Assembly: GCA_937883775.1 (NCBI GenBank)
Contig: CAKZXZ010000214.1
Location: forward strand, 1-55,330
Origin: an uncultured Paracoccaceae bacterium
GTDB taxonomy: Bacteria; Pseudomonadota; Alphaproteobacteria; Rhodobacterales; Rhodobacteraceae
Length of the DNA: 55,330 bases
Reading direction: 5' to 3'
In this document: positions 1 to 55,330 of the stretch, one piece after another
Layout of the letters: every line of letters begins with the position of its first letter
How positions within the stretch are numbered: position 1 is the first letter of the stretch
The notes under the pieces: generated by a model
What the model was told of the DNA's origin: nothing
Database searches by the model: none
What the model saw: the letters and a program-made list of their open reading frames with translations, nothing else
Translations under genes and position numbers: made by a program

Positions 1-269
1 CGGCTGATGACAGCCTCGCCACGCGCGTTCTCGACCTGACGGAGGAACACCTCCACCTCGTCGCCCACTTCAATCTCGGGGGCTTCGCCGGGATTTGCGA
101 ATTCTTTCAGCTCAACACGGCCTTCCATTTTGTAGCCGACGTCGATGATGGCTTGGCCCGCTTCAATCGCGATGACCTTGCCTTTGACAACAGAGCCCTC
201 ATCGGGCGTGTCAATTTCGAAGCTTTCGTTCAGGAGGGCTTCGAATTCCTCCATGGTTGCGTTCGCCAT
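1..269 (-). CDS. rpsA: 30S ribosomal protein S1, N-terminal part (gene continues beyond the left edge)
   Basis: Reading leftwards from the ATG at 267-269, the frame stays open to the window edge (89 codons). It encodes the start of ribosomal protein S1, the mRNA-binding protein of the 30S subunit. The N-terminus (MANATMEEFEALLNESF) is the usual alphaproteobacterial S1 start, and it is followed by the first S1 RNA-binding repeat with the pattern GSVVKGKVIAIEAGQAIIDVG. A short acidic N-terminal segment for ribosome docking precedes it, as in the family. The gene has its own promoter and a leader of about 170 nt (separate entries) and is separated from cmk by an RNA ligase gene. Identification is secure; only the first sixth or so of the protein is visible. 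Confidence 0.95.
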   Translation of the reverse strand, partial: MANATMEEFEALLNESFEIDTPDEGSVVKGKVIAIEAGQAIIDVGYKMEGRVELKEFANPGEAPEIEVGDEVEVFLRQVENARGEAVIS

Positions 270-376
270 AAGCGTTTGTTTTCCTTACACGTTTGTTTTC
301 TGGCCGCGCGGTTGGCTCCGCCGGTCTTGGGGTTTGGTCTTCGTCGTTCCGTCGCAGCACAAGTTCCAAAACAATG

Positions 377-399
377 AGGGCCGGTATAATACCGACCCT
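377..399 (-). promoter_or_regulatory. Near-perfect palindrome (hairpin) in the rpsA leader
   Basis: A 23-nt palindrome is centred on 388: the arm AGGGYCGGTAT is mirrored with only one asymmetric pair (C against A in DNA, a possible G-U pair in RNA). In rpsA mRNA it would form an 11-bp stem about 110 nt upstream of the start codon, between the promoter and the gene. Its role is unknown. S1 synthesis is autoregulated in E. coli through leader structures, so a translational operator is one option and a transcription-factor site is another. Confidence 0.6.
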
Positions 400-444
400 G
401 CTCAAGGCTCACATGCTACGACTGTTCCGCCGTTTGACAGCGGC

Positions 445-473
445 TCTATACGAAGGAATCCCCTTGGGATCAA
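445..473 (-). promoter_or_regulatory. Sigma-70-type promoter for rpsA
   Basis: On the minus strand the sequence shows TTGATC (468-473) as the -35 box, a 17-bp spacer, and TATAGA (445-450) as the -10 box. Transcription would start near 438, leaving a leader of about 170 nt before rpsA. The promoter lies downstream of the RNA ligase gene, so rpsA need not depend on the cmk promoter. Confidence 0.6.
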
Positions 474-587
474 GGGCGATGAAGAGTTGGCGGTGGCCTA
501 AGAACGTTTGTAATGGAGCCAAACCAAAATTACAGCTAATGACTAGTTGCAGCTCAAGCCTGCCGAGTTGAGGTAACGCAGCAAATG

Positions 588-1217
588 TCAGCTTTTACTG
601 CGAAGACTGTTTTTGATGATCTCGGCCTTGGTCCAGTGAATATCGCTTTGAACATGCCCGGCGCGAACATACTTTGCGACAAGATTAGCCATCTCACCCT
701 CCGAAAAGAACGAAGTAGACCTCACGACAAAACCCTCTTGTTTTTCAAGGTCCAGTCCTTTCAGGACCGACTTGACCGTCGGTTCATCAAACTGACCGCG
801 GCGTAGTACGGGCACCGGTTCGACGCCCAGTCCGTGAAATCTCTTTAGGGTTTCATCCCAGCCTTGAATCACATCGCCAACAATCCAAGCAAAGCCGAGA
901 AAAAAAGACGGAAGGTCATCGTAAGCGACTGAATGCTTAGCAAACAAATACTCACCAACGATCCTTTCGTCTTCAGTCAAACACGGCGAGATACCAGCAG
1001 CATATGCCTTCATCCAATCACGGGTTATGTGGTAGCCGCTGTCTGGGCTTCGCGCATGACAACCACCGACAAGAATAGTCGTGTTTTCACCGTCCATTTT
1101 CTCGGTGAACACGACCTCTCGGGCAGTCTTCAGGTGAGAAAGATCTTTAATGATCTTGTCGTCGCTTCCAACACCAGGTGAGGTTGGCAGGTGAAATGTG
1201 CGTCCGTATTTCTTCAT
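588..1217 (-). CDS. Putative ATP-dependent RNA ligase, adenylation domain only (Rnl2-like fold)
   Basis: A 209-residue protein of the covalent nucleotidyltransferase superfamily. Motif I is EKMDGEN, with the AMP-accepting lysine at K40. Motif III is GEYLFAKHS (88-96), followed by IIIa FFLGFAW (105-111), motif IV EGFVVRS (161-167) and motif V AKYVR (181-185). These are the core elements of RNA ligases (RNA_ligase family, PF09414). There is no room for the C-terminal domain of T4 Rnl2 (about 330 residues in total), so this is a minimal catalytic core. It probably seals nicks or breaks in RNA; the substrate is unknown. It sits alone between cmk and rpsA, genes that are normally adjacent, with about 320 bp of non-coding DNA on each side and visibly lower G+C than its neighbours. 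This suggests lateral gain. The start at 1217 is ATG with a weak purine-rich RBS (AAAGAAAG). No kinase, phosphatase or Hen1 partner is nearby. Confidence 0.82.
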   Translation of the reverse strand: MKKYGRTFHLPTSPGVGSDDKIIKDLSHLKTAREVVFTEKMDGENTTILVGGCHARSPDSGYHITRDWMKAYAAGISPCLTEDERIVGEYLFAKHSVAYDDLPSFFLGFAWIVGDVIQGWDETLKRFHGLGVEPVPVLRRGQFDEPTVKSVLKGLDLEKQEGFVVRSTSFFSEGEMANLVAKYVRAGHVQSDIHWTKAEIIKNSLRSKS

Positions 1218-1544
1218 GCTTTCTTTATCGCAGACTTATAAAATCAAAGGGAAGTCACCATCTTTAAATCAGACCTTTAATCAGAAATTGTAAGCAACTG
1301 TGCTGTCCCGCAAACTTAGCCATCACTGCCCACACCGAACTCACCCTCTCTTCTCCCTTAGCCCCCGACCCTAACACCCGTTAACAGATCGAGCAGCAGG
1401 AAGAGGGCCACGGGTTGTCCACTGCAAAACAGCTCATGCTTCCCTCAGACCGGAGGCATTCGAACTAATCAGAACGGGGACCCTTCTCCGCAAGGGCGGG
1501 GCGACCCACTTGTTACCTGAGACCGCTTGATGCGGCGCCGCATT
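1218..1544. other. Gene-free stretch between the RNA ligase gene and cmk
   Basis: No coding sequence is apparent. Two features stand out. An imperfect direct repeat, CTTTAAATCAGA (1262-1273) and CTTTAATCAGA (1275-1285), lies upstream of the RNA ligase and could be an operator. A 14-bp perfect palindrome, ATGCGGCGCCGCAT (1530-1543), lies directly after the cmk stop and is followed on the plus strand by a T-rich run. The palindrome may act as a terminator. Confidence 0.45.
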
Positions 1545-2165
1545 TTATTTCGAAAGACCGTCACGCACCGCATCAATGTGCGCAATCGCCGTGGCCACCG
1601 CCGTTTCGATATCCATCTCGGACGTGTCGATCACGACCGCGCCCTCTGCTGCTTTCAGCGGAGCCGTTGCGCGTTCGCGGTCCCGTGCGTCGCGGGCTTC
1701 CACGTCGGCAAGAACCGCGTCATATGCCGTCTCGATCCCACGTTCGGTCAACTCCTTGAACCGCCGCTCTGCCCGCACTTGCGCGGATGCCGTCACGAAC
1801 AGCTTCACCTCCGCCTCAGGGCAGATCACCGTGCCGATATCGCGCCCGTCCAGAACGGCCCCGCCTGCGCGGCGCGCAAAGGCACGTTGGAAATCAACCA
1901 ACGCCGCACGAACCTCCGGGATGACCGCGACTTTCGATGCCGCATCTGCCACTTCTGGCGTCCGTAAGGCGGGGTTTTCCAGATCCTCGGCTACCAAAGC
2001 CTGCGCCGCTTCGATCGCAGGCATCCCCGTTAAGGTTAATGCGCCAACTGCCCGGTAGAGCAACCCTGTATCCAGATGCGCAAACCCGAAATGCGCCGCC
2101 GCCGCCTTGGACACCGTGCCCTTGCCCGCCGCGGCAGGTCCATCGATGGCAATGGTAAAACTCAT
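1545..2165 (-). CDS. cmk: Cytidylate kinase
   Basis: The 206-residue protein phosphorylates CMP and dCMP with ATP in pyrimidine nucleotide synthesis in the cytoplasm. It opens with the P-loop GPAAAGKGT (9-17), followed by [10 protein letters not shown], typical of the CMP-binding region, and carries [13 protein letters not shown], the conserved cmk signature. The length fits the short form of the family. The ATG overlaps the stop of the upstream GFA-like gene by four bases (ATGA), so aroA, GFA-like and cmk are translationally coupled in one operon. In many proteobacteria the next gene would be rpsA; here an RNA ligase gene intervenes. Confidence 0.96.
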
Positions 2166-2542
2166 GCTCCCTCCGATATCGGAACATCGTCGGGCAGATC
2201 GTAATAGTCGCCCTTCTCGGCTGCAAAGATATGGCCTGTGATCGTCAGGCCCGTCCGCGTGTCAAACGCACCCATCTGGATCGACATTTCTGCTGCGCCT
2301 TCTCCACGTTGAAACAGTTGCGCACCGCAAGTTCCACAAAACCCACGTGCAACGCCGGGCTTGAAGGCATACCACTTTACGTCACCCGTAACTGAAATTG
2401 CTTCAACCGGAGCAGCAGTCGCAACGTCGAAATGCCCACTGCCTTTGCGACATTGCAAACAATGGCACGCCACGGCCGGCACTAAAGACCCTTCGACTGA
2501 AAAGGTCACAGCCCCGCAAATACATGAGCCGCGATGGGTCAC
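2162..2542 (-). CDS. GFA/CENP-V domain zinc protein
   Basis: A 126-residue protein of the glutathione-dependent formaldehyde-activating (GFA) family. It carries the zinc-binding cysteines in the usual order: CICG near residue 7, CHCLQCRKG around 26-34, and [10 protein letters not shown] around 68-77. The family is named after Gfa of Paracoccus, but most members, including stand-alone ones like this, have no proven substrate. It is sandwiched between aroA and cmk with 4-bp overlaps on both sides; this position suggests co-expression rather than a shared pathway. The start is GTG at 2540-2542, overlapping the aroA stop (GTGA). The fold call is firm, the function is open. Confidence 0.85.
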
Positions 2543-3885
2543 GCTCGCTCCAGCTTGGCGCCCAACTGCGCCATCAACGGCTCGAAAATCGGGAAGGACG
2601 TGGCAATCGGGCCGCCGTCATCGACGTGCACCCCCGCCTGCGCGCCCATGCCCAGACACATGAACGACATGGCAATCCGATGATCCAGATGGCTGGCTGC
2701 TATGCCACCGCCCGGTACGCCATCAGAGCCAAGCCCATGCACGATCATGCTATCTTCGGTCTCGTCCACAGTGATCCCGTTTGCACGAAGCCCCACGGCC
2801 ATCGCATCAATCCGGTCACTTTCCTTGACCCGCAGTTCCTTGACGCCGTCCATCACCGTCTGCCCCGTTGCAAAAGCTGCGACCACTGACAGGATCGGAT
2901 ATTCGTCAATCATGCTGGCCGCGCGTTCCGGCGGAACAGCGATGCCTTTCATATCCGGCGAATATTTCGCACGCAGATCGGCCACCGGTTCTCCGCCCTC
3001 AACCCGCTCGTTCTCGTACACAAGATCAGCGCCCATCTCGCGTAGTGTGGTATAAAGCCCTGCACGCGTCGGGTTCAGCCCAATCCCCGGCACCAAAACA
3101 TCGGAGCCTTTGGTAATCAGCGCTGCGCAGACCGGAAACGCGGCCGAGCTTGGATCACGCGGTACTACAATCGTCTGCGCCTGCAGCTCTGGCTGTCCAG
3201 TCAGCGTAATCACCCGGCCCTGCTCGGTTTCCTCAACTGCGATTTCGGCCCCGAACCCTGCGAGCATCCGTTCGGTATGATCCCGCGTCGCCTCCTTTTC
3301 GATGACAACGGTCTGACCCGGCGCATTCAGCCCCGCGAGCAGTACCGCCGATTTGACCTGAGCTGATGGCATCGGCACCACATAACGCACAGGCACAGGT
3401 TCTGCAGCACCGACAATCGTCATGGGCAACCGCCCACCTTCGCGCCCGAAAGACGCAGCGCCAAATTCTGAGATCGGATCAGTGATCCGCCCCATAGGCC
3501 GCCCACGCAAAGACGCGTCCCCTGTAAACGTCGCCGTAATTTGAGAAGTTGCCATCGCGCCAATAATCAGTCGCACTCCGGTGCCGGAATTACCGCAATC
3601 GATCACCTGCTCGGGCTCGGCAAATCCGCCGACACCAACCCCATGCACCGACCAATGGCCACCACCATGATCCGTGACCTCCGCCCCGAAAGCGCGCATC
3701 GCTTTGGCGGTATCCAAAACGTCTTCGCCTTCCAGCAGACCGCTGATCTTTGTCTCGCCAACGGACAGAGCCCCGAGGATCAGCGACCGATGCGAAATTG
3801 ACTTATCCCCCGGCACTTCGGCCACACCGTTCAGCGGTCCGCACGGATGCGATGTCATTGGAATTGGCGTGCCGTGGCTGGACAT
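2539..3885 (-). CDS. aroA: 3-phosphoshikimate 1-carboxyvinyltransferase (EPSP synthase, class II type)
   Basis: 448 residues. It transfers the enolpyruvyl group of PEP to shikimate-3-phosphate in the shikimate pathway to aromatic amino acids. Motifs: GDKSISHRS (26-34), [10 protein letters not shown] (97-106), RGRPMGRI (127-134), the SMIDEYP active-site segment, LRVKESDRI and DHRIAMSF. The overall motif style matches the class II enzymes (Agrobacterium CP4 type). However, the residue equivalent to E. coli Gly96 is Gly (G101), not the Ala that confers glyphosate tolerance on CP4. The start is the ATG at 3883-3885, which gives an N-terminus similar in length to CP4. It is first in the aroA, GFA-like, cmk operon. 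Confidence 0.96.
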
Positions 3886-3943
3886 GGAGAACCTCTATTG
3901 CAGTCGCAAGCGTCTTAGCGCGCCGCCGGCGCAGGGAAAACCC

Positions 3944-4657
3944 TCAAGTGTTGCGTTGAAAGGTCAGATAGTGCGGCACGCGACTTTCACGCAGAGCCTT
4001 TTGCTCGTACCGCGTCGAAATCCAGTCATCCCATGGCGTACGCCAATCCAACGGACGCTCTGCCATCCAAGTGAAACCAGCCTTTGGGACCTGCACCAAG
4101 GTCTGGCGCACATAGTCTGGAATGTCGGTCGCCACACGGAACTCTGCACCGGGTTTGAGAATATGCGCCAAAGGCTTTAGGTGCTCTGGCGTTACAAAAC
4201 GCCGCCGGTGATGGCGCTTTTTTGGCCAAGGATCAGGGTACAGTAGAAACGCTTTTGAAACAGATGCCGCTGGTAACACGTCAAATAAATGCCGCGCATC
4301 GTTGGGATAAATGCGCAGGTTTTTCACACCTGCCTTGCGCACTTTACCCAACAGCATCGCGACGCCGTTGATATAGGGTTCAGCCCCGATGATACCGACA
4401 TCTGGGTTTGTCGCAGCCTGGTGCACCAAATGCTCGCCACCACCAAAACCGATCTCAAGCCAGATCTCTTTACCGCCAAAAAGCGCCTCAATATTCAAGG
4501 ACGTCCGGGCAGGGTTTTCTTCCCAACCGACAGGCCCTGGTGAAAACTGCGCAAGATCCTCATCCAGATAAGCCTGCTGGCTATCGCGCAGACCTTTGCC
4601 TTTGAAACGGCCATAAAAATTGCGCCATGGTGCGCCAGAGGGGTGCTTATCTGTCAT
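3944..4657 (-). CDS. trmB: tRNA (guanine-N7-)-methyltransferase
   Basis: 237 residues from the chosen ATG at 4655-4657. It methylates G46 of the tRNA variable loop using S-adenosylmethionine. The SAM-binding loop is LEIGFGGGEH (67-76), and the family signature YPDPWPKKRHHRRR lies at 140-153, followed by TDIPDYVRQ. An in-frame start 17 codons upstream would add an arginine-rich tail (RRRTRPRR) that is not typical, so the shorter start is preferred. It lies downstream of metK, which makes its methyl donor, but a strong hairpin terminator between them argues for separate transcription. Confidence 0.94.
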   Translation of the reverse strand: MTDKHPSGAPWRNFYGRFKGKGLRDSQQAYLDEDLAQFSPGPVGWEENPARTSLNIEALFGGKEIWLEIGFGGGEHLVHQAATNPDVGIIGAEPYINGVAMLLGKVRKAGVKNLRIYPNDARHLFDVLPAASVSKAFLLYPDPWPKKRHHRRRFVTPEHLKPLAHILKPGAEFRVATDIPDYVRQTLVQVPKAGFTWMAERPLDWRTPWDDWISTRYEQKALRESRVPHYLTFQRNT

Positions 4658-4718
4658 GCGCCGGGGTCTAGTGCGCCTTCGCAGCAAGCGCAACGCCTGT
4701 GGCGACAACAGGATTTTC

Positions 4719-4739
4719 GGTATTTATCGACAAAAGAAG
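4719..4739 (+). repeat. Dispersed repeat, copy 1 (GGTATTT-N3-GACAAAAGAAG)
   Basis: The sequence is GGTATTT, ATC, then GACAAAAGAAG. It lies between trmB and metK, and its last three bases form the base of the metK terminator stem. The same pattern occurs at 20568-20590, 25133-25153 and 34354-34376. Confidence 0.75.
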
Positions 4740-4786
4740 ACAAAGGCGCGCATTGACCTTAACACGCGCGCCTTTGTCTTCGCTTT
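4728..4786 (-). terminator. Strong hairpin terminator downstream of metK (possibly bidirectional)
   Basis: A perfect 15-bp stem is formed by 4737-4751 (AAGACAAAGGCGCGC) and 4766-4780, with a 14-nt loop. On the minus strand it is followed by CTTTTGTC, whose T-tract belongs to the dispersed repeat. On the plus strand it is followed by CGCTTTTTC. It ends metK transcripts just after the gene's stop. Confidence 0.8.
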
Positions 4787-4800
4787 TTCAAGTATCCAGA

Positions 4801-5982
4801 TCAGACCGCGCGGCGCAAAGCCTCGGCAAGATCGGTTTTCTCCCAGCTGAAGCCCCCGTCAGTCGCCGGCTGGCGGCCAAAATGACCATAAGCCGCTGTG
4901 CGCGCATAGATTGGTCGGTTCATCTGAAGATGCTCCCGGATACCACGCGGGGTCAGATCCATGACCTGTGCAACGGCTTTTTCGATCTCGGCGTCAGGCA
5001 CCTGCCCGGTGCCAAATGTGTCGGCATAGATCGACAGTGGCTTGGCCACGCCAATCGCATAGCTCAGCTGGATTGTGCAACGGTCTGCCATACCAGAGGC
5101 TACGACATTTTTCGCCAGATAGCGCGCTGCATAAGCGGCCGAGCGGTCTACCTTGGTCGGATCTTTACCAGAAAATGCACCACCCCCATGAGGCGCCGCA
5201 CCGCCATATGTATCCACAATGATCTTACGGCCAGTAAGGCCTGCATCGCCATCGGGGCCACCGATCACGAAGGTCCCGGTCGGGTTCACCCACCATTCGG
5301 TGTCTTCGGTCACCCAGCCATCGGGAAGAACGTCCAGGATGTAGGGCTCTACAATCGCGCGGATATCATCGCTCGTCTGGTCCTCGGAGGCGTGCTGTGT
5401 GGATAGAACGATCGAAGACACACCCACCGGCTTGCCGTCTTCGTAAATCACAGACAACTGCGACTTAGCATCCGGGCGCAATGTCGGCTCGGTGCCGTCT
5501 TTGCGGACCTCGGCCAGACGGCGTAAAATCGCATGGGCATACTGGATCGGCGCGGGCATCAGCGCGTCGGTCTCTTTCGTGGCGTAGCCGAACATGATGC
5601 CCTGGTCGCCAGCGCCTTCGTCCTTGTCGTCACCTGCATCAACGCCTTGGGCGATATGCGCAGATTGTGGGTGCAGAAGGTTCGTCACTTCGCATGTCGC
5701 GTGGTGAAACTCATCCTGCTCGTATCCGATATCCTTGATACAGGCACGGGCGATATCCTCGATCCGGCCTAGATAATCATTGAGCTTGGATTTGTCAGAC
5801 AGACCCACCTCGCCACCAATAACAACGCGGTTCGTCGTAGCGAAGGTTTCAGCTGCAACGCGGGCTTCTGGCTCTTCGGCCAGAAACGCATCAAGAACAG
5901 CATCGGAAATGCGGTCGCACACCTTATCAGGGTGCCCCTCGGAGACGGATTCCGAGGTAAAGGTATAATTCTTGCGGGACAT
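4801..5982 (-). CDS. metK: S-adenosylmethionine synthetase
   Basis: 393 residues. It makes S-adenosylmethionine from methionine and ATP in the cytoplasm. Signature segments: [17 protein letters not shown] near the N-terminus, [12 protein letters not shown] (ATP-binding), the glycine-rich [15 protein letters not shown] loop, and [16 protein letters not shown]. The length is that of the bacterial family. A SAM/SAH-type riboswitch in its 47-nt upstream leader contains the Shine-Dalgarno GGAG, so SAM should switch off translation. This is feedback control of the enzyme by its product. A strong terminator follows the stop codon. Confidence 0.98.
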
Positions 5983-5988
5983 GAAAAG

Positions 5989-6035
5989 TGCTCCAGTAGG
6001 GTTATCCCATCACGTCAGGAAGCCGTTGTGACGGG
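5989..6035 (-). promoter_or_regulatory. SAM/SAH riboswitch upstream of metK
   Basis: In the mRNA sense the leader reads CCCGUCAC (6035-6028), a 14-nt loop AACGGCUUCCUGAC (6027-6014), then GUGAUGGG (6013-6006). This is an 8-bp P1 stem with one G-U pair. It is followed by a 10-nt linker and UGGAGCA (5995-5989). The loop segment GCUUCC can pair with GGAGC to make an H-type pseudoknot that hides the Shine-Dalgarno GGAG, six nucleotides before the ATG. The core (CACAACGGCUUCCUG, CGUG, then UGGAGCA) matches, as I remember it, the SAM/SAH class described upstream of metK in Rhodobacterales. Control would be at translation initiation. Confidence 0.88.
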
Positions 6036-6050
6036 TTTATGACTGCTCGC

Positions 6051-7568
6051 TTACGCCTGCGGCGCAGGTCCGTCAATCGAAGACCGTTTTCGTATCATGA
6101 CCAATGTCAAAGCGACGAAAACGAGCAACAGAAGAAGCGGCCCGTCTCCGGTTTTGGAGTAGAAAGTGGGCGGAAGTGGGGCGGGCAAAGCCACATCGCG
6201 GTAACCAGCCTCACCCAGTGGGATACTCTCGATCACGCGGCCCGACGGATCAATCATCGCCGACACGCCGGTATTGGCGACGCGCACCATGGGAAGTCCC
6301 TGTTCAACCGATCTCAAGCGGGCTTGGGCAAGATGCTGATACGGGCCAGAAAACGTGCCAAACCAAGCGTCGTTGGTGATAAGCAACAGCCAGTCGGGCC
6401 GTGCGACCCCGCGCAGATTGCGGGGGAAAACACCCTCGTAGCAGATCAGCGGAAGCGCTTTGCCCATGGCGCCGATGTCAATCAGCGCAGGGCCAGGACC
6501 CGGCGTGTAGCCGCCCGTCGCCTGTGCGGCAGATCCAAGAAAACCGATATTTGAGAAAAGATGCGCAAGCGGAATGTATTCACCAAACGGTACAAGATGA
6601 TGCTTGTCATAAACCGCGCTGACCCCGCCGGACGGGCCCACAACGGCAAGCGAATTGAAATAATCAGGCCCCTCTGATCGTTGCGCGCCAAGGATCAGCC
6701 CAGCCCCACCCGCGGCTTTATTGATCTGGGCAATGAGACCACCGGCGCGTTCAAGCGCGTAGGGAATGGCGGTTTCGGGCCAGACGACTAGATCGACGGC
6801 AGGTAGCGCACGGGTAAACTCCAATTGGCGATTGTAAAAAATCGGGATGAAGTCAGGGTCCCATTTTTGATGCTGAGGCGCATTGGGCTGGATCAGGCGG
6901 ACCATTGGGCGGTCTGGATCAACCCGCAGCGCATCAGGCATGTTCAACAGCGGCGCGCCGATCAGAACCAATGCCGGAACCAGCGCCCAGCGCTTGAAGA
7001 CCAGGGCCAACAACAAACAAGCGACTGCCAGCAAAAGCCCTAGCGTAAGGCCTAGCGCCCCAATGTAAGCCGCCAGATGCACATAAGGTGTGTCGATCAG
7101 CACATGGCCAATCAGCGCCCAGGGAAAACCCGTAAACAAGACCCCACGCAACGCCTCGACCCCGGTCCAGACCATGCAGAGCAACAATAATGCTTGAACC
7201 GGTCCAGTGCGAAACCGCTGGGTCAACGCAAATCCTGCGCCCCACAAAAACGCCAGGCCACCTGCCAGCAAGACCAGCGCGAAAGGGGCCATCCAGCCGT
7301 GGCGGGCGATGTCGACAAGAAAGGGCTCTACAATCCAGTTCAGGCTTAGGGCGAACCAGCCGAACCCGACGCTCCACCCGATCAGGGCGGCACGTTTCAC
7401 AGTTTGGGTGGAGATGAACAGCGTCATCGCTGCCATCAGACCCAAAACGCTGAAAATCGGCAAATCGAAAGGCGCATGCCCTAAAGCAGCCACTGCCCCC
7501 GCAAGGACTGACATCGCAACGATCCGAGACCGCGATTGCGCCGCGGTCCAGCTGTACAGCGCGCCCAT
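6051..7568 (-). CDS. lnt: Apolipoprotein N-acyltransferase
   Basis: 505 residues from the ATG at 7566-7568. It adds the third acyl chain to the N-terminal cysteine of lipoproteins in the inner membrane. The N-terminal half has about seven to eight hydrophobic segments. The C-terminal nitrilase-like domain carries the Glu-Lys-Cys triad: E265 in WPETAIP, K322 in YDKHHLVPFGEY and C376 in LICYEG. A last hydrophobic helix closes the protein. A longer in-frame start exists 36 codons upstream but would overlap corC, which ends one base before the chosen ATG. It is part of the conserved phoH-ybeY-corC-lnt run. Confidence 0.96.
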   Translation of the reverse strand: MGALYSWTAAQSRSRIVAMSVLAGAVAALGHAPFDLPIFSVLGLMAAMTLFISTQTVKRAALIGWSVGFGWFALSLNWIVEPFLVDIARHGWMAPFALVLLAGGLAFLWGAGFALTQRFRTGPVQALLLLCMVWTGVEALRGVLFTGFPWALIGHVLIDTPYVHLAAYIGALGLTLGLLLAVACLLLALVFKRWALVPALVLIGAPLLNMPDALRVDPDRPMVRLIQPNAPQHQKWDPDFIPIFYNRQLEFTRALPAVDLVVWPETAIPYALERAGGLIAQINKAAGGAGLILGAQRSEGPDYFNSLAVVGPSGGVSAVYDKHHLVPFGEYIPLAHLFSNIGFLGSAAQATGGYTPGPGPALIDIGAMGKALPLICYEGVFPRNLRGVARPDWLLLITNDAWFGTFSGPYQHLAQARLRSVEQGLPMVRVANTGVSAMIDPSGRVIESIPLGEAGYRDVALPAPLPPTFYSKTGDGPLLLLLVFVALTLVMIRKRSSIDGPAPQA

Positions 7569-7569
7569 T

Positions 7570-8430
7570 CTAGCCCAGGCGTACGCGAAGACGTTTGATC
7601 CGGCGCGGATCCGCATCGACCACTTCAAATTCGGCACCAGAGGGATGCGGAACAACCTCACCGCGGGCTGGCACACGGCCGGTCAGGACAAAGACCAGAC
7701 CACCCAATGTGTCGATCTCGTCATCATCAAGACCTTCGGTAAGTGAGGTACCAATCGCCTCTTCAAACGCGTCAAGCGGCGTCGTCGCCAGCGCTAGATA
7801 AGAGCCCGGCTTTTCCTCGGACCATTGCTGTTCGTCTTCGGTGTCGTGCTCATCCTCGATCTCACCGATAACCTGTTCGATCAGATCCTCGATGGTCAGC
7901 AAGCCATCAACGCCGCCGTATTCATCAATGACCAACGCCATATGGGTCCGGTCACTTTGCATCTTTTGCAACAGCACCCCAATGGGCATCGATGGCGGTA
8001 CATAAAGCACCTCTCGCATCGCGTCGCCCAAGGCAAACCGTTTGTTGCCGTTGAAACCGAACTTCAATGCGAAATCCTTGAGGTGAACCATGCCTTTCGG
8101 CGTGTCCAATGTGCCCTCGTAGACCGGTAGACGCGTCAGACCACTGTCGCGGAAAACCTGTACCAGGTCGGTCTTCGTTATGTCGTTGGGCACGGCCGTA
8201 ATCTCGACCTTGGGTATCATCACATCCTCAACCCGCAATTTGCGCAGGTTGCCCATGCCATGTCCTGTGGGGACGTGACGCGCGGGCGTTTCGATGACGG
8301 GGGTCTCGTCTTCGGCAGGACTAAGGGACGAAATGATGCGCCCGAAAAAGCCAGGCGTCTTATCGTGTTCAGTTTCAGGTGTCTGCGCGCTTTGCGCTGC
8401 GCTAGAGCTTCCCTCGGACGTGTCGGCCAT
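7570..8430 (-). CDS. CorC/TlyC-type CBS-domain protein
   Basis: 286 residues. An acidic N-terminal tail of about 60 residues is followed by RVEDVMIPKVEI, the start of a CBS pair (about 68-195, with ALVIDEYGGVDGLLTIEDLIEQVIGEI). A CorC_HlyC C-terminal domain (about 205-285) ends in RRIKRLRVRL. The protein lacks the transmembrane DUF21 domain of larger relatives, so it is cytoplasmic and of the CorC/YbeX type. YbeX is linked to magnesium efflux or ribosome metabolism in E. coli. It sits between ybeY and lnt, the usual place, with one base to lnt. Confidence 0.88.
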   Translation of the reverse strand: MADTSEGSSSAAQSAQTPETEHDKTPGFFGRIISSLSPAEDETPVIETPARHVPTGHGMGNLRKLRVEDVMIPKVEITAVPNDITKTDLVQVFRDSGLTRLPVYEGTLDTPKGMVHLKDFALKFGFNGNKRFALGDAMREVLYVPPSMPIGVLLQKMQSDRTHMALVIDEYGGVDGLLTIEDLIEQVIGEIEDEHDTEDEQQWSEEKPGSYLALATTPLDAFEEAIGTSLTEGLDDDEIDTLGGLVFVLTGRVPARGEVVPHPSGAEFEVVDADPRRIKRLRVRLG

Positions 8431-8469
8431 TGATCCTTTTCCAAAACATGCAAAGAAAATACTTCGCTT

Positions 8470-8973
8470 TTACATATATGGGTCCGCTTGCCCCATCGAC
8501 GCAAGGATTTCCACCTCCAGACCCTCCATTAGGTCAGCATCCGCGTCCGATATGTGATCGTAACCCAACAAATGCAATGTGGAGTGAACGATCAGATGCG
8601 TCACATGAGCAGAGATCGGCGTATCAGCCGCCTGCGCCTCGGCTAGACAGGTTTCATAGGCTATGGCGATATCGCCCAACTCCTCTGGGGGCATCGGGCC
8701 CGACTTGGGCGGCTCAGGACGAGTGCCCGGCACGTCGGCGCCACGCTCTTGCGACGGCCAACTCAGCACATTGGTGGCTGTCGGCTTTTCGCGAAAATCG
8801 GTGTTGAGCGTCATAATCCGTGCATCATCACAGCCTATCAGGCTAATCGCGAAATCATCAGGGGTTAGCGTCAGATGGATTAGCGTGTTGCGCGCCGCAA
8901 CCTCGGCCAGCGTGGCCAGCCCCAGCGCTTTCCACCGCGCATCCTCGATGAGCGTTTCGACCAGCTCAGGCAT
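8470..8973 (-). CDS. ybeY: Endoribonuclease YbeY (rRNA maturation factor)
   Basis: 167 residues. YbeY is a metal-dependent endoribonuclease for 16S rRNA 3'-end maturation and 70S quality control. The zinc motif HxxxHxxxxxH is visible as HSTLHLLGYDH (H130, H134, H140), preceded by the conserved LNTDFREKPTATNVLSWP (56-73), the family's second hallmark. It starts six bases after the phoH stop and is clearly in the same operon. Confidence 0.95.
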   Translation of the reverse strand: MPELVETLIEDARWKALGLATLAEVAARNTLIHLTLTPDDFAISLIGCDDARIMTLNTDFREKPTATNVLSWPSQERGADVPGTRPEPPKSGPMPPEELGDIAIAYETCLAEAQAADTPISAHVTHLIVHSTLHLLGYDHISDADADLMEGLEVEILASMGQADPYM

Positions 8974-8979
8974 GATGCG

Positions 8980-9993
8980 CTAGCCTTCGGCCTTCTCGTA
9001 TGCATCGATAATCGCGGCAACCAGTGGATGGCGCACGACATCTTTCGAAGTGAAATAGTTGAACGAAATCTTGGGGATACGCTTGAGCAGGTCTTCCGCA
9101 TCCTTCAGTCCCGAGTTGACCCCACGCGGCAAGTCAATCTGGGTTCTGTCCCCAGTGATAACCATCCGCGATCCTTCGCCCAGACGGGTCAGAAACATCT
9201 TCATCTGCATCGACGTGGCATTTTGCGCTTCGTCCAGCACCACAAACGCATTCGACAGTGTGCGACCACGCATAAAGGCCAAAGGTGCGATTTCGATCCG
9301 CTTTTCCTCAATCAGTTTGGCCGTTTGCTTGCCCGGCAGAAAATCATTCAGCGCATCATAAAGCGGCTGCATGTAAGGATCGACCTTGTCCTTCATGTCA
9401 CCCGGCAGGAAGCCCAAACGCTCACCAGCCTCAACCGCAGGTCGCGAGAGGATGATCCGATCGACATGACCGCCGATGAACATCGACACGCCGACAGCAA
9501 CCGCCAGGTAGGTTTTACCTGTACCTGCTGGTCCGATTCCAAAGGCCAGTTCATTCTCAAACAAAGACTTCACATACGCCTTTTGCGCATCTGTGCGCGG
9601 CTCAACGGTTTTCTTACGTGTCTTGATCTCGACCTTGCCGCCTTGAAACAGCTCCATCTGATCGCCGCCACGGGTACCCGTGCCTTGCTCGGATCCACTC
9701 ATCCGAATAGCCGCATCGATATCGCCTGTCTCAAGCGCCTTGCCCGCCTCAAGCCGCTGGTACAGCTCTTGCAAAAGCGCATGCGCTTTAAGCCGCTCAC
9801 CGGTCTCACCGCCCATCACGACAAGCTGGTTGCCCCGTCGGATAATCTGCACGGACAACGCGTTTTCGATATGGGCGAGGTTCTTGTCATATTCCCCGCA
9901 CAGATCAATGAGCAGCCTATTATCGGGAAACTCCAGCAGCAGCTCGAGAACGTCTGCCTGGTTGGGCGGTGGGGTCAGCGCGCTAAGGGCCAA
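8980..9993 (-). CDS. PhoH-family ATPase (YbeZ)
   Basis: 337 residues. The N-terminus has a KH-like RNA-binding region (about 23-70). The PhoH ATPase follows: Walker A is GPAGTGKT (154-161), Walker B is FVVLDEAQNATSMQMKMFLTR, and sensor segment MVITGDRTQIDLP follows. YbeZ partners YbeY in rRNA processing. The start is a TTG at 9991-9993 with GGAG six bases upstream; the nearby ATG (9995-9997) is in another frame and hits a stop at once. The gene heads the phoH-ybeY-corC-lnt block. In many alphaproteobacteria miaB would lie directly upstream; here about 5 kb of other genes intervene. Confidence 0.93.
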   Translation of the reverse strand: MALSALTPPPNQADVLELLLEFPDNRLLIDLCGEYDKNLAHIENALSVQIIRRGNQLVVMGGETGERLKAHALLQELYQRLEAGKALETGDIDAAIRMSGSEQGTGTRGGDQMELFQGGKVEIKTRKKTVEPRTDAQKAYVKSLFENELAFGIGPAGTGKTYLAVAVGVSMFIGGHVDRIILSRPAVEAGERLGFLPGDMKDKVDPYMQPLYDALNDFLPGKQTAKLIEEKRIEIAPLAFMRGRTLSNAFVVLDEAQNATSMQMKMFLTRLGEGSRMVITGDRTQIDLPRGVNSGLKDAEDLLKRIPKISFNYFTSKDVVRHPLVAAIIDAYEKAEG

Positions 9994-10144
9994 TCATATC
10001 TCCGGTCTGAAATGTACCTGTTTATCAAGCGTGCCAAGGGTCAGCGGCACACGCAAGGTCTGACAGCTCTGTGTCACGTAAATATAACGAAAAAGGCCGC
10101 AGGCGAGGTGCCCACGGCCATTCTTTTGATCGCACGGCGACACG

Positions 10145-10471
10145 TCAGATTGAGTCAGGGATGCTGGAGCCTGATTTGAACGGCCCTGTCGCCACACCCG
10201 GAGGGGCCGAACCAGAGCATACGGGCTTGCCATATTTATCGAGGCGCGCGGACAGATATCCTTCGACACCATCATCAATAATCCAGTGGTCACAGCCGTT
10301 CGGGTCGATCCAGACACCCGCTTTCAATTGGCTGAGGTCCTTTGTATCGCGGCCAGCGTCTACCGTTTTATCATTTGTATTACGCGGCCCCTCGCCCAAC
10401 AGGCGTTCGCTTGCGCATCCCGAGACAGCCACGCCAAGGGCAAGGACCAGTGTTGCTTTGAGAAATTTCAT
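10145..10471 (-). CDS. Small lipoprotein with a two-cysteine WxDPxGC module
   Basis: 108 residues. A lipoprotein signal ends in LGVAVSGC, with the lipidated cysteine at C19. The mature part carries a module at 52-85: VWIDPNGC, DHWIIDDGVEGYL and GKPVC. It is strikingly like residues 76-108 of the OmpA-like protein encoded just upstream. The two cysteines of the module could pair in the periplasm. The C-terminal tail (about 86-108) is glycine, serine and proline rich. The start has a good RBS (AAGGAG, nine bases away) 11 bases after the stop of the OmpA-like gene, so the two form an operon. No known function; the family name is unknown to me. Confidence 0.8.
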   Translation of the reverse strand: MKFLKATLVLALGVAVSGCASERLLGEGPRNTNDKTVDAGRDTKDLSQLKAGVWIDPNGCDHWIIDDGVEGYLSARLDKYGKPVCSGSAPPGVATGPFKSGSSIPDSI

Positions 10472-10482
10472 ATCCTGGCTCC

Positions 10483-11127
10483 TTAGCGAATGCAGATAAT
10501 TTCGACGCGACGGTTTTTCTGCATGCCACCTGCGCTGTTATTCGACGCAACCGGCTGTCGCTCTCCATAGCCACGCACATCAACGATACGCGCACCAACA
10601 CTTTGGCCGACGCGGGCGACAGAATTTGCCCGGTTCAGCGACAAGCGCATGTTATAGGCGTCGGATGCGCGGCTGTCGGTATGACCCGAGATCACGAATG
10701 CCGTTGCAGAGGCGGAACGGAAGAAATCCTCGAGCCGTTGCTTGCCGTGGCGCGTGATGTGATAGCTGTCCGTCGCGAAAAACTGGTCCGAGTTCATCAC
10801 ACCGCAGACATTACCACGGCGACATACCGGAATGCCCTGACGGGTGACATGGGGTGTCATGTACCCTTCGGCGCCGTCATCCATGACCCAATGTTCGCAT
10901 CCGTCGGGATCAACCCAGATCGTGGGCACATAGCGTTCACCAATCACGGTCCGTGTCCGCGAACTGCTGGCATTGCCCACGCGCGGTGTATTCGTCACGT
11001 AGCCTGAATACCCCTGACTGTCCGCAACCGCCGGTTCAGGCGTTGACATCAGACCAACAACCGACAACGCCGCCGCGCTGAGTGCTCCTACCGCTGCTTT
11101 TGCGATTTGTTTTCTCACAGCCCTCAT
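10483..11127 (-). CDS. OmpA-family protein with N-terminal WxDPxGC module
   Basis: 214 residues from the ATG at 11125-11127. A signal-like hydrophobic N-terminus comes first. The module TIWVDPDGCEHWVMDDGAEGY with GIPVC lies at about residues 70-102, and an OmpA_C peptidoglycan-binding domain occupies about 114-213. The latter has ISGHTDSRAS, NMRLSLNRANSV and NRRVEI, the segments that bind diaminopimelate. There is no OmpA beta-barrel, so it is probably a periplasmic or membrane-tethered cell-wall protein. Start uncertain: a GTG at 11118 has better RBS spacing (AGAGG then nine bases) and an upstream TTG at 11145 is also in frame. It is co-transcribed with the lipoprotein gene. Confidence 0.85.
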   Translation of the reverse strand: MRAVRKQIAKAAVGALSAAALSVVGLMSTPEPAVADSQGYSGYVTNTPRVGNASSSRTRTVIGERYVPTIWVDPDGCEHWVMDDGAEGYMTPHVTRQGIPVCRRGNVCGVMNSDQFFATDSYHITRHGKQRLEDFFRSASATAFVISGHTDSRASDAYNMRLSLNRANSVARVGQSVGARIVDVRGYGERQPVASNNSAGGMQKNRRVEIICIR

Positions 11128-11545
11128 CCTCTGCTGTTGTCCCAACCCGTGCGAGGATGTTTGTACTCAGCCACACTCACACCATTTCGAGAACCCTAGC
11201 AAACTTAGCATAATTGTGAAGATTTATTTACCAGATATTGTGTCCTGGATCGAAACAAAGGGCTTCATAAATCAGTATCTTTTCGTGAAACCTGCTGTAA
11301 AGGGAGCGCACACCGGACAAAAAGGTCAGCAAGGCTGTCATTAAGCCTGATGTTATGGCTCAGTGATCCAAGTTAACCACTCACAGTACAAGAGCCGAAA
11401 TCCATCAGGCCAGCAACGCATCAAAGCGTGATACCGCATGTGCCCGTGTTCACCGAATATTGTCTGCTTAAATTCCAAGCTGCATCAGGATTAAGCACCT
11501 GAAGGGCTACTTTTATGAAAAGACTGCTTGCGCAAAAAGGTCGCC
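11128..11545. other. Gene-free stretch upstream of the OmpA-like gene
   Basis: About 400 bp, A+T-richer than its surroundings, with no convincing coding sequence. It probably holds the promoter of the OmpA/lipoprotein operon; I cannot fix its -35 and -10 boxes with confidence. A 22-codon plus-strand frame (from the ATG at 11515) was seen but has no support. Confidence 0.4.
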
Positions 11546-12040
11546 TCATGGCTGATACTGACACTCCGAAACATCACCGGTAATCAGGCAAAGCCTTTCG
11601 AGCGCCGCCAGAAAACCCATCGTATCCCCACCTTCACACACCAGTAGCGCATTGGCCCGCGCGGTTGATGGATCGTTACGGCGAATGCCCCGCAGGCTGA
11701 GCAGAAGGTAGCGTTCTTGGCGTGTCATTGCCAGGTCGGCCAACGGATCACCGGTACGGAAATAGGCAAACGGACTGCTACGCCCGTCGCGCAAAGCATT
11801 TATCGAAATTGCAATGGCATGGGCAATTGTGGCGCCAAATGGGGCTGGGAAAATTCGTTCGGCCTCAAGAAACGCGGTCATCCAGCAATGCAACTGCGGC
11901 GCATCGAATGACGCGATGATATCGCGGGCGATACCCAGAAAAGAACGCTCAAATGCATCCAGATCAAGCGGCGCACGTTCGGCAACGCCCGGATCATAGA
12001 CAAAAATCTGACTGGTATCGCTTGGCCCGGATCGCGGCAT
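11546..12040 (-). CDS. Hypothetical protein
   Basis: 164 residues from the ATG at 12038-12040, which has GAGGG eight bases upstream. A longer in-frame extension to 12199 would overlap the leader of the divergent ABC gene and is not preferred. I do not recognise the family. The protein has no signal peptide and looks soluble. It is mostly helical by composition (for example LDAFERSFLGIARDIIASF), with several leucine/alanine-rich stretches and a cysteine-containing C-terminus (LVCEGG, LCLITGDVSEC). Codon use resembles its neighbours, so it is probably real. It is divergent from the ABC ATPase/SIP pair. Confidence 0.65.
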   Translation of the reverse strand: MPRSGPSDTSQIFVYDPGVAERAPLDLDAFERSFLGIARDIIASFDAPQLHCWMTAFLEAERIFPAPFGATIAHAIAISINALRDGRSSPFAYFRTGDPLADLAMTRQERYLLLSLRGIRRNDPSTARANALLVCEGGDTMGFLAALERLCLITGDVSECQYQP

Positions 12041-12229
12041 AAGACATCCCTCTATATCATGGCGTATGTCCTGGCAGATGGATCTCAAGCTGGCCCCCCT
12101 GTCATCCTCGTGAAGCCACTTCAAGTCAAGCGCGTCAGTGTCGCGCTTGCCAAAGGGCGCCAGACCTGTTTCGCTGATCGGGCCAGGTTTCCCCAGCACC
12201 CATATCCACCGTTAACGGGAGCCCGGCAC

Positions 12230-13888
12230 ATGACAGCCAAGCCTGAATCAATTCTTGAGATCAAGAACCTCTCGATCGCGCTGCCACGCGGGGCGGACCG
12301 CAAATATGCGGTCGAAGATGTGTCAATCTCTTTGAAACGAGGCGAAATTCTGTGCGTTGTGGGGGAGTCAGGATCGGGCAAATCAGTAATGACCAGCGCG
12401 ATCATGAACGATGTCCCTGACCGGCTTGAAGTGACATCCGGTGAAGTCTTGTTCGATGGGCGTGACATCCTGAAGATGTCACAGTCCGAGCTCAACGCTC
12501 TGCGCGGCGCGCGCATTTCGATGATCTATCAGGAACCAATGGCAGCGCTGAACCCTGCTTTGAAGATAGGCAAGCAGGTTGACGAGGTCTTTGCCCTACA
12601 CCGCCCCGAGATCAAGCCGGAGGAGCGCCGCATTGAAACGCTGAAGCTGCTGGAGCAAATGAAGCTACCGACCCCGCCGCGTATATACGACAGCTATCCG
12701 CATCAGGTGTCGGGTGGGCAATGCCAACGGATCGTAATCGCGATGGCGTTGGCCTGTAAACCGGATGTGCTGATCGCGGACGAACCGACGACGGCATTGG
12801 ACGTGACCACACAGGCTGAGATTTTACGCCTGATTAACGACCTCAAAGAGGTTTACGACAACGCCACTATCTTTATCACCCATGATTTCGGCGTCGTTGC
12901 GGATGTGGCGGATCGTGTTGCTGTGATGTGCTGGGGCAAACTGATCGAAGAAGGCCCCAAGACTGATATTCTGATGCATCCGCAAGAGCCCTATACCAAG
13001 CTCTTGGTGGATGCGATGCCGCTGCTTGAGACAACCCGTGCGCCCGATCAAACCCGTAATGATGCCCCGGTGGTCGAGGTCAAATCGCTGCACAAGATTT
13101 ACAAATCCGGCACCAAGCAGGTGCATGCCCTGAAAGATGCCGCATTTGTTTTGCGCTCGGGTGAGACGTTGGGCGTTGTCGGTGAAAGCGGGTCGGGCAA
13201 GTCCACCTTAGCCAAGACACTGATCCGTTTGGAGGAACCGTCCGAAGGAGCTGTCATCATCAAGGAGCAGGACTTTCTGGGGATGACGGGCGCCGATCTG
13301 GTGCGCGCGCGCAAAAACATTCAGATGATTTTTCAAGACCCGTTTGGCTCGTTGAACCCATCGCAGTCTGTCGGCTTCATGATTACCCGCGGGTTGTTCC
13401 TGCAAGGGCTTTCCGAAAAGGAAGCGCGCGCGCGTGCAATTGAGCTTCTTGAGCAAGTAGGCCTTGGTGAACCTGCCCTCAAACGCAAGCCGCGCAACTT
13501 CTCAGGTGGTCAGCGCCAGCGTATCGGCATCGCCCGCGCACTTGCGATGGAGCCGGATGTTGTGATCGCGGATGAAAGTGTTTCGGCGCTGGATTTGTCG
13601 GTGCAAAAACAGGTGCTGCGCCTCATGAATGACCTGCAATCAAAGTATAAAATGGCCATTATCTTTATCACCCATGACTTACGGGTCGCGGCGCAAATCT
13701 CTGACTACATCACCGTGATGGAGAAAGGCGTCATGGTCGAATTTGGCCCGACCGAAGACGTGTTCAACACGCCCAAACACCCCTATACCAAGCGACTGCT
13801 AGACGCCGCTCCGGGCCGGGATTGGCATCCGCCGCGCCTGACCGCGGAAGAGGCCGCTCAGATCGCCGCAAGCATCGAGCGGTTATAG
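12230..13888 (+). CDS. Double-ATPase ABC transporter protein, peptide/microcin C (YejF) type
   Basis: 552 residues from the ATG at 12230. It has two complete nucleotide-binding domains in one chain, as in YejF and GsiA. Domain 1: Walker A GESGSGKS (45-52), signature VSGGQCQR, Walker [14 protein letters not shown]. Domain 2: Walker A GESGSGKS (about 316-323), signature FSGGQRQR, Walker [14 protein letters not shown]. Each domain ends in the oligopeptide-type extension ([10 protein letters not shown] and [13 protein letters not shown]). No permease or binding-protein gene is adjacent. The next gene, nine bases downstream, is a siderophore-interacting flavoprotein, so iron-siderophore uptake is a reasonable inference, with the membrane parts encoded elsewhere. 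Confidence 0.92.
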
Positions 13889-13897
13889 GAGGGTGCT

Positions 13898-14902
13898 ATG
13901 AGCAAACATCAGGCCGTTCTAAAAGCTGACGCCGCCGCAGTGTTCGAACCCCTAAGAAGAATTGCGGAACAGAACGGGTTTGCTGTCGAACACAGCAAGA
14001 CAAGGATGGTCATTGATGCGCCTTTAGGTTTGGTCGTTATGGAAAAGACCGGCACCGAGACCACAGGCGCTTTCGACGCTCCTTCAAGGGCGGAGCTACA
14101 AATGCTGAAAGAGCTTTATGCCCAGCGGTTTGACAATCTTGGTTTCGCCGATGGGATTGTCTGGAACGCGCCTCGCGCCTCCACTCCGCTCAATCAGGTG
14201 ATTTGCAAAGTCAGCAGCTGCGCGCAGATCTCACCTAATTTCGCACGGGTCCGACTGCACGGAGAGTTCACCGCTTTTGCTGCCAAAACAGCGGGACTAC
14301 ATTTTCGGTTCCTTTTTGGTCCTAAAGGTGCGGCATGGCCAACTTTGGACGAAAATGGCCTGACCTGTTGGCCGCAAGGCGTCTCAAACTGGCATCGTCC
14401 ACCTTATACTGTCCGCAAGCTTGGCAAAGATGCCAATTGGATGGACGTGGATATCGTCCTGCACGAGGGTGGTCGCGTCACCGAATGGTCCAAGACTGTC
14501 AAAGCCGGTGACGAGATTGCACTGACAGGACCAAGCGGTTCAAAGATGCCGACAGACCAGAATCTGGATCTTTTCGGGGATGAGACCGCGTTGCCTGTCA
14601 TTCTCCGCATTATCGAGGATGCACATGTCGACATCTCGGGCCATGCAACAATCGCTGTCAGGGATCGCATGGACATTCAACACGTATCCGACGCGGGTAA
14701 TTTCAAGATCAAATGGATTGATATGACAGAGCCGGATGCACTGGTTCGGGACCTGCGCGATTCTTTGAAGACCCGACCCGAACAGTCTGTTTTCTTCGCC
14801 GCAGAACGCAGACAAGCGGATGCAGCGCGGCAACTTTTGAAAGACGCCAGTCATCCTTCGGCAAGTTACCGGGCTGCGTCCTATTGGACGAAAGCGACTT
14901 AA
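13898..14902 (+). CDS. Siderophore-interacting protein with N-terminal DUF2218-like domain
   Basis: 334 residues. The N-terminal about 95 residues resemble DUF2218 (EHSKTRMVIDAPLG, then ELQMLKELYAQRFDNLGF). The rest is a SIP/ViuB-type FAD-dependent ferric reductase: a beta-barrel segment with FLFGPKGAAWP, the FAD-binding motif RPPYTVR (167-173), VLHEGGRVTEWSKTVKAGDEIALTGPSG, and a C-terminal SIP domain with VFFAAERRQADAAR. Proteins of this family release iron from siderophores in the cytoplasm by reduction. It follows the double ATPase with GGAGG as RBS and is probably co-transcribed. The DUF2218-SIP fusion is known in proteobacteria. Confidence 0.88.
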   Translation: MSKHQAVLKADAAAVFEPLRRIAEQNGFAVEHSKTRMVIDAPLGLVVMEKTGTETTGAFDAPSRAELQMLKELYAQRFDNLGFADGIVWNAPRASTPLNQVICKVSSCAQISPNFARVRLHGEFTAFAAKTAGLHFRFLFGPKGAAWPTLDENGLTCWPQGVSNWHRPPYTVRKLGKDANWMDVDIVLHEGGRVTEWSKTVKAGDEIALTGPSGSKMPTDQNLDLFGDETALPVILRIIEDAHVDISGHATIAVRDRMDIQHVSDAGNFKIKWIDMTEPDALVRDLRDSLKTRPEQSVFFAAERRQADAARQLLKDASHPSASYRAASYWTKAT

Positions 14903-14912
14903 TGCTAAAGGG

Positions 14913-14999
14913 TTAGACGTACTTCTGAGGACAGGAGGCCCGCTTTCGTGGAAAGCCAGTGCTTGCACCTCAGCCCGAATGGTCACTTTTAACGTCTAA
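14913..14999. terminator. Three nested inverted repeats between convergent genes
   Basis: Outer arms are TTAGACGT (14913-14920) and ACGTCTAA (14992-14999). Middle arms are CTGAGG (14925-14930) and CCTCAG (14968-14973). The inner hairpin is GCTTTC, GTG, GAAAGC (14942-14956). All are perfect and correctly nested. The element lies between the ends of the SIP gene and miaB and could be a bidirectional terminator or a structured RNA. There is no long T-tract, so the terminator call is tentative. Confidence 0.45.
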
Positions 15000-15016
15000 G
15001 CCATAAACTCTAAACG

Positions 15017-16336
15017 TCAGATCAATGCACCCTGCAGCGAGTTTTTCTCACTGCCGACAATCTTTACCTTACGGATATCCCCGCGGGCCACAGGGGCATC
15101 ATCGACGTGAACTGCGTGGAGGTATTCCGACTTACCGCCCATCTGACCCTCTAGGCGGCCGGGCTTCTCAAAAAGCACGCTGACCTCGCGGCCAACCATG
15201 TTGTCCTGAATACGACGCTGTTGGGTCCAAAGCAGCTCTTGCAGGCGGTGCAGGCGCTCTGTCGCCAAGCCGTCGTCGATCTGTGGCTTCTCTGCGGCAG
15301 GGGTACCAGGGCGGGTAGAATATTTGAACGAATAGGCCTGCCCGTATTCCACGGCCTCGACCAAAGCCATCGTGTCCTCGAAGTCCTGATCGGTCTCCCC
15401 GGGAAAGCCAACAATGAAATCTCCAGACAGCAGGATATCAGGGCGCGCGGAACGGATACGTTCGATCACGCGCAGATAGTCGTCCGCCGTGTGTTTCCGG
15501 TTCATCGCCTTAAGGATCCGGTCAGACCCAGATTGCACCGGCAAATGCAGATACGGCATCAGCTTGGAGCAGGTGCCATGCGCCTCGATCAAGGCATCGT
15601 CCATGTCGTTGGGATGGCTCGTGGTAAAGCGGATCCGCTCCAGCCCGTCGATCTTATCCAGCGCCCAGATGAGTTGCGCAAGCGTCATGTCCCCCTCCTG
15701 CCCGGCGCCGTGATAGGCGTTGACGTTCTGGCCTAGGAGGGTGATCTCGCGCACGCCCCTCTCGACCAAATCGCGGGCTTCCGTCAGGATGCGCTCCACT
15801 GGGCGGCTGACCTCCGCTCCGCGGGTATAAGGCACCACGCAAAACGCGCAAAACTTGTCGCAGCCTTCCTGAACGGTCAAAAATGCGGTCGGGCCGCGCT
15901 TGGCTTTGGGGCGCGCCTTTAGATGCTCGAATTTGTCTTCCTCGGGAAAATCGGTATCGAGCGCCTTTTCACCCTTCGTCACAGCCTCTTCCATGGCTGG
16001 CAGGCGGTGATAGCTTTGCGGGCCGACAACCAGATCGACCATCGGCTGGCGGCGCATGATTTCCTGACCCTCGGCCTGTGCAACACAGCCCGCAACACCG
16101 ATCTTAAGATCAGGCTTTTCGGCTTTCAGCCCCTTATAACGGCCCAGTTCGGAATAAATCTTCTCTGCCGCCTTCTCGCGGATATGGCAGGTGTTAAGCA
16201 GGATCATATCGGCATCGTCAGGCGTCTTTGTCTCGACATAACCCTGCCCGCCCAGCGTTTCCGCCATGCGTTCGCTGTCATAGACGTTCATCTGACAGCC
16301 ATAGGTCTTGATATAGAGCTTCTTTGCGTCAGCCAT
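15017..16336 (-). CDS. miaB: tRNA-2-methylthio-N6-dimethylallyladenosine synthase
   Basis: 439 residues from the ATG at 16334-16336. It is a radical-SAM methylthiotransferase that modifies i6A37 in tRNA. The N-terminal UPF0004 domain has its three auxiliary-cluster cysteines at C14 (YGCQMN), C50 (NTCHIR) and C84 (AGCVAQ). The radical-SAM cluster is C159, C163, C166 in [17 protein letters not shown]-terminal TRAM-like domain ends the protein. A longer frame to 16501 would overlap the divergent gene at 16437 and is not used. It lies about 5 kb upstream of phoH, which it usually adjoins. Confidence 0.96.
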
Positions 16337-16436
16337 GATCGCACCCTTTGTTTCGTGGATCTGTGTATCGCAGGGCAGCGCCCACTTGCAATGCGATGCC
16401 GCTTGACCGAATCTGGGCAAAACAAGGCAGGCGTGT

Positions 16437-17300
16437 ATGCAGTATCCCGATTTGAAATCTTTTCTGGCCGACGCCAAAACAGTACTGGCCAAGGGGCCCA
16501 TTGCACTGATCTTGGCCGAAGATGCGGCCGAGCTTGAGGCAACAATCCGACATCACGGCGATTGCGGTTTCAAGCAGGTCTGCGTTTTTGCCCAACCCGA
16601 GCTAGATGTGCCGATCGATTTGATCGCAAATCAACATGTGATTTTCTATGACCACACTGCGGACCAATCGATGGAGCGGCTTATCAATCAGGTGATCGCC
16701 GCAGCTGGCGACATCTGGCTTTATTACTGTTTCAACGCCGAATTTCTGTTTCATCCGTTCAGCGAAAGCCGATCTGTCTCGGAGATGGTTGCTTTTGTTG
16801 CCGAAGAGCGCCGCGACACCGTGCTGACCTACGTGGTCGATCTGTATGCGGGCGATCTGGGGCAGCATCCTAATGCCGTCAGCATCGAGGACGCGCATCT
16901 GGACCGATCAGGCTATTATGCGCTGAGCCGCAAGGACAAATGGAACAATGATAAAGATCGTCAGATGAACTTCTTTGGAGGTCTGCGTTGGCGTTTTGAA
17001 GAGCATATTCCGATTCCGCGCCGCCGAATCGACCGCGTTTCACTGTTTCGCGCGAAACCCGGACTGCAGATTGCAGCGGATCACACGTTCAATGACGAAG
17101 AATACAACACCTATGCCTGCCCTTGGCATCATAGCCCCACAGCAGCACTTGCGTCTTTTCGCACCGCAAAGGCGCTGAAACTAAACCCTGGCAGCACCTT
17201 TGATATCGAGACGTTCCGCTGGCACAATTCCACCCCGTTTGAGTGGCATTCACAGCAATTACTCGATTTAGGATTGATGGAGCCGGGACAGTGGTTTTAG
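16437..17300 (+). CDS. Conserved protein, probably a glycosyltransferase family 2-like protein
   Basis: 287 residues. The layout resembles roseobacterial GT2-like proteins (Glyco_tranf_2_4 style). There is an N-terminal alpha/beta region, then [15 protein letters not shown] (about 94-108) where active relatives carry WxxxxDxDEF, a VDLYAGDL stretch, [20 protein letters not shown], and a histidine-rich [11 protein letters not shown]. The DxDEF metal motif is degenerate (FNAEF), so transferase activity is doubtful. It is divergent from miaB with about 100 bp between. The family assignment is from memory of similar sequences and is moderate; function unknown. Confidence 0.6.
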
Positions 17301-17429
17301 CCACGCATACCGCGCCTGTTCGCAAGAAAGACGACCAGCGGCGGGCACATTTAATTCAATACTGACTTTTCAGATAGAATCAGGAACGCCTCCGGCAGGA
17401 ATGCGTTGAAAAAGCGAAATGGCCGCGCC

Positions 17430-17846
17430 TTACTTGCGGCGCAGACGGATCACCACGTCGACTTTCGCAATCTCAGCACCCTCGGGCGCGTCGGGAAGCG
17501 AGGCAATTTCAAGGTCTGCCGCAGGCGCATCGCTGAGCGTGTTGTTGTCTTCCCAGTAGAAATGCGGGTGGTCAGTCATGTTGGTGTCGAAATAGCTTTT
17601 CGACCCATCAACCGTTATTTCGCGCATCAAACCAGCATCACAAAATGTTCGTAACGTGTTGTAAACCGTCGCCAACGACACCCGCTCACCGGATGCACTG
17701 CAGGCCTCATACAAGCCTTCTGCGGTGACGTGACGATTTTTTCCGTCGCCCACCAAAAGCGTCGCCAACGAGACGCGCTGCCGCGTTGGCCGCACGTTTG
17801 CTTTGGTCAGCCACTCAGTTCCTCGGGTCATTGCGTCCTGGGTCAT
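17430..17846 (-). CDS. irr: Iron response regulator Irr (Fur family)
   Basis: 138 residues. It has the Fur-type winged helix (RPTRQRVSLATLL, then SLATVYNTLRTFCDAGLMRE, about 57-76) and the histidine motif DHPHFYWED (92-100), the shape seen in Irr, where it binds haem or metal. It lacks the N-terminal GCPW/haem-regulatory motif of Bradyrhizobium Irr, as in other Rhodobacterales. Irr controls haem and iron genes in alphaproteobacteria. It is divergent from fabA, a typical arrangement for the order. Its promoter (17873-17902) overlaps a dyad that could be an operator. Confidence 0.92.
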   Translation of the reverse strand: MTQDAMTRGTEWLTKANVRPTRQRVSLATLLVGDGKNRHVTAEGLYEACSASGERVSLATVYNTLRTFCDAGLMREITVDGSKSYFDTNMTDHPHFYWEDNNTLSDAPAADLEIASLPDAPEGAEIAKVDVVIRLRRK

Positions 17847-17872
17847 AGCCTTGGTCCGTTAGGTCTTGAGCT

Positions 17873-17902
17873 AATATAGGGTGGGAATGGGGCCAATTTC
17901 AA
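17873..17902 (-). promoter_or_regulatory. Promoter of irr
   Basis: On the minus strand: -35 TTGAAA (17897-17902), 18-bp spacer, -10 TATATT (17873-17878). Transcription should start near 17866, about 20 nt before the irr ATG. The -35 lies inside the imperfect palindrome at 17894-17911. Confidence 0.6.
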
Positions 17903-17911
17903 ATGATATTG
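17894..17911. promoter_or_regulatory. Imperfect 18-bp palindrome in the irr-fabA intergenic region
   Basis: CAATTTCAAATGATATTG: seven of nine symmetric pairs match (CAAT-N-TCA, centre, TGA-N-ATTG). It covers the irr -35 box and lies 107 bp before fabA. It is a plausible operator for irr autoregulation or for a fatty acid regulator; no family consensus could be assigned. Confidence 0.4.
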
Positions 17912-18018
17912 AGTCGCATCTGCACCAATCCGTACAACTGCGCGACCCTTGCCAGCCCTTCGCGCCCGATGTTAAGGGGCTGCAGAACGGGAAAAAGTGC
18001 AAAAAGGGGCGTGGCTGA

Positions 18019-18531
18019 ATGGCCCAGTATCCGACGAGTTTTGACAAGGATGATTTGCTGAAATGTGCGCGTGGGGAGCTTTTCGGCCCCGGAAACGCAC
18101 AATTGCCCGAACCACCAATGCTGATGATGGATCGCATCACGGATGTGTCCGCTGATGCTGGGGCTCACGGAAAAGGCCATATTGTTGCCGAGTTCGACAT
18201 CACGCCTGATCTTTGGTTCTTTTCATGCCATTTCCCCGGCAATCCGGTGATGCCTGGTTGTCTGGGCTTGGATGGTCTGTGGCAACTCACCGGCTTTAAC
18301 CTGGGCTGGCGCGGCTGGCAGGGTCAGGGCTTTGCGTTGGGTGTCGGTGAAGTGAAGCTTACTGGCATGGTTAAACCTGATCGCAAGATGATTACCTACT
18401 ATGTCGATTTCACCCGGGTTATCGACCGGCGCCTGAAGATGGGTGTTGCGGATGGCCGTGTGGAAGCCGATGGTGAGGTGATTTATGCTGTCAAAGACAT
18501 GAAGGTCGGTCTCGCCACCGCAGAATCCTGA
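18019..18531 (+). CDS. fabA: 3-hydroxydecanoyl-ACP dehydratase/isomerase
   Basis: 170 residues. It dehydrates 3-hydroxydecanoyl-ACP and isomerises trans-2 to cis-3-decenoyl-ACP, the branch point to unsaturated fatty acids. The active site [20 protein letters not shown] holds H71 and D85 (E. coli H70 and D84). It opens the fabA-fabB-fabI operon, with AAAAAGGGG as RBS. The RBS spacing and N-terminus support this start. The divergent irr gene suggests, but does not prove, a regulatory link. Confidence 0.97.
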
Positions 18532-18546
18532 CGTAAGGAGCCGCTT

Positions 18547-19773
18547 ATGCGTCGCGTTGTCATCACCGGAATGGGGATCATTTCGCCCATTGGAAACACG
18601 CTGGCCGAGGTTGAAGCCTCGTTGCGGGCAGGCAAATCCGGCATTGCGGCAGAACCGCATTATGCCGAGCACGGATTCCGTTCGCAGATCGCTGGCATTC
18701 CGCAAATTGACCTTGCCGAGCATATCGATAAACGCCAGCTACGCTTTCAGGGGCCCACCGCCTCCTACGCTTATCTGGCAATGGAGCAGGCCGTGGCGGA
18801 TAGCGGGCTGGAGCCGCATGAAGTTTCCAACGAACGGACCGGGCTGATTGCCGGTTCCGGCGGACCCTCAACATCGAACCTTTTTGCAGCGCACAACATC
18901 GTTGTCGAAAAAGGCGCGCCCAAGCGGATGGGGCCGTTCATGGTCACACGCGGCATGTCCTCAACCGTGAGTGCATGTCTGGCGACGCCATTCAAGATCA
19001 AGGGCATCAACTATTCCATCACATCCGCCTGTTCGACCAGCGCGCATTGCATCGGTAATGCGGTTGAACAGATTCAGCTGGGCAAACAGGACGTTGTCTT
19101 TGCAGGTGGTGGCGAAGAGGTTGATTGGACGTTGTCATGCCTCTTCGATGCGATGGGCGCGATGAGCAGCAAGTATAACGACGCGCCTGAAACCGCGTCC
19201 CGGCCCTTTGACGCGACCCGCGACGGGTTCGTGATCGGCGGCGGCGGCGGCATGGTTGTCTTGGAAGAACTGGAGCATGCCAAGGCGCGCGGTGCAAAGA
19301 TTTACGCCGAAGTCACCGGTTATGGCGCGACATCGGACGGGCATGACATGGTGGCGCCCTCCGGTGAAGGCGGTGAACGATCCATGCGCGTCGCAATTGC
19401 TGATCTGGGCGACCGCAAGGTGGATTACATCAACGCGCACGGCACCTCGACCCCCGCAGGCGATGTGACCGAGGTCGAAGCCGTGCGCCGCGTCTTTGGC
19501 GAGGGCAGCACACCACCCATCGCCTCGACCAAATCGCTGACCGGGCATTCGCTAGGCGCGACCGGGGTACATGAGGCGATTTATTCGCTCATCATGATGG
19601 AAAACGATTTTATCGCAGCCTCGGCCAATGTGACTGAATTGGACCCCGCCCTTCATAAGGGTGAAATCGTGACCGAACTGCGCGAAGGCGTGACGTTGGA
19701 CACAGTCCTTTCCAACAGCTTCGGCTTCGGCGGCACCAACGCCACATTGGTTATGAGCAAGTATCACGGATAA
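18547..19773 (+). CDS. fabB: 3-oxoacyl-ACP synthase I
   Basis: 408 residues. This beta-ketoacyl-ACP synthase elongates cis-3-decenoyl-ACP made by FabA. The Cys-His-His triad is visible: C162 in [11 protein letters not shown]298 in [12 protein letters not shown] and H334 in [11 protein letters not shown]. The phenylalanine gate appears as [11 protein letters not shown] near the C-terminus. It lies 15 bases after fabA with RBS TAAGGAG. The FabA/FabB pair marks the anaerobic-type unsaturated fatty acid pathway. Confidence 0.97.
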
Positions 19774-19779
19774 CTTGAA

Positions 19780-20568
19780 ATGTCGGATTTGATGAAGGGC
19801 AAGCGCGGCCTGATTATGGGCGTGGCCAACGAACGCTCCATCGCGTGGGGCATCGCAAAGGCCATGGCCGACGCAGGCGCTGAATTAGCCTTTACCTATC
19901 AAGGCGAGGCGTTCGGCAAACGGGTGGAGCCACTGGCCGCATCAGTCGGATCGGATATTCTGGTGGATGTGGATGTGACCGATGACGCGTCTCTGGATAG
20001 GGCCTTTGCCACCCTTGCCGACAAATGGGGCAAGCTGGATTTTGTCGTGCATGCAGTTGCTTTCTCCGACAAATCCGAACTGACGGGCCGATTCCTGAAT
20101 ACGTCGCGCGAGAACTTCAAAACATCGCTTGAGATCAGCTGCTATTCCTTGATCGAGGTGACCCGCCGCGCGCATCCGCTGATGACCGATGGCGGAACGG
20201 TGCTGACACTGACCTATCAGGGCTCGAACCGCGTGACGCCGTTCTACAACGTGATGGGTGTCGCCAAAGCGGCGTTGGAATCAACCGTGCGCTATCTGGC
20301 CAATGATCTGGGTCCGGATGGCATCCGCGTGAACGCCATATCGCCCGGCCCGATGAAAACATTGGCGGGGGCGGCAATTGGCGGCGCACGCAAGACTTAT
20401 CGACAGACCGAGCAGAACGCGCCGCTGCGTGCCAATGCAACGCTGGAAGCGGTCGGGGGAACCGCTCTTTATCTGGCCTCCGATCACGGCGCCTGTACCA
20501 CAGGCGAGATCATCCGCGTCGACGGCGGGTATCACGTGCTCGGCATGCCGCAGCCGGAAAACCTCTAG
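19780..20568 (+). CDS. fabI: Enoyl-ACP reductase (NADH), FabI
   Basis: 262 residues. It carries out the last reductive step of fatty acid elongation. It is an atypical short-chain dehydrogenase: GVANERSIAWGIA (14-26) for NADH, and the catalytic pair Y156 and K163 in FYNVMGVAKAALES, at the same numbers as in E. coli FabI. Y146 is also present. The gene starts six bases after fabB and closes the operon. Its stop is followed at once by a copy of the dispersed repeat and the convergent VOC gene. Confidence 0.96.
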   Translation: MSDLMKGKRGLIMGVANERSIAWGIAKAMADAGAELAFTYQGEAFGKRVEPLAASVGSDILVDVDVTDDASLDRAFATLADKWGKLDFVVHAVAFSDKSELTGRFLNTSRENFKTSLEISCYSLIEVTRRAHPLMTDGGTVLTLTYQGSNRVTPFYNVMGVAKAALESTVRYLANDLGPDGIRVNAISPGPMKTLAGAAIGGARKTYRQTEQNAPLRANATLEAVGGTALYLASDHGACTTGEIIRVDGGYHVLGMPQPENL

Positions 20569-20590
20569 GCTTCTTTTGTCCTCAAATACC
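20568..20590 (-). repeat. Dispersed repeat, copy 2
   Basis: On the minus strand: GGTATTT, GAG, GACAAAAGAAG, then CC. It fills exactly the space between the fabI stop and the stop of the convergent VOC gene, sharing end bases with both. It differs from the copy at 34354-34376 by one base over 23. Confidence 0.75.
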
Positions 20591-20988
20591 TAAAATGAAC
20601 CTTCTTCCATGGGCTCATCGCTGGGTGTAATCAGACCGACCGCAGCCCCGGTGGGATCAGCCACAATCGCAAACCGCCCGACACCCTGCACATCAAAGCA
20701 ATCGCGGTAAATCTGGCCGCCCGCCGCGCGGGTCTGCGCCACAGCCTTATCCACATCGTCCACAGCCAGATAGGTCAACCAATGGGACGGCGTGCCGTCG
20801 GGCACAGCCTCCATCCCCATAATGCCGGCCATTGGTGTCTCTCCAAGCATGCCAATGTGATAGTCGCCCTCTGGCATCGGCATCATGTCAAAGGTCCATC
20901 CGCAGACGTCGCCATAATAGGCTAAAGCCTTCGGCACATCGGGCGTTGTCAATTCGCTCCAATGCACAGTTCCATGTGTTTGTGACAT
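20590..20988 (-). CDS. VOC-family (glyoxalase/bleomycin resistance) protein
   Basis: 132 residues from the ATG at 20986-20988; an upstream in-frame start would add an unlikely 16-residue tail. Typical one-domain VOC protein: VHWSELTTPDVPKALAYYGDVCGWTF at the start, GIMGMEAVPDG and HWLTYLAVDDVDKAV in the middle, and RFAIVADPTGAAVGLI near the end. The metal ligands of true glyoxalase I are not all evident, so the activity is unassigned. Convergent with fabI; the stop codon overlaps the dispersed repeat. Confidence 0.85.
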   Translation of the reverse strand: MSQTHGTVHWSELTTPDVPKALAYYGDVCGWTFDMMPMPEGDYHIGMLGETPMAGIMGMEAVPDGTPSHWLTYLAVDDVDKAVAQTRAAGGQIYRDCFDVQGVGRFAIVADPTGAAVGLITPSDEPMEEGSF

Positions 20989-21050
20989 CTGTTGGGTCCT
21001 CCGATCTTGCGTCAAGTGACCCCGGCTATAGCACAATTCGACGATTTGGC

Positions 21051-21284
21051 TTAGCTCAGCATGCGCGCAATCTCATCCTTGAGCCGCATCCGCTCTTTGC
21101 GAAGGTCTTCTTCGGCGAACTGATCCATCGGCTCAATATTCGTTTCGGCCCGGTGAATTGTGCGGTTCACCTCGTGATATGCATCAGCGAGTTTACAGAA
21201 ATGCGCGTTGCTTTGCCTAAGCGCGTGCATAGCCTCGATCTTGTCGGGAAATTCCTCAGCCAGTTCGTGTGGCGTGTTCGACAT
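21051..21284 (-). CDS. YdcH-family (DUF465) small protein
   Basis: 77 residues, charged and helical, with the DUF465 pattern: LAEEFPDKIEAMHAL near the start and LRKERMRLKDEIARML at the end. It is likely an antiparallel coiled-coil hairpin. The function of the family is unknown; members are abundant in proteobacteria. The gene stands alone, followed by the VOC gene on the same strand 62 bp downstream, and divergent from the haloacid dehalogenase operon. Confidence 0.85.
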   Translation of the reverse strand: MSNTPHELAEEFPDKIEAMHALRQSNAHFCKLADAYHEVNRTIHRAETNIEPMDQFAEEDLRKERMRLKDEIARMLS

Positions 21285-21441
21285 TGTGTCTCCTCCCTGT
21301 TTTGAAATCCATTCAACGCTAGGCGTCCAATGCCCGGCCCGCTTTGACGTGCATCAAGCCCGTCCAATCCCGATAGATTTCTGCAAAGCCCTTTCCAAAC
21401 CCTTTCAAAAGAGATTTCCTGCCCAGACGAGGGAGCAAGAC

Positions 21442-22128
21442 ATGACAATCAAGACCTGTATCTTCGACGCTTACGGCACGCTGTTTGATGTGACCGCAGC
21501 CGCTCGCAAAGCCGCGCATGAACCCGAGCATGCAGCACTCGAAGACACCTGGCCGACATTGGCCGCACATTGGCGTGACAAGCAGCTGCAATATACGTGG
21601 CTACGCGCAGTAACGGGCGATCACACCAATTTTTGGCAAATCACCCAAGACGGTCTGGATTGGGCGATGGAGGCTATGAACCTAAACGATCCTGGCCTAC
21701 GCGAACGTCTTTTGGCTTTGTATTGGGAACTGGATGCCTATCCAGAAGTCCCCGACATGCTTGCCGCACTGAAGGCTGACGGTTTCAATACGGGCATCCT
21801 TTCAAACGGTTCGCCGGAAATGCTGGACGGTGCTGTTGAAAGTGCCGGGTTAGAAGAACTTCTGGACGCCGTGCTCAGCGTTGAAACGGTTGGTGTCTTC
21901 AAACCCGACACGCGGGTTTATGACTTGGTCACCGCACGGTTTGTCAGCCCACGGGATAATGTATTGTTTGTGTCGTCAAACGGGTGGGACGCTGCATCAG
22001 CCATGGCCTACGGTTTCCAGACTGTCTGGGTCAATAGGGCTGGCCTTCCAATGGATAGATTGCCGGGCAAACCGACACATGTGTGCGATGACCTGACCGC
22101 CATCGCAGAACTTGCAAGGACACTTTAG
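21442..22128 (+). CDS. (S)-2-haloacid dehalogenase type II (HAD superfamily)
   Basis: 228 residues from the ATG at 21442 (RBS GGGAGCAAGA). HAD motif I is FDAYGTLFD with nucleophile D9. Motif II is LSNGSPEML, motif III lysine is in FKPDTRVYDL, and motif IV is the dehalogenase-specific SSNGWDAASA. These segments fit hydrolytic 2-haloacid dehalogenases, which turn for example L-2-chloropropionate into D-lactate. It opens a run of tightly packed genes (hydrolase, threonine dehydratase, EEP phosphatase, second hydrolase) with 0- to 10-bp junctions. Confidence 0.88.
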   Translation: MTIKTCIFDAYGTLFDVTAAARKAAHEPEHAALEDTWPTLAAHWRDKQLQYTWLRAVTGDHTNFWQITQDGLDWAMEAMNLNDPGLRERLLALYWELDAYPEVPDMLAALKADGFNTGILSNGSPEMLDGAVESAGLEELLDAVLSVETVGVFKPDTRVYDLVTARFVSPRDNVLFVSSNGWDAASAMAYGFQTVWVNRAGLPMDRLPGKPTHVCDDLTAIAELARTL

Positions 22129-22953
22129 ATGCCGCGTTTCACAACCTCGGACGGATTGTCGTTGCACTACACCGACCAAGGCACAGGTCTGCCGATCATC
22201 TGCCTTGCAGGCCTCACACGCAACGGTGCGGATTTTGATTACGTAGCGCCTTTTCTAAGCGACGTGCGGATGATCCGGCTGGACTATCGCGGGCGGGGTC
22301 AATCGCAATGGGCTGATGACTATTTGACATATACAATCCCTCTTGAGGGTCGAGACTGTGTTGAACTGATGAATCATCTTGAACTTCAGCGTGCTGCAAT
22401 ACTGGGAACCTCACGTGGCGGGCTGATTGCTATGGGGCTGGCAGCAACGGTAAAGGACCGCCTCATCGGGGTCGCCCTGAACGATATCGGACCAGAGCTG
22501 GACCCCCGCGGGCTTGAGGTCATCAAAAATTACATTGGCCGCAATCCGGCCCAGAAAACCCATGCGGAAGCTGCTGCGATCCGGGGGGCGCAGATGACTG
22601 GTTTTGCGAATGTGCCGGACAGCAGATGGAAGGAAGAGGTACAAAAGCTCTTCACAGAAACACCTGACGGTTTACAAATCACTTATGATCCAAAACTGCG
22701 CGATGCGGTGCTGGAAGCGGGTGCACAACCTGCGCCGGACTTATGGCCGTTTTTCGATACATTTGACGGCCTGCCGCTTTGTGCGATCCGAGGGGCGAAC
22801 TCGGATCTGCTGAGCGCCGACACGCTGGCCGAGATGCAGCGGCGCAGGCCTGACATGATTGCTGCGGTGGTGCCAGACCGCGCGCACATCCCGTTTCTGG
22901 ATGAACCCGAGGCCGTGGCGGCATTGCGCACCTGGATTGAGGCCATGCAATGA
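22129..22953 (+). CDS. Alpha/beta hydrolase
   Basis: 274 residues, starting directly after the stop of the dehalogenase gene. Alpha/beta hydrolase fold: oxyanion region ICLAGLTRNG (about 24-33), LDYRGRGQS (51-59), nucleophile elbow GTSRGG with S95, an acidic residue near RGANSDLLSAD, and the catalytic His in DRAHIPFLDEP. It is cytoplasmic, without a signal peptide. The substrate is unknown. Its place between the dehalogenase and a PLP lyase hints at small-molecule breakdown. Confidence 0.88.
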   Translation: MPRFTTSDGLSLHYTDQGTGLPIICLAGLTRNGADFDYVAPFLSDVRMIRLDYRGRGQSQWADDYLTYTIPLEGRDCVELMNHLELQRAAILGTSRGGLIAMGLAATVKDRLIGVALNDIGPELDPRGLEVIKNYIGRNPAQKTHAEAAAIRGAQMTGFANVPDSRWKEEVQKLFTETPDGLQITYDPKLRDAVLEAGAQPAPDLWPFFDTFDGLPLCAIRGANSDLLSADTLAEMQRRRPDMIAAVVPDRAHIPFLDEPEAVAALRTWIEAMQ

Positions 22954-23930
22954 ACATCGAAATGATCCGCGCTGCGCAAAAACGCCTCGAGGGACACGCA
23001 CGGCGCACACCTTTACTAAGCTCTCCTTTTCTGGACGAGGTCGCAGGGCGTCGGCTTTTTCTGAAGGCCGAAAACCTGCAGCACACCGGATCGTTCAAGT
23101 TTCGTGGCGGCTGGTCAGCCTTGTCAGCTTTAGACGACGCCCAGCGCAAAGCAGGCGTGATTGCGTTTTCATCGGGCAACCATGCGCAAGGCGTGGCCTT
23201 GGCCGCACGCGCGCATGGCAGCACCGCCGTGATCGTGATGCCCTCAAACGCACCACAAACAAAGATCGACGCGACACGGGCTTTGGGTGCCGAGGTTGTG
23301 CTTTACGACCGCGCGACCGAGGACCGTAAGGCCATCAGACAAGCCTTGGCCGCAGAACGCGGGCTGACGCTGATCGAACCGTTCGACAACGCCCAAGTGA
23401 TTGCCGGACAAGGCACAACCGGTCTCGAGATCGCGGATCAAGCCCGCGATGCAGGGATCACCTCGGCCGAGGTTCTGGTTTGCTGCGGCGGAGGTGGCTT
23501 TACTTCGGGTATTGCCTTGGCACTGGAAGCAGAGGCCCCTGATATGCGCGTCCGTCCGGTCGAGCCAAAGAATTTTGACGACGTCGCGCGATCGCTGCGC
23601 TCAGGGCAGCGCGAGATCAATGCAGCGATGAGCGGATCGATTTGCGATGCGATCATTTCGCCCCAACCAGGGGAAATCACCTTTCCGATCCTACAGCGAT
23701 TATGCGGGCCGGGGATCATCGTTACGGATGATGAATGTCTCCACGCGATGGCCTACGCGTTCGCGCGACTGAAACTGGTTCTGGAGCCTGGGGGTGCCGC
23801 GGCCTTGGCCGGCGCCCTGTTTCGTAGCGATGAGATTAAGGGCGAGGCTGTGATCTGCACTGCATCCGGCGGCAACGTCGACGCCCCGATGTTTCAGCGC
23901 GCGCTTAGCGAATACGGAGATCAGATATGA
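22950..23930 (+). CDS. Threonine/serine dehydratase family PLP enzyme
   Basis: 326 residues. Fold-type II PLP lyase: PLP lysine K50 in TGSFKFRGG, the SSGNHAQGVALAA loop, glycine loop VCCGGGGFTSGIA, and C-terminal CTASGGN. There is no ACT regulatory domain, so it resembles catabolic TdcB-like threonine dehydratase, serine racemase or hydroxyaspartate ammonia-lyase; the sequence alone does not decide. The ATG overlaps the stop of the upstream hydrolase (ATGA), and the stop overlaps the next gene the same way. Confidence 0.87.
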   Translation: MNIEMIRAAQKRLEGHARRTPLLSSPFLDEVAGRRLFLKAENLQHTGSFKFRGGWSALSALDDAQRKAGVIAFSSGNHAQGVALAARAHGSTAVIVMPSNAPQTKIDATRALGAEVVLYDRATEDRKAIRQALAAERGLTLIEPFDNAQVIAGQGTTGLEIADQARDAGITSAEVLVCCGGGGFTSGIALALEAEAPDMRVRPVEPKNFDDVARSLRSGQREINAAMSGSICDAIISPQPGEITFPILQRLCGPGIIVTDDECLHAMAYAFARLKLVLEPGGAAALAGALFRSDEIKGEAVICTASGGNVDAPMFQRALSEYGDQI

Positions 23931-25111
23931 CCGAGTTCACGATTGCCAGTTTCAACGTCAAAAATCTAATCGGGCCAAATAAGGAGTATTACCGGTTCGA
24001 AGAATACACTCCCGAAGAGTACGCTTGGAAGGAGGATTGGTTGGCCGATCAGCTTTTGACGCTGGACGCAGATATCGTCTGTTTTCAGGAGATCTTTGAG
24101 CAGGAGGCGTTGGACGCTGTCATCGCCGAAGCAGATCGGCGTGGAATAGACGCCAATGAGGCGGTCGTCCCAGACCGCCGCAAGCGCTATCATCGCAAGG
24201 CAATTTTTCGAAAGCTCGCATATCGGCCTTACACGGATGCCGCTTTGGCCTTTGCACCCAATGCCAGCGACGGTGGGCCGGGGCAGCGCAGGCCCGGTGT
24301 GGCGGTCCTGTCACGCTTTGGATTTGTCGGTGCGCCGGAGATCATTCAGGCATTGCCGGAACCGCTGAATATTCCGTTTTCCGATCTGGATGGGTCGGAC
24401 GGCGGATCCTACCGGATCAGCCGATTATCGCGCCCCATACTGAAGGTGCGCATCCCGGTGGGTAGGCGCGTCGTGACTGTGTTCAACTGCCATCTCAAAT
24501 CAAAGCTGGGCGAATACTCTCGTGTGGCGGGCGGCGCGCCCGAGGCGGACCTGTTGAATTACGACCCCGCTGGGCGCGCGATGGGATCGCTACGTTCGGC
24601 GTTGCGGAGGATGGCAGAGGCGTGGGTGTTGCGCAAAGCCGTTCTGGACGAATTGGCGACAGGCGTACCGGTTATGGTGCTGGGCGATTTCAACGATGGC
24701 GAGCATGCGGTATCGTCAGAAATCATCAGCGGAGAGCGGCCTTTCAAGAACTACGCATGGATGCGGCGGCACGATGCAAACAGCCGCAACGATCGTTATT
24801 CGGATGACGAGAATACGCAGATCACTGAAGCGATTGAAGCCGTCCAGCTTCATTCAGCCGAGAAACTCTTTGTCCGTAAGTCTTTGAAGGATATGGTATA
24901 TACTGCAGCTTTCGGTGGTGTTTTCGAATCCATCGACCAGATTTTTATGTCGCGGCATTTCCACCCCGATTTCGCAGGGCGTATTGGCGAGATGGATTAT
25001 TTCAGTTGCTTCAATGACCATCTGACCGACGGGTCGCATCCGGAAGCACCCTATAACAAGCTGGCCTCCGATCACGGGCAGATCATGGCGCATATGCGGC
25101 TGGTGGACTGA
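23927..25111 (+). CDS. Endonuclease/exonuclease/phosphatase family protein
   Basis: 394 residues. EEP fold: TIASFNVKNL at the start, catalytic glutamate in VCFQEIFEQEAL, FNCHLKSK, the VLGDFNDG motif, and ASDHGQIMAHMRL at the end (metal-binding SDH). There is no signal peptide, so it acts in the cytoplasm. Family members cleave nucleic acids, phosphoinositides or sphingomyelin; the substrate cannot be read from the sequence. Translationally coupled (ATGA) to the PLP enzyme gene. Confidence 0.88.
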   Translation: MTEFTIASFNVKNLIGPNKEYYRFEEYTPEEYAWKEDWLADQLLTLDADIVCFQEIFEQEALDAVIAEADRRGIDANEAVVPDRRKRYHRKAIFRKLAYRPYTDAALAFAPNASDGGPGQRRPGVAVLSRFGFVGAPEIIQALPEPLNIPFSDLDGSDGGSYRISRLSRPILKVRIPVGRRVVTVFNCHLKSKLGEYSRVAGGAPEADLLNYDPAGRAMGSLRSALRRMAEAWVLRKAVLDELATGVPVMVLGDFNDGEHAVSSEIISGERPFKNYAWMRRHDANSRNDRYSDDENTQITEAIEAVQLHSAEKLFVRKSLKDMVYTAAFGGVFESIDQIFMSRHFHPDFAGRIGEMDYFSCFNDHLTDGSHPEAPYNKLASDHGQIMAHMRLVD

Positions 25112-25120
25112 GTATTGCCA

Positions 25121-25867
25121 ATGTCGGAGTGCGGTATTTTCAGACAAAAGAAGGGGAGCGGTGCGCCCGTTTTCTTCCTACATTGCCTGGGTTTGGATCA
25201 CCGGATTTGGGACGGAGTGATTGACCGATTGCCGGACCAAATTGCAGCAGGCGTGATGGATATCCGCGGCCATGGCGCAAGCGCGGTGTCTAGGGACCGC
25301 TTCGGGATGGGCGCTTTGGTGGCCGACGCCGAGCGTGCGATGGCTCAATTGGACATGCACGACGCCGTCGTTGTCGGGCTGTCGGTGGGAGGCTTGATCG
25401 CGCAAGGGCTGGCGGTGAAGCGGCTTGATCTGGTGCGTGGACTGGTTCTGGCAAACACCGCGGCCAAGTTTGGACAGGCAGGACCATGGGAGGACCGCGC
25501 TAACGCGGTCTTAAATGATGGAATGGCTGCAGTTTCTGAAGTAACATTGGAGCGTTGGCAAAGCCGCGACGCGGACATTGCAGATTGGTTGGAGCGCTGC
25601 GATCCAGTTGGATATGCAGGCATCTGCCGGGCGATTGCCGGAACAGATTTCTACACGCCCACAAGCGGCCTAAGACTGCCTGCGCTAGGGATTGCTGGGA
25701 GCCGCGATCGGTCGACCCCACCAGATCTGGTGCGTGAGACCTGCGAGCTTATCCCGGGATCGCGCTTTGCGTTGCTGAAACAGGCGGGGCATGTCTCACC
25801 ACTTGATGATCCGGATGGATTCACCACACATCTTGTGACATTTTTGAAAGAGATCGGTCATATCTGA
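25121..25867 (+). CDS. Alpha/beta hydrolase, 3-oxoadipate enol-lactonase-like
   Basis: 248 residues from the ATG at 25121, ten bases after the EEP gene; a TTG two codons earlier is possible. PcaD-like layout: VFFLHCLGLDHRIW, DIRGHGAS, nucleophile GLSVGG, SRDRSTPPDLVRETCELIPGSRFALLKQAGHVSPLDDP with the catalytic His. Codons 5-11 (GIFRQKK) are encoded by a copy of the dispersed repeat. No other pca genes are near, so true beta-ketoadipate function is uncertain. Confidence 0.85.
   Translation: MSECGIFRQKKGSGAPVFFLHCLGLDHRIWDGVIDRLPDQIAAGVMDIRGHGASAVSRDRFGMGALVADAERAMAQLDMHDAVVVGLSVGGLIAQGLAVKRLDLVRGLVLANTAAKFGQAGPWEDRANAVLNDGMAAVSEVTLERWQSRDADIADWLERCDPVGYAGICRAIAGTDFYTPTSGLRLPALGIAGSRDRSTPPDLVRETCELIPGSRFALLKQAGHVSPLDDPDGFTTHLVTFLKEIGHI
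25133..25153 (+). repeat. Dispersed repeat, copy 3, inside the start of a gene
   Basis: GGTATTT, TCA, GACAAAAGAAG. It lies within codons 5-11 of the alpha/beta hydrolase gene. Eighteen fixed bases match copies 1, 2 and 4 exactly with the same three-base gap. Confidence 0.65.
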
Positions 25868-25922
25868 ACCGCACGGTTCGTTCAGCCTTTGCGCCTTTGC
25901 ACGACGGTTTTAGGGTCGCGGG

Positions 25923-27143
25923 ATGACGACCAAGACGCCCTCAACACGCCTTCCGTTTACCTTTATCCTCGTCACGCTGGTGCTCGATGCGATGGGGATT
26001 GGGCTGATCCTGCCCGTGATGCCAGACCTGATCCGCGATGTGAATGGCGGCGATCTGGGCGAAGCGGCGGTCTGGGGCGGCGTACTGGCGACGACCTTTG
26101 CGGTGATGCAATTTCTATTTGGTCCGACGCTGGGGTCTTTGTCAGACCGCTACGGTCGTAGGCCTATCCTATTGATATCGCTTTTCGTTATGGCGGTAGA
26201 CTATCTTGTCATGGCCGTCGCTGGCACGATTTGGCTGCTGTTCCTGACCCGTGTCGTCGGGGGGATTACAGCTGCGACGCAATCTACCGCAGGTGCGTTC
26301 ATTGCCGATATCTCTCCCCCCGAGAAAAAGGCGCAGAACTTCGGCTTGATCGGTGCGGCCTTCGGAATGGGATTTATCTTCGGGCCAATGATCGGTGGCC
26401 TTCTGGCCGAATTCGGACATCGCGCGCCATTCTATGCAGCGGCGGCGCTGGCCATGGCAAACCTGGTCTTTGGCTATTTCGTGATGCCCGAAACTGTGAC
26501 GGACCGCATTCGCCGCCCCTTTGACTGGAGGCGCGCTAACCCGTTCGGCGCCTTTCGCGCGTTAGGCCAATTGCCCGGTGTAGCGCGACTTTTGCTACTC
26601 ATATTTCTCTATGAGTTCGCGTTTATCGTTTATCCTGCAACATGGGCGTTTTTCACCCAAGAGCGCTTTGGCTGGTCACCAGCAATGGTGGGCCTGTCGC
26701 TGGCATCATTTGGTGTGTCGATGGCGATCGTACAGGGCGGTATCATCCGCTGGATCATTCCCAAATTCGGAGACCGCAATACGATCATCTACGGGTTCCT
26801 GTTTAACTTTTGCGCCTTTACGGTGCTGATGCTGCTGTCAAATGGCTGGGTCGCCCTGGCCTTTACTCCGGTCACCGCGCTGGGTGCCGTCGTGACCCCT
26901 GCAGTGCAAGGCATGATGAGCCGGATCGCGAGCGACGATCAGCAAGGGGAATTGCAAGGGGTGATCGCCTCAAGCAAGGCCGTGGCGATGATTTTGTCAC
27001 CATTGGTGATGACACAGGTATTTTGGATCTTCACAAGTAGTGACGGACTGTATCTGCCAGGTGCACCTTTCGGTGTCGCGGCGGGTTTGATGTTGATCTG
27101 CTTTGCTGTCTTCGTGCTGCGCCCACGCCGCGTGATGGCTTGA
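25923..27143 (+). CDS. TCR/Tet-family MFS efflux transporter
   Basis: 406 residues with 12 predicted transmembrane segments in the inner membrane. The N-terminal half matches Tet(A)-type proton antiporters: TLVLDAMGIGLILPVMPDL in TM1, the loop 2-3 motif GSLSDRYGRRPILL, RVVGGITAATQSTAGAFIADI, and GAAFGMGFIFGPMIGG. Chromosomal homologues like this are common and need not confer tetracycline resistance; the natural substrate is unknown. It lies 55 bp after the hydrolase and 69 bp before the alcohol dehydrogenase, same strand. Confidence 0.9.
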   Translation: MTTKTPSTRLPFTFILVTLVLDAMGIGLILPVMPDLIRDVNGGDLGEAAVWGGVLATTFAVMQFLFGPTLGSLSDRYGRRPILLISLFVMAVDYLVMAVAGTIWLLFLTRVVGGITAATQSTAGAFIADISPPEKKAQNFGLIGAAFGMGFIFGPMIGGLLAEFGHRAPFYAAAALAMANLVFGYFVMPETVTDRIRRPFDWRRANPFGAFRALGQLPGVARLLLLIFLYEFAFIVYPATWAFFTQERFGWSPAMVGLSLASFGVSMAIVQGGIIRWIIPKFGDRNTIIYGFLFNFCAFTVLMLLSNGWVALAFTPVTALGAVVTPAVQGMMSRIASDDQQGELQGVIASSKAVAMILSPLVMTQVFWIFTSSDGLYLPGAPFGVAAGLMLICFAVFVLRPRRVMA

Positions 27144-27212
27144 AGACGTCGCGTTTCGTCTTGCGCGCTGCTGCAGGCTCGGCAACGGTGAGGTTCGACT
27201 TGGGAGAGATTA

Positions 27213-28292
27213 ATGACCACAATCAAAGCCGCCGTATGCCATGCTTTTGGCGCCCCTCTGACCATCGAGGATGTTGAATTACGTGCGCCCCGAGGTGGCG
27301 AAATCGAGGTGAAACTGGATGCGGTCGCAATCTGCCATTCGGATATCTCTTTTGCCGATGGCGCATGGGGCGGGTCGTTGCCTGCCGTTTATGGGCATGA
27401 GGCCGCCGGACGGGTGACCGCAGTGGGGGACGGCGCGTCTGTTCCTGTAGGCGCATCGGTCGTTGTCACATTGATCCGGGCATGCGGAACCTGCCCAAAT
27501 TGTGCGACCGGCAAACCGACAATCTGCGAGACACCATATGATGGGGATCACGGGCCGCTCAAAACCTCCCAAGGTGGTAAACTGCACCAGGCGATGGCCT
27601 GCGGAGCGTTTGCCGAGAAGGTTGTCGTGGATCAGTCGCAGGTCGTAGTGATTTCAGATGATCTGCCAAAGGATTCGGCGGCGCTCATCTCGTGCGGGGT
27701 TATTACGGGCGTGGGGGCTGTGGTGAATGCTGCAGGATTGCGCGCAGGACAAGACGTTGTCGTCATCGGCGCGGGCGGCGTCGGACTGAACGCGATCCAG
27801 GGCGCGCGGATCGCGGGCGCACGACGCATCGTGGCAGTGGATATGTCCGACGAAAAGTTAGCCATGGCCAGGGAGTTTGGGGCGACGGACGGCGTCTTGG
27901 CGACTGAACCCAAACCATGGAAAGCGGCGTTCAAAGCCATGGGGCGTGGGGCCGATGCGGTGATCGTCACCGTCGGTGCAATCCCGGCTTATGACAGCGC
28001 ACCGCGCTATTTGGCAGCAGGTGGAAAGGTCGTCATGGTCGGCATGCCCCATAGTGGCCAAGCCTCTAGCTATGAGCCGGTCATTCTGGCAGCAACGGGC
28101 CAAGGCATGGTTGGATCAAAGATGGGCGATGTTGTTATTCAGCGGGATATTCCATGGATGGTGGATCTATATAGCCAAGGACGGCTGAAGCTGGACGAGC
28201 TGATCTCGGGCCGCTGGTCATTGGATCAAATCAATGAAGCGATTGCAGACACCAAAGGTGGGGCAGCCAAACGCAATGTGATTATCTTCTGA
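27213..28292 (+). CDS. Zinc-dependent alcohol dehydrogenase (MDR family)
   Basis: 359 residues. Catalytic zinc site: C41 in AICHSD, H62/E63 in YGHEAAG, and a third ligand in ISCGVITGVGA. Structural zinc: C91, C94, C97 and C105 in ACGTCPNCATGKPTIC. The NAD(P) fold has GAGGVGLNAIQGA with VDMSDEK after it. Its stop overlaps the ATG of the enolase-superfamily dehydratase by one base, so the two act together, probably in sugar or sugar-acid breakdown. Substrate not determinable. RBS is GGGAGA. Confidence 0.9.
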   Translation: MTTIKAAVCHAFGAPLTIEDVELRAPRGGEIEVKLDAVAICHSDISFADGAWGGSLPAVYGHEAAGRVTAVGDGASVPVGASVVVTLIRACGTCPNCATGKPTICETPYDGDHGPLKTSQGGKLHQAMACGAFAEKVVVDQSQVVVISDDLPKDSAALISCGVITGVGAVVNAAGLRAGQDVVVIGAGGVGLNAIQGARIAGARRIVAVDMSDEKLAMAREFGATDGVLATEPKPWKAAFKAMGRGADAVIVTVGAIPAYDSAPRYLAAGGKVVMVGMPHSGQASSYEPVILAATGQGMVGSKMGDVVIQRDIPWMVDLYSQGRLKLDELISGRWSLDQINEAIADTKGGAAKRNVIIF

Positions 28293-29506
28293 TGCGGCTG
28301 CAAAACCTTCAGATTTTCACTGTAGCGCCCCCTGCCCCTGGTTGGGGGGGACGGTACTGGATCTTTGTCAAACTGACGACCGCCTGCGGGATTGATGGGG
28401 TTGGCGAATGCTACGCATCCTCTGTCGGACCAAAGGCAATGGAAGCAGTGATTGAGGATGTTTTTTCCCGCCACATGGAAGGCGAAAGCCCCGAAAATAT
28501 TGAACTGATGTTCCGCCGAGCTTACTCTGCGGGCTTCACACAGCGACCTGATCTGACTGTCATGGGCGCATTCTCAGGACTTGAGATCGCGTGCTGGGAC
28601 ATCCTTGGAAAGGCGCGCGAACGGCCCGTTTATGCGCTGCTGGGCGGCAAGGTGACACCGCGGGTCCGCTGCTATACCTATCTTTACCCACTGTCCGCCC
28701 ATGATCCGGCAGCCTTCTGGACCTCACCTGATCTGGCAGCTGAGGCAGCATCAGACGCGGTGGATCGCGGCTATACCGCAGTAAAATTTGACCCCGCGGG
28801 GCCTTACACTGTTTACAGCGGTCACCAACCCGCGATGAGCGATATCTCGCGCTCGGTCGCGTTCTGCAAAGCGATCCGTGAAGCTGTAGGTGACCGCGCG
28901 GATTTGCTGTTTGGTACACATGGTCAATTTTCGACAGGCGGTGCCATCCGGCTGGCCAAAGCGTTAGAGCCCTATGCTCCACTTTGGTACGAAGAACCGA
29001 TCCCACCAGATAACACCGCGCAAATGGCGCGTGTCGCCGGCGCGACATCAATCCCGGTGGCAACAGGCGAACGTCTGACCACAAAGGCCGAATTTGCACC
29101 TATTCTACGTCAGGGGGCTGCAACAATCCTGCAACCTGCCTTGGGACGTGTGGGGGGGATCTGGGAGGCCAAGAAGATCGCCGCACTAGCCGAGGTCTAT
29201 AACGCGCAGATGGCACCCCACCTTTATGCCGGTCCCGTGGAATGGACGGCAAACCTGCATTTCGGAACATCGATCCCAAACCTGCTGATGGCCGAGACAA
29301 TCGAAACCGACTTTCATGATCGGCTGATCGGCGGCGCGATCTGCGTTGATGATGGCTATGTTGCGCTTTCAGACGCGCCCGGACTAGGCATCACGCTGAA
29401 CGAAGACTTGGCCCGCGCGCATCCCTATGACGGCGATAAACTCCACCTTGAGATGCAAAGCACACCTTGTGATTATCAAGACGGAAATGACTTTCAAGGC
29501 GGCTAG
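28292..29506 (+). CDS. Mandelate racemase/muconate lactonizing enzyme family protein
   Basis: 404 residues. Enolase superfamily: capping domain (about 1-125), then a TIM barrel with K165 in VKFDPAG, H210 in FGTHGQ, E234/E235 in WYEEPIP, E260 in ATGERL, and H310 in APHLYAG. In galactonate dehydratase the first metal ligand is the Asp of DFHGR; here the equivalent position is G208 (GTHG), a pattern I recall from an unassigned acid-sugar dehydratase group. Coupled to the alcohol dehydrogenase, so it probably dehydrates a sugar acid made by, or feeding, that enzyme. Confidence 0.87.
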   Translation: MRLQNLQIFTVAPPAPGWGGRYWIFVKLTTACGIDGVGECYASSVGPKAMEAVIEDVFSRHMEGESPENIELMFRRAYSAGFTQRPDLTVMGAFSGLEIACWDILGKARERPVYALLGGKVTPRVRCYTYLYPLSAHDPAAFWTSPDLAAEAASDAVDRGYTAVKFDPAGPYTVYSGHQPAMSDISRSVAFCKAIREAVGDRADLLFGTHGQFSTGGAIRLAKALEPYAPLWYEEPIPPDNTAQMARVAGATSIPVATGERLTTKAEFAPILRQGAATILQPALGRVGGIWEAKKIAALAEVYNAQMAPHLYAGPVEWTANLHFGTSIPNLLMAETIETDFHDRLIGGAICVDDGYVALSDAPGLGITLNEDLARAHPYDGDKLHLEMQSTPCDYQDGNDFQGG

Positions 29507-29512
29507 ACGACC

Positions 29513-30127
29513 TTAGCGGCGCAGCCACCCCCGCAGTTCAGCGATGACCCCTGCTGTCGCAAGCAGAACCAAGCTACATAGGACGATCTTTGACGGGGTG
29601 CCCATTGTCCCTTCGATCAGCACTGCATGCAGCACGCTGCCTGTGACGATCAGAACCGCCAATGCCGTATGTGCGATGCGCCATGTCTGAAAGGGCAAGC
29701 GGCGGCGAAGTGCAGCCAGAGCGGCAGCGGCAAAAATAGCCCACATTGCCAGAACGCCCCAAACGGCAAAGGGTGTAGGCGAGACGAACAAGAGGGCGTC
29801 GATCACATCGGGTGGACTAGTGATCCACAGCGCCACAACATGGATCAGAACGGCAAGGACGAGTGCAGCACCAATCCACCCATGTATGCGGCGGCTTTGT
29901 CGCGGATGCAGCCCGGCGATCCGACCCCCTGCTAAAAGCGGCTGGATCAGCAAAAGCGCAAGCGCTGCGACACCGGAAAGCCCACCAGTGATGTAGATCG
30001 GATCACGCCATTGAAGCAGCGGGCTAGTCGCCGCGGCATAAAGCGATGCGATGATTGTAAGCAGCGAGATCGTAACGATCAGAGCGTTTTGACGCCCTTT
30101 GATTGTGCGCCGGGTTGCTTGGCTCAC
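29513..30127 (-). CDS. Ferric reductase-like haem membrane protein (MsrQ-like)
   Basis: 204 residues with about six transmembrane segments. Two pairs of histidines have the bis-haem spacing H-x13-H: H82/H96 (IHGWIG, LIHVV) and H153/H167 (IAHTAL, VLHAV). This is the ferric reductase transmembrane pattern (PF01794) also found in MsrQ. There is no FAD/NAD domain, so electrons must come from another donor. The start is GTG at 30125-30127, overlapping the stop of the Tat-exported gene (GTGA). The pair suggests electron delivery across the inner membrane to the exported protein. Confidence 0.85.
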   Translation of the reverse strand: MSQATRRTIKGRQNALIVTISLLTIIASLYAAATSPLLQWRDPIYITGGLSGVAALALLLIQPLLAGGRIAGLHPRQSRRIHGWIGAALVLAVLIHVVALWITSPPDVIDALLFVSPTPFAVWGVLAMWAIFAAAALAALRRRLPFQTWRIAHTALAVLIVTGSVLHAVLIEGTMGTPSKIVLCSLVLLATAGVIAELRGWLRR

Positions 30128-30615
30128 ACCGGCTGAAGCACGAAATCAACGGCAAGGGTCGTATCGCTGGCGCTTGGCATGATCGGACGCAGGAACACTG
30201 TCTGGAACTCTGCGTCATCATCATAGGCCAGATGCCCATGCGGTTGACCAAACGCAGGAACGATCTGCGGCATCTCAAGCCGAAAGGCACCATTGGCATC
30301 GGTAAGCGTGGCTCCATGGCTATGGGCATCCCGTTCGTGACCTTCAGTGGTATGTGCCCAGATCTGGATGCGTCTATCTTGCAGCGGAGCCCCATCACCC
30401 GCCCGCCGCACAGTGCCGGTCATCCAGAACCCACCCCCGCCGATCCGATCCACAATCGGCGCGCCGGGACGATAATTGTTGGCGCCACCCCGCATGGTGG
30501 GCGTCGGTGCGAGGCCCGCTGCGCGGGCCGGAACAAGCAAGCCGGACGCACCGGTGACAAAGGCCGCTCCAGCGGCGGTCAGAAGAGTTCGGCGTGTCGT
30601 ATAGGGTTGTGTCAT
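30124..30615 (-). CDS. Tat-exported intradiol ring-cleavage dioxygenase-like protein
   Basis: 163 residues from the ATG at 30613-30615. The N-terminus TTRRTLLTAAGAAFVTGASG is a twin-arginine signal. The mature part has the intradiol dioxygenase beta-sandwich pattern: GTVRRAGDGAPLQDRRIQIWAHTTEG, LTDANGAFRLEMP, and QPHGHLAY in place of the usual PAHIHF. The HxH ligands (H126, H128) are kept. The two tyrosine iron ligands are not visible where expected; instead histidines cluster at 88, 93, 98 and 100. It is therefore probably a metal protein with another reaction. Coupled to the haem membrane protein. Confidence 0.78.
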   Translation of the reverse strand: MTQPYTTRRTLLTAAGAAFVTGASGLLVPARAAGLAPTPTMRGGANNYRPGAPIVDRIGGGGFWMTGTVRRAGDGAPLQDRRIQIWAHTTEGHERDAHSHGATLTDANGAFRLEMPQIVPAFGQPHGHLAYDDDAEFQTVFLRPIMPSASDTTLAVDFVLQPV

Positions 30616-30755
30616 GGTCGGCACTCCATCAAACGAGTATGCTTTAGATAATAGGTTGCTCGGACCTGTTTCCGAAGACCTGCCGCCCGACAAATACGTC
30701 ACGCCTGCGTGAAGTGCGCGTAAACTGGCTCAGTTCCTTTGCTATCCGGTCCGAA

Positions 30756-31463
30756 TTAGGCTTTTTGAGAGATATAAAGCAAGTTGTAGTGCCCGCCCGC
30801 ATAAGCTCCAAACGTCAACGCACCAATCGTGTTTGAGACGTGTTTTTGCATACCCGGCAAGGTTCCATAACCGCGTTCCTGAAGCATGGTCATAGCGTTC
30901 GATGACAGAAACTCGTGAAACGGACCACGCGCGATCGCGCGTTCATGAACCGTTGGATAAGGCCCGTAACCGGGTTTTCCGGCATTCCGCAGCCCACGAA
31001 AATAGCGCTTGTAAAAGATGTGGAATTTATGGGGCGTCATCCGTGTGATGAGCCCGTAGACCGATTGGTAATCCGGCACCTTTATGACCAAAAGCCCACC
31101 CGGTTTAAGCCATTTGTGAAACAGCCCCAACAAAGCATCCACCCCATACACGTGTTCAAGCACATAAGATGAGTAAATGACGTCAAACTGCGCTTCGCCA
31201 AAGCGCGCCTTGTGCAGATCACTGTGCACAATCTCATCAAGATCCCCGACATCCTCTTTGCGGATGCGCAGAGCTTCGGCATCGATATCAATCCCCGTCA
31301 GGCGATAATCAAAACCATCAAGCTTGTAAGGCCACCGGCGTCCACACCCGGCTTCGAGGATATCGATATGTGGATGCGACGTGGCATAATCTTCAAGCGT
31401 CTGAAGAACCAGCTTATCGGCAGCTTTTTCGTTTGGAAGACAATCAAGATGTGGCAGGCTCAT
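30756..31463 (-). CDS. Class I SAM-dependent methyltransferase
   Basis: 235 residues. Rossmann-type methyltransferase: SAM motif ILEAGCGRRWPY (about 35-46), acidic TGIDIDAEAL, and post-motif segment FDVIYSSYVLEHVYGVDALLGLFHKWLKPGGLLVI. No membrane segments. The target is unknown. It neighbours a sulfotransferase and a polysaccharide flippase on the same strand, so it probably decorates a surface glycan, though the 85-bp gap leaves room for a separate promoter. Confidence 0.82.
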   Translation of the reverse strand: MSLPHLDCLPNEKAADKLVLQTLEDYATSHPHIDILEAGCGRRWPYKLDGFDYRLTGIDIDAEALRIRKEDVGDLDEIVHSDLHKARFGEAQFDVIYSSYVLEHVYGVDALLGLFHKWLKPGGLLVIKVPDYQSVYGLITRMTPHKFHIFYKRYFRGLRNAGKPGYGPYPTVHERAIARGPFHEFLSSNAMTMLQERGYGTLPGMQKHVSNTIGALTFGAYAGGHYNLLYISQKA

Positions 31464-31548
31464 TGGTTTTTCCGCAATTAATTCGGTAAAAAGAGGAGTA
31501 CTGGCAATCGTGGAGTGTCTCGCTCCCTACAAGGTAAATCTGGTTACG

Positions 31549-32448
31549 TCAGGCCTGTCGGACCTCGGCGTCTTGTGTGTTTTTAACCTTCATATCAGCT
31601 AATTCCGTGCGCCAGATATCGGCGCGTTCAGGATCGATGGTTTCGAACCCATCCAGGCGCGTTTGAGCAGCATCAAGCAGCATAGCGTGAACATCTGTTG
31701 GCATATTGACCTGAGCACCGGGAAAAACACGGTAGTCGCGCTCAAAAGCTTGTAGCTGTTGATGAGACGCAGGGTCAGGGTCAACGAATGAAATGATGCG
31801 GCGCGCCACATCCTGCGTATCGATCTTCATGTTCTCAAGATAATCAACCAAGACATTGTCCCGGCCAAACGCTTTGGACCAGTCATCGACAAGGCTTTTA
31901 TAGGTCCGCCGTAAATCAAGCTGATAGTCGATCTGACTGCGGAAAAACGCCGCGCGGTCCGCAGGTGACTTACCCCGTGATGACATCCGGCAATGCGACC
32001 AGATCTGATGATAGGGATTGCGCAACAGGATGACGATTTTAAGGTCAGGAAAGTCTGCAGCGATCGCATCAATTTCGGCCCGCGACAAGCTGTGATATGC
32101 GGGCGAAAGATCTCCGGACACCTGTCCAGCAGGAAAGAGGTTTTTGTACCAGTCGAGGTTCCGCTTGGCGAAGGCGAAGTTAGCAGCCCATAACAAATCG
32201 CGCGCCGGCTTTTTGCCCGTCAAAACCCGACGACTGATCCGCACAAGAGCCTTGCGTTCCTGCCGGGCCGCCCAGTGATCGGCAAAGAAAAGAGCGCGTG
32301 CGCCTCCCTCATATCCGATCCGCTTAGCCGCAAAATATTTGATCTCTTTGAACGGGGACACATAGATATCCGAGTACCGATCAAGAACAGAATGCAGAGT
32401 TGAGGTTCCGCATTTCGGCATGCCAACGCAAAGAAAATCAGGTCCCAT
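31549..32448 (-). CDS. Sulfotransferase family protein
   Basis: 299 residues. The 5'-phosphosulfate loop that binds PAPS is VGMPKCGTSTLHSVL (8-22), followed by PFKEIKYF. The 3'-phosphate motif is VILLRNPYHQIWSHCR. These are hallmarks of heparan/Stf0-like bacterial sulfotransferases. It probably sulfates a carbohydrate. There is a PAPS-type loop but no cognate sulfate activation gene (cysD, cysN or cysC) in the window. It lies between the methyltransferase and flippase genes. Confidence 0.88.
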   Translation of the reverse strand: MGPDFLCVGMPKCGTSTLHSVLDRYSDIYVSPFKEIKYFAAKRIGYEGGARALFFADHWAARQERKALVRISRRVLTGKKPARDLLWAANFAFAKRNLDWYKNLFPAGQVSGDLSPAYHSLSRAEIDAIAADFPDLKIVILLRNPYHQIWSHCRMSSRGKSPADRAAFFRSQIDYQLDLRRTYKSLVDDWSKAFGRDNVLVDYLENMKIDTQDVARRIISFVDPDPASHQQLQAFERDYRVFPGAQVNMPTDVHAMLLDAAQTRLDGFETIDPERADIWRTELADMKVKNTQDAEVRQA

Positions 32449-32552
32449 AATCCTACCTAATGGTCACTCAATGAATACGGCCCCAAAAAGCGAGCCAAGT
32501 CTTTAAAAATAAGTGGAAGCAGTATTGTCGGTTCAGCCAGCGCCGTCCAGAT

Positions 32553-33971
32553 TTAATTTGCGGCAGGGGATTTACGGAGTCGACGTCTCAGATTGGATAA
32601 GACTGCTTGTGCTGCGATTTGTTGAGCCAACATCAGAACGATCCAAAAAGCTAACACACCCAGAACCAGTACGGTGATCGCCACAGGCAGGATATTGATT
32701 TGATTGGTGTAAAGCGCGATTGGGGCCAAAACACAAACCCCGATCAATGCTTTGCCAATCTCCTGCACAGGCAACAAACTTTTGTGGATCTTGCGCCCGA
32801 CCAGATGGAACACGCTGATTGACAGGATCGCGCTAACCACAAAGCCAACAGAGGCGCCTAACGGGCCAAAGACGACAATACAGCCCCAAGACACCAGCAC
32901 ATGTGTTGCCAACGTGGCCAGTGTCACACCCAACTGCAAAGATGTGCGGCGCGACAATGTGAAAGCGTATGAAAAATATGCTCCTTGCAGGCCAAGCAGC
33001 AGCGCAGCAACCGCAAGCAACCGCAGGTTCTGCGCCGTTTCGGTCTGAAATTCGCTATCAAAAAAAAGCGCTGCAATGGTTTGGTTGGCGCAAAACAGCA
33101 CTAGCGCGATCGGCAGGACAAAAAGGATCAAAAAGGAAAAATGTCGTCGCATCTGCCCATCAACCGCATCGACACTTGCAGTTTCCTGGGCTTTGAAGAC
33201 AGAAGCTGCCGCAACCGCGCTGAGATTGGACATTGGCATCCGGATTGACCGCATGGCCAGCGTCTGGGCCGCCGCGAAATAGCCAACCGCTTCAAGGCTT
33301 TCCAGTGCACCCAAAAGGCTTTGCGATGCCAGCAGGAAAAATGACGACATTGACGTGACCACGGCAAGCGGCTTGCCGTAAACCAGAAACGCCGTAATCA
33401 TCTCGCGGTCCGGCTTGGACAGACCTGTCTGACGGATGACATAAAGCAGGCTTATCGCGCCGGTGGTCGTAGCACCGATCACAAACCCCCAAACCGCGCC
33501 TTCATACCCCCAACCATTTTGAACAAAGGCAAGCGCAAGCGCCACAGCAAGCGTTGGTCTTAGCAGTGTGGCGGCCGCATATTGGGGCCCCGCTTTCAGA
33601 ACACGCAGACCTGACAGGCCCAGCTCATGTGTGGCATGCCCCAAACTATAAGCCGCCCCCAAAACAAACAGGGTCGCAGCAGGCCAGGGCACGGCAAACG
33701 CAAGCGCAACAAGCGGGATCAACAGACATGCCAGCACTGCGGCAATGACAAGGATCGAGGCGGTTGCCCTCCCGCCATATCGCTCCGCATGATGAAAGCG
33801 CGGGATAGAGGCCGAAAGCCAGGCAAAGGTAAACGCAAAGCCCACATACCCAATCAGTAGGGTCATGCTGTATTTACCAAAATCTGCGGGCGTCAAAACG
33901 CGCGTCAGTACGACCAGAATAAGGATCGTCGCCAACGCAGACAGCATCCGTGGGAGAAAGAAGAAAAGCAC
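32553..33971 (-). CDS. Polysaccharide flippase (Wzx/oligosaccharide flippase family)
   Basis: 472 residues with about 12-14 transmembrane helices. The N-terminal pattern LSALATILILVVLTRVLTPADFGKYSM is the classic RfbX/MATE-like polysaccharide transporter start. The protein would flip lipid-linked glycans across the inner membrane. The start is a GTG at 33969-33971 with GGAGG nine bases upstream. A degenerate form of the dispersed repeat (33989-34006) and a small hairpin lie just upstream. No glycosyltransferase or polymerase gene is nearby, so the cluster is incomplete here. Confidence 0.86.
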   Translation of the reverse strand: MLFFFLPRMLSALATILILVVLTRVLTPADFGKYSMTLLIGYVGFAFTFAWLSASIPRFHHAERYGGRATASILVIAAVLACLLIPLVALAFAVPWPAATLFVLGAAYSLGHATHELGLSGLRVLKAGPQYAAATLLRPTLAVALALAFVQNGWGYEGAVWGFVIGATTTGAISLLYVIRQTGLSKPDREMITAFLVYGKPLAVVTSMSSFFLLASQSLLGALESLEAVGYFAAAQTLAMRSIRMPMSNLSAVAAASVFKAQETASVDAVDGQMRRHFSFLILFVLPIALVLFCANQTIAALFFDSEFQTETAQNLRLLAVAALLLGLQGAYFSYAFTLSRRTSLQLGVTLATLATHVLVSWGCIVVFGPLGASVGFVVSAILSISVFHLVGRKIHKSLLPVQEIGKALIGVCVLAPIALYTNQINILPVAITVLVLGVLAFWIVLMLAQQIAAQAVLSNLRRRLRKSPAAN

Positions 33972-34133
33972 TTAAAGCCTCCGCAAAGCCTTTTGCGGCA
34001 AATACCTTATAGTGCCGGAGCTGGAGATACGGATCAAGCTGTCGTTCCGGACCCCTGCCCTTTTTGCGCCGCATTAAAGGCACTAGACAAAGCGATAGTA
34101 AACGCCGCCCGACTTACTTAAATCTCTCGAAGT

Positions 34134-34210
34134 TGGTAGCGGAGGAGGGACTTGAACCCCCGACACGCGGATTATGATTCCGCTGCTCTAACCACCTGAG
34201 CTACTCCGCC
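34134..34210 (-). tRNA. tRNA-Met (anticodon CAU), elongator type
   Basis: 77 nt including an encoded CCA. The acceptor stem is GGCGGAG with CTCCGCT (one G-U pair). The D arm contains AGCTCAGGTGGTTAGAGC, and the anticodon stem-loop is GCGGA, loop ATCATAA with CAT, then TCCGC. The T arm contains GGGGGTTCAAGTCCC. The G-U first pair is unlike the unpaired 1-72 position of initiator tRNA, so an elongator Met (or less likely Ile2) is meant. The 3' end faces the polysaccharide genes. Confidence 0.93.
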
Positions 34211-34353
34211 ACTGCGCGGTGACCTAAAACCAGCGCGCGGCCCCGTCAAGTACTGTTTCGCGTCTTTTGCAACACTTATGTCAGTGGCATACTTGCAATT
34301 GATGGTCGCAAGAGTTCTCAGGTCTCGATGCTCTTAGTCATCGCGCAGGCCAC

Positions 34354-34376
34354 GGCTTCTTTTGTCCTTAAATACC
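34354..34376 (-). repeat. Dispersed repeat, copy 4
   Basis: On the minus strand: GGTATTT, AAG, GACAAAAGAAG, then CC. It lies eight bases beyond the hemC stop. It differs from the copy at 20568-20590 by one base. Confidence 0.75.
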
Positions 34377-34384
34377 GAACAGCG

Positions 34385-35332
34385 TCAGCTTAGCCACGAG
34401 AAGAAGTCTTCCGGGGCGCGCGACCGCAGGGATCGGGCCAGTTCGGTTCCCAAGTCAGCACCATCCTCAATCGGAGCGTCTCCCCGATCCGAAATTGCCT
34501 CAGAACCGTCAACCCGCAGGATTTCGCCCCGCAGTTTGACTGTACCACCCTCCAGTTCGGCCAGCCCACCGATGGGTGTTTCACAAGATCCATCAAGGGC
34601 AGCAAGAAACGCTCGTTCCGCAGCAAGACGCTGACCGGTTTCGGTATCATGGATCGCCTCAAGCATTTCGGCCATACGGCGATCGTCCGCGCGGCGTTCG
34701 ATACCAATTGCACCTTGAGCGACGGCAGGCAGCATTTCATCGGTTTCAATTGCTGTGCGCGGAACGTCTTTCATATCCAATCGATTTAGCCCAGCCATAG
34801 CCAAAAATGTCGCCTCGGCCACCTTGTTTTCGAGCTTTTGCAGTCGGGTCTGCACATTGCCCCGAAATTCCACAATGTTGAGATCAGGGCGATAGTTCAG
34901 CAGTTGCGCTTTGCGGCGTAGGCTCGACGTGCCGACAGTTGCGCCTTCGGCCAGATCGCTCAGCTTGCCACCATCCAGCGACACAAACGCATCGCGCACA
35001 TCCTCGCGCGGCAGATAAGTGTCGAGCAGCAAACCTTCGGGCTGTGCGACGGGCATGTCCTTCATCGAATGCACGGCGATATCGATCTTGCCCGATAGCA
35101 TGTCCTCTTCGATCTCACGGGTAAACAGACCCTTCCCGCCGATCTCTTTCAGTGGGCGGTCCAGCACTTTGTCACCAGTCGTTTTGATGACAACAATAGT
35201 GAACGCTTCAAACGGCAAATCAAAAGCCTTCGCCAACCGCTCCCGCGTTTCATAGGCTTGTGCCAGCGCCAGTGGGGAACCGCGTGTTCCGATATTGAGG
35301 GGTGAAGCGGGAGACGGAAGTGTGATAGCCAT
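34385..35332 (-). CDS. hemC: Porphobilinogen deaminase (hydroxymethylbilane synthase)
   Basis: 315 residues. It polymerises four porphobilinogens to hydroxymethylbilane in haem synthesis. Signature features: NIGTRGSPLALAQA (13-26), KEIGGKGLFTREIE, HSMKDMP, GTSSLRRKAQL and VEFRGNVQTRL. C250 in GSCETPIGG anchors the dipyrromethane cofactor. It is divergent from hemE, with an 81-bp shared region that contains a dyad (35349-35366). Confidence 0.97.
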   Translation of the reverse strand: MAITLPSPASPLNIGTRGSPLALAQAYETRERLAKAFDLPFEAFTIVVIKTTGDKVLDRPLKEIGGKGLFTREIEEDMLSGKIDIAVHSMKDMPVAQPEGLLLDTYLPREDVRDAFVSLDGGKLSDLAEGATVGTSSLRRKAQLLNYRPDLNIVEFRGNVQTRLQKLENKVAEATFLAMAGLNRLDMKDVPRTAIETDEMLPAVAQGAIGIERRADDRRMAEMLEAIHDTETGQRLAAERAFLAALDGSCETPIGGLAELEGGTVKLRGEILRVDGSEAISDRGDAPIEDGADLGTELARSLRSRAPEDFFSWLS

Positions 35333-35348
35333 TTCGTATTCCTAGTTG

Positions 35349-35366
35349 TGTCAACTTAACTTGACA
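35349..35366. promoter_or_regulatory. Palindrome between divergent hemC and hemE
   Basis: TGTCAACTTAACTTGACA: eight of nine symmetric pairs match. It lies 16 bp from the hemC start and 47 bp from the hemE start, in the right place for an operator controlling both. The half site TGTCAA does not match an FNR box (TTGA-N6-TCAA), being reversed. The regulator is unknown. Confidence 0.45.
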
Positions 35367-35413
35367 ACCTTGATTGTCCGGTCAACATGACGACAACAAT
35401 TAGGTGACGTGAT

Positions 35414-36475
35414 ATGACTTACGAAAGACCCGTTATGGCGCAAACAAAAAAGCTGCTGAGAGCCCTGAATGGAGAGCGGCTTGGTGTCCCACCCATCTGG
35501 ATGATGCGCCAAGCGGGCCGGTATCTGCCCGAGTACAAAGCGACACGTGCGCAGGCCGGCGATTTCCTATCGCTTTGCTATAACCCTGATTTAGCAGCAG
35601 AAGTGACGCTTCAACCGATCCGGCGCTATGGGTTTGATGCGGCGATTCTCTTTGCGGACATCCTTCTGGTACCCCAAGCACTTGGCGCAGACCTTTGGTT
35701 TGTCACCGGCGAAGGCCCGCGTTTGTCGACGATCACCAGCGCCGATGATTTCGCCAAACTCAAACCCGCATCCGACATCCATGAGGTGCTGTCGCCGGTC
35801 TATGAAACAGTGCGCATCTTGTCGCGGGAACTGCCTGCCGAGACAACTTTGATCGGCTTTGCTGGCGCGCCATGGACCGTAGCGACCTATATGATCGCCG
35901 GGCGTGGCACGCCGGATCAAGGGCCTGCCCATGCGCTTCGCGAGGAAGACACTGCGACGTTCGAGGCCCTGCTCGACCGGATCACGGATGCCACGATCGA
36001 CTATCTGTCGATGCAGATCGAAGCTGGCGCCGAAGTCGTCAAAATCTTCGACAGCTGGGCTGGATCGCTGAAAGGCGACGCTTTCCGCAAATATGCGTTG
36101 GAGCCTGCCAAGAAAATCACCGCCGCCCTTAAGGCCAAGCATCCCGGCATTCCCGTGATCGCCTTCCCGCGCGAAGCTGGCGAGAATTACATCGGCTTCG
36201 CCAAAGAGGTCGGCGCAGATTGTTTGGCACTTGATAACTCGGTGGATGCCGATTGGGCAGCCAAGCATCTGCAAGTCGATGGCTGCGTGCAAGGCAACCT
36301 TGCGCCAGGCCATATGGTGACCGGCGGCAAAGCCTTGATCGAAGAGACGCGGCGCATCGTCAAAGCGTTCTCTGGCGGGCCGCATATCTTCAATCTGGGA
36401 CATGGCATCACACCGGATGCAGACCCAGCTAATGTGCAACTGATGATCGATACGGTGCGTGAGAACGCGTCGTAA
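35414..36475 (+). CDS. hemE: Uroporphyrinogen decarboxylase
   Basis: 353 residues. It decarboxylates uroporphyrinogen III to coproporphyrinogen III. Motifs: [16 protein letters not shown] near residues 27-42, [41 protein letters not shown] and FNLGHGI near the end. The start at 35414 has AGGTGA six bases upstream; an in-frame ATG seven codons later (35435) would also fit the family length. Divergent from hemC. Confidence 0.96.
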
Positions 36476-36564
36476 TTTCTTAAAATTGCCCTGATTTGCG
36501 CATGGTTGCGGCGCGGTTCGGCCGCGTTGGATCGGCATAAGTCCCCTCATAGGAGATTTGCGCC

Positions 36565-37128
36565 ATGCGTCTTATGCTGTTCATGACTGTTTTTTCCATC
36601 GCTCTTTTCGGGGCAATTGTGCCTGTGCAGCAGGGTGAAGAAAGCGTTGGCATTCAAGTTGCCAGCCTTGAAACAGAGCTGGCGCAGGTTGCCGAAAACA
36701 CGCCGCGTCGGGACACTCCTGAGCTGCAACCCGGCAGCTTTGAGGCTGCTCTTTTCAGCGCAGTGACAGGAAGTGGTCCGATCCTCGATCAGACCGAAAC
36801 GCGGCTGATGCACAACCCAAATTCCTGCGGTTTAGGCACCCATGGTGCAACCGTGCGCGAAAGCCTTTTGGGGCGCAACACGCTCCATTCTGGTATTGGT
36901 GCCAAGCGCGTCAAAGCGCCTGCGCGCAAGGCTGTGCGGACGAGCCCCAAAAGCGGCGGACAAATCTGCGGTATCTTCTCGCGTGAGCCGGGCTGCACTC
37001 CGATTGTGACAGCAGCATTGAATAAATGGGTATTATCCACCAGCACACCAAAACCGGCCCAGGTCAAAGACAAACCTTTGTCGGATCGGCAGGAAACTGT
37101 CCGCTCGATGCTGTGTAAACACGGCTAG
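36565..37128 (+). CDS. Hypothetical secreted protein
   Basis: 187 residues. It starts with a signal-like hydrophobic segment (MLFMTVFSIALFGAIV, residues 4-19). The mature part is hydrophilic, rich in Pro, Thr, Lys and Arg. It has four cysteines: CGLGTHGATVR, GGQICGIF, EPGCTPIV and the C-terminal SMLCKHG. These could make two disulfides in the periplasm. RBS AGGAGA is well placed. I do not recognise the family. It follows hemE by about 90 bp on the same strand. Confidence 0.7.
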   Translation: MRLMLFMTVFSIALFGAIVPVQQGEESVGIQVASLETELAQVAENTPRRDTPELQPGSFEAALFSAVTGSGPILDQTETRLMHNPNSCGLGTHGATVRESLLGRNTLHSGIGAKRVKAPARKAVRTSPKSGGQICGIFSREPGCTPIVTAALNKWVLSTSTPKPAQVKDKPLSDRQETVRSMLCKHG

Positions 37129-37195
37129 ATCAGCGTTCTTATCGGAATCTTTACGATATCCCCTTCAACTGAAGGGAATCGAGGAGATTGCTCGC

Positions 37196-37360
37196 ATGAA
37201 ACGCGCCTACATCCCAATTCTCTTTGCTGTCTTGATGACGGCTGGACTTGTTCAATGGACACCAGTTGCCCCCACGCCAGCGCGCCTTGATGCGCCTGTC
37301 CCCGTGACAAGCGCGCCCTTGGACGACGACATGCTGGTTGAAGTGCGACTGCGCTTTTAA
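37196..37360 (+). CDS. Small secreted or membrane peptide, 54 residues
   Basis: ATG at 37196 with RBS GAGGAG nine bases upstream. The product is a hydrophobic N-terminus (MKRAYIPILFAVLMTAGLV) followed by a proline-rich stretch (TPVAPTPARLDAPVPV) and an acidic/basic end (LDDDMLVEVRLRF). It looks like a signal or anchor plus a short tail. Its TAA overlaps the hemF stop codon on the other strand by four bases. The good RBS and signal-like start support it; function unknown. Confidence 0.6.
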   Translation: MKRAYIPILFAVLMTAGLVQWTPVAPTPARLDAPVPVTSAPLDDDMLVEVRLRF

Positions 37361-38250
37361 ACCCACTTGGCCAGCGGCGGAAGGCTCATAAGAACCGCAT
37401 TCGCATCATGTCCGGTTTCAAGGCCGAACTTGGTCCCGCGGTCATAGACAAGATTGTACTCGGCATACAGCCCGCGATGCACCAGCTGCGTGTCTTTGTC
37501 AGCATTGCTCCAACTTGTATTGCGACGCTTGTCGACCAAAGGAACATAAGCAGGCAGGAAGGCTTGGCCAATGTCCTGAATGAAAGCGAAATCCGCCTCC
37601 CAATCGCCAGTGCAGTAATCATCCACAAAGATACCGCCAACCCCACGGGCCCGCCCCCGGTGCGGCACATAGAAATACTCATCTGCCCAAGCCTTGAGAC
37701 GCGGATAATGCGCGTCGCCATGCAGATCACAATGCTCCTTTTGCACGGCATGAAATTCTGCGGTGTCATCATCATATTCGATGCAGGGGTTCAAATCGGA
37801 CCCGCCGCCGAACCACCACGCATGCGGCGTCCAGAACATGCGGGTGTTCATGTGAACCGCAGGTGCATGGGGGTTTTGCATATGTGCGACCAGCGAAATA
37901 CCCGACGCCCAAAAGCGCGGATCATCTTTCATGCCGGGAATACCCTTGCGCGCGGCCATCGCGGCCTGCGCACGCTCGCCCAATGTGCCGTGTACCGTCG
38001 AGACATTGACGCCGATCTTTTCGAAAACCCGGCCGCCTCGCATCACGCTCATCAAACCGCCACCTGCATCTGATCCATCCTCAGACGCACGCTTGGTCTC
38101 GGTCACATCAAACCGGCCTGCCGGCAAATCTGCAGTCGCGCCTTCAGTCTGGCGATCTTCCAAAGCCTCAAACGCAGCCACGATCTGATCGCGCAACTCC
38201 CGGAACCAGGCCGAGGCGCGAATTTTACGGTCGTCAAATTGTTCCGTCAT
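37357..38250 (-). CDS. hemF: Oxygen-dependent coproporphyrinogen III oxidase
   Basis: 297 residues from the ATG at 38248-38250, which has GGGAGA seven bases upstream; another in-frame ATG lies eight codons earlier (38274) without an RBS. It converts coproporphyrinogen III to protoporphyrinogen IX with O2. Typical segments: GGGLMSVMRGGRVFEKIGVN, GISLVAHMQNPHAPAVHMN, WWFGGGSDLNPCIEYDDD, and RGVGGIFVDDY. Three haem genes (hemC, hemE, hemF) lie within 4 kb. Convergent with the small peptide gene. Confidence 0.97.
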   Translation of the reverse strand: MTEQFDDRKIRASAWFRELRDQIVAAFEALEDRQTEGATADLPAGRFDVTETKRASEDGSDAGGGLMSVMRGGRVFEKIGVNVSTVHGTLGERAQAAMAARKGIPGMKDDPRFWASGISLVAHMQNPHAPAVHMNTRMFWTPHAWWFGGGSDLNPCIEYDDDTAEFHAVQKEHCDLHGDAHYPRLKAWADEYFYVPHRGRARGVGGIFVDDYCTGDWEADFAFIQDIGQAFLPAYVPLVDKRRNTSWSNADKDTQLVHRGLYAEYNLVYDRGTKFGLETGHDANAVLMSLPPLAKWV

Positions 38251-38355
38251 AGAACTGTCTCCCAAACTTGACATATGGTATCATTCCTTAAGCTGGTTGC
38301 ACCAGCGTTTGCGGCGCCCCACCCTGCGACAATCCGCAGCCTTCGAAGAGGTCTT

Positions 38356-38730
38356 ATGCGTTTCTCACCCCTTATACTGATCTGTCTGCTGGCCGCCTGC
38401 GCCAGCCCTTATGACCGCTGTGTCCGCAGCGCGACAGATGACGCCAACACCCTAAGCGAACTGATCGCCGAGACAGAGGCGAACATCGCGCGTGGCTTTG
38501 CAATTGACGAACAGGTCTCACCACGGATCAACTATCAATATTGCTTTAACGCACGCGGGGTTTGGACCTTGTGCCGCAAGCGCGATCTGCAGACAAAAGA
38601 GGTGCCCGTCGCGATTGATCTGGCGGCCGAAGAACGCAAACTCGCGGGTATGCGCACCAAGCTTGAACAGCTCAAGACGCAAGCCGGGCGTGACATTCGG
38701 GCCTGCCGGGCGCAATTCCCGGAAAGTTAG
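38356..38730 (+). CDS. Putative lipoprotein
   Basis: 124 residues from the ATG at 38356 (RBS GAAGAGG). The signal MRFSPLILICLLAAC has a lipobox LAAC with C15 as the lipid anchor. The mature protein has cysteine-containing segments (YDRCVRSATDD, YQYCFNARGVWTLC, DIRACRAQFP) and a coiled-coil-like helix (LAAEERKLAGMRTKLEQLKTQAG). A longer in-frame start upstream (38275) lacks the lipobox position. Family not recognised. The stop overlaps the convergent SDR gene. Confidence 0.75.
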   Translation: MRFSPLILICLLAACASPYDRCVRSATDDANTLSELIAETEANIARGFAIDEQVSPRINYQYCFNARGVWTLCRKRDLQTKEVPVAIDLAAEERKLAGMRTKLEQLKTQAGRDIRACRAQFPES

Positions 38731-39530
38731 TGCGCGGCGTTGCCCACCGGATCAAGCAACGTGCGACCGCCATCCACGGTCATAATTTCGCCTGTCACAA
38801 AGCCCGATCCGTCCGAGCATAGGAACTGCACCGCATGAGCCACCTCACCAGGATTGGCGATCCGGTCGAGCGGAGTGTGGTTGGTGATCTCTTCACGCAT
38901 CTCGCGATTTTCATGCAGCGTGTCCTTGAGCGATGCCGACATGACGCTGCCAAAGGCCACCGCATTCACGCGGATCCGATACGGAGCCAGCGCCACAGCA
39001 AGCGACCGGGTCATCTGATCCATCGCCGCCGAGCTGATCGAATAGGCCAGCGTTTCAGAGTGTGCCCGCCTCGCCGCGATCGACGACAAATTCACGATGG
39101 CGCCTGCCATCCCGTCTTCCTGTCCCTCGGATTGTTTAATCATCCGTTTGGCCACCATCTGCGACAGACGAAGGGAAGCCAGCATGTTTTGCTGCAACAA
39201 TAGCTCGACCCCGTCATCATCAGGATTCAACGGATCAGATTGGACAACCTGACGGCTGGCGTTCACCAGAATATCAACGCGGTCAAAGGCGTCGATCGTT
39301 GCGGAAAGCAGGTTCGCTATGGTCAGCTTTTCGCGCAGATCCCCCGCAAAGATACGCGCCTCCGTGTCATCGCCGACCAGATCGCCCAGTTCATGACGCA
39401 GTGCTTTTTCGTCCTTATCCGCAAAGACAACACGGGCACCGTGCTCCAGAAAATGCAGCCCAATGGCAAGACCGACACCATTGGCGGCCCCTGTTACGAT
39501 CACGGTTTTTCCAGAAATGTTGAAGGACAT
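38727..39530 (-). CDS. Short-chain dehydrogenase/reductase family protein lacking the catalytic lysine
   Basis: 267 residues. Classical SDR: NAD(P) loop TGAANGVGLAIG (13-24), FAGDLRE, ILVNASR (where NNAG is usual), VNLSSIAARRA with S149/S150, and Y163. The active-site YxxxK reads YSISS: residue 167 is Ser, encoded AGC TCG at the place where YSISK is expected. The C-terminal part (CSDGSGFVTGEIMTVDGG) is normal. It may be a weakly active or non-catalytic SDR, or use another base. Confidence 0.86.
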   Translation of the reverse strand: MSFNISGKTVIVTGAANGVGLAIGLHFLEHGARVVFADKDEKALRHELGDLVGDDTEARIFAGDLREKLTIANLLSATIDAFDRVDILVNASRQVVQSDPLNPDDDGVELLLQQNMLASLRLSQMVAKRMIKQSEGQEDGMAGAIVNLSSIAARRAHSETLAYSISSAAMDQMTRSLAVALAPYRIRVNAVAFGSVMSASLKDTLHENREMREEITNHTPLDRIANPGEVAHAVQFLCSDGSGFVTGEIMTVDGGRTLLDPVGNAAH

Positions 39531-39564
39531 AAGGGAATCTCCTGTATCGGGAGCCTAGCGCTGT

Positions 39565-40560
39565 TCAACGCGCGGTGCGAGAGCGGATGGGACGCGAAGC
39601 GCGCAGCAGCTTGAACCCGCGCGTGCCACCCACCTCATCGATCTGCTGAAAAAGGCTTGCCAGATGGGTCTCGTAGGGCAAGTGACGATTGGCGACGGCC
39701 CAAAGCTCCCCCCGCGGCGTCAGCATGGCTGCAGCGGCACGCAGGAACGCCTGGCCCAACGCAGGATCTGCGGCTCGGCTTGTGTGAAACGGTGGATTGG
39801 TGAGCACGAAATCAACAGGCGCTTCCGGCGCAAAGCATGTGGCATCGGCCCAATGGAACTGCGCGCGCGCATCGGTGACATTCAAGCGTGCACACTCCAG
39901 CGCCGCGGCCTCTGCCTCAACCAAATGGAGCGTTTTGATGCTGTCCTGCGCAAGCGCCTGCGCACTCAGATAGCCCCAGCCAGCCCCTAAATCGATCCCG
40001 GTGCCTTTGAGTTTGGGCAAAGCAGCACCAAGCGCTTCTGAGCCTGCATCAATCCCGTCAGCAGAAAAAACGCCGGGCTGGCGGTAATATCCATCCGCGC
40101 CCTTCTGCGGAGCATCAGGTGCTGCCCAATCAGCGAACACATCCGTTGCGGCGAACGCGAAGGTCTTGCCATGTGCCTTTGAAAAAGCTGCCGTGACATC
40201 TGTCTCTGTCCGACAGGCTTTATACAAACTATCGATGCCGTCTGTCTTTTGCCCATCCACGACGATCACACCGTCAGTCAACGCACAGGCCTGCGCAATC
40301 AACGCGCGGGCTTCGGCCTTGGCTCGGGGAATGCAAACAATGCTCAGTTCAAAGCGACCATACGGCTTGGTCTGCGCATCAAAGCCTGCCTGCGCAAAGG
40401 CATCATGATCAGGTTTGAACCCTTGAACGATCTGCACATCCGCGCGGGGCAATGCGGTCAAATCATCTCCCCAGCGGGGCCGAAAGACGGCAATCGGTCC
40501 GCCTTTCGGCAACGCAAAAGTGCCGTCCGCGAGGGCGAGGCTTAGTCTGGAATGGGGCAT
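39565..40560 (-). CDS. RsmC-like class I methyltransferase (16S rRNA guanine-N2 type)
   Basis: 331 residues from the ATG at 40558-40560. The N-terminal half is a degenerate methyltransferase-like domain, as in RsmC. The C-terminal half has the SAM loop GIDLGAGWGYLSAQAL (about 204-219), and the catalytic motif FVLTNPPFHTSR. NPPF is typical of N2-guanine methyltransferases of rRNA. A longer frame to 40620 would reach into clpS and is not used. It follows clpS by ten bases. Confidence 0.85.
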   Translation of the reverse strand: MPHSRLSLALADGTFALPKGGPIAVFRPRWGDDLTALPRADVQIVQGFKPDHDAFAQAGFDAQTKPYGRFELSIVCIPRAKAEARALIAQACALTDGVIVVDGQKTDGIDSLYKACRTETDVTAAFSKAHGKTFAFAATDVFADWAAPDAPQKGADGYYRQPGVFSADGIDAGSEALGAALPKLKGTGIDLGAGWGYLSAQALAQDSIKTLHLVEAEAAALECARLNVTDARAQFHWADATCFAPEAPVDFVLTNPPFHTSRAADPALGQAFLRAAAAMLTPRGELWAVANRHLPYETHLASLFQQIDEVGGTRGFKLLRASRPIRSRTAR

Positions 40561-40570
40561 GTGAAAGGAG

Positions 40571-40924
40571 TTATTCTTTTTCCATCGTGCATTGCAGCGG
40601 ATGCTGATGACGCTGAGCAAAGTCCATGACTTGCGTCACTTTCGTCTCTGCTACCTCGAACGAGAAGACGCCGACAACAGCAAGACCTTTCTTGTGAACA
40701 GTCAACATCAACTCAAATGCTTGCGCATGGGTCATACCAAAGAACCGTTCAAGCACGTGAACGACAAACTCCATCGGCGTGTAATCGTCATTCAAGATCA
40801 TGACCTTATACATCGGCGGCTTTTTTGTTTTTTGACGCGTCTCAAGGACAACGCCGACATCTCCGTCGTCGTCCTTCTTGTCTGACATCATCACGGGCAG
40901 CATCGACATAAGGTGCGAATCCAT
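40571..40924 (-). CDS. clpS: ATP-dependent Clp protease adaptor ClpS
   Basis: 117 residues from the ATG at 40922-40924. ClpS hands N-degron substrates to ClpA. Core: [31 protein letters not shown], where [10 protein letters not shown] is the substrate-binding motif, and [20 protein letters not shown], with the second conserved segment. Several ATG codons lie close together (40924, 40909, 40903 and others) with poor RBS support, so the exact start is uncertain. No clpA is in the window. Confidence 0.93.
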
Positions 40925-41000
40925 TTGCTGGGTTGGGGGACTATATAATCGGCACATATGATGTGAAAAGGGGCAAGCTGGCTTTGCAGGGGGGCGCAAC

Positions 41001-41699
41001 GTGGCGAAACTCAAGACAATTGGCTTTGATGCGGATGATACGCTTTGGCAGAACGAGCAATTCTTCCGAATAACGCAAGAGCGTTTCGCTGATCTGCTCG
41101 CCGATTTCGCCGAACCCAAGCATCTGCAGGACCGTCTCCTTGAGGCTGAACGGCGCAATCTGGGACAGTACGGGTTTGGCGTGAAAGGCTTTGTCTTATC
41201 CATGATCGAAACCGCGATTGAGGTCACCGAAGAACGCGTGCCCGCAAGTGTTATCGCTGAGTTGATGGCCGCTGGACGTGAGATGTTGCGCCATCCGATC
41301 CACCTGCTGCCCCATGCGGCCGAAGCCGTGGGCGCATTGGCACAAAGTCATACGATCGTGTTGATTACCAAAGGCGATCTGCTGGACCAAGAGCGTAAAC
41401 TGGCCCAGTCAGGCTTGGGTGATTTGTTCGACCAGGTCGAGATCGTGAGCCACAAGACGCCCGCCATCTACCACCGCATTTTTGCGGGTCACGATGGCGG
41501 CACAGAAGCCGCGATGATGGTCGGCAACTCGATCCGGTCCGACGTCGTACCTGCTTTGGAAAGCGGCGCGTGGGGCGTTTATGTGCCCCATGATTTGACT
41601 TGGGTCGTTGAGCAGGACACGCCCCCGACAAATGCGCCGCGCTACCGCGAATTGGCTGATTTGGGAGCCCTGCCCAAGCTGATCGATACGCTTGAATAA
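41001..41699 (+). CDS. HAD-family hydrolase
   Basis: 232 residues. Starts at GTG (41001-41003) with a G-rich RBS (CAGGGGGGCG). HAD motif [13 protein letters not shown] (8-19), motif II VLITKGD, motif III lysine in [13 protein letters not shown], and motif [18 protein letters not shown]. The cap is the larger C1 type. It resembles phosphoglycolate phosphatase/YjjG-like enzymes; substrate unknown. Divergent from clpS. Confidence 0.87.
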
Positions 41700-41901
41700 A
41701 ACCGCCACATTGCTGCCACATTCACGATCTTGAGTCTGCCTGACACCACGCCGCTATATGTTGCGAGGGACTGCCCTGCGTAGAGGTAAACTTCCTAAAA
41801 TTAAGGTGTTTTCTGAAATTGCCGCACGTGCTACGTTAACCAAAGAAATGATCGTGCACTAAAAAAAACGCGCGGCATGAGGCAGATGATAGGTGATATC
41901 C

Positions 41902-43359
41902 GTGGAAACGCAGCTGGGGCAGTGCGTCCGTCAACTATTTGTGAGCTTTTTTATCGTTTTGCTGATGGCTGTGCCGCCAGCGATGGCAGCGCCTTATGCG
42001 GCGATGGTCATCGATGCGCGAACAGGCGAGGTTTTGCATTCACGTAATGCCGACACACGACTGCACCCTGCATCCCTCACCAAGATGATGACCCTCTATG
42101 TTGTTTTCGAAGCAGTTGAGCGGGGGGAAATCTCGCTCGATACGAAAGTTCGCGTTTCCAAGAAAGCCGCGGCCGAAGTCCCCTCGAAGTTGGGATTGCG
42201 CGCAGGTTCAAGCATTGCGCTGCGGTATCTGATCCGTGCATCGGCCGTGAAGTCTGCAAATGACGCCGCCACCGCTATGGCCGAGGCGATCTCAGGTTCG
42301 GAAGCCGCATTCGCACGCCGTATGAATCGCACAGCCAAAGCGCTTGGGATGACGAAATCCACATTCAAGAATGCGCACGGGCTGACGGAATCTGGCCACC
42401 TGTCAACCGCGCGGGATATGACCACGCTGGGGCGCCGACTGTTTTATGATTATCCGCAATACTATAACCTCTTCTCGCGCCGCTCGACGGATGCTGGCAT
42501 CAAGAGTGTAAACAATACCAACCGCCGCCTTTTGGCGAACTACCGTGGCGCGGATGGCATCAAGACAGGCTATACGCGTGCTGCGGGTTTTAACCTTGTC
42601 GCCAGCGCCGAACGCGGGAACGAACGCATCATTGCAACGGTTTTCGGCGGACGCTCGACCACAACACGAAACGCGCGGGTCGCGGAGCTTCTAGATATGG
42701 GCTTTAATCGCGCGCCGTCACGAGTGGCTGTGCGCAAGCCAGCGCCACCACGCTACGACAACCTACCGATCGAACAGGCCCCTGCCGGAGCAGCAGGCAA
42801 AACGATCCGTCTGGTCACAGCTGTGAAAAGCAGCGACAGACCGCAATTGCGTCCCGGAGCCGAGCCCACAGCACCTGATCCGATGCTGCTGGCAATGAAA
42901 GAAGAAATTCAGGATGCAGTCGCAGATGCCAATGCTGCTGCTCTGGCCGCCGCCAACGCACAGACCGAGGCAAAACCCGTCGAAGTCACCCAGAACGCAA
43001 CGGTCATCGCACCGGCGATCAAGCCGCAAGCCCGGCCCACTGAAGTTGCTGTGGCCGCAATCCAACCCGAAGTTATGGCTGATCCAGTGGTCGAGATCGT
43101 GTCGCGTCTGTCAAGCTCAGGTGGACGGCATTACGGGATCAATGTCGGTCGATACGGCTCACGCCACGCCGCTGAGAAGGTTCTATTGAAGACAGCGCTG
43201 ATGGAAATGGCATCGCTTGATGGATCAATCCGCAAGATTATCCAACGCTCTGGCGGGTTCGACGCGAATTTCATGGGGCTGACCCAGGAAACCGCCGATT
43301 TGGCGTGTCGCCGCCTGATGGCACGCGGAACAAGCTGCGAGACGCTTGGGCCGTCCTGA
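41902..43359 (+). CDS. D-alanyl-D-alanine carboxypeptidase with C-terminal SPOR domain
   Basis: 485 residues from GTG 41902, which has AGGTGA upstream; a GTG three codons earlier (41893) is possible. Signal peptide ends at PPAMAA. Peptidase S11 triad: S58-L-T-K61 (SLTK), S118-A-N, and K221-T-G. It trims the last D-Ala from peptidoglycan stem peptides in the periplasm. After a Pro/Ala-rich linker there is a SPOR domain (about 408-482, YGINVGRYGSRHAAEKVL) that binds denuded glycan at division sites. Confidence 0.92.
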   Translation: METQLGQCVRQLFVSFFIVLLMAVPPAMAAPYAAMVIDARTGEVLHSRNADTRLHPASLTKMMTLYVVFEAVERGEISLDTKVRVSKKAAAEVPSKLGLRAGSSIALRYLIRASAVKSANDAATAMAEAISGSEAAFARRMNRTAKALGMTKSTFKNAHGLTESGHLSTARDMTTLGRRLFYDYPQYYNLFSRRSTDAGIKSVNNTNRRLLANYRGADGIKTGYTRAAGFNLVASAERGNERIIATVFGGRSTTTRNARVAELLDMGFNRAPSRVAVRKPAPPRYDNLPIEQAPAGAAGKTIRLVTAVKSSDRPQLRPGAEPTAPDPMLLAMKEEIQDAVADANAAALAAANAQTEAKPVEVTQNATVIAPAIKPQARPTEVAVAAIQPEVMADPVVEIVSRLSSSGGRHYGINVGRYGSRHAAEKVLLKTALMEMASLDGSIRKIIQRSGGFDANFMGLTQETADLACRRLMARGTSCETLGPS

Positions 43360-43401
43360 TCCAGTCTTGAGACAGAGCGGGCCCCATGGCAGGGTCCGCT
43401 T

Positions 43402-44082
43402 ATGACAAATCTGATCTTTAATGTGCCAGTACCCAGCATCACAATTGCGGGCACAGACGCACGCTTTCCGGTGCGCCGCATTTTCTGCGTCGGCCGCAAT
43501 TATGAAGAGCATGCCAAAGAGTTCGGGAACAATCCCAAAGACCCGCCTTTCTTCTTTACGAAACCCGCTGATGCGGTCGTCGAAAGCGGTGCAAAACTAC
43601 CCTTTCCTGTCGCAACAGAAAACCTGCATTTCGAGGCGGAGTTGGTGGTCGCAATTGGAATCGATGGCTCCGCCATTGATCGCGACGCCGCACGCAAGCA
43701 TGTATTTGGCTTTGCTGCAGGCAATGACCTGACACGGCGCGATTTGCAGACACAGGCGAAAGAGGCACGGCGGCCATGGGATATGGCGAAAGGCTTTGAT
43801 AACGCGGCAGTCTTGGGCGCAATCACACCGGTGGCCGAGTGGAACCGCGACGCGGCACGGATCACCTGCACTCTGGAAGGAGTGCTGAAACAAGACGCCA
43901 ACATCACTGATATGATCTGGCCAGTCGCTGACATTATCGCCTATCTCAGCCGCCTCGTGCACCTGCGTGCAGGCGATCTGATTATGACGGGCACGCCGGC
44001 GGGTGTCGGCCAAATCAAGCCTGGTCAGGTTTGCACGGTTGCGATTGACGGGCTGGCAGAAGCGACCGTTACGCTGGGATAG
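43402..44082 (+). CDS. Fumarylacetoacetate hydrolase family protein
   Basis: 226 residues. FAH fold: RIFCVGRNYEEHAKEFG, metal ligands in ENLHFEAELVVAIG, GNDLTRRDLQTQAKEARRPWDMAKGFDNA, and GDLIMTGTPAGVGQIKPG. The short one-domain form is typical of acylpyruvase/oxaloacetate tautomerase or 2-hydroxyhepta-2,4-diene isomerase-like enzymes. The last 14 bp overlap the end of the convergent yejF gene. Substrate open. Confidence 0.88.
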   Translation: MTNLIFNVPVPSITIAGTDARFPVRRIFCVGRNYEEHAKEFGNNPKDPPFFFTKPADAVVESGAKLPFPVATENLHFEAELVVAIGIDGSAIDRDAARKHVFGFAAGNDLTRRDLQTQAKEARRPWDMAKGFDNAAVLGAITPVAEWNRDAARITCTLEGVLKQDANITDMIWPVADIIAYLSRLVHLRAGDLIMTGTPAGVGQIKPGQVCTVAIDGLAEATVTLG

Positions 44083-45679
44083 CCTCACTTGCTTTCAGAT
44101 CGAACGCAGCAGCCATCAGGGTTTTGGTGTATTCCGTCTCAGGAGTGTCGAAGATCTGGTCTCGGTTGCCAAATTCGACCACATCACCTTGCTTCATCAC
44201 CATCACCTTATGTGAAAGCGCCCGCACGACCTTGAGGTCGTGACTGATGAACAAATAGGCAAGCCGGTACTTTTGCTGCAGGTTCCGCAACAATTCGACG
44301 ATCTGGACCTGCACAGTCATATCCAGCGCGCTTGTCGGCTCGTCCAACACCACCAGTTTGGGGCGAAGAATCATCGCGCGGGCTATGGCGATGCGCTGGC
44401 GCTGACCGCCGGAAAACTCGTGCGGATAACGATGCATGGTATCGGGATCAAGACCGACCTCCGTCATGATTTCGGCGACCATCTCGCGGGCGTTTTTGCC
44501 AGGCGGAGTACCGTGCACGCCCAGTCCTTCGGCGATGATTTGTTCAACTGTCATGCGCGGTGACAGGGAGCCATACGGGTCCTGAAATACGATCTGCATG
44601 TCCTTACGCAGATCCCGAAGCTTGCGGCTGTTCCATTGATCGATCCGCTGGCCCATATAGCTGATCGGCCCCTCGGAGTTTATTAACCGCATAATCGCAA
44701 GGGCCAGTGTTGTTTTACCCGAGCCGGATTCGCCAACAATGCCCAGCGTTTCCCCTGCCCGGACATCAATCGTCGCAGCGTTCACAGCTTTGACGTGGCC
44801 AACGGTGCGTTTCAAAAGACCCGCATGGATCGGAAACCAAATGCGCAGAGCGTCCGTAGTGACCATGGTTTCAGCGTCCGCGGGTACGTCAACCGGCACA
44901 CCGGTTGCTTCAGCACTAAGCAACATTTGCGTATACGGGTGTTGCGGCTTGTCAAAGATTTGCGCGGTCGGGCCATGTTCAACAATCTCGCCATCCTTCA
45001 TGACGCAGACGCGGTCGGCGATCTTGCGCACGATCCCAAGGTCATGCGTGATGAACAGCATCGACATCTGCTCGGTCTCTTTCAGTTCGGCGAGCAGATC
45101 CAGGATTTGCGCCTGAATGGTCACGTCCAGCGCGGTCGTCGGCTCATCCGCGATCAATAGCTCAGGTCCGTTGGCCAGAGCCATCGCGATCATCACGCGC
45201 TGGCGCTGGCCGCCGCTGAGTTCATGTGGATAAGCCGTCAGTCGGCTTTCAGCATCGCGGATACCCACCTTGTTGAGCAGCTCGATAATCTTGTCGCGCA
45301 CTGCATCACCACGCAGGCCTTGATGCAGTTCGATGCTTTCGCGCAGCTGCTTTTCCAGCGTGTGCAGCGGATTGAGCGAAGTCATCGGTTCCTGAAAGAT
45401 GAAGCTGACATCGTTGCCGCGCACCTTGCGGAGCATATTCTCCGACGCGCCCACCATCTGCTGACCGTCATAAGTAATCGAGCCTTCGACAGTGGCGCTA
45501 TCAGCCAAAAGATCGACGGTAGATAGTGCAGTAACCGATTTTCCAGAACCGGATTCGCCCACAAGCGCAACGGTCTCCCCTTTGTTGAGATGGAAAGAGA
45601 CACCTCTGACCGCGTGGCTGACTTCACCATCCTGGGAAAAGCTGACGCGAAGGTCTTTAACGTCGAGAAGCACGCTCAT
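44069..45679 (-). CDS. yejF: Peptide/microcin C-type ABC transporter, double ATPase
   Basis: 536 residues with two nucleotide-binding domains. Each has Walker A GESGSGKS, followed by signature LSGGQRQR in the first half and FSGGQRQR in the second, and Walker [14 protein letters not shown] and [13 protein letters not shown]. It powers import through YejBE. It is the last gene of the yejA-yejB-yejE-yejF run; its ATG overlaps the yejE stop by four bases. E. coli YejABEF imports oligopeptides and microcin C. Confidence 0.93.
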
Positions 45680-46782
45680 GTGAAGGTCTTTCGGGGGTCG
45701 AACGCGTCGCGGATACCCTCAAAAATGAAGACGAGAAGCGACAGCATCAGGGCAAAGGCAACGAAAGCAGTGAAGCCAAGCCACGGAGCTTGGAGGTTCT
45801 GCTTGGCTTGCAGCGTAAGCTCACCCAGCGACGGAGCTGAAGACGGCAATCCGTAGCCAAGGAAATCCAAAGCGGCCAAACCGCCGATCGTGCCCGTGAT
45901 AATGAAGGGAAGCATCGTCAGCGTCGCCACCATGGCATTGGGCAGCATGTGGCGGAACATGATAGTCCAGTTCGACACGCCCAGCGCGCGGGCGGCGCGG
46001 ACATATTCGAAATTCCGCGCCCTCAGGAATTCAGCGCGCACGACGCCCACCAGCGCGGGCCATCCGAACAGGACCATGAGGAAGACCAAAAGCCAGAAAC
46101 TTCGCCCCAACACCGAGAACATGATGATGATGATATAGATCGACGGGGTTGATCCCCAGATTTCCAGAATGCGCTGGAAAATCAGATCAAGCCAGCCGCC
46201 GAAGTACCCTTGCAGTGCGCCTGCGATCACACCGATGGCCGCAGCCATCGCGGTCACCATCAGCGTGAAAAGGATAGACAGCCGAAAACCGTAGATCACG
46301 CGGGCCAGCACATCCCGTGAGGTGTCATCTGTGCCCAAAAGATTTTCAGATGACGGCGGCGCCGGTGCTACGCCACCGCGATCAACGATTGTCGTAAAAT
46401 TGTAGCGGATCGGCGGCCAGATCAGCCACCCTTTGTCGATCTCGGCCCCGGCAATATTTCCGTCCTGCGCATCCTCAATCAGCTCTTCGGGGATATCATA
46501 GCAATCAACCATGCCCCCGGTGATGATAAGGCATTGCACGTCTTCGTATCGGTACTGCGCTTCGGTCGCCAAATCGCCGCCAAACTTCGTTTCGGGGTAA
46601 AAATTGAAGATCGGCATGTGCAGCTCGCCTTGGTAACTGACGACGATGGGTTTGTCGTTGGCGAGGAACTCTGCAAAAAGCGAAATGCCGAAAAGGATCG
46701 AAAAGATGATGAGCGACCAGTAGGCGCGCCCATTGCGGCGAAAGTTGCGCCAACGGCGCTGGTTCAGCGGAGAAAGCGCCAT
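45676..46782 (-). CDS. yejE: Peptide/microcin C-type ABC transporter permease
   Basis: 368 residues with about six transmembrane segments. The family's long periplasmic insertion after TM1 (about residues 40-145) is present (KPIVVSYQGELHMPIFNFYPETKFGG). The permease core includes GTDDTSRDVLARVIYG and the EAA loop ARALGVSNWTIMFRHMLPN, which docks the ATPase. It directly follows yejB with no gap and overlaps yejF. Confidence 0.94.
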   Translation of the reverse strand: MALSPLNQRRWRNFRRNGRAYWSLIIFSILFGISLFAEFLANDKPIVVSYQGELHMPIFNFYPETKFGGDLATEAQYRYEDVQCLIITGGMVDCYDIPEELIEDAQDGNIAGAEIDKGWLIWPPIRYNFTTIVDRGGVAPAPPSSENLLGTDDTSRDVLARVIYGFRLSILFTLMVTAMAAAIGVIAGALQGYFGGWLDLIFQRILEIWGSTPSIYIIIIMFSVLGRSFWLLVFLMVLFGWPALVGVVRAEFLRARNFEYVRAARALGVSNWTIMFRHMLPNAMVATLTMLPFIITGTIGGLAALDFLGYGLPSSAPSLGELTLQAKQNLQAPWLGFTAFVAFALMLSLLVFIFEGIRDAFDPRKTFT

Positions 46783-47862
46783 CTATCCACGCCTCTCGAA
46801 ATCAATGCGTGGATCGACGAAGACATACATCAAGTCGGACAGGATACCGACAACAAGGCCGATCAATCCAAAGACGAAAAGCGTTCCGAACATCACCGGA
46901 TAATCACGCGAGACTGCAGCCTCAAACCCAAGACGGCCCAGCCCATCAAGCGAGAAAAGCGTCTCGATAATAAGCGAACCGCCGAAGAAAACACCGATGA
47001 ACACAGCCGGAAAACCAGCGATCACAATCAACATCGCGTTGCGGAAGACATGACCATACATCACACGCCGCTCCGTGAGGCCCTTCGCCTTGGCAGTAGT
47101 GACATATTGCTTTTTGATCTCGTCCAGAAAGCTGTTCTTCGTAAGTAGCGTCAGCGTTGCAAAGGCCGAGATCGTGGATGCCAGAACCGGCAATGTGATA
47201 TGCCAAAAATAATCAAGGATTTTTCCGATCATGCTGAGGTCGTCAAAATTATCCGATGTCAGACCCCGTAATGGGAAGATCTGGAAGTATGATCCACCTG
47301 CGAACAAAACCAGCAGGAGGATTGCAAAAAGGAAGCCTGGAATTGCATAGCCAACAATAATCGCACCTGATGTCCAAGTATCAAAAGGGGTGCCATCCTT
47401 GACCGCCTTACGCACACCAAGCGGGATCGAGATCATGTAGGCGATGAGTGTCGACCAAAGGCCAAGCGTGATCGATACGGGCAGCTTTTCAATTACTAGA
47501 TCAAGTACCGAGATCGACCGGAAGTAGCTTTCCCCAAAATCAAGCCGGATATAGTTCCACATCATGTTCAGGAACCGCTCAAGCGGGGGTTTATCAAAGC
47601 CGAACTCGCGTTCCAGTTCTTCTAGAAATTCTGGAGGAAGGCCGCGCGCACCCAGATATTGCTCGTCCCCGCCACCTTGCTGGATACCGGCATCGCCCCC
47701 ACCGGCAAAGCCTTCGAATACGTCGCCTTCGCCTTCCAACTGGGCGATGATTTGTTCAATCGGTCCCCCAGGCACAAACTGAACAAGCGCGAAATTGATA
47801 ACCATAATTCCGAATAGTGTCGGAATAATCAGCAGCAATCGCCGGAGAATATAGGCGCCCAT
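46783..47862 (-). CDS. yejB: Peptide/microcin C-type ABC transporter permease
   Basis: 359 residues. It starts with the DppB-type N-terminus ([34 protein letters not shown]). A Gly/Glu/Asp-rich insert follows, typical of YejB. The EAA loop reads [22 protein letters not shown]. About six membrane segments. It ends exactly where yejE begins. Confidence 0.94.
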
Positions 47863-47881
47863 TTACCCTGCTCTACCTTTA

Positions 47882-49795
47882 TTATTGGAAAGCGCCTGCG
47901 GCTTTCAGTGCTTCGCCTTTTTCAGCGTTATACCACCAGAAATCCAAGTGGCCCAGCGCGTATGGCGGCAGCGGATCAGGATACTCGAAGATATCGTAAT
48001 AGGCGATTGTATGCGTGTCCTTGTACCATTGCGGAATCCAGAACCGCTCGGCACGCAGCACACGATCCAGGGCTGACACCGCCGTCTCAAGCTCGTCTTG
48101 CGAAGTCGCTGCGGTGATATGGTCGATCAACGCATCAACAGCGGGGCTTTTGAGGCCCATCAGGTTGCGGGTCGAAATATCAGCGGTTTCCGACCCAAAC
48201 GACTGCTGAAGGCTTGCGCCGGGAATATAGCCCATCGGAAATTGCGTCGTTACGATGTCAAAGTCATAGGCACGTTCGCGATTAACGGCTTCGGCCTGAT
48301 CCACGCGGTTATGGACTGCATCGACACCTAGCTGGCGCAGCGAATCTACGTATGGGTTAATCACGCGGTCAAAAGTCTGACTGTCATTCAAAAATTCAAT
48401 CCGCAGTGTCTGACCATCCTTGCGCCGCATGCCGTCACTTCCAACAGCCCAACCTGCCTCATCTAAAAGTGCAGACGCACGGCGCAGGTTACGGCGATCT
48501 GTCGATGAGCGCGGGCTTGAGGTCGGAGCCATGACCGGCTCGCTGTCCAGAACGCCGTCTGGCAGATGTTCCGACAATGGCTCAAGCAGCGCCAGTTCAG
48601 CTTCAGATGGCAGACCTTCAGCGGCAAGATCGGAGTTTTCCCAGAACGAGTTGATGCGGGCATAAAGACCATAAAAGAGTGTCTCGTTCGACCATTCAAA
48701 GTTGAACATCAACCCAATTGCTTCGCGAACACGGGGGTCCTGAAAACGTTCTTTACGGGTGTTGAGGACAAATGCCTGCCCCGTTGCAAGCGTGCCGTCG
48801 GGCAGCGCTTCTTTCTTGATCCAACCACGTTCTGTTACGGCAGGGAAGTTGTACCCTGTGCCCCAGCTCTTCGAGCTAGCCTCGTTTCGAAAGGTATATG
48901 CTCCACCCTTGAACCCTTCAAAGGCCGCGTTGTAGTCGCCAAAATACTCAACCGTGATCTCATCAAAATTGCTGCGGCCGACCATCAGAGGGTGGTCCAA
49001 ACCCCAATAATCCGGGTTACGGACGTAAGTAATCGATTGGCCGACATCAACTTCGCCCAAAACATAGGGGCCCGATCCAAGGAGCGGCTCAAGGGAGCTT
49101 TCTTCGAAATCGCGATCATTGGCTTCGTAATGCGCTTTTGAGAAAATCGGCAAACCACCAACGGTTTCGGGCAGATCGCGGGTCGGGAAGCCTTCTTTGA
49201 ATGTGTACTTCACACGCAAGGGCCCCAATACCTCGGCGGTTTCAACTTGTTGAGACAGCACCGCTCGGAAACTGGGTAGACCTTTTTCCAAAAATAGTTC
49301 GTAGGAGAAAACAACATCTTCGGCTGTCAGGGACGAACCATCGGAAAAGGTCACGTCATCGCGTAAGTTGAAGATCACGAAAGAACGGTCTTCGGGGTAT
49401 TCAAGGCTTTCGGCGATCAGCCCGTAGCTACTGCCGATTTCGTCCGCAGTTCCTGTCAGCAAGCTTTCAAAGAAGATATTGGATAAACGCCCGGCACGAC
49501 CCTTGGGTGTATAGGGGTTCATGCTGTCAAAACCGCCAAACCCCCAGATTGATATTTCGCCGCCCTTTGGCGCATCGGGGTTCACGTAGTCTAGATGTTC
49601 AAAATCAGCAGGGTATTTAAGATCGCCAAATGTCGAGATGCCATGTGACTTAATGAGCGGAGCAGAGGAGCCATCCGTCGCCTGGGCGTACAAAGCACTC
49701 ACAGCGATGCTGAGACTCGTTAGGACAGCAAAGAGCAGGATTTGGCCCTGTCGAAACGAGCGTGGTGTGATCGCGGTGACTGTTGCCCTATACAT
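47882..49795 (-). CDS. yejA: Extracellular solute-binding protein of the Yej-type importer
   Basis: 637 residues. It starts at ATG 49793-49795 with AGGAG eight bases upstream. A Sec signal peptide (FAVLTSLSIAVSALYAQA) precedes an SBP_bac_5 domain with LKYPADFEHLDYVNPDAPKGGEI, typical of YejA, and EFLNDSQTFDRVINPYVDSLRQLGVDA. It binds oligopeptides in the periplasm for YejBEF. The 19-bp gap to yejB supports one operon. No clear promoter was fixed upstream. Confidence 0.94.
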   Translation of the reverse strand: MYRATVTAITPRSFRQGQILLFAVLTSLSIAVSALYAQATDGSSAPLIKSHGISTFGDLKYPADFEHLDYVNPDAPKGGEISIWGFGGFDSMNPYTPKGRAGRLSNIFFESLLTGTADEIGSSYGLIAESLEYPEDRSFVIFNLRDDVTFSDGSSLTAEDVVFSYELFLEKGLPSFRAVLSQQVETAEVLGPLRVKYTFKEGFPTRDLPETVGGLPIFSKAHYEANDRDFEESSLEPLLGSGPYVLGEVDVGQSITYVRNPDYWGLDHPLMVGRSNFDEITVEYFGDYNAAFEGFKGGAYTFRNEASSKSWGTGYNFPAVTERGWIKKEALPDGTLATGQAFVLNTRKERFQDPRVREAIGLMFNFEWSNETLFYGLYARINSFWENSDLAAEGLPSEAELALLEPLSEHLPDGVLDSEPVMAPTSSPRSSTDRRNLRRASALLDEAGWAVGSDGMRRKDGQTLRIEFLNDSQTFDRVINPYVDSLRQLGVDAVHNRVDQAEAVNRERAYDFDIVTTQFPMGYIPGASLQQSFGSETADISTRNLMGLKSPAVDALIDHITAATSQDELETAVSALDRVLRAERFWIPQWYKDTHTIAYYDIFEYPDPLPPYALGHLDFWWYNAEKGEALKAAGAFQ

Positions 49796-49912
49796 ATATG
49801 TGCTCCTGCGTGAACTTCATCCCTTGACTTAAAAGTAAGCTAAATAATGAATTGTCGACTGTTCAAGACGAGATTAGGTGAACCCTTCGTGATCGAACTT
49901 GTGAGTTGGCAC

Positions 49913-49940
49913 AAAAAAAGCCGCCTCAAAGGGGCGGCTT
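49913..49940 (-). terminator. Rho-independent terminator downstream of the cytochrome c gene
   Basis: On the minus strand: AAGCCGCC (49940-49933), a 7-nt loop, GGCGGCTT (49925-49918), then a run of T (49919-49913). It lies 22 bp after the cytochrome gene's stop. Confidence 0.85.
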
Positions 49941-49962
49941 CCCGATGACAATTTGAGCGGGA

Positions 49963-50475
49963 TCAGCCGCCGATTGTCGACAGATACGCAATTAGATTGG
50001 CACGGTCTTCAACCTTAGGAAGGCCTGCAAACCCCATCGACGTTCCGGGGGTATAGCCGCGCGGGTTTTCAAGGAAGGCGTTCAGATGCTCGGGTGTCCA
50101 AGCGTCTACAACTTCAGCCAAAGCACCAGAATATCCAAACCCTTCAGACGCACTCACAGGACGACCAACAACGCCGTAAAGGTAAGGACCTGTTCCGTTG
50201 GCACCTTGTTCGAGCTTGTGGCATGCACGACACTTGCCAAATACGCGCTCACCTTTGCCTGGATCTGCCGACGCAAGAACAACTTCGAACGGCACCTCTT
50301 CTTCGACTTCGGCAACGTCTTCTTCACCGGTTTCGATCACGTAAGCTTGTTCGTGGTCATCGCCGTGGTGGCCTGTGTGATAAAGCTCTTCGGCAGCCCA
50401 CGCCCCCAGAAGAAAGACCAGAAGAGAGCCGCACAAAGCACCGCCAGCTTTCGTTATCGTCATTGTGTCGAACAT
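49963..50475 (-). CDS. Membrane-anchored cytochrome c (cytochrome c552/cy type)
   Basis: 170 residues. An uncleaved N-terminal anchor (ALCGSLLVFLLGAWAAEEL, about 13-31) is followed by an acidic linker (about 50-65, EEDVAEVEEEV). The class I haem domain has CRACH (C82, C85, H86) and an axial Met in TSMGFAG (M147). This is like cytochrome cy (CycM) of Paracoccus and Rhodobacter, which passes electrons from bc1 to the aa3 or cbb3 oxidase. A good terminator follows. Divergent from pheA. Confidence 0.92.
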   Translation of the reverse strand: MFDTMTITKAGGALCGSLLVFLLGAWAAEELYHTGHHGDDHEQAYVIETGEEDVAEVEEEVPFEVVLASADPGKGERVFGKCRACHKLEQGANGTGPYLYGVVGRPVSASEGFGYSGALAEVVDAWTPEHLNAFLENPRGYTPGTSMGFAGLPKVEDRANLIAYLSTIGG

Positions 50476-50590
50476 GTCGCATCCATTTGGCTTTTCGCTA
50501 GCAGCTATGTATGCGGTTCACGCGCCTATGCGCAAGATGTAGAAGGCGCGACCAAACGCCCATTTTGGGCAATCGCGCGAAGGGGCAACA

Positions 50591-51430
50591 ATGACAAATC
50601 GCATCGCCTTTCAAGGAGAACCTGGGGCGTATTCACATCAGGCCTGTCGCGAAGCACGCCCTGATCTTGAGCCATTGCCGTGCGCCACTTTCGAAGACGC
50701 AATCGAGGCCGTACGCAAAGGCGATGCCGTGCAGGCAATGCTGCCGGTCGAGAATTCGACTTATGGTCGCGTCGCCGACATTCATCAGCTGTTACCCGAC
50801 AGTGGCCTGAAGATCATCGAAGAGTGTTTCGTCCGCGTCCATATCAACCTGCTGGCCATCCCCGGTGCCGCGTTGAATGATATCAAAATTGCGCAAAGCC
50901 ATACAGTCTTGCTCGGCCAGTGCCGAGAATTTCTGCGTGACAACGATATTGCCCCGCTGATCGGGGCTGATACCGCCGGATCAGCCCAGCATGTGGCACA
51001 GATGGGCGATCCCTCTTGCGCTGCGCTTGCCTCGGAGCTGGCGGGCGAGATTTACGGGCTTAACGTGCTTGCGCGTCATATCGAGGATCACGACAGGAAT
51101 ACGACGCGCTTTCTGATTATGTCGCGCGATATGGATATGAAGCGGCGCGGCAAGGTCGGTATGAAAACAACCTTTGTCTTCCGCGTCCGCAATATCCCCG
51201 CCGCCCTTTACAAGGCGATGGGTGGGTTCGCAACAAACGGGATCAACATGACCAAGCTGGAAAGCTACATGGTTGGCGGTCAATTTACGGCGACCCAATT
51301 TTACGCAGATATCGAAGGCCATCCCGACGACAAGAACGTACAACTTGCCTTTGAAGAGCTGGATTACTTCACCGACAAGCTTGAGCTGCTGGGCGTTTAC
51401 CCTGCCGGACAGATCGCAAAGGATCGCTGA
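50591..51430 (+). CDS. pheA: Prephenate dehydratase
   Basis: 279 residues. It makes phenylpyruvate from prephenate for phenylalanine. PDT domain: IAFQGEPGAYSHQA, VENSTYGRVADIH, and NTTRFLIM with the catalytic Thr. The C-terminal ACT domain (about 193-270) has NMTKLESYMVGG; the usual ESRP phenylalanine-sensing motif reads ESYM here. This is a monofunctional enzyme without chorismate mutase, as usual in alphaproteobacteria. RBS AAGGGG. Confidence 0.95.
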   Translation: MTNRIAFQGEPGAYSHQACREARPDLEPLPCATFEDAIEAVRKGDAVQAMLPVENSTYGRVADIHQLLPDSGLKIIEECFVRVHINLLAIPGAALNDIKIAQSHTVLLGQCREFLRDNDIAPLIGADTAGSAQHVAQMGDPSCAALASELAGEIYGLNVLARHIEDHDRNTTRFLIMSRDMDMKRRGKVGMKTTFVFRVRNIPAALYKAMGGFATNGINMTKLESYMVGGQFTATQFYADIEGHPDDKNVQLAFEELDYFTDKLELLGVYPAGQIAKDR

Positions 51431-51898
51431 TTAGGCCGTTCGCGTGTGGCGATCTTCCAACTCTTCGGCATACTCGGCAAGCCGTGTGTTCATGCGTTTG
51501 GTCATATTGGCCTTTACCAGTTTCAAAGACTGATACAGCAACCGGGACGGAATGTTATGCGGCTTGAGCGTTGAGGCCACGAGCAAGCGGGTCCGCCTGC
51601 GAGACAGCGCCACAAGATCAACTGTAAAGACCACTTCCAACCCACCGACACGTGCATCAAACCGCTGGCGATTGGGCGGATCATATTCTGTCAACGTCCC
51701 CCGCATTTCACGCGTCTTTCCGCGGAAGACAAAGCGGCCCTGCCAGCTCATACCGACACCCGGCACTTTCAATGCATCAGTTCGCACAATGTCAGCTCCG
51801 CGGCGCAAGGCGGTTCGCTCAAACCGCTCGAAATCCGAAACTTGCTGAAAGACAAATTCAATCGGTGCTTCAATGTCCTCACTGGCTTTGAATTGCAT
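51431..51898 (-). CDS. SRPBCC-family protein
   Basis: 155 residues. START-like fold: MQFKASEDIEAPIEFVFQQVSDFERFE at the N-terminus is the standard polyketide-cyclase/dehydrase pattern. Then RWGMSW-like core VGMSWQGRFVFRGKTREMRG and FTVDLVALSRRRTRLLV. It binds a hydrophobic ligand in a cavity, if typical; the role is unknown. No partner gene is evident. Confidence 0.83.
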   Translation of the reverse strand: MQFKASEDIEAPIEFVFQQVSDFERFERTALRRGADIVRTDALKVPGVGMSWQGRFVFRGKTREMRGTLTEYDPPNRQRFDARVGGLEVVFTVDLVALSRRRTRLLVASTLKPHNIPSRLLYQSLKLVKANMTKRMNTRLAEYAEELEDRHTRTA

Positions 51899-51935
51899 CT
51901 GCCTACCCCGTTTTTATTATGCTCATATATTTCGC

Positions 51936-52892
51936 TTAATCGAGACGATCCGCAAGCCAATTGGCCAATAGAAAATGCGCGATGGCACCCTTTCTGGCGG
52001 GCTTAATGGTTGGGTCGTTTCCAGCAAAGACCTCCATCATCCGCTCGCGGGTGATCCAGAACGCCTCTTCGATCTCAACCGGGTCTATGGTGATATCGCT
52101 GGTGGTGGCATGACCATGGCACCCGATCATTAACGACGCGGGAAAAGGCCAGGGTTGCGATGCAAGATACTCAACCTGACCAACCTCAACACCAGCTTCT
52201 TCGAACACCTCGCGGCGGACCGCAGCCTCGACGGTTTCACCAGGTTCCACAAAGCCCGCAAGCAATGAATACATGCCTTCGGGCCAGAAATGAGAACGTC
52301 CGATTAAGACTGAATTTCCACGTGTAATCAGCATGATGACCACCGGATCGGTTCGTGGGAAATGCTTACCCCCACAAGACGGACAATTGCGCTGCCATCC
52401 GGCCATCGCCATCATGCTTTCAGCCCCGCATCGCGCACAGAACCGATGCGACCGGTGCCAGTCCAGAACCGCCTTGCCAGTTGCCGCAAGCTCTGCATCA
52501 CGCGGAGAAAGGCGGGTCATCGTGGCACGCAACTCGGCAAATCCAGCAGTGTCAGGAACATCCATCGGGCGCTGCTCGCTAAAATCGACAAACGCGCCGA
52601 TATCGGCACCCTCAAGATCGTCCGGTTCCCAATGGGATACGTCGATAGCAAAGCGTGGCTGGTCGTCATCAAACCCCAGAAACACCGCCTTTGCATGATG
52701 ATCGGCCACAAGTGGATGGCTAGCGGAAACCCAACCCAGCGCATCGCCATCCAACAAAGGCTTACCGCGCCAGATCATCAAAACGGGTGTGCCCTGTTTC
52801 AACAGCTTTGCCAGTTCATCAGGCTTGCCACGCATCTGTGCGGCGCGGTCCAGCGCTGATCCTCCAAAGGTCACCGTTTCCGCCAATTTCAT
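51936..52892 (-). CDS. nudC: NAD+ diphosphatase (NADH pyrophosphatase), Nudix family
   Basis: 318 residues from the ATG at 52890-52892. NudC cleaves NADH and NAD caps on RNA. Zinc ribbon: CARCGAES with CPSCGGKHFPRTDP. Nudix box: GFVEPGETVEAAVRREVFEEAGVEVG. The NudC-specific SQPWPFPASLM follows it. A longer frame extending upstream into the divergent cpdB leader is not preferred. Divergent from the cpdB-like gene. Confidence 0.93.
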   Translation of the reverse strand: MKLAETVTFGGSALDRAAQMRGKPDELAKLLKQGTPVLMIWRGKPLLDGDALGWVSASHPLVADHHAKAVFLGFDDDQPRFAIDVSHWEPDDLEGADIGAFVDFSEQRPMDVPDTAGFAELRATMTRLSPRDAELAATGKAVLDWHRSHRFCARCGAESMMAMAGWQRNCPSCGGKHFPRTDPVVIMLITRGNSVLIGRSHFWPEGMYSLLAGFVEPGETVEAAVRREVFEEAGVEVGQVEYLASQPWPFPASLMIGCHGHATTSDITIDPVEIEEAFWITRERMMEVFAGNDPTIKPARKGAIAHFLLANWLADRLD

Positions 52893-53022
52893 GCTCTGTC
52901 CCCAATATTTTGAGAACCCATCGCATGAAGGGCATTTTGACGCAATGTTTCTGCCAAGCACACGCAAGGGTTGCAATTATTTCACGAACCAGCAGCTTGG
53001 AACGGGGAGAAAAGGGTGTCAG

Positions 53023-54819
53023 ATGCCAGTCACGGCCACATTGCGAATACTTCAAACCAGTGACGTGCATATGCACGTGCTGCCCTATGATTATTTCCGC
53101 AATGCACCCGACCCGTACCGTGGACTTGCCCGCGCAGCAGGTATCATCAAGGCAGCACGCGCGCAGGGCACAACGCTTTTGTTTGATACTGGTGATCTGC
53201 TGCAAGGCACACCAATGGCTGCGCTGTTTCGTGAAAGTGCGCCCGCAACTCATCCGGCCTGCAAGGCGATTGATGATTTGGGTTATGACGCCGTGACGCT
53301 CGGCAACCATGATTTCAACTTTGGGCTTGAGACCGCCCAACGACTTTATGGCGGGATGCCCTGCCCTGTGGTGCAATCCAACGTCCGCGACCTTGCAGGC
53401 GCCCCGCTTTTTGCGCCAACGGTCATACTCAAGCGGACGGTCATCGACACCGCGGGCGATACCCATCCGATCAAGATCGGTCTTCTGGGTGTGCTTCCGC
53501 CACAAGTTCTGGAGTGGGATCATAACAAGCTGAACGGGCGCATAACCGTCATCGATATGGTGAAAGCTGCCCGGCATGCGGCGCGCAGCCTGCGTGAGCA
53601 AGGGGCAGATCTGATCGTTGCTTTGGCGCACACGGCACCGGCAAGCGAACCGCAGCCTGACGGCGCGGAGAACCGCGCCCATGACATCGCGGCGTTACCA
53701 GATATCGACGTCGTTCTGGCAGGGCACAGCCATCGGAGGCTGCCTGGCGCTGACTATGACGGGATGCCTGACGTTGACAGCAATGGCGCGACCCTTGCAG
53801 GCACACCGGCAATGATGCCGGGCGCAAATGCCAGCCATATCGGGCGGATGGATCTGACACTGGAACACACAGCTGCGGGTTGGCAGATCGCCGGCCACAA
53901 CGCCGAACTGATCGCGTTGAAAGATCGACCGGCCAGCGCAACGCTCAACGCAGCGCTTGCGTCCGAGCATGATCGGACGACGCGTTTCGTGACGCAGGAA
54001 GTTGCGACGACACGCACACCGATCTCGGGCCGCGGCTTTGCTTTTGGGTTTGATGCGGGGCAAGTGCTGATGGCCGACGCAGCGCGCTGGCGTGTTGAAC
54101 AGGAAATCGACCTGCAGGAGCCACTGATCGTTGCAACAGCGCCCTACCGGGTTGAAACAGCGCCAGACGGGTTGTGTCTGCATCCAGGTCCGATCAGCCG
54201 TTGTGATCTTTTCACGCTCTATCCTTACCCGAATGAGACCTGCGTCGTGCGGGTCACCGGCGCTGCGCTGAAAGACTGGCTTGAGCATGCTGCCTGTGTT
54301 TTCGCCGCTCACCAAACTGACGTGGTCGGCCCGTTGCTGGATCCCGCCATGCCCAGCTATAACTTTGATACCCTGCATGGCCTGAACTACCGGATCGATC
54401 TATTCGGACAAAAAGGGGACCGGATCCGTGATCTGACCCGCAACGGGGCGCCCATCACGGCAGGTGAGACACTTTTAATTGCCACGTCAACCTACCGTGC
54501 CAATGGCGGTGGGCAATTCCCGAAAACTCCGCTGATCTGGGCAGACACAATTCCAATAACGCAAATGATTGAACGATATCTGGAGGCACAAGGCTCGGTT
54601 GCGCCAGATGCAGCACTTGGCTGGGAATTCGTTCCGCATGAGGGCCAGGCGACACTGTTGCCACATGTCGATGACACGCGCACAGAAATCATCAGTCTGG
54701 GCGCTGACAACCTACAGACGCTTGCGCAGCATTTTCAGCTGCCCTATATGAGATATCGAGAGGTTGGCGCGGGCGAGCACCTCGCCAACCCGGTCAGGTC
54801 CGGAAGGAAGCAGCCGTAA
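53023..54819 (+). CDS. 2',3'-cyclic-nucleotide 2'-phosphodiesterase/3'-nucleotidase, cytoplasmic form
   Basis: 598 residues from the ATG at 53023. Metallophosphatase domain: LQTSDVHMH (D14, H16), FDTGDLLQG, LGNHDFNFG, ALAHT and GHSHRRLPG. The 5'-nucleotidase C-terminal domain has NPVR-unlike IATSTYRANGGGQFP, the substrate-binding segment. There is no signal peptide from this start, unlike E. coli CpdB; roseobacterial homologues often lack it. The last 20 codons (579-598) and the stop lie inside the SRP RNA gene, giving the unusual end ANPVRSGRKQP. Confidence 0.88.
   Translation: MPVTATLRILQTSDVHMHVLPYDYFRNAPDPYRGLARAAGIIKAARAQGTTLLFDTGDLLQGTPMAALFRESAPATHPACKAIDDLGYDAVTLGNHDFNFGLETAQRLYGGMPCPVVQSNVRDLAGAPLFAPTVILKRTVIDTAGDTHPIKIGLLGVLPPQVLEWDHNKLNGRITVIDMVKAARHAARSLREQGADLIVALAHTAPASEPQPDGAENRAHDIAALPDIDVVLAGHSHRRLPGADYDGMPDVDSNGATLAGTPAMMPGANASHIGRMDLTLEHTAAGWQIAGHNAELIALKDRPASATLNAALASEHDRTTRFVTQEVATTRTPISGRGFAFGFDAGQVLMADAARWRVEQEIDLQEPLIVATAPYRVETAPDGLCLHPGPISRCDLFTLYPYPNETCVVRVTGAALKDWLEHAACVFAAHQTDVVGPLLDPAMPSYNFDTLHGLNYRIDLFGQKGDRIRDLTRNGAPITAGETLLIATSTYRANGGGQFPKTPLIWADTIPITQMIERYLEAQGSVAPDAALGWEFVPHEGQATLLPHVDDTRTEIISLGADNLQTLAQHFQLPYMRYREVGAGEHLANPVRSGRKQP
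54722..54750 (+). promoter_or_regulatory. Promoter of ffs inside the cpdB-like gene
   Basis: -35 TTGCGC (54722-54727), 17-bp spacer, -10 TATATG (54745-54750). The RNA would start seven bases later, at 54758, where the SRP RNA stem begins. Confidence 0.5.
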
Positions 54820-54851
54820 CGAGCCCCGCTTGGGTCGTTGTCCAGCCTCTC
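54758..54851 (+). ncRNA. ffs: Signal recognition particle RNA (4.5S type)
   Basis: The conserved core GGTCAGGTCCGGAAGGAAGC, which includes the SRP (Ffh) binding site and GGAA tetraloop, is present at 54793-54812. The ends pair: GAGAGGTTGG (54758-54767) with CCAGCCTCTC (54842-54851), a 10-bp closing stem. A T-run (54861-54865) follows. The RNA is about 94 nt. The stop codon of the cpdB-like gene (54817-54819) lies inside it. It works with Ffh to target membrane proteins. Confidence 0.95.
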
Positions 54852-54913
54852 ACCCTATCCTTTTTATGCGCTGGAATATGCAGGTCGCCCATCAAGGCGA
54901 CCCGCTTTATCGC

Positions 54914-55330
54914 TTAGTCCTTGTTGAAGATAAGCCGCATCGTCACCGGGCTGACCCGCGTGATGCTTTCAAGACCAGCAACCTCTTGCAACTGGTCGAT
55001 ACCACTGTCGATGCCAATGTCTTCAGTACTCAGCATGACCATATCATCAGTTGTCACCAAAACTCTGTCATCGCTCAGACGCATGACAAAAAAGTTGGCA
55101 TCTAGCTCAAGCTCTTCTCCAAGCAGGGCAAGCGTGCCTGTCGTTTCAGTCGTTGTGGCGTCGCCAACAGCAAGGCTGTCCAGCGTCGCTTTGTCGATCT
55201 CGGCCGTAACTTTGGCGGAAGGCGTGTTGTTGAACACCATCTCGCGCATCCGTTCGTTGCGGATGTCGATATTGGTGACGACCGATGCCAGCGCAATATC
55301 AAGCGCGACCTGACCCGCGTCGTTCACGGT
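54914..55330 (-). CDS. YceI-like protein, C-terminal part (gene continues beyond the right edge)
   Basis: About 139 codons, stop at 54914, with the frame open to the right edge, so the N-terminus is outside. The pattern SVVTNIDIRNERMREMVFNN resembles the YceI lipocalin-like core (usually DTGNEKRDEHL), followed by VTAEIDKATLDSL and EELELDANFFVMRL. YceI proteins bind isoprenoids in the periplasm. The frame has a GTG at 55325-55327, but the reading continues upstream. Convergent with ffs. Confidence 0.65.
   Translation of the reverse strand, partial: TVNDAGQVALDIALASVVTNIDIRNERMREMVFNNTPSAKVTAEIDKATLDSLAVGDATTTETTGTLALLGEELELDANFFVMRLSDDRVLVTTDDMVMLSTEDIGIDSGIDQLQEVAGLESITRVSPVTMRLIFNKD

Follow-up and report, generated by a model that had tools for sequence, protein, structure and literature searches.

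A conserved alphaproteobacterial gene pair encoding a predicted Tat-exported protein of intradiol dioxygenase fold and a putative two-haem membrane protein

The overlap between a gene for an exported, intradiol-like protein and a gene for a haem membrane protein raises the question of whether the two products form a periplasmic redox pair and of what such a pair would do. The earlier note on this DNA had proposed, by analogy with MsrPQ, that electrons from the inner membrane could drive a periplasmic metal enzyme. MsrPQ is the best-known example of an inner-membrane haem protein that powers a periplasmic repair enzyme. To study this proposal, we analysed the locus in its window, i.e., the whole stretch of 55,330 nucleotides, together with its counterparts in other genomes. 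Both minus-strand open reading frames and their GTGA overlap were found as the note had described them (Table 1).

Table 1. Features of the gene pair and of its upstream region, in coordinates of the window.
Feature	Position	Strand	Description	Basis
Exported protein gene	30124..30615	minus	163 aa, Tat (RR) signal, predicted intradiol-dioxygenase fold	ORF, conservation, fold model
Membrane protein gene	29513..30127	minus	204 aa, six predicted helices, Ferric_reduct domain, without FNR/flavin domain	PF01794, model, conservation
GTGA overlap of the exported and membrane protein genes	30124..30127	minus	GTG 30127-30125, TGA 30126-30124	sequence
Palindrome TCACGCAGGCGTGA	30699..30712	minus	putative operator/activator site; common to msrA and similar at msrP in the same genome	
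Promoter-like element TCGGAA-N16-TATTAT	30648..30675	minus		read from aligned upstream sequences

The association of the two genes is not peculiar to this genome. The note had held that rare co-occurrence elsewhere would speak against its idea, and the opposite was observed: in 101 out of 101 related loci, the exported gene is immediately followed by the membrane gene, at about -15 to +120 bases from the aligned ends. These loci were drawn from whole-genome samples and from GTDB contigs, the latter represented by their best 80 loci, and a few genomes are present in both collections. In a sample of 385 genomes of Alphaproteobacteria, clear matches to both families occur in the same 11 genomes; all other hits are marginal, one of them to the exported query and two to ferric reductases of the long type. 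Both genes are also found together in 16 more loci, including seven plasmid copies, although the window accounts for one of the 16 and some others come from genomes counted earlier. The pairing of the two families is far beyond chance, which supports the view that the genes are a conserved, dedicated pair. We found no third conserved neighbour gene around 67 loci. Outside the Alphaproteobacteria, the pair was found neither in 299 genomes of the phylum, where every match belonged to the same class, nor among plasmids or the GTDB contig matches, these being the best 80 loci. A literature search for a description of the exported/membrane protein pair retrieved none, and the databases name its members "twin-arginine translocation pathway signal" and "ferric reductase-like transmembrane domain-containing protein".

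Some individual loci have features of their own. In a sister species, the copy at G386:C20:39165-39646 is split into two overlapping match pieces (L020 and L024), apparently in different frames near residues 29-50, which looks like a frameshift or an assembly error. On a Qingshengfaniella plasmid (L253), msrB-msrA lies about 4 kb upstream of a divergent copy of the pair. On a plasmid of Rhodovulum sp. P5 (L257), the genes that flank the pair encode a c-type cytochrome and a protein with a cytochrome b/b6 domain. In the window, a zinc alcohol dehydrogenase gene and a galactonate-dehydratase-like enolase gene run towards the pair from the plus strand (27213-29506); they form an apparent sugar-acid cassette that is not conserved with the pair elsewhere. 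The MFS transporter at 25923-27143 resembles Tet(A/B/C/D) efflux proteins (342.5 bits against a family cut-off of 475) and is probably an ordinary efflux pump.

The membrane protein scores 41.1 bits against PF01794 (cut-off 28), and its model (pLDDT 94.4) is closest in fold to cytochrome b561 (VIA Z 17.4) and to NOX transmembrane domains (VIA Z 16.6). The two H-x13-H pairs pointed out in the earlier note, H82-x13-H96 and H153-x13-H167, are invariant in 101 sequences, alignment gaps aside, and the protein has no reductase domain, again in agreement with the note. As judged from sequence and model, the PF01794 score, the NOX-like fold and the four predicted haem histidines place it in the FRD/NOX superfamily. 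Apart from members of the pair, its nearest matches are long proteins in which the motifs HPFSISS and GGVGLAP, typical of FAD/NADPH domains, are present. It shares with NOX and the long bacterial ferric reductases the transmembrane fold and four x13-spaced haem histidines, but it lacks their FAD/NADPH domain and has an obligate exported partner. In a survey of the FRD superfamily, short forms with all four histidines were few and close to long forms (PMC3591440). The charge distribution places both termini in the cytoplasm. The predicted periplasmic loops (residues 34-43, 102-119 and 170-178, with the sequences SPLLxWRDP, ITSPPDVIDALLFxSPTP, and LIEGTM) are strongly conserved, with a mean entropy of 0.50-0.97, and the cytoplasmic loops are far less so (1.79-2.54). 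Such conservation of the periplasmic side is the pattern expected of a docking face.

The direction of electron flow across this protein could in principle be reversed: the exported protein would then oxidise superoxide or a substrate, and the electrons would enter the quinone pool through the haem protein. Membrane b cytochromes are able to work either way, and a four-helix membrane superoxide oxidase of a different type is reported to move electrons from superoxide to quinone (PMC11869295). The nearest relatives beyond the pair are nonetheless long, outward-reducing ferric reductases with FAD/NADPH motifs, and we regard reverse flow as improbable.

The description of the membrane protein as MsrQ-like in the earlier note holds in one respect, since it is a predicted haem membrane partner without a reductase domain, but fails in others: it has four haem histidines, the first at a position where MsrQ has an arginine, and it does not match the MsrQ model. 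The NCBIfam MsrQ model gave no match to the window's protein at E<=1 and none to 42 members of its family, whereas the MsrQ of the same genome passes it (146.8 against 130). That MsrQ belongs to a separate, true MsrPQ encoded elsewhere in the genome, of which both proteins score above the model cut-offs. It carries an arginine 14 residues before the TM3 histidine, where the membrane protein has H82; in MsrQ generally, arginine replaces the cytoplasm-proximal histidine of TM3 (PMC3591440). On these grounds (the separate MsrQ, H82, and the missing NCBIfam match), we rejected the membrane protein as an MsrQ. Its partner in all loci is the intradiol-like protein, not the MsrP molybdoenzyme. Hence, the pair is not MsrPQ, and because the genome already holds MsrPQ, it is not a replacement for it either.

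The exported protein starts with a sequence (TRRTLLTA...ARA) that includes an RR signal, an h-region and an AxA site, with R8R9 at least 97% conserved. The Pfam TAT_signal model produced weak matches only, in 6 of 49 exported proteins. From these signal features the protein is predicted to be a Tat substrate. Its other Pfam matches are also below threshold, including PF00775 at 13.2 bits (cut-off 27.3). The model of the protein, with 49 close sequences, is of middling confidence (pLDDT 78) and finds intradiol dioxygenases as its closest folds (Foldseek E 2e-8; VIA Z 13.6, rmsd 2.7, 126 residues), followed by carboxypeptidase transthyretin-like domains at VIA Z 9.3 and below. When its profile was compared with that of true intradiols from related genomes, the probability was 90.8 and the HxH pairs were aligned.

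The residues of the intradiol site are largely replaced in this fold. Invariant positions of the exported protein are M41, Y48, W86, E94, H100, M115, F122, H126, and H128; Y48 and Y131 are the only conserved tyrosines, and the family has no conserved cysteine. The earlier note had read the HxH of intradiol dioxygenases as kept and the tyrosine ligands as missing. Both readings were confirmed: H126-x-H128 is present, and neither intradiol ligand position holds a tyrosine. The complete Tyr2-His2 iron site that would have told against the note's idea is, by sequence, absent. In all the true intradiols aligned, a glycine stands at W+6 and the tyrosine ligand at W+8 (W147/G153/Y155 in A3 and W104/G110/Y112 in A4). 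In that register, the exported protein has W86, G92, and the invariant E94 at the place of the first tyrosine ligand, an assignment that rests on the W+6/W+8 register because the profile alignment is gapped at this position. The region of the second tyrosine ligand contains phenylalanine and no tyrosine between 112 and 125, and the catalytic arginine three residues before HxH is replaced by an invariant glycine, G123. The histidine cluster described in the note survives only in part: H100 is invariant, H93 and H98 are conserved in 82% and 46% of the sequences, respectively, and a divergent clade (L023, L253) has Ala for H88, Gly for H93, and Asn for H98. These replacements leave E94, H100, H126, and H128 as invariant ligand candidates. 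On conservation, the metal site would most likely consist of these four residues, plus H88 in the main clade.

The exported protein is thus an intradiol dioxygenase by its modelled fold and, as far as its residues indicate, not by its active site. It has the fold and the HxH pair in common with the enzymes of PF00775 (catechol 1,2- and protocatechuate 3,4-dioxygenase), and differs from them by Glu94 in place of the first tyrosine, by the absence of the second tyrosine and of the catalytic arginine, and by the additional invariant H100. We ruled it out as a normal intradiol dioxygenase on its absent ligands. The broader idea of an ordinary ring-cleaving enzyme next to an incidental membrane protein has the fold in its favour, but it has to contend with the same missing residues, the strict pairing with the membrane gene, the PF00775 score below cut-off and the lack of any other intradiol dioxygenase in three genomes of the genus, and we give it hardly any weight.

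The region upstream of the exported gene provides information on the processes in which the pair may take part. The promoter-like element of Table 1 occurs in many relatives in the conserved form CTCGGAA-N15-GCTAT, and the palindrome has the consensus TCACGAAACCGTGA with the core TCACG-N4-CGTGA. In pair-bearing genomes, the core pattern has 48 matches, compared with 7 for a reversed control. Scores of at least 9/10 were obtained upstream of the exported gene in 37 of 83 cases (shuffles 1.0%) and upstream of exported msrA in 23 of 36, inside a 35-base band (shuffles 1.8%). A second copy precedes the exported MsrA gene in the three genomes of the window's genus (3/3). With a motif trained on the exported gene alone, 83% of exported msrA genes have an upstream score of at least 9 bits, compared with 16% of cytosolic ones and 5.5% of random windows. 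At msrP in pair-bearing genomes, 12 of 24 upstream regions reach at least 10 bits, against 0 of 93 random windows; many of these sites lie 79-91 bases from one reference point, and that of the window's own genome scores 19.0 bits. All these counts come from related species and are not independent samples. The palindrome is weak or absent at a substantial share of loci. Between the three operons there are slight differences in the site (TCACG versus TCACC), and one common regulator is therefore likely but unproven.

What is new here is the presence of the palindrome upstream of the pair and, at tightly fixed positions, upstream of msrPQ and exported msrA, both in this genome and in related ones. 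As a sequence pattern, it suggests a regulon for the repair of methionine sulfoxide in the periplasm, with the pair as one of its members. The gene content of the family genomes adds no clear association: exported MsrA is present in 8 of 12 genomes with the pair and in 13 of 25 without it. An MsrA gene adjoining the pair in one genome (G380) was dropped, being cytosolic and having no strong motif, and several other palindrome matches, which fall within coding regions or ahead of unrelated genes, were taken as chance. In a distant genome (G361, L222, 5625-8890), genes for an OmpR-type response regulator and an ECF sigma factor are followed by a perfect palindrome and by ccdA-like and TlpA-like genes, which makes this locus a candidate regulator neighbourhood for the motif. 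At another locus (L223, G000:C148:10000-15883), a divergent gene for a fasciclin-domain protein lies upstream of msrPQ, and the palindrome region is possibly common to both. In Escherichia coli, HprR governs msrPQ, and the inverted-repeat layout of the palindrome resembles that of the HprR site. The DNA sequence recognised by HprR in that species is also the one recognised by the copper sensor CusR (PMC8249747).

This last link between oxidant and copper responses is relevant to a role in metal handling, in which the haem protein would reduce ferric or cupric ions and the exported protein would bind the metal as a chaperone or detoxifier. Ferric reductases, cupric reductases and STEAP all belong to the superfamily of the membrane protein (PMC3591440), and the pair has conserved histidines and methionines. 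However, neither a metal transporter nor a copper gene was found as a conserved neighbour, and the common cis-element points to genes for the repair of methionine sulfoxide. Tat export, moreover, suggests that a cofactor is inserted in the cytoplasm. We see metal handling as an unlikely role, if the one to be taken most seriously among the alternatives.

The cis-element common to the pair, msrPQ, and exported msrA also strengthens the analogy with MsrPQ (YedYZ) on which the earlier note had built. Both systems would combine a Tat-exported catalytic subunit with a haem b membrane subunit of six helices that lacks a reductase domain, and within the same genomes related cis-elements precede both; they differ in the exported partner, which has a predicted intradiol fold here and a molybdopterin fold in MsrP. 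By analogy, it is plausible that the pair works like MsrPQ. Taken literally, this likeness and the cis-element could make the exported protein a functional counterpart of MsrP, i.e., a molybdenum-free reductase of methionine (or other) sulfoxides. Such an activity would duplicate MsrPQ in the same genome and MsrP-like proteins in 24 of 29 pair-bearing genomes, often alongside MsrA, and we know of no reductase of sulfoxide chemistry with an intradiol fold. This identity is therefore doubtful, somewhat more so than metal handling.

Considering the pairing, the modelled folds, the conserved residues and the common cis-element, we lean slightly towards a haem-fed periplasmic non-haem metalloprotein that acts on an oxidant or an oxidation product. 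The membrane protein would be a two-haem b-type cytochrome, most likely receiving electrons from quinol or from a cytosolic flavin reductase. Its two haems would carry them to the periplasmic face and on to the Tat-exported protein, which would thereby be reduced. This partner is modelled as a small beta-sandwich of intradiol fold, and a different metal site would stand in place of the Tyr2His2 Fe(III) site. The reduced metalloprotein would most likely remove an oxidant (superoxide, peroxide, or hypochlorous acid) or reverse a periplasmic oxidation product, beside MsrPQ and exported MsrA and under an apparently common transcriptional regulator. Superoxide reductases (desulfoferrodoxin, neelaredoxin) are beta-sandwich proteins with a His-rich non-haem metal that reduce an oxidant with external electrons. 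The likeness to them is one of concept, as we saw no sequence relation, and their Fe(His)4Cys centre has no equivalent in the window's exported protein, which lacks cysteine. A more specific proposal, which we put forward only tentatively, is that a 3-His-1-Glu site (4-His-1-Glu in the main clade) in an intradiol fold and a NOX-like two-haem protein may together be a periplasmic oxidant reductase, a new enzyme class in a conserved alphaproteobacterial periplasmic-oxidation regulon with MsrPQ and MsrA.

If the pair does work in this way, it would provide a second, unrelated catalytic partner for the MsrPQ architecture and would show that an intradiol scaffold, once given other metal ligands, can serve a reductive task. 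The pair is widespread in marine and soil Alphaproteobacteria, where it is named in databases by signal or domain only, and the common palindrome offers a regulon and a stress condition that are directly open to test.
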